DNA of 39,596 bases, from assembly GCA_027859235.1 (NCBI GenBank), contig JAQIBE010000211.1, forward strand, positions 1 through 39,596, given 5' to 3'. This document shows, piece by piece, positions 1 to 39,596 of the stretch (its first letter is position 1; each line of letters starts with the position of its first letter). Both the position numbers and the translations under genes were made by a program. This DNA is from Desulfobulbaceae bacterium. GTDB lineage: Bacteria > Desulfobacterota > Desulfobulbia > Desulfobulbales > SURF-16. The notes below the pieces were generated by a model, which was given only the letters and a program-made list of their open reading frames with translations, searched no databases and was not told where the DNA came from.

Positions 1-1
1 T

Positions 2-1555
2 CAGTTACTTGATGCCGGAAGTGTGCGGGAAGAGGTGAAACTCTCCCTTGTCTCCGGGGTGGATTTGCCTGGTATTGTCCTCCTCCTGCGGGAGATAGAG
101 GCTGGCGGTGGTGACCGTAATCTTGGTCTCAGGCTCAGTCGAGAGGTCCGTACCCTTGGGGAGCGTTTGCTGTTGTTTGACCGCGTTTTGGTGAACTCAT
201 CACGGGAACGGCTTATTGGGTATCAGAATATTATTATTGGTTCAAGCGCCCTGGCTGTAGCATTCCTAGTTGGTGTTTTAATCCTTTTTCATAGACGTTT
301 GCTTGTTCCGCTATGGCAGCTCGTGGATGATTCTGATCAGGTTCTGGCTGGTCAGAAGACTGATGTAATGGTGTCCCCCTACTGTAAAGAGGCCTCTGTT
401 CTTGCCGAAATCATAAATGAACAGGAAATTTTAAAGGGAACCTTGTTTGACCGCTTAAAGAAATGTCGCCAGGTTACCAGTGATATGATATCAGCCCTTG
501 GCGGTGTGTGGGCTGAGATTGATGATAGTGGCAAGATCTGCCAGGTCAATGAAGAGATTGAGTTTCGCTGTGGCTATGGGGTGGGTGAGACAGCCAACCG
601 GGATTGGTTTGATTTTTTTCAACCTGAAGATGATTTTTCCCATGATTTTAGAGAGCTTGCTGAAGCCGGCCCTATGGAATGTCGTCTGGTTGGGAAGGAC
701 TCAGCCTTAGATCGGCAGATGCGCTGTATCTTCTTTTACTCCCAATGTGCTGATGATTCCTGCTTGATTCGTTGTATTGGCTTTGATGTTACGGATGAAA
801 AGGCTCATATCCGTCATTTACAGGATGACCTTGATTTAGAAAAGACCAAGAAGCTTGAACTGGTTCGGGTGTCACAGTTGTCTGCCATTGGTCAGCTCGC
901 CTCTGGTGTCGCCATGGAGGTGAATAATGTTGGCAACGGTATCATCAATTATGCGCAACTCCTTGAAGATGATATGGATGAAACAGCACCTGGTACTGAA
1001 ATAGTAAGAAAGATTATAAAGCAGGGTGATACCATTACGAACTTGGCCTCAAACCTTTTGGCCTACTCTGGAGATGACGATGGGCCGTGTGAAATGGTGT
1101 TGCTCAGTCATGTCCTTGGCAATTCAATCACCCTGATGAAACCGCTTTTGAAAAATGATGGAATTGAGGTGGAGGTAGACCTGCAAGACTTACCTGAATA
1201 TCATTGTCCAGCCCGGGAAATGCAGCAGGTAGTTCTCGCGATACTGATGAACAGTCGTCATGCCCTTAATTTGAAGTATCAGACTAAAGAGACTGACAAG
1301 CGGATTGAAATCAAAGGGATACGTGTTGACTCAAGAGAGGCTTTGCAGCTCATGATTACAGATTATGGAATTGGGATTGATGGTGAATTTCTGGGCACGA
1401 TCCTCAAGGCCCGCAACAGTCACTGGCCTGATGGTCAACAAACAGGTATGGGTCTTGCGCTGGCCTCTGATATTATCACGAACCATAAGGGAACCATTGA
1501 GGTTGAAAGTGAATTAGGTGTTTCCACCACCGTCCGTATCAGTTTGCCTGTGTAG
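2..1555 (+). CDS. PAS-containing sensor histidine kinase, 5' end outside the window; degenerate H-box
   Basis: ORF is open to the window edge (codons upstream of the GTG at 23 have no stop). TM segment (LAVAFLVGVLILF), PAS-like region, H-box-like SAIGQLASGVAMEVNNVGNGIINYAQLL, HATPase G1 (DYGIGI) and G2 (TGMGLALA) motifs. Confidence 0.85.
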   Translation, partial: QLLDAGSVREEVKLSLVSGVDLPGIVLLLREIEAGGGDRNLGLRLSREVRTLGERLLLFDRVLVNSSRERLIGYQNIIIGSSALAVAFLVGVLILFHRRLLVPLWQLVDDSDQVLAGQKTDVMVSPYCKEASVLAEIINEQEILKGTLFDRLKKCRQVTSDMISALGGVWAEIDDSGKICQVNEEIEFRCGYGVGETANRDWFDFFQPEDDFSHDFRELAEAGPMECRLVGKDSALDRQMRCIFFYSQCADDSCLIRCIGFDVTDEKAHIRHLQDDLDLEKTKKLELVRVSQLSAIGQLASGVAMEVNNVGNGIINYAQLLEDDMDETAPGTEIVRKIIKQGDTITNLASNLLAYSGDDDGPCEMVLLSHVLGNSITLMKPLLKNDGIEVEVDLQDLPEYHCPAREMQQVVLAILMNSRHALNLKYQTKETDKRIEIKGIRVDSREALQLMITDYGIGIDGEFLGTILKARNSHWPDGQQTGMGLALASDIITNHKGTIEVESELGVSTTVRISLPV

Positions 1556-1636
1556 GGGGTGATTGATTCAGGCTGGTGAGGTTTGTTTAAAAAACCATCA
1601 CCTTCTCAAGTAGGTTTTAATCACATACCGTGAACA

Positions 1637-1684
1637 ATAAAAAAGGAGCCGTTTCCCTATTCAGGGTAACCGCTCCTTTTTTAT
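1637..1684. terminator. Bidirectional intrinsic terminator between convergent genes
   Basis: aaaaaaggagccgtttccctattcagggtaaccgctccttttttatt: 14-bp imperfect stem flanked by A- and T-runs. Confidence 0.85.
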
Positions 1685-1715
1685 TAAAGATGCAGGGGGG
1701 ATGTCAGGTCTACAC

Positions 1716-3110
1716 TTACTGCTGTTCCCCGAAAGAACCAAAGATTGAGGCCCCTTTAAGAAGTATGAGGGCTTGTTTGAGCTGGTTGTCTTGCTCTATC
1801 TGTTCTTTTATTTCAGACTCTGTGGCTTCTTGCTGCTCTTCTTCTGGTTTTTCCTTTTTAACAGGCTCGGTAATGTCTTTTTGATCTGCATCGCCGTTTT
1901 TAAAATGATGGGGCAGGTCAGATTCTTTGATGAATTTTGGTGTGTCTTTTTGTTGTTCTTCTTTTTGTTCTTTTTTCGTGTCGAGTTCTTCTTTCGTTAA
2001 AAAAGAGGATGGTACAATAATATCCGGTGTAATGCCTGTTGCCTGAATAGATCTGCCGCTCGGGGTGTAATATAATGCTGTGGTTAATCTTACACCTGCA
2101 CCATTTACCATGGGGTGGATGGTTTGCACGGACCCTTTACCAAAGGTCTGCGCCCCTAAAATTAAAGCCCGTTTATGGTCTTGTAATGCGCCTGCTACAA
2201 TTTCTGAGGCACTGGCACTCCCTTCATTCACCAGAACGACAATGGGAAAGTCATATTTCAGGAAGTCCTTGTGGGCTGAGAAACTCAGGTTGTTATCTTC
2301 TCTTCTGGCCTTAGTGTAGACAATAAGTCCATCGTCAAGGAAAATATCCGAGATGCGAACGGATTGGTCAAGGAGGCCGCCGGGGTTATTGCGCAGATCA
2401 AGGACCAATCCCTTTAAGTCTTGTTTTTGGGTGATCTCTTGGAGGGCTTCTTTAAAGTCACGGGTCGTATTGGTCTGAAATGAACGAATACGGATATAGC
2501 CATAACCGGGTTCCAGAATTTTTGATTTCACACTGAGAAGGGGAATGTCATCCCGGGTGAGTACCAGCTCTTTAAGCTCGGTCCAGCCTTCACGATGAAT
2601 TGAAATGGTAACGTTGCTTCCTTTTGGGCCGCGCAATTTTTTCACGGCCTCCATTAAGGTGATATTCTTCGTGGTCTGACCTTCAATTTTCAGGATCTTA
2701 TCTCCAGCCTTTACACCACCCTTAAAGGCTGGGGTGTCATCAATGGGGCTGACAACAGTGAGAACGGAATCCTTCATGGTAATTTCAATACCAATACCTG
2801 AAAAACTTCCCTGGGTTTCGATCTGCAGTTCTTTAAAGTCTTCAGGGCTCATGTAGGAAGAATGGGGGTCAAGGGAGGTGAGCATCCCATTTATGGCGCC
2901 TTCCATAAGCTTTTTGGAGTCGATCTCCTCCACGTAGTTCTCGTCGATCATATGCAGGACAGCAGTGAATGTCTCAAGCTGCTGATAGGTATCACTGGTC
3001 TTAGCAACCACTGAAGCATTTCTGTCAAAAAGCTGTAAGGCAAGAAGGGGCAGTATTAATGCTGTAATGGCAATAATAACCCGTTTTTTTGTAAATAATT
3101 CCGCTTTCAT
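1716..3110 (-). CDS. ctpA: S41 family C-terminal processing peptidase
   Basis: PDZ region plus S41 motifs (LVLDLRNNPGGLL, VLVNEGSASASEIVAGALQDHKRA, GAQTFGKGSVQTI), N-terminal signal anchor. Confidence 0.95.
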   Translation of the reverse strand: MKAELFTKKRVIIAITALILPLLALQLFDRNASVVAKTSDTYQQLETFTAVLHMIDENYVEEIDSKKLMEGAINGMLTSLDPHSSYMSPEDFKELQIETQGSFSGIGIEITMKDSVLTVVSPIDDTPAFKGGVKAGDKILKIEGQTTKNITLMEAVKKLRGPKGSNVTISIHREGWTELKELVLTRDDIPLLSVKSKILEPGYGYIRIRSFQTNTTRDFKEALQEITQKQDLKGLVLDLRNNPGGLLDQSVRISDIFLDDGLIVYTKARREDNNLSFSAHKDFLKYDFPIVVLVNEGSASASEIVAGALQDHKRALILGAQTFGKGSVQTIHPMVNGAGVRLTTALYYTPSGRSIQATGITPDIIVPSSFLTKEELDTKKEQKEEQQKDTPKFIKESDLPHHFKNGDADQKDITEPVKKEKPEEEQQEATESEIKEQIEQDNQLKQALILLKGASIFGSFGEQQ

Positions 3111-3170
3111 GTAAATCCTTTAACGTGGGGGATAATATATTTAAGACAACGTCCTTTTATTTTACTGTTT

Positions 3171-4472
3171 TTACAGGGTTGCTTCAAGCTCTGGAGAAAA
3201 AATAATATAATTTTCGTCAAGCCAGTCCAGCGGATCCAGAGGTTTTTCTTTTAATCTGATCTCAAAATGCAGATCCTCTTGCATGTTTGCGCCATGTTTA
3301 GAGGTGTACCCCAGTTCGTCACCCTGCTTAACCATATCACCTTTTTGTACCGTGATCGTGTTAATGCTGCTGGTTAACGTGTAGTAGTCGTCGGAATGAC
3401 TGATGATCACCAGTTGTCCATATCCCTGCACAAAGCCTGCATGTACCACCTTACCTGTAAATACAGCCCGAATCTTTGCTTGTGGCGCGCTTTTAAAATC
3501 AACTCCAAAGTTGAGATCCCCTGGGCGCCCTGAATCGCCGGTGTAGAGTTTGGTGACGGTTCCTAGGATTGGCGGAGGAAGGTGTTTTTGATGGCCCCCT
3601 ATACCGCGTAACCAAGAGGGCTTTCTCTTTTTATGGGGCTCAATGGGGTAGGTGGCAATCATCCACTCCTCTTTTACCTGCTTTGCCTGCCGGGCGTTAT
3701 CTTCAAGATCTTCTATCTCTTGAATTAAAGTTTGAGCCGATTGTTCAAGTTGTTGTGCTGCCTCTTGGTACAGTGATTTCTCAACCTGTATCTGGGCTAT
3801 AACCTTTTGCTGATCCTGTTTTGTTGCCGCGAGAATAACCTGCTGCTTCTTGGTGTCCTCCATGGCAAGTTCAAGACGTTTTGCTTCTTCAGTATGGGCC
3901 ACACGTGCCTGTTTTAATTCAGTGAGCTTTACGCGAAAGCTATGAATAAGCTGTCGGTCCTGTCTGAGCATGTATCTGTAATACTCATGAAAATTAACAA
4001 GTTCAGGGAGAGTAGAGGTTGAAAATGTGATGTTGAGAACGCCGATGTCTCCCATTCTATAATAGGCTGCCAGTCGTTTTTCCGTTTGTATGGCGAGTAT
4101 TTTTTTTTCAGAATCAGTGGATTCAAGCGCTGCTTTTGTCTCACGTGTTTTGAGCTGTTGGAGCTGCATCTCCTTATACATGGCTACAAGTTGTTCAGAG
4201 TCATCAAAAATTCTCTGATCAATTTCCGCAAGTTTTGTGAGGAGTGTTTGTTCCTCCTCTTGTGACTCGGCAAGGTTTTGTTCCTGTTGGGCAAGCCCCT
4301 GGTTCATCCGTGAAAGTATAGATCGACGGTTATGGAGATCCTCTTCTGCAATGCGTACCGCCTTTTCAAGATCTAGATTCTCCTCAAGATAGTCTGCACA
4401 GGTAATGGGTACCTGGGTGAGGAATAGCAGATGAATAAAGGCGGCGAGTAATATTTTTGTGAACATGTCCAT
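3171..4472 (-). CDS. envC: Murein hydrolase activator EnvC-like (coiled coil + degenerate M23/LytM domain)
   Basis: Signal peptide, long coiled coil, C-terminal LytM-like domain; directly downstream of ftsX. Confidence 0.88.
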   Translation of the reverse strand: MDMFTKILLAAFIHLLFLTQVPITCADYLEENLDLEKAVRIAEEDLHNRRSILSRMNQGLAQQEQNLAESQEEEQTLLTKLAEIDQRIFDDSEQLVAMYKEMQLQQLKTRETKAALESTDSEKKILAIQTEKRLAAYYRMGDIGVLNITFSTSTLPELVNFHEYYRYMLRQDRQLIHSFRVKLTELKQARVAHTEEAKRLELAMEDTKKQQVILAATKQDQQKVIAQIQVEKSLYQEAAQQLEQSAQTLIQEIEDLEDNARQAKQVKEEWMIATYPIEPHKKRKPSWLRGIGGHQKHLPPPILGTVTKLYTGDSGRPGDLNFGVDFKSAPQAKIRAVFTGKVVHAGFVQGYGQLVIISHSDDYYTLTSSINTITVQKGDMVKQGDELGYTSKHGANMQEDLHFEIRLKEKPLDPLDWLDENYIIFSPELEATL

Positions 4473-4474
4473 TC

Positions 4475-5362
4475 TTATAATTTTAGATATTTACGGATGG
4501 AAATCATACTGCCGCTGGTGCAGAGGAGAAGGGACATGGTGAAAATGATGAGGAGCGTTGAGCCGGGCAGGAAGGAAAACTCAAACAGGTTCATGAAACC
4601 CGGACCGGAAAAACGAATTTTAACCCATTGATAGAGGAATAATAGGGCTGCTAAGCCACTTATTGTTCCGAGGAGGCCAAGGAGAAATCCTTCAATGATG
4701 ACTGGCCCGCGAATATAGCTGTCGGTGGCGCCAAGAAAACGTAATATCTCAAGTTCCTCCTGGCGGGATTCCAAGGTGAGGCGGATGGTGTAGGAAACCA
4801 TGAACACAGATGTGAGGATGAGAAGCGCGCCACTTAAGATAACAATAATACGTAATAAGCTGATAAAATAGCCAAACCGTTCAATCCATTCCTGGCCGTA
4901 TTGTACCTTGGTCGCACCTGGCAGGCCGCCCAGGTAATCGCTAAACGCCTTAATCCTGGCGAGGGATTTCAAGTTCTTGTTGGGGTAAATTTCCACAGAG
5001 TAGGGGAGAAAGGAGGCGTCAAGTCCGTCAAGGACATCGTTGTCCTTGCCCAGTTGTTTCTTTAGTCGACCAAAGGCGTCTTCCTGTGAAACAAAAATGA
5101 TATCTTCAACTTCTTCAAAGTCAGTGATTTTTTTCTGAAATTCAGTTCGAAAATTAACAGGAACTGCATCTTCAAGATAGACGATGAGGCGTAACTCATT
5201 GCCAAGGCGACTGGATGCCTTTTGCATGTTGGTATAGATGAGAAGGAAAAAGGAGAAAATAAGAACCGAAAGCATGATAGTAAACAAGGTCATGATCTGG
5301 GCAGTCCAGCCGTGCTTGGCATTCCGGACAAGCTGGCCTATGACAAAAGAGATATATTGCAT
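4475..5362 (-). CDS. ftsX: Cell division protein FtsX (permease-like)
   Basis: Four-TM FtsX-type permease with LESRQEELEILRFLGATDSYIRGPVIIEG; downstream of ftsE. Confidence 0.95.
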   Translation of the reverse strand: MQYISFVIGQLVRNAKHGWTAQIMTLFTIMLSVLIFSFFLLIYTNMQKASSRLGNELRLIVYLEDAVPVNFRTEFQKKITDFEEVEDIIFVSQEDAFGRLKKQLGKDNDVLDGLDASFLPYSVEIYPNKNLKSLARIKAFSDYLGGLPGATKVQYGQEWIERFGYFISLLRIIVILSGALLILTSVFMVSYTIRLTLESRQEELEILRFLGATDSYIRGPVIIEGFLLGLLGTISGLAALLFLYQWVKIRFSGPGFMNLFEFSFLPGSTLLIIFTMSLLLCTSGSMISIRKYLKL

Positions 5363-5402
5363 TTGAGTTCTGGTGTTAATAGTTAAAAAAATAGAAATCT
5401 AA

Positions 5403-6092
5403 TTAGCTTTGACTTTCCTGTAATTTCCCATTTGCTATATTGATAATACGGTGTCCTGTATTCTGATAGATTTTTTCATCATGGGTAGCGATGAGCAGCG
5501 TAGTGCCGGCCTCATGGAGTTTGGCCAGAAGCTTCATGACCTTGGCCGTTGAGTCAGCGTCAAGATTTCCTGTGGGCTCGTCTGCTAAGAGGAGAGCCGG
5601 CTTATTGGCACAGGCACGGGCTAAGCAGACCCGCTGTTGTTCCCCTCTGGAAAGTTTGTTTGTGGGGGTGTGAATTTTGTCGGAGAGTGCAAGGTCATTC
5701 AGCAGTGCCATGACTCTCTTTTTGATTTTTACGGGGTTCTCGTAACGCACTTCCATGGCCAGTGCTATGTTTTGGTACACCGTATGTTTAGGCAGTAACT
5801 TGAAGTCCTGATAGGCCACGCCAATTTGTTGACGCATGAACTGCAGATTTATGGCAGACAATCTGCTGACATCCTTTCCATCCTGTTCTATCAACCCCTT
5901 TGTGGGGTATTCAAGAAAGCAGAGCATCTTGAGGAGGGTGGATTTCCCAGCACCACTTGCACCAGTAAGAAAGAGCATTTCCCCGCGGTTAATGGTCAGA
6001 GAGATGTTGTCCAAGGCCATAATGTTCGGGGGGTAAACCTTGGAAACTTTGACAATATCGATAAGGGGGGATGATGGGTGTGTATCGTTCAT
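5403..6092 (-). CDS. ftsE: Cell division ATP-binding protein FtsE
   Basis: ABC ATPase: Walker A GASGAGKST, signature LSRGEQQRV, Walker B LLLADEPTGNLD. Confidence 0.95.
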   Translation of the reverse strand: MNDTHPSSPLIDIVKVSKVYPPNIMALDNISLTINRGEMLFLTGASGAGKSTLLKMLCFLEYPTKGLIEQDGKDVSRLSAINLQFMRQQIGVAYQDFKLLPKHTVYQNIALAMEVRYENPVKIKKRVMALLNDLALSDKIHTPTNKLSRGEQQRVCLARACANKPALLLADEPTGNLDADSTAKVMKLLAKLHEAGTTLLIATHDEKIYQNTGHRIINIANGKLQESQS

Positions 6093-6294
6093 GTATTTTA
6101 AAAAGTAACTCTGTGGGTGAAAGGGGCAGACTGTTGAGTATCTGTACTGATTAACTGCGTAACCTATTTACAGTGACAAGGAAAGGACGGGATTAAGTGC
6201 AGTCTGCTTTAAACTTATTGCTCAAGCATTGCATTATAGCGGGGATCGGACAAAAATACCATGTGTTCCTTTATGTGGCTGGAGGTGTTTCTTT

Positions 6295-7056
6295 TCAAGA
6301 GAATATCTTGTCAAAGGCTGCCCAAACCGTCTTGAGCATGGGCACATCATTACTCAGTTCCAGGTAGGACCCCCCGGTGATTTCCTGATGGATGAGCTCG
6401 TCGCTTGAGGGGAAAATGCCAGCCAGCGGCAGATCTGAATCCTGCACGGCCTCATTAATCTTCCCTTCAAGTTCAGGTGATAGGGGTGTCGGGGCGCGAT
6501 TGACAATGAGATGTTTGTTTTTTACGTCAAGCTTCAAGGGTTCAGTGATTTTAGAAATACGGCGTGCGGTTAAGATACCCCGGGCCGAAGGATCAGAAAC
6601 AATGAAGAGATGGTCAATGGAGTGGAGATTGAGACGGCTTAAATGTTCCATGCCTGCCTCATTGTCCACAATGATATATCTATAATTTTCGGCAAGGCGG
6701 TCCATGGACATGGCCAGATACTGGTTGGCTGAACAATAGCACCCCGGCCCGTCGGGCATTCCCATCACCATGAGGTCAAATCCTGATTCTTCGATAATGG
6801 ACTGTTGGATCTTCATCTCCATGAATTGATCACGGGTCATACCGGAGGGCATGTCGCCTTTGAGGTCTTTGCGGATTTCACCAATGGTCGTGGTAATCTC
6901 AAGATTCAGTAATTCGTTGAGGTTGACGTTGGGGTCGGCATCCACGGCCAGAATCGGGGTTAGATTTTTTTCGATGAGATATTTTATGATCAGGGCTGAG
7001 ATAGTGGTTTTACCTGTGCCGCCTTTTCCTGCCATGGCAATAACTTTTGGGGTCAT
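6295..7056 (-). CDS. cooC: CooC-like nickel-insertion/ParA-type ATPase
   Basis: KGGTGKTT deviant Walker A; DADPNVNLNELL, MGMPDGPGCYCSANQ (CxC), IVDNEAGMEHLSR, typical of CooC. Start chosen at the internal ATG (MTPKVIAMAGKGG). Confidence 0.85.
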   Translation of the reverse strand: MTPKVIAMAGKGGTGKTTISALIIKYLIEKNLTPILAVDADPNVNLNELLNLEITTTIGEIRKDLKGDMPSGMTRDQFMEMKIQQSIIEESGFDLMVMGMPDGPGCYCSANQYLAMSMDRLAENYRYIIVDNEAGMEHLSRLNLHSIDHLFIVSDPSARGILTARRISKITEPLKLDVKNKHLIVNRAPTPLSPELEGKINEAVQDSDLPLAGIFPSSDELIHQEITGGSYLELSNDVPMLKTVWAAFDKIFS

Positions 7057-7088
7057 GAGGATGCCTCGTTGATTTGAATGGATAAGTG

Positions 7089-7118
7089 GCACCTACTATA
7101 AAAAGGAGGTGCTTTTTT
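7089..7118 (+). terminator. Terminator-like hairpin with T6 in the cooC/ileS divergent intergenic region
   Basis: GGCACCT-actataaaaagg-AGGTGC-TTTTTT. Confidence 0.45.
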
Positions 7119-7285
7119 GTCAAACGACCTTCTGTATATTCAGCATTTCTTTATATTCTCTATTTCTCTTTTATATATCCTTTGCAAGATAAGGTTAAGT
7201 TGGTACGTTATCGGCGCTTACGTCCCTCTGGGGATGCCATTACTCAACTTATAAAAAAACATGCTCTGCTCTACACTGGAGACTC

Positions 7286-10084
7286 GTGAATATGGATTAC
7301 AGGTCAACGCTGAATCTGCCCCAAACCAAATTTAAAATGAAGGCCAACCTGACCCAGAAGGAACCGGAATTCCTGAAGAAATGGGAAAAGGAAGGGTTGT
7401 ACGCCGAGGTGCAGGAGGCCACAAAGGATCGGCCGCTCTATCTTCTCCATGATGGGCCTCCATATGCCAATGGTCATCTGCATATGGGCCATGCCTTTAA
7501 TAAGATTTTAAAAGATATGATCTTAAAATCAAAACGTATGTTTGGCTATCATGCACCCTATGTCCCCGGTTGGGATTGTCATGGTCTGCCCATTGAGCTC
7601 AATGTTGATAAGGAGCTTGGTGCCAAGAAAAAAGAAATCCCAAAGCTGTCTTTTCGTGGGGCGTGCCGTAAATATGCGGGCAAGTGGGTGAAGACCCAAT
7701 CTGCGGAATTTAAGCGCTTTGGTGTACTCGCTGATTGGGATAATCCTTATTTAACCATTCATTACAGCTATGAAGCTGCCATTGCCCGGGAGTTTAACCG
7801 TTTTCTCACTAATGGTTCGGTGGTCCGTGCCAAGAAGCCCGTGTATTGGTGCTCTTCCTGTACCACGGCCCTGGCTGAGGCGGAGGTTGAGTACGATGAT
7901 CATACCTCGACGTCCATATATGTGAAGTTCCCTGTGGCGTCTGATCTCGGTATTCCAGCCCTTGAGGGCAAACAGGTCTCTGTTGTTATCTGGACCACCA
8001 CCCCCTGGACATTACCGGCAAATGTTGCCGTGGCGTTGCATCCAAAGTTTGACTATGGCGCCTATGAGGCGAATGGCGAGGTGTATATCCTGGCCCAGGG
8101 TCTGGCTGAAAGCGCCATGCACGCCTTTGGTTTTGCAGAGTACACCGAGGTTTGTCTGTTTAGCGCAACTGAAATTGAAGGCCTGGAATGTCACCATCCC
8201 TTTCTTCCCCGCACTTCAAAAATTGTCCTTGCTGACTATGTCACCCTGGAAACTGGTACAGGTTGTGTCCACACCGCGCCAGGTCATGGCCGTGAGGATT
8301 ATATCACCGGCTTGAAGTATGAACTGGATGTCTTAAGTCCGGTGGATGACCGCGGTGTGTTTACTGAAGAGGCGGGTAAGTATATGGGCATGCATATTAA
8401 TGATGCCAACCCCGTAATCTGTGAAGATATGCAGGCCAGCGGCCATCTCCTGTCTCAAAATAAGATGAACCATAGTTATCCCCATTGCTGGCGCTGTAAA
8501 AAACCCGTAATTTTTCGGGCCACCAAGCAGTGGTTCATCGGTATGGATAATAATGATCTGCGCCAGAAGGCCCTGGCCGCCATCAAGGATGTGACGTGGA
8601 TACCGTCCTGGGGGATGGAGCGTATTTACGGTATGGTTGAAGGCCGGCCTGATTGGTGTTTAAGCCGTCAGCGGGCCTGGGGTGTGCCCATCACGGCCAT
8701 TACCTGCGATGATTGCGGCGAGATCATGAATAATGATTTTATCAATAAGCGCATTGATGAGTTCTTTATAAAAGAAGGTGCTGATGCGTGGTTTGCACAT
8801 GACGTCAAAGAGTTTATGGAGGAGGGTTTTCAATGTTTATGCGGCGGCACCTCTTTCACCAAGGAGGAGGATATCCTCGATGTTTGGTTTGACTCCGGCG
8901 TGAGTTACGCGGCAGTACTGGAGGAACGCGGTCTTGAGACCCCTGCTGATCTCTACCTTGAAGGCAGCGACCAGCATCGCGGCTGGTTCCAGTCGGCCCT
9001 GTTGGCCTCTGTGGGAACCCGTGGTGTTGCCCCGTATAAGGGCGTGCTCACCCACGGCTTTGTGGTGGATAAGCATGGCAAGAAGATGTCAAAATCCATT
9101 GGCAATGTTATTGCCCCGGAAGAGATCATCAAGCAGTATGGCGCGGAAATCCTGCGCCTATGGGTGTCGTCCGAGGATTACCGTGATGATATTAAGATAT
9201 CCGATGAAATCCTGCGCCAGCTCGCTGATTCCTACCGTAAAATCCGCAATACCACCCGTTATCTTCTGAGTAATCTCGGTGATTTTAATCCGGCCACCGA
9301 TACTATTGCCTTTGACGACCTGGAGGAGCTGGATCGCTGGGCCCTGTCCCAATACGAGCGTTTGAAGCGCAAGGTGCGGGGTGGCTATGAGAGCTTTGAA
9401 TTTCACCAGGTGTATCATGGGTTGCAAAATTTCTGCACCGTGACCCTGAGTAATTTTTATCTGGATATTATCAAGGACCGCCTCTACTCTGAATTGCCGG
9501 ATTCGCTATCCCGCCGTTCAGCCCAGACCGTCCTCTATGAGATTGCGGTGGGGATGCTCAAGCTCATGACCCCGGTGAACAGCTTTACCGCGGTTGAGGC
9601 CTGGGATTACCTGCCTGAGGATGCGGCCCGGGAAGATAATCTCTTCATCGCCCTGTTTCCAGATGAAAACGATGACTATCTGCAGGATGAGCTGCACGGG
9701 AAGTGGCAACAGCTCCAGCAGGTTCGTGGTGAGATAACCAAGGTGCTTGAGCTGGCCCGCCGGGAGAAGATCATTGGTCATCCCCTTGAAGCGGAGGTGT
9801 GGATCTCTGTTGGGGTTGATCTGGCGGAATCCCTGGCGGATCAATGGCAGACTCTGGAGCGTATTGCCAATGTCTCTAAGCTCAACCATGTTGATGCGCC
9901 GGCGGTCGGTGCGACTAGTTCTGAAACCATTGCTGGCCTCACAGTGCTGGTTAAGGCCGCAACCACTGAGAAATGTGAGCGGTGCTGGACGCGAAGTGCA
10001 ACCGTTGGTTCCCATGGGGATCATCCTGAGATCTGCAGCCGTTGCCATGCTGTTGTGACGGCACTCGGCATCGAAGAAGCGTAG
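7286..10084 (+). CDS. ileS: Isoleucyl-tRNA synthetase
   Basis: HIGH-type HGPPYANGHLHMGHA, KMSKS, editing domain, C-terminal zinc motif CERCWTR...CSRCHAVV. Confidence 0.98.
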   Translation: MNMDYRSTLNLPQTKFKMKANLTQKEPEFLKKWEKEGLYAEVQEATKDRPLYLLHDGPPYANGHLHMGHAFNKILKDMILKSKRMFGYHAPYVPGWDCHGLPIELNVDKELGAKKKEIPKLSFRGACRKYAGKWVKTQSAEFKRFGVLADWDNPYLTIHYSYEAAIAREFNRFLTNGSVVRAKKPVYWCSSCTTALAEAEVEYDDHTSTSIYVKFPVASDLGIPALEGKQVSVVIWTTTPWTLPANVAVALHPKFDYGAYEANGEVYILAQGLAESAMHAFGFAEYTEVCLFSATEIEGLECHHPFLPRTSKIVLADYVTLETGTGCVHTAPGHGREDYITGLKYELDVLSPVDDRGVFTEEAGKYMGMHINDANPVICEDMQASGHLLSQNKMNHSYPHCWRCKKPVIFRATKQWFIGMDNNDLRQKALAAIKDVTWIPSWGMERIYGMVEGRPDWCLSRQRAWGVPITAITCDDCGEIMNNDFINKRIDEFFIKEGADAWFAHDVKEFMEEGFQCLCGGTSFTKEEDILDVWFDSGVSYAAVLEERGLETPADLYLEGSDQHRGWFQSALLASVGTRGVAPYKGVLTHGFVVDKHGKKMSKSIGNVIAPEEIIKQYGAEILRLWVSSEDYRDDIKISDEILRQLADSYRKIRNTTRYLLSNLGDFNPATDTIAFDDLEELDRWALSQYERLKRKVRGGYESFEFHQVYHGLQNFCTVTLSNFYLDIIKDRLYSELPDSLSRRSAQTVLYEIAVGMLKLMTPVNSFTAVEAWDYLPEDAAREDNLFIALFPDENDDYLQDELHGKWQQLQQVRGEITKVLELARREKIIGHPLEAEVWISVGVDLAESLADQWQTLERIANVSKLNHVDAPAVGATSSETIAGLTVLVKAATTEKCERCWTRSATVGSHGDHPEICSRCHAVVTALGIEEA

Positions 10085-10094
10085 GCAACCCTTT

Positions 10095-10144
10095 GAATCA
10101 CCCATGGTCACGAATATCTGTGCATTCATGACCATGGGTGATTC
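10095..10144. repeat. Long inverted repeat (20/21 bp stem, 8-nt loop) between ileS and lspA
   Basis: gaatcacccatggtcacgaat / atctgtgc / attcatgaccatgggtgattc, followed by tttaattta. Confidence 0.85.
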
Positions 10145-10168
10145 TTTAATTTAAGTTGTTATTCCTGA

Positions 10169-10693
10169 ATGGTTATGTCCCCACTTACCCCTGCCAATAA
10201 GAATTTGGCCCTGAAGCGGTTCTTCTTCCTCCTGTCCATTGCCCTGCTGGTGATCGCAGTAGATCAGGGGACCAAGATGCTGGTCATGGAGTCCTTGAAC
10301 CTCTATGATACCCGCGAGATTATTCCGGGTCTTTTCAACCTGACCTATCTCCATAACTCCGGGGCTGCCTTTGGCTTCATGTCTGGTGTGACAGGTGGGT
10401 GGAAACATTGGTTTTTCGTTGGTGTGGCTGTGGTTGCCCTCGGCTTTATCATGGTCTTGTATGCTCAGCATTGTCTCGAGAGGTTTATGTATACCATTGG
10501 TCTTGGTCTCATTGCCGGCGGTGCGGTGGGGAATGTTATTGACCGGGTACGCTTTGGCTCGGTGGTTGATTTTCTGGATGTCTATGTCGGAACCCGTCAC
10601 TGGCCCGCCTTTAATGTTGCAGATTCGGCAATATGTGTCGGGGTCGGCTTGTTTTTGCTGGCAAATCTGCTGGGTGCAAAAGAGAGGGCATGA
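10169..10693 (+). CDS. lspA: Lipoprotein signal peptidase II
   Basis: VDQGTK, GGAVGNVIDRVRFGSVVDFLD, PAFNVADSAI motifs. Confidence 0.95.
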   Translation: MVMSPLTPANKNLALKRFFFLLSIALLVIAVDQGTKMLVMESLNLYDTREIIPGLFNLTYLHNSGAAFGFMSGVTGGWKHWFFVGVAVVALGFIMVLYAQHCLERFMYTIGLGLIAGGAVGNVIDRVRFGSVVDFLDVYVGTRHWPAFNVADSAICVGVGLFLLANLLGAKERA

Positions 10694-10778
10694 GTATCGG
10701 CTGGAGTTGCATAGATGTCCATAGCTCGTGGTTGAGATGAGTAGGTTTAAAGCTTAAAATTTGGTGGAGTAGAAAAAG

Positions 10779-11708
10779 ATGTCCAAAACAGCGGTAATTT
10801 TCCCTGGACAGGGATCACAATTTGTCGGAATGGGTCAGGGTTTTCTTGAAACAGATGCAGAGGCCCGGAAGCTCATGGGTCTGGCTGAGGATATCAGCGG
10901 TATGCCGCTGGCCAAACTCTGTCTGGAAGGTCCCATGGAAGATCTCACCCGTACGGTGCATCTGCAGCCTGCCATGACCGTTCTTAATATGATGACGTGG
11001 AATGCGCTACAAGAGGCAGGGCTCAAACCTGATTTTTACGCGGGTCATTCCCTGGGTGAGTATGCAGCCCTCTATGGTTCCGGCGTTCTGTCCGCCGAAG
11101 ATACCCTTAAACTGGTCACAGAGCGTGGCCGGTTGATGGAGCGTGAAGCCACGAAGAATCCTGGGGCCATGACCGCCATCTTGAAGCTCAGCATTGAGGA
11201 TGTGCAGAAGGCGGTGCAGGTTGGCCGTGAATCAGGTGAGGTGACGGTGGCCAATTATAACACCGGGATGCAGATTGTGATTTCCGGTGAAAAGGGCGCG
11301 GTTGAGGCTGCGGGCCGGGCTGCGGCTGAAATGGGAGGCCGCGCCATTGGCCTGCCCGTGAGTGGAGCGTGGCATTCAAACCTTGTGGCGGGTGCGATTC
11401 CTGATTTTGAAAAGGTGATGGCTGACACAACTTTCAATACCCCCACAGGAACCATGCTCTTTAATGTGACGGCCCGGTCTGAAAATGATCCTGCTGTAAT
11501 TAAAACCATCATGGCGCAACAGATTGCCTCCATGGTTCGCTGGTATGAAATCATCATGTCTCTGCATGGTCAGGGCGTGACAACCTTTATTGAAGTCGGC
11601 CCCAAAAAGGTTTTGACCGGGATGATGAAGAAATTACTGCCACCAGACCATGGCTGTACCTGTGTGCAGGTGGAAGATCCCCAGGGGATTCCGCAATGTC
11701 TCACATAG
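10779..11708 (+). CDS. fabD: Malonyl CoA-acyl carrier protein transacylase
   Basis: FPGQGSQFVGMG, GHSLGEYAAL active-site motif. Confidence 0.96.
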   Translation: MSKTAVIFPGQGSQFVGMGQGFLETDAEARKLMGLAEDISGMPLAKLCLEGPMEDLTRTVHLQPAMTVLNMMTWNALQEAGLKPDFYAGHSLGEYAALYGSGVLSAEDTLKLVTERGRLMEREATKNPGAMTAILKLSIEDVQKAVQVGRESGEVTVANYNTGMQIVISGEKGAVEAAGRAAAEMGGRAIGLPVSGAWHSNLVAGAIPDFEKVMADTTFNTPTGTMLFNVTARSENDPAVIKTIMAQQIASMVRWYEIIMSLHGQGVTTFIEVGPKKVLTGMMKKLLPPDHGCTCVQVEDPQGIPQCLT

Positions 11709-11742
11709 GCGTGTAGGCTGTGGGGGATGGGTATTTAATCCC

Positions 11743-11771
11743 TTGACATCCAGAGGGAGACCATGTATTTT
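11743..11771 (+). promoter_or_regulatory. Sigma70-type promoter upstream of ffh
   Basis: TTGACA-N17-TATTTT. Confidence 0.6.
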
Positions 11772-11883
11772 CTCCTGTTTTCGTGTCCAAGGTTCGTGGA
11801 GAAAATTGCGCCCTGGTCCTGTAATTAATATTAAGGTATGTGGTCATGGGTCTCTTGGCACATACATTTAAAATAGAAGAAAT

Positions 11884-13245
11884 ATGTTTGACAATCTGTC
11901 GGATCGCCTCAATAACGTGTTCCGTGACCTGCGTGGTCATGGGACGCTGTCTGAAAAGAATATTCAGGATGCCCTGAAAGAAGTACGTATGGCGCTTCTT
12001 GAGGCCGATGTTAACTTTAAGGTTGTTAAAGAGTTCATCGCCACAGTTCAGGAAAAGGCGGTTGGTACTGAGGTGGTGCAGTCCATCTCTCCGGGTCAGC
12101 AGGTTGTCAAGGTTGTCCACGACGAGTTGGTGAATCTCCTCGGCGGTGAATCGGTTGCCCTTGATTTTACCGGTAAGGGACCGGCCGTTATTTTGATGGT
12201 GGGTCTTCAGGGCTCGGGTAAAACCACCACCTCGGGTAAGCTTGCAAAATTATTGATTAAGCAGGGGCGCAGGCCCTATCTGGTTCCTGCTGATGTGTAT
12301 CGTCCTGCTGCGATTAAACAGCTCACCGTACTTGGTGAGAGTTTGGGTGTGCCGGTTCATCCCTCCACCACTGATCAGAATCCGGTCACCATTGCTAAAA
12401 ATGCAATGCTGGTGGCAGAGAAGTCAGGGTATGACACCCTGATTATTGATACAGCTGGCCGTCTCCATGTGGATGAAGAACTCATGGGGGAATTGCAGAA
12501 TATTCGCCAGGCCGTGAATCCATCTGAAATCCTGTTTGTGGCTGATGCCATGACGGGCCAGGATGCGGTTACTGTTGCTCATAAGTTTAATCAGGATCTT
12601 GAAATTACCGGTGTGGTCCTTTCCAAGATGGAAGGTGATGCCCGTGGTGGTGCCGCCTTATCCATTAAGAAGGTCACCGGCAAGCCCATTAAGCTGGTTG
12701 GTACGGGTGAAGATCTTGATGCCATTGAAGTCTTTCATCCTGATCGTGTGGCCTCCCGTATTCTTGGGATGGGTGATATCCTCACCCTGATTGAGAAGGC
12801 GGAAGAGGTTGTCGACAAGAAGGATGCTGAGAAGATTGCCCAGAAGATTCGCAAGAATAGCTTCACCCTGGAAGATTTCCTGGGCCAGATTCAGCAGATT
12901 CGCAAGATGGGTTCCCTGGAACAGATCATGGGGATGATTCCTGGCCTGAACAAGATGGCCAAGATGCAGGACATGCCCAAGCCCGATGAAAAAGAGCTCG
13001 GCAAGGTTGAAGCCATTATTCGTTCCATGACCCTGAAGGAACGTGCTAAGCATCGGCTTATTGATGCCAGTCGCCGTAAACGTATTGCCGCAGGTTCCGG
13101 GACATCCGTGCAGGATGTGAACAAGGTCATCAAGAGCTATACTGAAATGCTCAAGATGATGCAGAAGATGAAGGGCAAGATGGGCGGTGGTAAAGCAATT
13201 GCTGGCAAGAAACGCCGGAAGAGGCCGAAGGGTCTGATGCGGTAA
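11884..13245 (+). CDS. ffh: Signal recognition particle protein Ffh
   Basis: GLQGSGKTTTSGKLA, DTAGRLHVDEELM, Met-rich M domain. Confidence 0.98.
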   Translation: MFDNLSDRLNNVFRDLRGHGTLSEKNIQDALKEVRMALLEADVNFKVVKEFIATVQEKAVGTEVVQSISPGQQVVKVVHDELVNLLGGESVALDFTGKGPAVILMVGLQGSGKTTTSGKLAKLLIKQGRRPYLVPADVYRPAAIKQLTVLGESLGVPVHPSTTDQNPVTIAKNAMLVAEKSGYDTLIIDTAGRLHVDEELMGELQNIRQAVNPSEILFVADAMTGQDAVTVAHKFNQDLEITGVVLSKMEGDARGGAALSIKKVTGKPIKLVGTGEDLDAIEVFHPDRVASRILGMGDILTLIEKAEEVVDKKDAEKIAQKIRKNSFTLEDFLGQIQQIRKMGSLEQIMGMIPGLNKMAKMQDMPKPDEKELGKVEAIIRSMTLKERAKHRLIDASRRKRIAAGSGTSVQDVNKVIKSYTEMLKMMQKMKGKMGGGKAIAGKKRRKRPKGLMR

Positions 13246-13322
13246 ATGCTTGGTGTATGCGAGTAATTAGCAAAGAGTTTCTGGACGTTTTATGCTATAA
13301 GAGTTGTAACTTTATAATTACT

Positions 13323-13367
13323 ATTCATCTCAATGGGGATGAATTATTCATTTCCGGCAAATGCCGG
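13323..13367 (+). promoter_or_regulatory. Structured rpsP 5' leader (two hairpins)
   Basis: attcatc...gatgaat and ccggcaaatgccgg hairpins just upstream of aggaga and ATG. Confidence 0.4.
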
Positions 13368-13381
13368 TGTAGGAGAACATA

Positions 13382-13621
13382 ATGGCTGTAAGTATTCGTT
13401 TGACCAGAAGAGGAAAGAAGAAGAAGCCTTTTTACCGTATTGTTGCGGCTGATAGCCAGTGCTCTCGTGATGGCAAGTTCCTTGAAATTCTTGGAACCTA
13501 TGATCCCTTGACTGAGCCTGCTGCGATCAATATCCAGACAGATAAACTGCAGTATTGGCTTGATAAAGGTGCCATTGCCTCTGATACGGTTAAAAGTCTG
13601 ATCGCAAAAGCAGCAAAATAA
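13382..13621 (+). CDS. rpsP: 30S ribosomal protein S16
   Basis: MAVSIRLTRRGKKKKPFYRIVAADS, canonical S16 N-terminus. Confidence 0.98.
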   Translation: MAVSIRLTRRGKKKKPFYRIVAADSQCSRDGKFLEILGTYDPLTEPAAINIQTDKLQYWLDKGAIASDTVKSLIAKAAK

Positions 13622-13854
13622 TGCAGGATTTAATTCGTCATATTGCCTTAGCCCTTGTTGCTCAGCCTGATGCGGTTGAGATCTCGGAAGAACAAGTGGA
13701 TGATGAGAATACCACCATTATGCTCAAGGTTGCCCAGGAAGATTTGGGTAAGGTGATTGGCAAACAGGGTCGGACAGCACGGGCTATGCGCGCCTTATTG
13801 TCTGCTGCCACCCATGGGCAGACCATGCAGTACCGACTTGAGATTGCAGAGTAA
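13621..13854 (+). CDS. khpA: KH-domain RNA-binding protein (KhpA/YlqC family)
   Basis: KH motif EDLGKVIGKQGRTARAMRALLSAA; located between rpsP and rimM. Confidence 0.93.
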   Translation: MQDLIRHIALALVAQPDAVEISEEQVDDENTTIMLKVAQEDLGKVIGKQGRTARAMRALLSAATHGQTMQYRLEIAE

Positions 13855-13856
13855 GA

Positions 13857-14393
13857 GTGACAGCCTTAGAGAAACTTGCGCATTATGTTCATGTGGGGAC
13901 GTTGACCAAGCCCCATGGCATAAAAGGTGATGTGAAGATTGTACCTTTTTCAGGTGAGCCTGAGCGTTTTCAAGGTTATCCTGAACTTATTCTGGTTGAT
14001 GGTCAGGATCGGCTGTCTGAATACACGGTGTCCAAATGTCGAACCCAGGGACGGTTTGCTGTTGTTAGCCTTAAAGGGGTAATAACCCGTAATCAGTCTG
14101 AGGCCTTGGCTGGCCGGCAGGTCTGGGTTGCGGACTCCTGGCTTCCAGATTTAGACGACTCTGAGTTCTACTGGCGCGATGCCTTGGGTAAAGCTGTTAC
14201 AACCCTGGCAGGTCAGCATATCGGCACACTGGTTAATATTTTTGACGCGGGCGGCCGGGATATGATGGTGGTTGAGACTGAGGACGGTGAGGTATTGATT
14301 CCCGGTCAGTCTGAATTTGTTGTTGAAGTGAACGAGTCCGGGATTGTGGTTGATTTACCCCCCGGGTTACTCGAAGTTAATGTGAAGGAGTAA
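13857..14393 (+). CDS. rimM: 16S rRNA processing protein RimM
   Basis: VGTLTKPHGIKGDVKI N-terminus, PRC-barrel-like C-terminus; between khpA and trmD. Confidence 0.95.
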   Translation: MTALEKLAHYVHVGTLTKPHGIKGDVKIVPFSGEPERFQGYPELILVDGQDRLSEYTVSKCRTQGRFAVVSLKGVITRNQSEALAGRQVWVADSWLPDLDDSEFYWRDALGKAVTTLAGQHIGTLVNIFDAGGRDMMVVETEDGEVLIPGQSEFVVEVNESGIVVDLPPGLLEVNVKE

Positions 14394-14398
14394 AGGGT

Positions 14399-15145
14399 TT
14401 GCGTTTTGACGTATTAACCATTTTTCCGGAGCTGTTGAATTCCCCCCTGGATGAAGGAATCATCCGCAGGGCGATTCAGAATGAACAGATTGAGGTTGGG
14501 ATGACCAATATCCGTGATTTTGCCACGGATAAACATTCCATGACCGATGATCGACCTTTTGGTGGCGGTGAGGGCATGGTGATGAAGCCTGAACCTTTAC
14601 TGGCTGCGACAAAGTCGGTGAATCCTCAGGGTTCCGGTCATGTTGTTTTTTTAAGTCCCCAGGGACGACAATTTACCCAGCAGGTTGCGGCCAGCTTAAG
14701 TCAGTGTGAGCACCTGATTTTGATCTGTGGCCGTTATGAAGGGGTGGATCAACGATTTTTAGATCATTATGTGGATGAAGAAATCTCCATTGGTGATTTT
14801 ATCCTCACTGGTGGTGAACTTGGTGCTATGATCATCATTGATGCGGTGACCAGGCTCATTCCGGGTGTTGTCGGCTGCAGCGACTCTATCAGCAAGGACA
14901 CCTTTAGTCGGGGTGGATTGAAATATCCGCAGTATACGAGGCCCCGCACCTTCGAAGGTGAGGATGTCCCGGAGGTTCTGCTGTCTGGAGATCATGCCGC
15001 CATTGAAGAATGGCGCTTTATTCAGGCCATGCAAAGAACAAAGGCCCGGCGGCCGGATCTTTTCGCCCAACTGGAGTTTTCAGCCCAGGAAGAGAAGCTG
15101 CTGGTGAAACATATGCTAGTAGCTGGCAGGGTACATAGGCGATGA
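14399..15145 (+). CDS. trmD: tRNA (guanine-N1)-methyltransferase
   Basis: DDRPFGGGEGMVMKPEP, ICGRYEGVDQRF, SIGDFILTGGELGAM. Confidence 0.98.
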   Translation: MRFDVLTIFPELLNSPLDEGIIRRAIQNEQIEVGMTNIRDFATDKHSMTDDRPFGGGEGMVMKPEPLLAATKSVNPQGSGHVVFLSPQGRQFTQQVAASLSQCEHLILICGRYEGVDQRFLDHYVDEEISIGDFILTGGELGAMIIIDAVTRLIPGVVGCSDSISKDTFSRGGLKYPQYTRPRTFEGEDVPEVLLSGDHAAIEEWRFIQAMQRTKARRPDLFAQLEFSAQEEKLLVKHMLVAGRVHRR

Positions 15146-15702
15146 GAGAGGCAAAGGTAGATATCGCCCTCATCCATTATCCTGTATATAATAAAAATCA
15201 TGATGTCATTGGTTCAGCTGTTACGAATCTTGACCTTCATGATTTAGCTCGGGCAGGAAAAACATATGGGGTTCGGCACGTATATGTGGTAACTCCATTT
15301 GCGGATCAGCAGAAACTGGTGCAAGAGATTGTCGGTCATTGGCAGGATGGTTACGGTGCCACCTATAATCCGGATCGCAAAGAGGCCTTGGCCATTATCC
15401 GCATATGTGCGGATGTTGATGAACTTCTTGAGCTAACAAAGGGTGAGAACGGTGAGAAGCCCACAGTGGTTGCCACCTGTGCCACGCCAAAGGCTGACAC
15501 CATCCCCTTTGGAGATGCCAAAACGCGCATTCTCGCGGGTGAACAATTTTTATTCCTCTTTGGTACAGCCTGGGGGCTGACGGAAGAGGTTTTTGAGGTA
15601 GTTGATGGGACCTTTCCTCCCATCAAAGGACGAACAGCGTATAACCATCTTTCTGTTCGTTCGGCAGTGTCCATTATATTGGATAGAATACTCGGGGTGT
15701 AA
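15142..15702 (+). CDS. Predicted SPOUT-fold RNA methyltransferase (PF09936-like)
   Basis: IALIHYPVYNKNHDVIGSAVTNLDLHDLARAGKTYGV and FLFGTAWGLTEEV; overlaps the trmD stop. Confidence 0.75.
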   Translation: MREAKVDIALIHYPVYNKNHDVIGSAVTNLDLHDLARAGKTYGVRHVYVVTPFADQQKLVQEIVGHWQDGYGATYNPDRKEALAIIRICADVDELLELTKGENGEKPTVVATCATPKADTIPFGDAKTRILAGEQFLFLFGTAWGLTEEVFEVVDGTFPPIKGRTAYNHLSVRSAVSIILDRILGV

Positions 15703-15791
15703 GAGCCCCTGTGATTGATACGTAACACATCGAATTTTACCTTTTGGGCGTAGAATTCGGATTGATAAAAAAAACATGAGAGTGACGAACA

Positions 15792-16142
15792 ATGAGCATC
15801 ATCGATACTATTGAAAAAGAAAATATGCGTTTTGATACCCCAGCCTTTCGTTCAGGCGATACCGTGAAGGTACATATCCGCATCGTTGAGGGGGCCAAAG
15901 AACGGGTTCAGATCTTTGAAGGTGTTGTTATTGGTCGTAGAAATCGGGCAATGGGTTCTAACTTCACCGTGCGTAAGATGTCCCACGGTGTTGGGGTTGA
16001 GAAGGTTTTCCCTCTCCACTCCCCCCGCCTTGAGAAAGTAGAAGTGGTGACCGAAGGTCGTGTCCGCCGCTCCAAATTATACTATCTTCGTGAACTTCGC
16101 GGCAAGGCTGCCCGTATTCGTGAGCGCGGTATCCGCAAGTAA
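15792..16142 (+). CDS. rplS: 50S ribosomal protein L19
   Basis: [30 protein letters not shown], canonical L19. Confidence 0.98.
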
Positions 16143-16211
16143 TGGTCTGCCGGGTATCTTGAACTCACGATACCTGAATAGATATATAGACCTCCTGTTG
16201 CGAGGTCTATT

Positions 16212-16268
16212 TAAACAAGGCGCAATGGGTGCGTGGTTTATACAACCATACTCCGTGCGCCTTTTTTT
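16212..16268 (+). terminator. Intrinsic terminator downstream of rplS
   Basis: aaggcgca ... tgcgcc followed by ttttttt, with an inner tggtt/aacca stem. Confidence 0.65.
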
Positions 16269-16284
16269 ATGGTAAGGGGCTGAT

Positions 16285-16896
16285 GTGTTGCAGGATTCTT
16301 TTTCAATAGAAAGGGCTTTACATAGGCAAGGCTACGTTGCTGTTATTGGCGTGGATGAGGCTGGACGCGGGCCGCTGGCTGGGCCGGTGGTTGCCGGTGC
16401 GGTGTTCTTACCCCCTGGTGCCGATTATACACCCTTCAAAGATTCAAAAAAGCTCAGCCATAAAAAACGGGTGATGCTGTTTGCCCGGATCAGAGAGCTG
16501 CAGTATCCCTACGGCTTGGGTCTTTGTTCACCTGAAGAGATTGACGATATTAATATTCTTCAGGCCTCGTTGCTGGCGATGCGCAGAGCGGTGCTTGCCT
16601 TGAATATGCAGGCCGATTATCTTCTCATTGACGGTAAATTCACCGTTGATATGGACCTTCCCCAGGAACCCCTCATTAAGGGTGAAGACAAGAGCAGTTC
16701 CATTGCCGCGGCCTCCATTATTGCCAAGGTAACCCGTGATCAGCTCATGACGGATTATGACCGGGAGTATCCCCTTTATAAGTTTGCAGCCCATAAGGGG
16801 TATCCCACCAAGGTCCATAAGGCATTGATTGCAGAGCATGGTGTTTGTCCCATCCATCGCCGCACCTTTCGCGGGGTGAAGGAGTTCTGCGTATGA
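16285..16896 (+). CDS. rnhB: Ribonuclease HII
   Basis: VIGVDEAGRGPLAGPVVAGAV, DSKKLSHKKR, AAHKGYPTKVH. Confidence 0.97.
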   Translation: MLQDSFSIERALHRQGYVAVIGVDEAGRGPLAGPVVAGAVFLPPGADYTPFKDSKKLSHKKRVMLFARIRELQYPYGLGLCSPEEIDDINILQASLLAMRRAVLALNMQADYLLIDGKFTVDMDLPQEPLIKGEDKSSSIAAASIIAKVTRDQLMTDYDREYPLYKFAAHKGYPTKVHKALIAEHGVCPIHRRTFRGVKEFCV

Positions 16897-17255
16897 CCTT
16901 TGCCCGCCTCAAACTTGGAGAAAAGGGAGAAGCACTTGCCGTGGCCTATCTGCAGTCCAAGGGGTACACCCTGCTCCAGCAGAATTTCCGCACTAAATCA
17001 GGCGAGATTGACTGCATCCTCCAAGACGGTGAGGAGCTTGTCTTTGTGGAGGTGAAAACACGCACGAATGGTGATTTTGGTTCACCCCTTGAGGCGGTTG
17101 ACCGCAGGAAGTGGCAGCAGATTACCCGGGTAGCCCAGGAGTATCTGGCCCAGACGAAAGGCTTTGATCAGGCTGTCCGCTTTGATGTGGTTGGCGTTAT
17201 CATTGGCAGTACCAATACAATTGAGCATATTAAAAATGGTTTTGAAGGATTTTAA
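16893..17255 (+). CDS. yraN: UPF0102 family protein YraN (predicted nuclease fold)
   Basis: GEKGEALAVAYLQSKGYTLLQQNFRTKSGEIDCILQDGEELVFVEVKTR; start at the ATG overlapping the rnhB stop. Confidence 0.93.
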   Translation: MTFARLKLGEKGEALAVAYLQSKGYTLLQQNFRTKSGEIDCILQDGEELVFVEVKTRTNGDFGSPLEAVDRRKWQQITRVAQEYLAQTKGFDQAVRFDVVGVIIGSTNTIEHIKNGFEGF

Positions 17256-18265
17256 TGGTGACCTGTAGCTCTTTCCATAAACCCCTCGCCCTCACCATGG
17301 GTTGCCCGGTTGGTATCGGTCCTGAACTGGTTTTAAAGCTGTTCAGCCAAGGGGCACCTGATATTGTTGTTGTCGGCGACCCTGCTGTTTTAGCCCGTTG
17401 CGCAACCCGTCTTGACGGACGTTGGACTATTGTTCCCTGGCTTCCAGGCCAGGAGATTATTCCTGGTACCCTGCCTGTCTATTGTCCTGAAGGCGGTGCA
17501 CTTGCCCATGAAGGTGAGTGGGGCAAGCCCACCAGCCAAACCGGCAAGGCCATGGGGCGTTATATTGAAGAGGGGGTAGCGCTTAGCCAGGCAGGTGTCT
17601 GCTCTGGTATGGTGACCTGTCCCATTACCAAAACAGCGCTGAACGCCGGAGGGTATCATTTCCCGGGGCATACAGAGATGCTGGCCCACCTCTGTTCTAC
17701 CTCTGAGTATGGCATGATGATGGCGGGTGCAAGTCTTAAGGTTACTCTGGTTACCATTCATACGCCGCTTGCTGCTGTTGCAGATCAGCTTTCCAGTGAG
17801 TCTGTCTTTGCTATGATCAGGCGCACCTATAATGCCCTGCATGTTGATTTCGGTCTGGAGTCCCCTAGGGTCGCTGTGGCTGGTTTGAATCCCCATGCCG
17901 GTGAGGATGGTATGTTCGGTGACGAAGAGATTCGGATCATTGCCCCGGCCATCCACAGGGCACAGACTGAAGGCATGGATATTGATGGACCATTTCCCCC
18001 TGATACGGTGTTTAATAAGGCGGTAAATGGTGAATTTGACGCGGTGGTCTGCATGTATCACGATCAGGGGTTGATTCCCTTTAAACTCCTGCATTTCAGT
18101 GACGGAGTGAATGTGACCTTCGGCTTGCCCATTGTGCGGACCTCAGTGGATCATGGCACCGCCTATGATATAGCCGGCAGAGGTGTAGCTGATCCTGCCA
18201 GTCTAATTGCTGCCTGTGAGATGGCGAGACAAATTGTGGCAAATCGTCAAGGAAGGAGGTTGTAG
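17255..18265 (+). CDS. pdxA: 4-hydroxythreonine-4-phosphate dehydrogenase
   Basis: LTMGCPVGIGPELVLK, NPHAGEDGMFGDEE, YHDQGLIPFKLLHF. Confidence 0.96.
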   Translation: MVTCSSFHKPLALTMGCPVGIGPELVLKLFSQGAPDIVVVGDPAVLARCATRLDGRWTIVPWLPGQEIIPGTLPVYCPEGGALAHEGEWGKPTSQTGKAMGRYIEEGVALSQAGVCSGMVTCPITKTALNAGGYHFPGHTEMLAHLCSTSEYGMMMAGASLKVTLVTIHTPLAAVADQLSSESVFAMIRRTYNALHVDFGLESPRVAVAGLNPHAGEDGMFGDEEIRIIAPAIHRAQTEGMDIDGPFPPDTVFNKAVNGEFDAVVCMYHDQGLIPFKLLHFSDGVNVTFGLPIVRTSVDHGTAYDIAGRGVADPASLIAACEMARQIVANRQGRRL

Positions 18266-18267
18266 TT

Positions 18268-18858
18268 ATGCAAAAAGGACTTGGCCTCTGCGGTAGTCAT
18301 CGCACTGGCAAAACCACATTGGCCCAGAAATTCTCCGAGGGGTATGGTCTGCCGTTTGTGGTGACCACGACAAGCGACGTGTTTGCGGCGAATGGGTTAA
18401 AACCGTCATCCCCTATGGATTTCAACACCCGTTTGTGGATTCAGGATAAAATTATTACAGCCGCCGAAGAGGTGTGGAGCGGTTGTGATGACCCGTTTAT
18501 TACAGATCGAACCCCCCTTGATATGCTCGCCTATACCCTGGGTGATATTCAGGGCATTGTTACGGTGGAATTTGCGCCGTTACAGGCGTATATTGAACGG
18601 TGCATTGAGTCGACCAACCGTTTCTTTGGTGCTCTCTGTGTAGTGCAGCCAGGCATTGCTTTGATTCCAGCCCCCGGCAAGGCTGCGCTCAATCTTGCCT
18701 ATATTGAACATCTCAATACCTTGGTCCTTGGCCTCTGTGTTGATGAGAGGATCACCGCTCCCTATCATCTCTTGCCGAGGGCAACCATTGATTTAGATGA
18801 AAGATGTAGTTTCCTCGCACACAACTCTTTACCCCACCTGGGAATCAAGATAAGATAA
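18268..18858 (+). CDS. P-loop ATPase/kinase-like protein (AAA family)
   Basis: Walker A GSHRTGKTTLA; DRTPLDMLAYTLGD resembles the nucleoside-kinase/NadR-like group. Confidence 0.65.
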   Translation: MQKGLGLCGSHRTGKTTLAQKFSEGYGLPFVVTTTSDVFAANGLKPSSPMDFNTRLWIQDKIITAAEEVWSGCDDPFITDRTPLDMLAYTLGDIQGIVTVEFAPLQAYIERCIESTNRFFGALCVVQPGIALIPAPGKAALNLAYIEHLNTLVLGLCVDERITAPYHLLPRATIDLDERCSFLAHNSLPHLGIKIR

Positions 18859-18928
18859 ACCATTATCTTGGAATAGTTACTGGGAAATCACCTTTTCATA
18901 AATGTCTAGCTCGCACTGACCTCTACCT

Positions 18929-20647
18929 ATGACACATTTCAAACTGCTGTGTATAATCCTTGTTCTTCTCCTGCTAAGTGGTTGTGCTGCAAAGCAAACA
19001 GCGGTGACTGAAGTACAACCTGCCCCTGTTGCCCCAGAGCCTGCTGATCCCCTCTGCGGATATTTTTATTTTTCCTGGGGACGAATGGCTGAGCTTTCCG
19101 GCCGTTTAGCTGAGGCGCAGGATGCCTATACCAAGGCCCTGGTCTGTGATGAACATTCGGCCTATCTGCATCAGCGCTTGGCGTTTCTCCTGATTAATAT
19201 GGGTAAAAAGGAACTGGCTTCTATGCATTTAGAGAAGGTTCTTGAGAATTCCCCCAAGGATAATCCGACCCGTCGAGAACTTGCGGGCATCTTTGCAGAA
19301 CTTGGTAAAACTGAGATGGCGATCAGTCTGTTTAAGGCCAATCTTGAAGACGATCCCCGGGATAGTGATACCTATATCCGTCTAGGCTATCTCTACCTTC
19401 GCCATGGTTATTCTCTTAAGGCAAGACCTCTCCTTGAAAAACATATTGAACTGGCTCCCCACTCCTATGCGGGCCATGTGATGCTTGCCAAGACCTATCG
19501 GGCCCTTGGGGAAAATGACCTTGCGGTTGAACAGTATGAAGAGATCCTGGAATTAAACTGGTCGACGTTGCAGGCCTATGAGGCAGCTGAATTTTATGAA
19601 TCCATTGGCGAAGATGGCTCTGCCATTGAGCTGTATGTGAAGCTCCTGAAAGAGGATACGGGAAATGCAACCACCAGGCGGCGTCTTGCGGAGCTGTATG
19701 CCCGAACAGATCAGCTCGATAAGGCCATTGCGCAGTTAATCATTGTCCGCGCCTCAACAGAAAATGTGAGTGATATTGATCTGGCGATCGGCCGGCTCAT
19801 GGTGAATGGCAAACAGTATGAGAAGGCCATAGCCCACCTCACTCCCATGCTGAGCAAGCATCCTGAGTTGCCCCTGCTGCGGCCTTTACTTGCGTTGGCG
19901 TATCATGAAAATGGCGATGATGCCTCCGCAAAGAACGTGCTCAGTGAGGTTGGCGTTGATTCTCCGGTCTATGAAGATGCAATTCTCATGTATGTTCGTA
20001 TCTGTGAGGATAATGATGAACTGCAGGAAGGTATAGAAACGCTTCAGCGGAGTATTGAACAATTTCCAGGAAAGTTCTTTAAATTTTATTATCTCCTGGC
20101 GGATCTGTATCGCCAGAACAAGCAGCCAGCTCAGGGTGCTGAGGTCTTTGCCCGGGCTGTGACTGCTTTTCCTGATGACCATAAGGTGAGGTTTGAGTAC
20201 GGCTTGTATTTTGAGAAGATTAACCAGCCTGAGCGCGCCATGGAAGTTATGTTGGAGGTCCTGGCCCTGGCCCCTGATGATGCCTTGGCCTTGAATTATG
20301 TCGGCTATACGTGGGCCGATGCCGGGAAAAATCTGGAACAGGCGTTGGACTATCTCAAACGGGCCGTTGAACAGGAGCCCGCCGATGGTTTTGTCCGTGA
20401 TTCTCTCGGTTGGGTCTATTACCAAATGGGGGAATACCAGCTTGCAGTGAAAGAGCTGCATTACGCCACGCAGTTGCAGCCAGATGACCCCACGATCAAG
20501 GAGCATCTGGGCGATGCCTATGTGAAGCTCGGTGATCTTGAGAAGGCTGTTGTCCAGTATGAGAGGGCAGTGAAGTTATTTAAAGATGCAAAAAAGCGGG
20601 CGCTGGCTCGTCAGAAGATGGCGGATGTGCAGGGTGATGATGAATAA
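18929..20647 (+). CDS. TPR-repeat lipoprotein
   Basis: Lipobox LLLLSGCAAK; many TPR units (e.g. LNYVGYTWADAGKNLEQALDYLKRAVEQEP). Confidence 0.9.
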   Translation: MTHFKLLCIILVLLLLSGCAAKQTAVTEVQPAPVAPEPADPLCGYFYFSWGRMAELSGRLAEAQDAYTKALVCDEHSAYLHQRLAFLLINMGKKELASMHLEKVLENSPKDNPTRRELAGIFAELGKTEMAISLFKANLEDDPRDSDTYIRLGYLYLRHGYSLKARPLLEKHIELAPHSYAGHVMLAKTYRALGENDLAVEQYEEILELNWSTLQAYEAAEFYESIGEDGSAIELYVKLLKEDTGNATTRRRLAELYARTDQLDKAIAQLIIVRASTENVSDIDLAIGRLMVNGKQYEKAIAHLTPMLSKHPELPLLRPLLALAYHENGDDASAKNVLSEVGVDSPVYEDAILMYVRICEDNDELQEGIETLQRSIEQFPGKFFKFYYLLADLYRQNKQPAQGAEVFARAVTAFPDDHKVRFEYGLYFEKINQPERAMEVMLEVLALAPDDALALNYVGYTWADAGKNLEQALDYLKRAVEQEPADGFVRDSLGWVYYQMGEYQLAVKELHYATQLQPDDPTIKEHLGDAYVKLGDLEKAVVQYERAVKLFKDAKKRALARQKMADVQGDDE

Positions 20648-21443
20648 AGGATATTTTCTCCGCAGGTTGAGCTTGATCACTCTTCTGGGTTTTATGTTGA
20701 CGGGTTGTGCTCATTTCCCTGACCTTGATCCTGTCTCGGAAATAGAGACTCAGGCGGTTCGTGACCGATTTAAAGAAATGATTGCAGCCCAAGAGTCTTG
20801 TCATTGTTGTCTTGATGGCGCTGTAAGGGCCAGTTTCAACAACTTCTTTGATGCCGGTTCAGTGACGGGTTATCTGCAGGCGATGAGTCCGTCATACTTA
20901 AAGTTCATAGCGCTGTCTCCCCTTGGTCAGCCGTTGTTGATCTTGACCAGTGATGGAGAGTCATTTCAGTATGTGGATGTGACAAAGCAGGTAGAATACG
21001 TCGGGTCTGTTACGGGTCAGACCTTTCAAAAATATGCACCCGTTGGCTTTAGTCCTGAATTTACCTATTACTGGTTTACCGGAAGATTACGCCCGGGTGA
21101 GGTGAAGATTGGTGTTGCCAGCCGTGCCCAGGATGATAGAGGTTACTGGATTGATCTCTATTATAATGATGGCCGCAAGAACATGGTTCTCTTTGACCCC
21201 GTCACCCTGCATATCTATCATCATCTTGTCTATAATACAGAGGGAGAGGTGCTACTTGAGATCCTCTATGATGATTATAGTACAGAGAGTTGTGGACTGC
21301 CACGTTCCATTACGGTGAAATCGTTGACCTGGGACACCACGCTGGCGCTAACCCTTGCCGATCTTGTTGATAATGTTTCATTGTCCAGTGGGGATTTTTC
21401 CTATACACTGCCAGCTGCTTTTAAAAGGGAAGTGGTTGAGTAG
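20637..21443 (+). CDS. Outer-membrane lipoprotein, LolB/DUF4292-like
   Basis: Lipobox GFMLTGCAHF; start overlaps the TPR gene stop (atgatgaataa); beta-rich body. Confidence 0.65.
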   Translation: MMNKGYFLRRLSLITLLGFMLTGCAHFPDLDPVSEIETQAVRDRFKEMIAAQESCHCCLDGAVRASFNNFFDAGSVTGYLQAMSPSYLKFIALSPLGQPLLILTSDGESFQYVDVTKQVEYVGSVTGQTFQKYAPVGFSPEFTYYWFTGRLRPGEVKIGVASRAQDDRGYWIDLYYNDGRKNMVLFDPVTLHIYHHLVYNTEGEVLLEILYDDYSTESCGLPRSITVKSLTWDTTLALTLADLVDNVSLSSGDFSYTLPAAFKREVVE

Positions 21444-21540
21444 GCGGAAGGCGGTTTTGTAGCCCAGGCTATTTTATCTCGATGTTCCTTTTTTTTATAC
21501 CTCTTTTTTTCCTCAATACCCTTTACCAGAATAGAAAAAC

Positions 21541-24027
21541 GTGAACCCAGAACAATACCTTCCCCTTGTCCGTAAGCCCAGCCGTTATAGCGGCAACGAG
21601 TTTAATGTTGTTGTTAAAGACCCGGATACGGTTCAATGCCAAATACTGCTCACCTTTCCAGACCTCTATGAGATTGGCATGTCCCATTTGGGCCTGCAGA
21701 TTCTCTATCATATCTTAAATGACCGTGATGATGTGGCGGCCGAAAGGCTCTATACCCCGGATACCGACCTTGAAGAGATGCTCCGGGAGAATAACGAGCC
21801 GCTTTTCAGCCTTGAATCCAGACGTCCGGTAACCGAGTTTGATGTGTTGGCCATCACGCTGCCCTATGAGCTGTGTTACACCAATATTCTCACGGTGCTC
21901 GATTTATCAGCCATTCCTTTTTATGCCAAGGACAGAACCGCAGCTCATCCCATTGTGATTGGCGGAGGACCCGGCGCCTTTCATCCTGAACCGGTGGCGG
22001 ATTTCTTTGATGCCATTCTCCTGGGGGATGGTGAAGAGGCTGTCCTTGATGTGGCGGATCTCATGATTCAGGCCAAGGCAGAGGACTGGTCACGGTTGCA
22101 GACCCTGGAGGCGCTGACGAAAATTACAGGCATGTATGTCCCTCGATTTTTTGAGCCCCGTTATGACGATAATGGTGCTTTTCAGGGGATGAACGCCACC
22201 CTTGAGGGCTACACCATGGTGAGGCGCCGTGTTCTGGCGGGTTTTGATCATCAGAAGCCTGCCACGCCGCTGGTTCCTGTGGGCAAGGTGGTGCATGACC
22301 GTCTAGGGATTGAAATTGCCCGCGGCTGTACCCGGGGCTGTCGTTTCTGTCAGGCGGGGATGATCTACCGCCCGGTTCGTGAACGAACTCCTGAGCAGAT
22401 TATGGAGATTGCCGAAAAGGGAATCAGCACCACAGGTTTTGAAGAGCTTGCCATGCTGTCGCTCTCCACAGGGGATTATTCCTGTCTTGGCCCTGTTCTC
22501 GTGAAACTCATGGATGCCTATGCCGAGAAACGGGTATCAATATCCATGCCTTCCATGCGGGTGGGGACGCTGACCGAAGATATCATGCAGCAGATTAAAC
22601 GGGTGCGTAAAACAGGATTCACGGTGGCCCCTGAGGCGGGTACGGATCGGTTGCGGGAGGTGATTAATAAGGGCATCACCGAGGAGGATCTGCTCACCAC
22701 CTGTAATGCGGCCTTTGGTCTTGGCTGGAAGCTCATTAAGTTCTATTTCATGTTCGGTCTTCCCACTGAAACATGGGATGATCTTGAAGCCATTGCCGAT
22801 CTTGCCCACAAGGGGCTGAAGGCCGGTTCAGGGCCGGGCCGGAAAATTACCGTGAGTGCCGCAACCTTTGTGCCAAAGCCCCATACCCCTTTTCAATGGG
22901 AGCCGCAACTCACCGTTGATGAAGGATTTGCGCGCATTGAATTTCTCCGGGCAAAGCTGAAGGAAAAAGGGCTGCAGCTGCGCTGGGGTGATCCCCGCCA
23001 GAGTTTTCTTGAAGGTGTTTTTTCCCGTGGTGACCGTGTGCTCTCCAAGCTCATTGTTCAGGCATGGCAGGACGGCGCACGCCTTGACAGCTGGAATGAG
23101 CATTTCAATCTCACGGCGTGGCGGCAAGCGGCTGAGAAGGTTGATATTGATTTGGATAGCTATATGCAGCGGCGTGAGTTTGGTTCACCTCTGCCGTGGG
23201 ACCATCTCCACTGCGGCGTTGATGCCAGTTTTCTGCGGGAGGAATATGAAAAAGGGTTAAGGCAGGAATATACGCCAGACTGTCGTCTGCATGGCTGTCA
23301 GAAATGCGGCCTGTGTGACTTTAAAGAGGTGTATCCAAAGACGTATCCCCAGGCGGGGAATTTGCAGTTTTCTCCGGCGGAAAAAACTCCTATTCCTAAG
23401 GATCATTATCGTTTTCGCATTGATTATGCAAGGCTCGGGCGCAGTCGTCTTCTCTCACACCTGGAACTCCTGCAGATGTTCTTCAGGGCGTTCAACCGGG
23501 CCGGTCTGCCCCTGCATTACTCCCAAGGGTTTAATCCCTCCCCCAAGGTGTCCTTTTCCCCGGCCCTGCCCCTTGGCACAGAGAGTCGTGCCGAGTATCT
23601 ATTTGTTGACCTGACTGAGGATATTGATCCCCGGATATGGCAGGAGAAGCTGAATAAGCAGTTGCCCGAAGGATTATCTGTGCAGGGGATTGAGTTTTCG
23701 GATTCCAAGAAGATACCGTCACGGGTTGAAACATGGTATACCGTTAATTTTCCAGAAGAAATTGATGATGCAGCCTTTGCATCATTTGCTGAAGTTGCGA
23801 CCTTCCCTGTGACGGTGGTGCGCAAGAAAAAATCGCGCACGATTGATGCAAAGCCGCAGGTTTCCACCTGGAGGAAGGTCGGTGCTACGGCCGTTGAACT
23901 CAGCCTCATCACTGAGGTGAGTCGTGCTGGTCTGAAACCCGTTGAAATTGTCCAGGCCGTTTTTGGACTTGCGCCAGATGATGTGATCCGGCTGCGCATG
24001 GTGAAGGAACGCTTTACAGCGGTATAA
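21541..24027 (+). CDS. TIGR03960-type B12-binding radical SAM protein fused to a C-terminal DUF2344/TIGR03936 domain
   Basis: Radical SAM motif RGCTRGCRFCQAG; C-terminal FRIDYARLGRSRLLSHLELLQMFFRAFNRAGLPLHYSQGFNPSPKVSF. Confidence 0.92.
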   Translation: MNPEQYLPLVRKPSRYSGNEFNVVVKDPDTVQCQILLTFPDLYEIGMSHLGLQILYHILNDRDDVAAERLYTPDTDLEEMLRENNEPLFSLESRRPVTEFDVLAITLPYELCYTNILTVLDLSAIPFYAKDRTAAHPIVIGGGPGAFHPEPVADFFDAILLGDGEEAVLDVADLMIQAKAEDWSRLQTLEALTKITGMYVPRFFEPRYDDNGAFQGMNATLEGYTMVRRRVLAGFDHQKPATPLVPVGKVVHDRLGIEIARGCTRGCRFCQAGMIYRPVRERTPEQIMEIAEKGISTTGFEELAMLSLSTGDYSCLGPVLVKLMDAYAEKRVSISMPSMRVGTLTEDIMQQIKRVRKTGFTVAPEAGTDRLREVINKGITEEDLLTTCNAAFGLGWKLIKFYFMFGLPTETWDDLEAIADLAHKGLKAGSGPGRKITVSAATFVPKPHTPFQWEPQLTVDEGFARIEFLRAKLKEKGLQLRWGDPRQSFLEGVFSRGDRVLSKLIVQAWQDGARLDSWNEHFNLTAWRQAAEKVDIDLDSYMQRREFGSPLPWDHLHCGVDASFLREEYEKGLRQEYTPDCRLHGCQKCGLCDFKEVYPKTYPQAGNLQFSPAEKTPIPKDHYRFRIDYARLGRSRLLSHLELLQMFFRAFNRAGLPLHYSQGFNPSPKVSFSPALPLGTESRAEYLFVDLTEDIDPRIWQEKLNKQLPEGLSVQGIEFSDSKKIPSRVETWYTVNFPEEIDDAAFASFAEVATFPVTVVRKKKSRTIDAKPQVSTWRKVGATAVELSLITEVSRAGLKPVEIVQAVFGLAPDDVIRLRMVKERFTAV

Positions 24028-24053
24028 TATAACCCCAACAAGGATAACGCCTC

Positions 24054-25590
24054 ATGGCTACTGATCTTATAATTAATGCAAGCAGCTATGAGGTAAGGAT
24101 TGCCCTTGCTGAACATGGAAGTCTGGTGGAATTCTACCTGGAGCGCCCAACAGAAAGGGGGCTTGTGGGGAATATCTATCTCGGCAAGGTGGTTCGCGTC
24201 CTGCCCGGCATGCAGGCGGCCTTTGTTGATATTGGTCTTGAGCGGTCTGGTTTTTTATATGTTGATGATGTGCATATCTCCACCGATGCCTTTGAAAAAC
24301 GGATGAAAAATTGTAGCGGTGAAGGGGCGGCCTGTTGCGACAATGAACCGCCCGAATCCCTGGCTATCCGGACTCCTGGTAAATCCATTGAAGACCTCCT
24401 CACTGAGGGGCAACCGATCATTGTCCAGATCTGTAAAGAACCGATCAGTACGAAGGGGGCACGGCTTACATGCCATATCACCCTGCCGTGCCGGAATCTG
24501 GTCTTCATGCCCATGACGGATCATGTGGGTATCTCCCGCAAGATTGTCGATGAAGAGGTCCGGCAGCAGTTACGTGAAGATATTGAACTCCTGCGTCCTG
24601 CTGGAACGGGCTTTATTGTCCGTACCGTTGCCGAAGGGGCCAGCCGTCCAGAGCTTGAAGCGGATATGGAGTTTCTCATGCATCTCTGGAGTGAGATTGG
24701 TGACTTGGCCGAGAAGTCGCCGCCCATGTCCATGGTTTATGAAGATCTTGATATCATTCTCAGGGTGGTGCGGGATATCTTTTCCCCTGATGTGGATCGG
24801 GTGGTGGTGGATGATTACAACACCTATCAACGGGTGCTTAAATTTATCGAAACCTTTGCGCCCCATCTCTATAACAAGGTGCATCATTACGACAGCCCCA
24901 CCCCTATTTTTGATGCCTACGGGGTGGAAATGGATATTGCCCGGGCATTGGATAAGAAGATATGGCTCCGTTGCGGCGGTTCAATTATTATTGAACATAC
25001 GGAAGCGCTCTCCGTTGTTGACGTCAATACGGGGCGTTATGTGGGTAAAAACGATCTGGAAGAGACGATCTTTACGACCAATATGGAGGCGGTGCGCGAG
25101 ATCGCCTATCAGCTCCGGCTGCGAAATATTGGCGGCATTATCATTATCGATTTCATTGACATGGAAGATCGTGAGCACCGTGAAGAGGTGTTCCGTGCCT
25201 TGACTGAGGTGTCAAAGAAGGACAAGAGCCGCATCAATATCCTCAAGGTTTCTGAGTTCGGTTTAGTGCAGATGACCAGGAAGCGAAACCGGGAAGATCT
25301 CGCCCATATGCTTTGTGAGCCCTGTCCCTGTTGCAGCGGAGATGGGATGGTGAAGTCGTCCAGAACCGTCTGTTATGAGATTTTTAGAAAAAATAACCAT
25401 TGGTGCGAAAACAATTGCTGGTCCCGGGGTAACCCTGCGGGTCCATCCCAAGGTTGCTGGAATGATGCTCAAGGAAGAGGCGATGACCATTCATAATCTT
25501 GAGGATGAATTGGCAAAGACATTGACGATTATTCCGGTGAAAGAGATGCCTCTGGAGAAATATGAGATTGTTTGGCAGGGTGAAAAATGA
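24054..25590 (+). CDS. rng: Ribonuclease G family, interrupted by an apparent one-base frameshift near 25388-25393
   Basis: S1 domain GNIYLGKVVRVLPGMQAAFVDIGLERSGFLYVDD, VVDVNTGRYVGK, CEPCPCCSGDGMVKSS in frame 24054-25496; the conserved C-terminus (VTLRVHPKVAGMMLKEEAMTIHNLEDELAKTLTIIP...) is in the +1 frame, 25375-25590. Confidence 0.88.
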
Positions 25591-25615
25591 CGGATCTTTT
25601 TTCCGCTGGTAACGC

Positions 25616-26088
25616 TTATTTTATGATGTAGGTGAAGACCCCATCCCACGCCATATCTGGCGGGTTTTCCTGAAAGAATACACAGCGAGCCATATAGGTT
25701 TGGTATAATTTATGGGGATGGTTGTTATTGAGTGGGGTCAGCATCTCATATGCCTTGCTGAACTGACGAGTTAAATAGAGCGCAATGGCTTGGTTAAAAG
25801 CTGCAAACTCTTCTTTCTGCTGCGCGGCCTTGTCAAAACGCATTGGTGTGTAGATTCGTACTGGAATGTCCTTGCCCTTTACCCGTACGGTATCAATGTA
25901 CTGACTGAAAAAATGTTCTGCCACTGCCCGCTTGGTTGTTTGGCTAATGAGGATGTCGGTGCCGTAGTTTTTGTTGAGTCCCTCAAGTCCTGGCCTTGGA
26001 TCATGGCCGGTGTTTTTGCCAGAGCGGATTGGCAGAAAAAGAGAATAATAAGGGCACTTATAATTCCTGCTTGTTTCATAATTATTTT
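25616..26088 (-). pseudogene. Remnant of a class III adenylate/guanylate cyclase C-terminus
   Basis: Minus frame reads ...NTGHDPRPGLEGLNKNYGTDILISQTTKRAVAEHFFSQYIDTVRVKGKDIPVRIYTPMRF..., cyclase C-terminal sequence lacking most of the catalytic core; no good in-frame start. Confidence 0.65.
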
Positions 26089-26192
26089 ACCAGCAATGAG
26101 GTTGATAAAGATGGTCTATATATGATATAAAAAATGGTAACGGATTTCAAAATAAATAAAAGAAAAGACCCGCAGCTTTCTTTCATTAGATG

Positions 26193-26220
26193 TTGACAAA
26201 AAAAAGAAATATGTTATCTA
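26193..26220 (+). promoter_or_regulatory. Sigma70-type promoter of rplU-rpmA
   Basis: TTGACA-N16-TATCTA, about 115 nt upstream of the rplU ATG. Confidence 0.65.
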
Positions 26221-26229
26221 TCACTGTTT

Positions 26230-26259
26230 CCGTATTCGGCCCCGGCTGATGCGGTTTTT
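26230..26259 (+). promoter_or_regulatory. Terminator-like hairpin in the rplU leader
   Basis: ccgtattcggccccggctgatgcggttttt: GC-rich stem (with wobbles) followed by T5, between promoter and rplU start. Confidence 0.4.
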
Positions 26260-26334
26260 AATCAGAGTAAATTAAGGTAACTGTAACGTTTGTTGTGCAA
26301 ACGGGAAGACCTGCTAAATAGTTTGGAGGATGCA

Positions 26335-26646
26335 ATGTACGCAATTATTCGTACTGGTGGTAAACAATATCAGGTTGCAGCAGGTGATCGTGTGCGAGTT
26401 GAGAAGCTGGATGGTGTTGTTGGTGATACCGTTGAGCTGGCTGATGTCTTGATGACTGCTGATGGCGAATCTGTAAAGATTGGTCAGCCTGTTGTTGAAG
26501 GTGCTAAAGTAACTGCTAAGATTATGGAGCAGGGAAAAGATAAGAAAGTTATCATCTTCAAAAAGAAACGTCGTAAGGGCTATTCTTTGAAAAAAGGGCA
26601 TCGGCAAATGTACACCGCTCTTGAAATTCAGGAAATTTCTGCTTAA
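26335..26646 (+). CDS. rplU: 50S ribosomal protein L21
   Basis: [25 protein letters not shown]; start preceded by ggagg. Confidence 0.98.
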
Positions 26647-26702
26647 TAATTGATGGTGTTCGGTTACGGATGCTTTGATTTAGAATAGAAGAGGACTCGA
26701 AA

Positions 26703-26963
26703 ATGTCACATAAGAAAGCTGGCGGTAGTTCCAGAAACGGTCGCGATAGTAATTCCCAACGTCGTGGCGTAAAGAAATTTGGTGGTCAAGTTGTAACGGC
26801 TGGGTCCATTCTTGTACGTCAATTAGGAACAAGACTTCATCCCGGATCCAATGTTGGTTTAGGGCGTGATTTTACCTTGTTTTCAAAAGTTGATGGTGTG
26901 GTAACCTTTGAAAACTTCGGCCACAAGCGCAAGCGTGTGTCTGTGTATCCTGTTGCTGAGTAG
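26703..26963 (+). CDS. rpmA: 50S ribosomal protein L27
   Basis: [29 protein letters not shown]. Confidence 0.98.
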
Positions 26964-27042
26964 CTTTTAAACGACTCGTAGCGCGATTATAAAAATATAT
27001 TTGTATATGACTCATTAGGGGCCTGGCCTTTATAACGAGTTT

Positions 27043-27078
27043 AAGAGCATGGGGTTTTTATTAACCTCCATGCTCTTT
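27043..27078 (+). terminator. Intrinsic terminator after rpmA
   Basis: aagagcatgggg ... cctccatgctctttgtg. Confidence 0.7.
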
Positions 27079-27184
27079 GTGTATGTACCTCATGTGAGTT
27101 TTCCTGTTCTGGTAAAACGATGTGAGGTTGTTGTGTCTATTTTCAATTTAAATAAAAATCTCTTTTAACTTCCTGGTGGCCAAC

Positions 27185-28186
27185 ATGGCTTTTATTGATG
27201 AAGCAAAGTTTTTTGTCAAAGCCGGCGACGGTGGTCGAGGCTGTGTGAGTTTCCGCCGGGAGAAATTTATTCCTCGAGGTGGGCCTGACGGTGGTGATGG
27301 CGGCAACGGCGGTTCGGTTTACATTGAAGCTGTAACCCGTCTCCATTCCCTGCTTGATTTTAAATATCGTTCCCACTTTATTGCCAAGAATGGTACCCAT
27401 GGTATGGGTAAGAAAATGCATGGTGCTCGCGGTAAGGATTGGACCATCTTGGTTCCTGTGGGCTCGATTGTTAAGGATGTTGAAACAGGTGAGGTGCTTA
27501 TTGACCTTGTTGAAGAGGGTGATCGTTATCGTGTCGCCCAGGGTGGTATCGGCGGGCGGGGTAATGTTCGTTTTGCTACCTCAACAAATAGAGCCCCTAG
27601 AATTGCTGACAAGGGTCGTCCCGGGGATGAGCGCTGGCTTCGTATTGAGTTAAAGCTCATTGCCGATGTTGGTCTCATTGGTCTGCCCAATGCCGGCAAA
27701 TCCACGCTGTTATCGAATATCTCGGCCGCAAATCCCAAGGTGGCTCCGTATCCCTTTACAACCCTTGAACCGCAACTTGGCGTGGTGCATCTGGATTATG
27801 GCGAATCCTGTATTGTTGCAGATATCCCCGGGCTTATTGAAGGTGCCAGTGAGGGTATAGGCTTGGGTCATAAGTTTTTACGCCATGTGGAGCGTACCCG
27901 TATTCTCCTCCATGTTATTGATGGTTCAGGTTTTGAGGGCAACCCCCTTGATCAGTATCGTATTTTGGAAAAGGAGCTGGCCCAGTTTAACGATGAGCTT
28001 GTTGATCGAAAACGTTTGATTCTCTTAAATAAGAAGGATCTGCTGAGTGATGAAGAACTCAAGGCAGTTCAGGAAACATTTCAGGCTGCAGGTCTCGAGA
28101 CCATGGCAATTTCAGCAGAATCAGGTGCAGGGCTTGATGGGTTGAAGGATTGGTTGTCTGAGATTCTTCTTGAGGAAGAAGTTTAA
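27185..28186 (+). CDS. obg: GTPase Obg/CgtA
   Basis: MAFIDEAKFFVKAGDGGRGCVSFRREKF, GLPNAGKSTLLS, DIPGLIEGASEGIGLGHKFLRH. Confidence 0.97.
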   Translation: MAFIDEAKFFVKAGDGGRGCVSFRREKFIPRGGPDGGDGGNGGSVYIEAVTRLHSLLDFKYRSHFIAKNGTHGMGKKMHGARGKDWTILVPVGSIVKDVETGEVLIDLVEEGDRYRVAQGGIGGRGNVRFATSTNRAPRIADKGRPGDERWLRIELKLIADVGLIGLPNAGKSTLLSNISAANPKVAPYPFTTLEPQLGVVHLDYGESCIVADIPGLIEGASEGIGLGHKFLRHVERTRILLHVIDGSGFEGNPLDQYRILEKELAQFNDELVDRKRLILLNKKDLLSDEELKAVQETFQAAGLETMAISAESGAGLDGLKDWLSEILLEEEV

Positions 28187-28190
28187 GGTT

Positions 28191-29348
28191 ATGTTTACTA
28201 TTACGGCTGAAGAGGGACAGAAACTTCGCCTTGCCCATCTGCAATCGGTTAAGCGTGTTGTGGTTAAAGTTGGCAGTGCCGTCCTTACCGATGAAAACGG
28301 TCTGCACCAGAAGACCTTGGAGTCCCTGGCCACGGAAATTTCCTTTTTGCGGGAGATGGGCCTTGAGGTGGTGCTGGTGAGTTCCGGGGCGGTTGCTGTC
28401 GGCCGGAAGAAACTTGACCTGACCCGGCCTAAACTCTCCCTGCAGGAGAAGCAGGCCGTCGCCTCGGTGGGCCAGTCTGGCCTTATGTATTCCTATGAGC
28501 AGCTCTTTGCCGCTCGTGGTGTGCAGGTGTCGCAAATCCTGCTTACCCATGATGATCTTGCCCACAGAAACCGCTTTCTCAATATTCGTTCCACCCTGAC
28601 CACCCTCTTTGAGTGGGGTGTACTCCCCATTGTTAATGAAAATGATACCGTGTCAGCTGAAGAGTTGCAGTTTGGTGATAACGACACCCTGGGTGCGCTC
28701 ATTACCAATTTGATTGATGCGGATATCTTCATTTGTCTTACAGATGTAGATTCTTTATACACCGCCAATCCCCATACTGACGCGGATGCTGTGGCCTTAC
28801 ATACCGTGCCACGGGTTGATGATGACGTTATTAATATGGCGGGGAATAGCGGTTCCATCCTTGGTACTGGCGGCATGCGTTCCAAGATTATGGCGGCCCG
28901 TATGGTGGCGGCCCGGGGAGGACACTCCTTTATCGGCCCTGGCCGGAAACCCGGGGTGATCCAGTCCTTATTCAAGGGCGAACTCCTGGGGACGTTTTTC
29001 TTGCCCAATGAGGAAAACGTCAAGCTCCACTCCCGTAAACATTGGATCGCCTATGTCCTGCGGCCCAAAGGGTATCTGGTTCTTGATGAGGGGGCCTGTC
29101 GGGCTGTGAAACGTAAGGGTGCCAGTTTACTTCCTTCAGGTATTGTTGAGGTTCGGGGTAATTTTGATGTTGGTGATGCAGTTCATTGTCTGGATGGTCA
29201 AGGGAAGACTGTAGCTGCTGGTTTGGTGAATTATACCAGCAATGAGACGCAGATGATTAGTGGTCATCATTCAGCCGATATTGCTGAAATCCTTGGGGCA
29301 AAGGGTGATGATGAAGTGATTCATCGGGATAATCTGGTGACGCTGTAG
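28191..29348 (+). CDS. proB: Glutamate 5-kinase (with PUA domain)
   Basis: RVVVKVGSAVLTDENG, VLVSSGAVAVGRKKL, PIVNENDTVSAEELQFGDNDTLGALI. Confidence 0.96.
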   Translation: MFTITAEEGQKLRLAHLQSVKRVVVKVGSAVLTDENGLHQKTLESLATEISFLREMGLEVVLVSSGAVAVGRKKLDLTRPKLSLQEKQAVASVGQSGLMYSYEQLFAARGVQVSQILLTHDDLAHRNRFLNIRSTLTTLFEWGVLPIVNENDTVSAEELQFGDNDTLGALITNLIDADIFICLTDVDSLYTANPHTDADAVALHTVPRVDDDVINMAGNSGSILGTGGMRSKIMAARMVAARGGHSFIGPGRKPGVIQSLFKGELLGTFFLPNEENVKLHSRKHWIAYVLRPKGYLVLDEGACRAVKRKGASLLPSGIVEVRGNFDVGDAVHCLDGQGKTVAAGLVNYTSNETQMISGHHSADIAEILGAKGDDEVIHRDNLVTL

Positions 29349-29501
29349 TCCGGTGTGCTTGAGGTTCAGGGGGATTTCCCTCTTTTATAATTGTTTGACA
29401 AATTTGAAAAGGCTGATAGCTTTTATTCTGTAAGCTGCAAGGCAGGAGTGTTCGCGCCCGTCAGTCTAAACAGCAAATCATCCTATGAAAGGAACGTGCA
29501 T

Positions 29502-30758
29502 ATGTCCATTCAAGAAACCATAAAGAAAATAGCTGTGGACGCCAAAATCGCTGCCCGTTCCATGGCAGCTTTATCCACGGCAAAGAAGAATAGGGTGCTT
29601 GAGTCCATGGCCTCTGGCCTTCTCGCGCAGACAGCTTTTATTCAAGCAGAAAACCAGAAGGATCTTGTGGCAGGTAAGGCAAAAGGTTTGTCCGCTGCCA
29701 TGCTTGATCGCCTTGAGCTCTCCGATAAGGTTATGGGGGCCATGATCGATGGCTTGCGCCAGGTGATTGCCCTGCCTGATCCTGTCGGCGAGATTAGCGA
29801 TATGAGCCGCCGCCCTTCCGGGATCACGGTTGGTCGTATGCGTATCCCCCTTGGTGTTATTGGTATGATTTATGAATCACGGCCAAATGTCACGGTGGAT
29901 GCGGCTTCGCTCTGTTTGAAGGCGGGGAACGCTATTGTCCTGCGGGGCGGTTCAGAGGCCATTCACTCGAATCTGGCCCTGGCTCAGGTGTTGCAGGATG
30001 CGCTGCGTAGTGAAGATGTTGATCCTGCCGTGATTCAGGTTATTCCCACCACTGATCGTGATGCCGTGACCTGCATGCTGCAGATGGAAGAGCAGATTGA
30101 TCTCATTATTCCCCGGGGCGGTGAAGGTCTTATTCGTTTTGTATCTGAGAATTCCCGTATTCCCGTGCTCAAACATTATAAGGGCGTGTGTCATGTCTTT
30201 ATTGATGAATCCGCCAAGATTGAGATGGGGGTCAATATCGTTAATAACGGCAAGGTGCAGCGTCCTGGTGTCTGCAATGCCCTTGAGACCTTACTGGTGC
30301 ATGAAAAGATTGCCGGAACCTTCCTCCCCGCTGTGGCTGAAAATCTGCTTGCGGCAGGGGTTGAGATTCGCGGCTGTAAGAAGACCTGTTCCATTATAAG
30401 GAAGGCGGTTCCTGCCACTGAGGCCGATTGGCCTATGGAGTTTCTCGAGCTGATTCTGGCGGTGAAGGTTGTCAGTTCTCTTGATGAGGCCATGGATCAC
30501 ATTGTGGCCTATGGCTCTCAGCACACCGAAGTCATTGTTACTGAAAATTACACCAATAGTCAGCGCTTCATCCGTGAGGTTGATGCCTCTGCCGTGATGA
30601 TTAATGCCTCTACCCGTTTCGCCGACGGCGGCGAGTTCGGGCTCGGCAGTGAGATTGGTATTTCCACCACCAAGCTTCATGCCTATGGTCCCATGGGCTT
30701 AAAGGAACTGACCACCAAGAAGTTCATCGTTTACGGTGATGGTCAGGTTCGGGTCTAG
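29502..30758 (+). CDS. proA: Gamma-glutamyl phosphate reductase
   Basis: VTVDAASLCLKAGNAIVLRGGSEA, HYKGVCHVFIDESA, STRFADGGEFGLGSEIGISTTKLHAYGPMGL; ATG after a ggaac region. Confidence 0.97.
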   Translation: MSIQETIKKIAVDAKIAARSMAALSTAKKNRVLESMASGLLAQTAFIQAENQKDLVAGKAKGLSAAMLDRLELSDKVMGAMIDGLRQVIALPDPVGEISDMSRRPSGITVGRMRIPLGVIGMIYESRPNVTVDAASLCLKAGNAIVLRGGSEAIHSNLALAQVLQDALRSEDVDPAVIQVIPTTDRDAVTCMLQMEEQIDLIIPRGGEGLIRFVSENSRIPVLKHYKGVCHVFIDESAKIEMGVNIVNNGKVQRPGVCNALETLLVHEKIAGTFLPAVAENLLAAGVEIRGCKKTCSIIRKAVPATEADWPMEFLELILAVKVVSSLDEAMDHIVAYGSQHTEVIVTENYTNSQRFIREVDASAVMINASTRFADGGEFGLGSEIGISTTKLHAYGPMGLKELTTKKFIVYGDGQVRV

Positions 30759-30819
30759 GGTATTGCGGTGACAGATCAGCTTTGCAATCACTTCATTATA
30801 AGCCTGTTGCCGGATTGAT

Positions 30820-31434
30820 ATGGCAACTACTCTTGTGAAGAAAGGTATCCTGGGCGGGACGTTCAATCCCGTTCATATTGGCCATCTCCATCTGGCTCAA
30901 GTGGCGTTACACGTCCTTGAGCTGGATCAGATTCTGTTTATTCCCTCCTCTTCACCACCCCATAAGTCAGATGCAGGTCTTTGCCCGTTTCAGCATAGGC
31001 TCGCCATGCTTGAGATCGCGGTGGCCCCCTATCCTGCGTTCTCTGTCTCGCCCCTTGAATCTTTACGGGGTGGTTTTTCCTATTCCATTGATACGTTGCG
31101 TCAGTTACATGCCGAGTCCCAGGGAAAAGAGCAGCTCTTCTTTTTGATGGGGTTTGATGTCTTTGTGGAAATGGGGTCGTGGAAGGATTATGCGCAACTC
31201 CCAGAATATGCTACCCTTGCCGTGTGTCAGCGAGAGGGAAATGATATTGCAGCGGTGGCTGAGCAATTATTCGGGGATGAGGCGTCACGTATTCAAGCCT
31301 TTGATGTCCCTGAAAAGCGGGTTTCCTCTTCTGTTGTGCGTAAGGTCTTGGAGGAAGGTCGCGGAGGGGGGCGGTCACTCCTGCCCCCGGGGGTTTGGGA
31401 ATATATAGAGGAGCATGGTCTGTTTAGGGATTAA
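30820..31434 (+). CDS. nadD: Nicotinate-nucleotide adenylyltransferase
   Basis: GILGGTFNPVHIGHLHLAQ, SSSVVRKVLEEG (ISSTxIR-like). Confidence 0.95.
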   Translation: MATTLVKKGILGGTFNPVHIGHLHLAQVALHVLELDQILFIPSSSPPHKSDAGLCPFQHRLAMLEIAVAPYPAFSVSPLESLRGGFSYSIDTLRQLHAESQGKEQLFFLMGFDVFVEMGSWKDYAQLPEYATLAVCQREGNDIAAVAEQLFGDEASRIQAFDVPEKRVSSSVVRKVLEEGRGGGRSLLPPGVWEYIEEHGLFRD

Positions 31435-31478
31435 GACAACACCCAGAAATGTTTTGTGCGAAGCGGGTGGTCGGGGTG

Positions 31479-31609
31479 CCTAGGGGCCGTTAAGAATGTT
31501 GATCAGGTAAGCGTAGACTCCAGGTAAGCGCAGACTCCGTTGTAGCAATTTCCTTATACCCCCTCAGGCAGCTATGGACATCTCCGTGGGCATGTTAATT
31601 TGTTACAAC
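31479..31609 (+). repeat. Dispersed intergenic repeat, copy A
   Basis: taggggccgttaagaatgttgatcaggtaagcg...cagactccgttgtagcaa...gcagctatggacatctcc...catgttaatttgttacaac; matches the reverse complement of 38801-38912. Confidence 0.9.
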
Positions 31610-31612
31610 TGC

Positions 31613-32353
31613 TTAACACCCCATGGTGTCGCTGGTGACAATGGCGTAGGCCGAGTGCTTATGGATGGATTCGAACGATTCTACGCCAACGGAAAACCAG
31701 GTGATGCTGGGGTGTGCGCTGGCTAACCCGGCAACCTTACGCACCGCATCTTCAACAAACATGGGGTTTTCGTAGGCCTTTTCAGTGACGTATTTTTCAT
31801 CGGGTCGTTTCAGCAGTGAAAAGACTTCGCAGGAGGCCCCTGACTCAACCATGCTGATCAGATCCTCAAGCCAGATAAAATCGGAAAATTTCACATCCAG
31901 GCGTATCTCTGCCCGTTGATTATGGGCGCCATACTTGCTGATTTCCTTGGAGCAGGGGCATAATGTGGTGGTGGGGACCCACATGGACATGATGAGGTCA
32001 TCGTCATTTTCAGAGGTTCCGGTGAAGGAGCAGGTGTACTCCATGAGGCCGGCGGTCTTGGTGACGGGTGCCTTTTTTTCAATAAAATAGGGAAAGGTCA
32101 TGGTGAGTTTTGCCGAATCCGCCATGAGCTCGGTTTTCAGCTCCTTGAGCAGGGCTGGAAATGCCGGGGGGGAGATGTCATCTCCATATTTGCCCAGCAA
32201 CCCCAGCAGGGTGGATACACAATCTTCGCAAAATTGTTTTGGCGTATTAACCTGGAGGGTAATGAGGGCCACCGTGTCCTGACGTGTCCCCCCCTTCTCC
32301 CTGATTTTCACAGGGAACCGGATGTCTTTTATTCCCACATTTTTTAGATCCAT
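31613..32353 (-). CDS. folE2: GTP cyclohydrolase IB (FolE2)
   Basis: GIKDIRFPVKI, TTLCPCSKEISKYGAHNQR, NPMFVEDAVRKVA. Confidence 0.95.
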   Translation of the reverse strand: MDLKNVGIKDIRFPVKIREKGGTRQDTVALITLQVNTPKQFCEDCVSTLLGLLGKYGDDISPPAFPALLKELKTELMADSAKLTMTFPYFIEKKAPVTKTAGLMEYTCSFTGTSENDDDLIMSMWVPTTTLCPCSKEISKYGAHNQRAEIRLDVKFSDFIWLEDLISMVESGASCEVFSLLKRPDEKYVTEKAYENPMFVEDAVRKVAGLASAHPSITWFSVGVESFESIHKHSAYAIVTSDTMGC

Positions 32354-32530
32354 AGTGGGGTCTTTTTACACGTTTTCTGCCGTTGGCGCGACTCTTTTAT
32401 GAACTTGCCGGATTACAGGGCTTGCGGGTTGCATAGATTAAATAATAGTGATGAAAAAGCGGGTTTGAGAAGGGCTGTTATTTATGGTAGAGTGTGTAGC
32501 TCTATAGATGATTTAAGTTAAGGGACAATA

Positions 32531-32929
32531 ATGAGTGTTCACTATGCGGATGGGGAACAGGTTCGCGTTGACAAATGGCTCTGGGCGGCTCGTTTCTTTA
32601 AGACACGCTCGCTGGCTGCCAAAGCGGTTTCGGGCGGTAAGGTTCATTTGAATCATGGGCGGGTGAAAGCGGCAAAGGGCGTAAGAGTTGGCGATTGTCT
32701 AACCATTACCCGCCAGCATATTGAGTGGGTGATTGATGTGGTGGCCCTAGCGGAAAAACGGGGACCGGCAGCCTTTGCCCAGACCCTCTACGTGGAGCGA
32801 CCTGAATCCCTTGCCCATCGGGAACAAACCCGGGAGAGCAGGAAATTTGCCCATGCAGGTCATGTGCAGCCCCCTCAGCGTCCATCCAAGAGAGATCGGC
32901 GGCTTATTCGGGAATTTACGAGAAAATAA
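32531..32929 (+). CDS. hslR: S4-domain ribosome-associated heat shock protein Hsp15-like
   Basis: VRVDKWLWAARFFKTRSLAAKAVSGGKVHLNHGRVKAAKGVRVGD. Confidence 0.9.
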   Translation: MSVHYADGEQVRVDKWLWAARFFKTRSLAAKAVSGGKVHLNHGRVKAAKGVRVGDCLTITRQHIEWVIDVVALAEKRGPAAFAQTLYVERPESLAHREQTRESRKFAHAGHVQPPQRPSKRDRRLIREFTRK

Positions 32930-32952
32930 CTATAATAAAATAAGGATGAATC

Positions 32953-33567
32953 ATGAAGAAAGCAGAAAGGGCATTAATCAGCCTCACCGATAAATCTGGC
33001 ATTGAAGGGTTTGCCCGTGAGCTTGAAGCATTGGGTATTGAGATATTGTCCACTGGTGGAACCGCAGCAAAAATGCGTGCTGAGGGCATTGCGGTGAAAG
33101 ATGTCTCTGAATTCACTGGTTTTCCTGAGATGCTCGACGGCCGTGTCAAGACCCTGCACCCAAAGGTGCATGGCGGTATTCTGGCTCAGAAGACCAATGC
33201 GGATCATGTGGCGCAGATGCAGGAGCATGGTCTGCAGGCAATCGATATTGTAGCGGTTAATCTCTATGCCTTTGAGAAGACGGTTGCTGATCCTGCCTGT
33301 ACACTGGCCAATGCCATTGAAAATATTGATATTGGCGGGCCCACCATGCTGCGCGCCGCTGCCAAGAATTATCAGGATGTGACCGTTATCGTTGATCCTG
33401 CGGATTACCCCATTGTGGTGAGTGAACTTAAGGCAACCGGTAATACAACCCTGAAGACCCGTTTCAAGTTGGCCCGCAAGGTGTTTGCCCTGACCTCCGC
33501 CTATGATACCGCCATTATCCAGTGGCTTGATCAGGTTGATGCAGATAAACATCCGGAGTTGGTGTAG
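32953..33567 (+). CDS. purH: Stand-alone IMP cyclohydrolase (PurH N-terminal MGS-like domain only)
   Basis: [71 protein letters not shown]; ends before any AICAR transformylase domain. Confidence 0.92.
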
Positions 33568-33662
33568 CCAGCCGAGAACTGTGAGGGGAAGGGCATCATG
33601 AATTTCTTCCATGCCGAACCTCTTACATCTCATCCCTCACCCTTAGTAACGAGGCATAACCC

Positions 33663-34250
33663 ATGAAAATGGCTGTTTTACTTTCAGGCAGTGGCCGCAC
33701 CTTGGATAACTTCCATGAGCGTATTGCTGCAGGCACCATGCAGGGGTCCATTGAAGTTGTTATCTCCAATGTTGAAGGGGCGCTTGGTCTTACAAAGGCT
33801 GAGAAGTACGGCTACCCCGCCTTTTATTGTCCCACAAATGCTGAGATCAATGATTTGCTGGCAAAGTATGATGTGGATTTGATTCTCCTTGCCGGGTATC
33901 TCAAGCTGTACACGCCGCCTGCAACCTTGAAAAAGGCAGTCCTGAACATTCACCCCTCCCTCATCCCGGCGTTCTGCGGGGCCGGCTTTTATGGCATGCA
34001 TGTGCATCGGGCGGTGAAAAGACGTGGGGTAACCGTCACGGGTTGTACCGTGCATTTTGCCAATGAGGTGTACGACGAGGGGCCAATTGTAGTCCAGACT
34101 CCCGTGTCTGTCGCTGATGACGATACCCCCCAGATGATTGCTGATAAGGTTTTTGCTGAGGAATGCAACGCCTTTCCCGAGGCCATTAACCGCGTGCATG
34201 ACCTTGGTATTGATTATTTCTGGGATCGGACCATGGGAGGGGATGAGTAA
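33663..34250 (+). CDS. purN: Phosphoribosylglycinamide formyltransferase
   Basis: MAVLLSGSGRTLDNF, DLILLAGYLKL, LNIHPSLIPAF, GCTVHFANEVYDEGPIV. Confidence 0.93.
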   Translation: MKMAVLLSGSGRTLDNFHERIAAGTMQGSIEVVISNVEGALGLTKAEKYGYPAFYCPTNAEINDLLAKYDVDLILLAGYLKLYTPPATLKKAVLNIHPSLIPAFCGAGFYGMHVHRAVKRRGVTVTGCTVHFANEVYDEGPIVVQTPVSVADDDTPQMIADKVFAEECNAFPEAINRVHDLGIDYFWDRTMGGDE

Positions 34251-34795
34251 TGGCAACAACCCGCACCATTCTTATGAATGCCGTAGATATTGACCGTTCC
34301 TTGCATCGTATTGCCCTGCAGATTATGGAGATGAACCGCGGGGTGGATAAGCTTGCCCTGGTGGGTATCCACACCGGTGGTGTGTTTCTCGCTGATCGTC
34401 TGCAGACCATTATTCGGCAGCAGGAACAACGTGAGGTTCCGGTGGGTTCCCTTGATATTACCCTCTATCGTGATGACTGGACGCAGATTGCCCAGCTCCC
34501 CATTGTTAAGACCACAGATATTCCCTTTGCAGTTGAGGGGTGGACTATTATTCTGATTGATGATGTACTGTATTCAGGACGGACGATTCGCGCGGCCCTG
34601 GACGCTATCATGGATATTGGTCGCCCGCGCTCTATTGAGCTGGGTGTTCTCATTAATCGTAAATGCGGCCGTGAACTGCCTATCCAGGCGAATTACGGCG
34701 GTATGGATGTCATGGAATCCCGGAATGAGCATGTTCATGTCTTGCTCAAAGAGAAATTTGGTTGTGATGAGGTTATTCTCGAATCCCATGACTGA
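34250..34795 (+). CDS. pyrR: Bifunctional pyr operon regulator/uracil phosphoribosyltransferase
   Basis: LVGIHTGGVFLADRL, PRPP loop ILIDDVLYSGRTIRAALDAI. Confidence 0.95.
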   Translation: MATTRTILMNAVDIDRSLHRIALQIMEMNRGVDKLALVGIHTGGVFLADRLQTIIRQQEQREVPVGSLDITLYRDDWTQIAQLPIVKTTDIPFAVEGWTIILIDDVLYSGRTIRAALDAIMDIGRPRSIELGVLINRKCGRELPIQANYGGMDVMESRNEHVHVLLKEKFGCDEVILESHD

Positions 34796-34905
34796 CCATA
34801 ACGTAGCTTGCTGGAAAAATTGTACTGGTGGGTCTCTTTATTAAAAGAAGAGACAGCTTCCCATCATGATGCTGCATGAACCATTTTTTAATGGAGAAGG
34901 CTAAT

Positions 34906-36243
34906 ATGGCAGGAAGTACAAAGGAGCATTTACTTACGAGGATTACCGCAAAGGGGGGAGATTATGCCCACCATCATTTCACCCAGGCCCAGGATGGGAT
35001 TTTAAAGACCTTTTTTGATCTGGTTCATGAGTATGACACCCTTGAGGATTATTACACGATTTGTGTGCTGACCTTAAAGCAATCCATGGATGTGGAGTGT
35101 CGGTTGTATCTCAATGATCAGCATGGTGATTTGAAACTGGTGCGGGCCAGTGATCTTGACGAGTCCTTTCCGGTAACTGCCCCAAGTCATATCCAGGTCC
35201 AGCATGAGACCATTGATCTTGATGGTTCTTTGTTCTTTCCCGTATATATGGGGCCATTGCGCACCAACGAACAGGTACCGGTGGGTATTCTCCAGGTTAC
35301 CCCTGGCCAGCCCCTCTCTGAACAAGAGCAGTTTTTTATATCCATTTATGCAAACCGCATCGGCATAACGTTAAATGATAAGGTGTCTGCCTGTCAGAAT
35401 ATACAGCATATTAAGTTTGTCCAGGGTCTGGTGACAGATATTGAGCATAATGTCATCATTCCTAATATGTATTTCAGACATCTCTTCAAGAAGTTGCGGC
35501 ACAACATTGATGTAATGGGTGAGTTGAAAGATGCCATTCTCTCTCAGCAGGAGGACCTGGGCGTTGCGGATAATAAGTCGTGCAGGGAGATCGTTGCAAA
35601 GGTTGCCGCATTGCATGACTCCTTTCTGAGCCATCACAATGAGCTGGAGAAACATCATGCCAGCAGTTCCTTGTTCATTGAATCATTGTTTCGGAAGGAT
35701 CATTTTGACCGGGGTGAATTGGTTCTGCGGCCGAAAAAATGTTTTGTCGAGCAGGAGATTATTGATCCCCAGCTTGAGCATTTTGCCAACCGTTTCAAAC
35801 ATCATAATATTGTGGTGCGGCGTCCTGCAGATATGCGTGATGAAGAGATTGCCCTGAACGTTGACATTGGACTGCTGGCGCAGGTGTATGCGAATCTCTT
35901 TTCCAACGCCTTGAAATATGCCAGTGTCAGCGAAGGTAGTGTGGATAATGTTAAGCTTGTGGCCTATGGCCGGGAGTATGTCAGCGATTGTTTTGGTGAA
36001 GGTCGCGGGGGGGTAAAGTTTAATGTCTTTTCAACGGGACCCCACCTCTCTCCTGCTGAGGCGCAATTTGTTTTTGATGAAGGTTTTCGTTGTGATAATG
36101 CCGGGTTTCAGTCCGGCAAAGGTCATGGTCTGGCGTTTACTCGCCAGGTGGTTGAAATCCATGGAGGCCGTGTGAGTTATGAACCGGTGGCAGGCGGCAA
36201 TAATTTCTGCTTTTACCTCCCCCTGGCGGTTGATGAAACGTGA
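34906..36243 (+). CDS. Soluble GAF-like sensor histidine kinase, atypical H-box
   Basis: GAF-like N-terminus, DIEHNVIIPNMYFRHLFKKL, N-box VYANLFSNALKYA, G2 GKGHGLAFTRQVVEIHGG; start at ATG after ggagaagg. Confidence 0.75.
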   Translation: MAGSTKEHLLTRITAKGGDYAHHHFTQAQDGILKTFFDLVHEYDTLEDYYTICVLTLKQSMDVECRLYLNDQHGDLKLVRASDLDESFPVTAPSHIQVQHETIDLDGSLFFPVYMGPLRTNEQVPVGILQVTPGQPLSEQEQFFISIYANRIGITLNDKVSACQNIQHIKFVQGLVTDIEHNVIIPNMYFRHLFKKLRHNIDVMGELKDAILSQQEDLGVADNKSCREIVAKVAALHDSFLSHHNELEKHHASSSLFIESLFRKDHFDRGELVLRPKKCFVEQEIIDPQLEHFANRFKHHNIVVRRPADMRDEEIALNVDIGLLAQVYANLFSNALKYASVSEGSVDNVKLVAYGREYVSDCFGEGRGGVKFNVFSTGPHLSPAEAQFVFDEGFRCDNAGFQSGKGHGLAFTRQVVEIHGGRVSYEPVAGGNNFCFYLPLAVDET

Positions 36244-36274
36244 TGCACTGTTGGGTAGGATTGAAGAGTTGCAG

Positions 36275-36312
36275 CCCCTTTAAATTCGCAATGTTTTTAA
36301 GGGGTTTTTTTT
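36275..36312 (+). terminator. Intrinsic terminator
   Basis: cccctttaaattcgcaatgtttttaaggggtttttttt. Confidence 0.85.
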
Positions 36313-36437
36313 ATGGTCGTTCCGTATGCTGCATGCGGTTTGGAGAAGTTTGAAACACTGCCCTGATCTTGTCGAGTTGTGAAAGACGTCTTTGGGTAGA
36401 AATTATAAAATATGAAAAATAAAATTGTTGTTAATTT

Positions 36438-38612
36438 ATGAAACTTGCACAAGATATTCTCCCTGAACTCCTTGCCCCTGCCGGCTCCATTGAAGTTTTT
36501 GAGGCGGCTGTGGATGCCGGTGCCGATGCCATTTACATTGGTGCACCAAATTTTAATGCGCGAAATCTCGCCCACCATTTTTCGGTGGCTGAGGTGGCCT
36601 CCATGATTGATTTCGGCCATGCCAACGGGGTCAAGGTGTATCTTGCCGCCAATAGTCTGGTGCGTCAGGATGAGCTGGCTGAAGTCTGTGATATGCTTGC
36701 CATGTGTGATGCCCTTAAGCCGGATGCGCTCATTGTTCAGGATCTGGGTCTGTATCAGATTGGTCGCGAACATTTCCCAGACTTGGAATTTCACGCCTCA
36801 ACCCTCATGCTGGCCCATAACCATTACGGGGTCAGGCAGCTGGCCAAGATGGGGTTCCCCCGCGTGGTGCTGGCGCGGGAGCTGACCTTGCCTGAGATTC
36901 GCCGTGCCTGCCGGGAAGAGGCGGAGATCGAGGTGTTTGTCCATGGTGCCCTATGTTTTGCCTATTCCGGGCTATGTCTGTTCTCCAGCTACCTCGGTGG
37001 CCGTTCGGGGTTACGCGGACGCTGCGTCCAGCCCTGCCGTCGTCTGTACAGTCATGAGGATGTCCCGGGATCCTCCCGGAGCCGCAAAGAAAAGGGGTAT
37101 GATTTTTCCATGAATGACCTCTCCGGTATTGAAATGGTGCCGGATCTTGTGGATGCCGGTGTAGCCTCCCTGAAGATTGAAGGACGCATGCGTTCCATCC
37201 ATTATGTGGCGTCAGTGGTGAAGGCCTACCGCTTGGCCCTGGATAATCTGGATGATTTTGCAGCGGTCCTGCCCGAATGTAAAGCTCTCATTGCTCAGTC
37301 CATGGGGCGGACGCCAACAGGAGGGTATTTTGCTGGTGCAAACCCTGAGGATGCCTTGGCGCCTCAGCAATCCGGTAATATCGGCACCCTGCTGGGTCGA
37401 GTGGGTAAGCATGATGGTGGCTGGGCCGAGGTTAAACTGAAAGATGATGTGGAGGTGGGCGATCGTCTCCGGGTGCATCAGGAACGCTCGGGGGAACGTG
37501 TTTCCCTCACCTTGAAAAAGATGAAGGATCGTAACGGGTTGGTTGCCAAGGGTCTGAAGGGGTGGAAGGTTACCCTTGACTTTGGAGATCGTGAGCTGAA
37601 CCCCGGTGATGTTGTTTATAAGGTGGATGTGAAGGGACGCCGGGTTAAGGCTAAGTTTATTCGACCCGCTGATTTTGAATATGTGGAGGATACCCTGCGC
37701 GAGGATAACCGTTCGACATTGATCTATAAGCAGCTTGGTTTGAAGACGATCCCCCGTCGTTCCAAGAAGAAAAAGAAGGGGAGGGGTGGCGATGATGCTT
37801 ATGTCCCCCCTATTTGGCTGCGCAGTGATAATTGGCAGGTGGTGAATCTTGCCCGGGAAATCAGACCTGAAAAGGTGGCGCTGGCCCTTGATCGGGAGAC
37901 CCTCTCCCATGTGTTCAGGGAGAAAAAGGGGGTAAGGAGTATGACGCGAGTTCTGGTGTGGAGTCTGCCTCCGGTTATTCTGGAGGATGATCTTGATTTC
38001 TACACCAAGGCGTTGCAGGCTCTCATTGAACTGGGGTTTTACCAGTTTCAGATTGGTCATCTTTCCCAGATCGTCATGCTCCGTGAGATTCACAAGGGGA
38101 TAAAATTACCACGGCAGAAGAGACTGGTTCTGTTCGGCGGTTATACCTTAAATATTCTCAACAGTATGGCCCTGGTTGCCCTGCAGAAAAATGGGGTAAT
38201 GCAGACCGCCGTATCCATAGAAACAGATCTTGATAATCTGAAACTCCTGGCCCATAATCGCGGGACCAGCCGCATTGGTATGGAGGTTTACGGTCATCCG
38301 CCCTTATTCACCAGCCGTCTGCAATCTTCCCATTTGCAGCCCGGCAAGGTGCTGACCAGTCCCCGTGGCGAGGATCTGGTTCTTGCTGTAAGGGGCGGGC
38401 AGACCGTGGCCTATTCCCCTGACCCTTTTTCCCTGTTTGGCCAGATTCATGAGCTGAGCAAGATGGGGATTGATTTTATGGGAGTGGATATTTCCGGCGA
38501 GAAGTTAAAACGGCGGGATCTCCTGGCCCTGGTTGGGAAAGTGCAGAAGTCGAGCAAAGGCAAGCGCCGCGCAGATGAGAACTCGTTTAATTTCAGGCTG
38601 GGATTGAAGTAG
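36438..38612 (+). CDS. Peptidase U32 family protein (collagenase-like/YhbU-RlhA type)
   Basis: ELLAPAGSIEVFEAAVDAGADAIYIG, VFVHGALCFAYSGLCLFSSYLGGRSGLRGRCVQPCRR, LKIEGRMRSIHYVASVVKAYR. Confidence 0.94.
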   Translation: MKLAQDILPELLAPAGSIEVFEAAVDAGADAIYIGAPNFNARNLAHHFSVAEVASMIDFGHANGVKVYLAANSLVRQDELAEVCDMLAMCDALKPDALIVQDLGLYQIGREHFPDLEFHASTLMLAHNHYGVRQLAKMGFPRVVLARELTLPEIRRACREEAEIEVFVHGALCFAYSGLCLFSSYLGGRSGLRGRCVQPCRRLYSHEDVPGSSRSRKEKGYDFSMNDLSGIEMVPDLVDAGVASLKIEGRMRSIHYVASVVKAYRLALDNLDDFAAVLPECKALIAQSMGRTPTGGYFAGANPEDALAPQQSGNIGTLLGRVGKHDGGWAEVKLKDDVEVGDRLRVHQERSGERVSLTLKKMKDRNGLVAKGLKGWKVTLDFGDRELNPGDVVYKVDVKGRRVKAKFIRPADFEYVEDTLREDNRSTLIYKQLGLKTIPRRSKKKKKGRGGDDAYVPPIWLRSDNWQVVNLAREIRPEKVALALDRETLSHVFREKKGVRSMTRVLVWSLPPVILEDDLDFYTKALQALIELGFYQFQIGHLSQIVMLREIHKGIKLPRQKRLVLFGGYTLNILNSMALVALQKNGVMQTAVSIETDLDNLKLLAHNRGTSRIGMEVYGHPPLFTSRLQSSHLQPGKVLTSPRGEDLVLAVRGGQTVAYSPDPFSLFGQIHELSKMGIDFMGVDISGEKLKRRDLLALVGKVQKSSKGKRRADENSFNFRLGLK

Positions 38613-38700
38613 GGGGATGGGATGGCTCCCTTCTTGCCGTCTGTATTGTTTTTCCCCAATGACTGGTACCGCTGTCTTGTTGAATGGAACCCCTTGTAAC

Positions 38701-38798
38701 GTTTACGGTTTACGGTTGCCAGTTTACGGTTCAAGGTAAAATGCATCAGATAACGTCAACATCCACGAACTGTAAACGGTAAACTGGCAACTGGTAAG
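38701..38798. repeat. Inverted pair of heptad-periodic GTTTACG/GTTGCCA repeats
   Basis: Left arm GTTTACG GTTTACG GTTGCCA GTTTACG GTTCAAG (38701-38735); right arm reverse complement GTTGCCA GTTTACC GTTTACA GTTCGTG (38764-38791); 13-bp perfect inverted match gttgccagtttac / gtaaactggcaac. Confidence 0.85.
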
Positions 38799-38800
38799 CA

Positions 38801-38912
38801 GTTGGAAAAAATAACATGGCCAATGAGATGTCTATAGCTGCATAAGGGGCCGTAAAAAAATGATATAACGGAGTCTGCGCTTACCGGATAAACATTCTTA
38901 ACGGCCCCTAAC
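38801..38912 (-). repeat. Dispersed intergenic repeat, copy B (inverted relative to copy A)
   Basis: Reverse complement gttaggggccgttaagaatgtttatccggtaagcgcagactccgttatatca...gcagctatagacatctca...catgttattttttccaac aligns along its length to 31479-31609; 9-bp inverted repeat aggggccgt/acggcccct inside. Confidence 0.9.
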
Positions 38913-39028
38913 TTGTTGGAGTGACAGAATATTGTTTGTGTTCTCTCTAAGTTAGGTTGAAGTTGGGTGGTAATCATATATACTTATAGATGTGCAGGAC
39001 TCATCTTAAAATTCATCTGGGGCGTGGT

Positions 39029-39596
39029 ATGCTTGAAACCCTTTTTACTCCAAAATCCATAGCCGTGATTGGTGCCTCAAGGTCAGCGGCAAAGGTTGGC
39101 GCCATTGTGCTGAATAATCTCATTGACGGAGGTTTTTCAGGGCAGATTATCCCGATTAATCCCTTTACCTCTGAACTATGCGGGTTGGCCTGTTATCCAT
39201 CGTTACGTGAGTCCGGTGCTGAGGTTGAGCTCAGTGTGGTGGCCGTGCCGAAGGATTTGGTGGAACAGGCGGTGCGTGATTCGGTTGCGGGTGGGGCACA
39301 GGTTATCATTATTTTATCCTCCGGCTTTCGTGAATCAGGGGCATAGTGCAGGATTCTTGAGGAAAAACTGGTAGATTACTGTACGAAGCGCCGTGTGCGG
39401 CTGGTGGGCCCGAATTGCCTCGGGGTGATGAATACCCATGGCCTGCTCAATTGCTCTTTTTTAGGTGAGCTTCCCCTGGCCGGGAATGTGGCCATTCTAT
39501 CCCAGTCCGGTGCCCTTTGTTCTGTGCTGGTTGATTTGGCGCTGGATAATCATCTTGGTCTTTCCCGGGTGATCAGTATGGGCAATAAGGGGGATG
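39029..39596 (+). CDS. CoA-binding acyl/acetate-CoA ligase (ADP-forming)-type protein, interrupted by in-frame TAG at 39344 and truncated by the window end
   Basis: LFTPKSIAVIGASRSAAKVGAIVLNNLIDGGFSGQIIPINP ... SSGFRESGA*CRILEEKLVDYCTKRRVRLVGPNCLGVMNTHGLLNCSF...NVAILSQSGALCSVLVDLA...ISMGNKGD, same frame throughout. Confidence 0.85.

Follow-up and report, generated by a model that had tools for sequence, protein, structure and literature searches.

A dispersed MITE-like repeat with a nested hairpin unit that recurs in unrelated repeats of one bacterial order

Main

Two noncoding segments of the window (the whole stretch of Desulfobulbaceae DNA analysed here, 39,596 nucleotides) are members of one dispersed family of elements, 116–165 bp in length, and the short unit nested within them sits in at least five unrelated host repeat families of the order. 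We consider that this arrangement is probably a two-level repeat, in which a MITE-like host element holds a nested REP-like guest hairpin and the guest would act as folded single-stranded DNA. The account builds on copy numbers, element ends, length steps of 17 bp, restriction to one order, compensatory base changes, presence in several hosts and an empty site, which we demonstrate here.

Copies A and B belong to a sharp-ended, multi-copy family

A first-pass annotation of the window had matched the noncoding segment next to nadD to the reverse complement of a second block, and this relationship was borne out with the exact bounds listed for copies A and B in Table 1. The neighbours of copy A were identified as nadD and folE2 by Pfam. 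Identity to the family consensus is 92% for copy A, over 135 bp, and 79% for copy B, whose smaller size is largely explained by a single 17-bp unit where A carries two. The annotation had also proposed counting copies in the genome and looking for empty sites. A search of the window's own genome found at least 40 copies among the matches listed (E values down to 1e-49), and 69 copies or pieces lie in 583 kb of that genome, in parts picked for the presence of copies. The family has at least 69 copies or pieces rather than two, far more than chance would give, and local duplication is refuted by this number. The element is noncoding, under 300 bp, multi-copy and sharp-ended, with the ends (T)TAGGGG...CTGCTTA in an alignment of 30 own-genome copies, and TTA or TA stands at both ends. 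In a genome of the same genus (G001), nadD and folE2 are separated by 19–20 bp without the element, an empty site that is too diverged for a base-level reading of target duplication. The host element had no match on plasmids or phages.

Of the two identities that had been suggested, a MITE-like element or a mobile noncoding RNA, the first is upheld by the many copies, the sharp ends, the fixed TTA at both ends, the hairpin ends and terminal inverted repeats (TIRs) of a sibling family and the same-genus empty site. The second is not supported: a search with Rfam covariance models gave no match, the RNA fold of the host consensus showed no gain over shuffles (z about 0) and the orientation relative to the upstream gene was mixed (22 same, 16 opposite). 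The blocks that had been listed as shared are real, but the most conserved of them, ggtaagcgcagactccg, had been missed as a separate hairpin module found across the order. The remark that nadD is not followed by rsfS here was fair but is unrelated to the repeat; because nadD is directly followed by folE2 in G001 without the repeat, rsfS was not displaced by it.

Two further features lie near the copies. Adjoining copy B, at window positions 38715–38791, is an inverted repeat with 17-nt arms (GTTGCCAGTTTACGGTT and AACGGTAAACTGGCAAC) set 43 nt apart, probably a different dispersed hairpin repeat. A purH-like frame (32953–33567) encodes an MGS domain and only 64 residues of the AICARFT domain; it has the same length in G001 and may be a real short form.

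Table 1 Features of copies A and B and of the sibling family
Feature	Coordinates or loci	Strand	Description
Copy A, host element	31481..31615	+	135 bp, two units, between nadD (+) and folE2 (-); ends as in 59 full-length copies
Hairpin 1 left arm, copy A	31481..31496	+	TAGGGGCCGTTAAGAA; covarying arm pairs between own and sibling families, DNA fold
Nested array unit 1, copy A	31506..31522	+	GGTAAGCGTAGACTCC-A; exact match, own-genome pattern search
Nested array unit 2, copy A	31523..31539	+	GGTAAGCGCAGACTCC-G; own-genome pattern search
Hairpin 1 right arm, copy A	31550..31566	+	TTCCTTATACCCCCTCA; the array is in the loop between the arms; covariation, DNA fold
Hairpin 2 left arm, copy A	31568..31571	+	GCAG; GCAG/CTGC in own family, GCCG/CGGC in siblings
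Hairpin 2 right arm and right end, copy A	31606..31615	+	CAACTGCTTA; terminal TTA is the folE2 stop on the other strand
Copy B, host element	38795..38910	-	116 bp, one unit; sharp ends
Sole unit of copy B	38870..38885	-	own-genome pattern search
TACCCCTCAAGGGGGTACTGAAAAGAG module in siblings	L040, L258, L260, L262, L269, L278, L279

The host target is strand-specific and often a stop codon

Among the 57 copies having both ends, a T precedes the TA at the left end in 47, whereas the mirror-image A follows the TA at the right end in just 20. The sibling family shows the left T in 32 of 32 copies, a figure that owes part to the choice of search pattern, and the right A in 8 of 32. Because the left T is not mirrored by a right A, the target is strand-specific. 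A TTA target read on one strand speaks more for single-strand transposition than for a symmetrical TA target, and the TA at both ends fits either. The strand of the elements relative to GC skew (38:20, P 0.025) showed a weak bias in windows that are not independent.

In 15 of about 43 full copies, a terminal TTA or TTAG also serves a neighbouring gene as its stop codon: nine copies end exactly at the stop of a convergent gene and six start on that of the upstream gene. An open frame of at least 100 codons stops at the right-end TTA in 9 of 24 testable copies, compared with 3% of background TTAs.

A sibling family shares the two-hairpin plan

Relatives carry a sibling family of 105–107 bp with inverted-repeat ends, TTAGGAGCCGTTACGAAATAACATGGCCA...TGGCCATGTTATTTTTTTACAACGGCTTA. 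Its TIRs span about 28 bp, 14 of which pair perfectly; they are clear in this family and degraded in the own family, in which the left inner half differs. From one family to the other, the arms of hairpins 1 and 2 change together (G-C with A-T, A-T with C-G), and the paired cells total 781 (746 at most in shuffles) and 397 (375 at most), although much of this covariation is one change between the own and sibling families. The DNA fold was significant in both (z -3.2 for the own family and -6.2 for the sibling). No long copy that could be an autonomous element was seen among 30 sibling loci.

Some siblings have one to three tandem copies of a 26–27-bp hairpin, TACCCCTCAAGGGGGTACTGAAAAGAG, between the two hairpins, with total lengths near 106, 132, 159 and 185 bp, indicating that host elements take up small hairpins repeatedly. 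The nearest empty form is the unit-free sibling, which reads GGCCA-TTTATATTGATTTC where the own family reads GACCA-units-TTATAGCAATTTC; judged from this comparison, the units apparently entered as a clean insertion after an A.

A minimal sibling form of 51 bp (position 1501 of L270, L281 and L263) is a near-perfect palindrome and equals the 106-bp form once the stretch separating two TGGCCA repeats is taken out. Separately, a hairpin-like block near GAAGCATACTGGTGCTATTCGAGAAG recurs within the GTAACTATTCAG host family (L047, L140, L141 and L148) and is apparently another shared module.

The guest unit is a hairpin shared across the order

The nested unit is 17 nt long, GGTAAGC-GNA-GACTCC-G, with position 9 free, and the loop of hairpin 1 in the own family contains GGTAAGCGNAGACTCC plus one linker base. 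Across 59 full copies, zero, one, two, three and four units occur in 1, 28, 27, 2 and 1 copies, respectively, and host lengths step by 17 bp (near 119, 136, 151 and 165 bp). Of 245 genomes of the order (apparently Desulfobulbales), 117 contain the single unit, with up to 149 exact copies in each and none for a backward-pattern control. It was absent from about 380 genomes of other orders (396 were sampled from the phylum), and, among GTDB species, all matches of the double unit were Desulfobulbales-type records. Within a genus the counts are uneven (mostly 0 in genus g19, yet 107 in its member G163), as for a selfish repeat. Clustering of 275 unit contexts gave five clusters of at least 15 members (69, 51, 46, 16 and 15) and many small ones, by single linkage, which may over-merge. 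The base before the unit is an A in most contexts and a G follows. Filled sites only were found when we looked for a clean before-and-after pair for unit insertion.

The unit is also present in putative viral contigs in IMG/VR (L284–L300), mostly with A as the free base and in many cases next to short tandem repeats that resemble AATCGAATAACGAATAACCGA; these contigs likewise offered filled sites only.

Compensatory changes, both at the G2-C15/A2-T15 pair and in covarying apical stems, show that the unit is a hairpin. Positions 2 and 15 form G-C in 380 units and A-T in 35, with 13 mixed A-C and 5 G-T; both had changed together in 37 units, compared with 6 expected, in a set of which part came from a query that allowed either C or T at position 15. 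Among the first 30 matches listed for that query, each from a different genome, 24 had A2 with T15. In many units the free base is replaced by 5–12 nt; such forms occur in 44 of 45 unit-bearing genomes, with up to 232 copies per genome and about 0 in the control, and the spacing between the half-sites varies accordingly between 1, 7, 8, 9 and 11 nt. These apical inserts are stems with pairs that change together (CC/GG, CT/AG, GC/GC, AC/GT and GT/AC), exceeding permuted partners at P 0.0005 for 8-nt inserts and in all permutations for those of 9 and 11 nt (0/2000). A plain tandem satellite or operator reading of the unit was dropped after these apex variants appeared.

GNA triloops close 31 of 36 unique cores with 11-nt inserts and 22 of 36 with 9-nt inserts, and the bare unit, C-GNA-G, carries the same loop. 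GNA loops form unusually stable DNA mini-hairpins (PMC4686876), and their presence here points to single-stranded DNA. Nearest-neighbour models left the bare 16-mer unfolded as RNA or DNA; the hairpin therefore rests on covariation, by which the C7-G11 pair is weakly tested, and the core needs non-canonical pairs or a protein.

Units are not associated with Y1 transposases

Among 59 Y1 loci, nine had any unit-like match and none showed the REPtron layout. Neither a GTAG nor a CGTC tag was present at the foot of the unit, where the flanks are the A before and the G after. Units flanking Y1 genes were in no excess over the density-based prediction, no Y1 transposase was detected in the unit-rich genomes G173 and G078, and a search up to 1.5 kb from 30 Y1 genes gave no host ends. 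Mobilisation by a RAYT/REPtron was rejected, as the units showed no association with RAYT in these loci. The Y1 gene nearest to a unit (L067, in G007) looks like a complete IS200 element, on the far side of which the unit occupies a hairpin repeat of its own. Two class assignments were also rejected: the unit is a short, high-copy, extragenic palindrome but lacks the tag and the RAYT association of GTAG- or CGTC-class REPs, and, in the 30 Y1 loci, no transposase gene lay between host hairpins, as would be needed to place the host with IS200/IS605 derivatives.

Discussion

In the reading that we consider probable, the host would be a non-autonomous MITE-like element with hairpin ends and a fixed TTA at both ends, whose target reads TTA on one strand, so that surviving copies often lie at stop codons. 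The guest would be a REP-like hairpin, A-(GGTAAGC-apex-GACTCC)-G, with an apex formed by a GNA triloop or by a longer stem with a GNA or 4-nt loop. Its array would fill the loop of the host hairpin in whole 17-bp steps, and at least five unrelated host families would each have captured it on separate occasions. The guest may act as folded single-stranded DNA: hosts would insert at TTA, guests would enter palindrome loops exposed at replication, and tandem arrays would grow by slippage. Both may have been spread by a single-strand transposase of the HUH type that is extinct or acts in trans. We think it unlikely that the 17-nt unit is itself mobile, in which case it would be among the smallest mobile units known, a single-stranded DNA mini-hairpin that enters the loops of palindromic repeats, after an A, and builds arrays through an unrecognised Desulfobulbales enzyme.

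The hosts might instead be ordinary DDE-type MITEs (IS630-like, with a TA target) that contain an old satellite, with units that ride on hosts and gene conversion and never move by themselves. Such MITEs are common, the TA at both ends would fit a TA duplication and the sibling TIRs, with their 14 perfectly paired bp, fit as well; we nevertheless regard this reading as rather unlikely, given a left T that lacks its mirror at the right, a unit found in at least five unrelated host clusters and no related transposase seen in a limited search.

Two readings would give the sequences a function. Extreme conservation around one free central base, together with the dyad symmetry of G2-C15/A2-T15, would suit a double-stranded operator of an order-specific DNA-binding protein, with hosts selected as regulatory modules, but half-sites spaced at 1 to 11 nt by inserts that form covarying stems, and counts as uneven as those within g19, make this very improbable. 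That unit and host act as structured RNA in 3' untranslated regions, in mRNA stability or termination, would accord with the many copies just past stop codons and with a role that REPs are thought to have (PMC3733652). We consider it most improbable: the host RNA folds no better than shuffles and matches nothing in Rfam, the 16-mer stays unfolded in the RNA model, the loops are triloops and not tetraloops of the GNRA or UUCG type, as is usual for RNA, and orientation to upstream genes is mixed.

Returning to the two-level repeat, its apex variants offer a natural series for testing the recognition and copying of single-stranded hairpins, and the unit provides a marker for typing Desulfobulbales genomes and metagenomes. 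We found neither the unit sequence in print nor a paper on a tandem palindrome under a Desulfobulb- name in the literature searched.

Comparison with known systems

In its working the guest resembles REP hairpins that lie within palindromes, and its layout is that of BOX arrays. With REPs and REPINs it shares a short mismatched hairpin with an apex of variable length, found intergenically in tens to hundreds of copies as singles, tandems and inverted pairs, and, like CGTC REPs, it comes without a dedicated transposase. In A. variabilis and H. neapolitanus, REPs have been reported to lie within longer palindromes (PMC3733652). Unlike REPs and REPINs with RAYT (GTAG and CGTC classes), the unit has no tag and flanks no RAYT in the 59 Y1 loci, and one unit is common to several unrelated host repeats across a whole order.

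The host resembles IS630-type MITEs (RUP, NEMIS/Correia and Nezha) in being noncoding, 100–150 bp long and present in many copies with TA at both ends and with inverted-repeat ends that are clear in the sibling family, but its preference for TTA is one-sided, it forms two hairpins in place of clean TIRs and it contains a nested array. Its subterminal hairpins, strand-specific short left target and apparent lack of a variable duplication recall the ends of IS200/IS605 elements (HUH transposase), from which it differs in that no autonomous Y1-bearing copy with host ends was found. Cyanobacterial small dispersed repeats are likewise very small mobile repeats nested in other repeats; their sequence and lineage differ from those of the unit.

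Streptococcal BOX elements (boxA-boxB(n)-boxC) also hold a variable tandem array of a short module, the boxB of about 45 bp, between flanking modules, a likeness in layout alone. Whereas boxB belongs to BOX, the unit, a hairpin of 17–27 nt, occurs in at least five host clusters. Two different flank pairs enclose the same boxB in S. suis (PMC3049150). Earlier descriptions tie REPs, as tagged palindromes, to one transposase and treat BOX arrays as parts of one element; by contrast, the unit is a tiny hairpin with a conserved core and a freely changing apex, present in hundreds of copies in unrelated repeats across an order without a visible enzyme.
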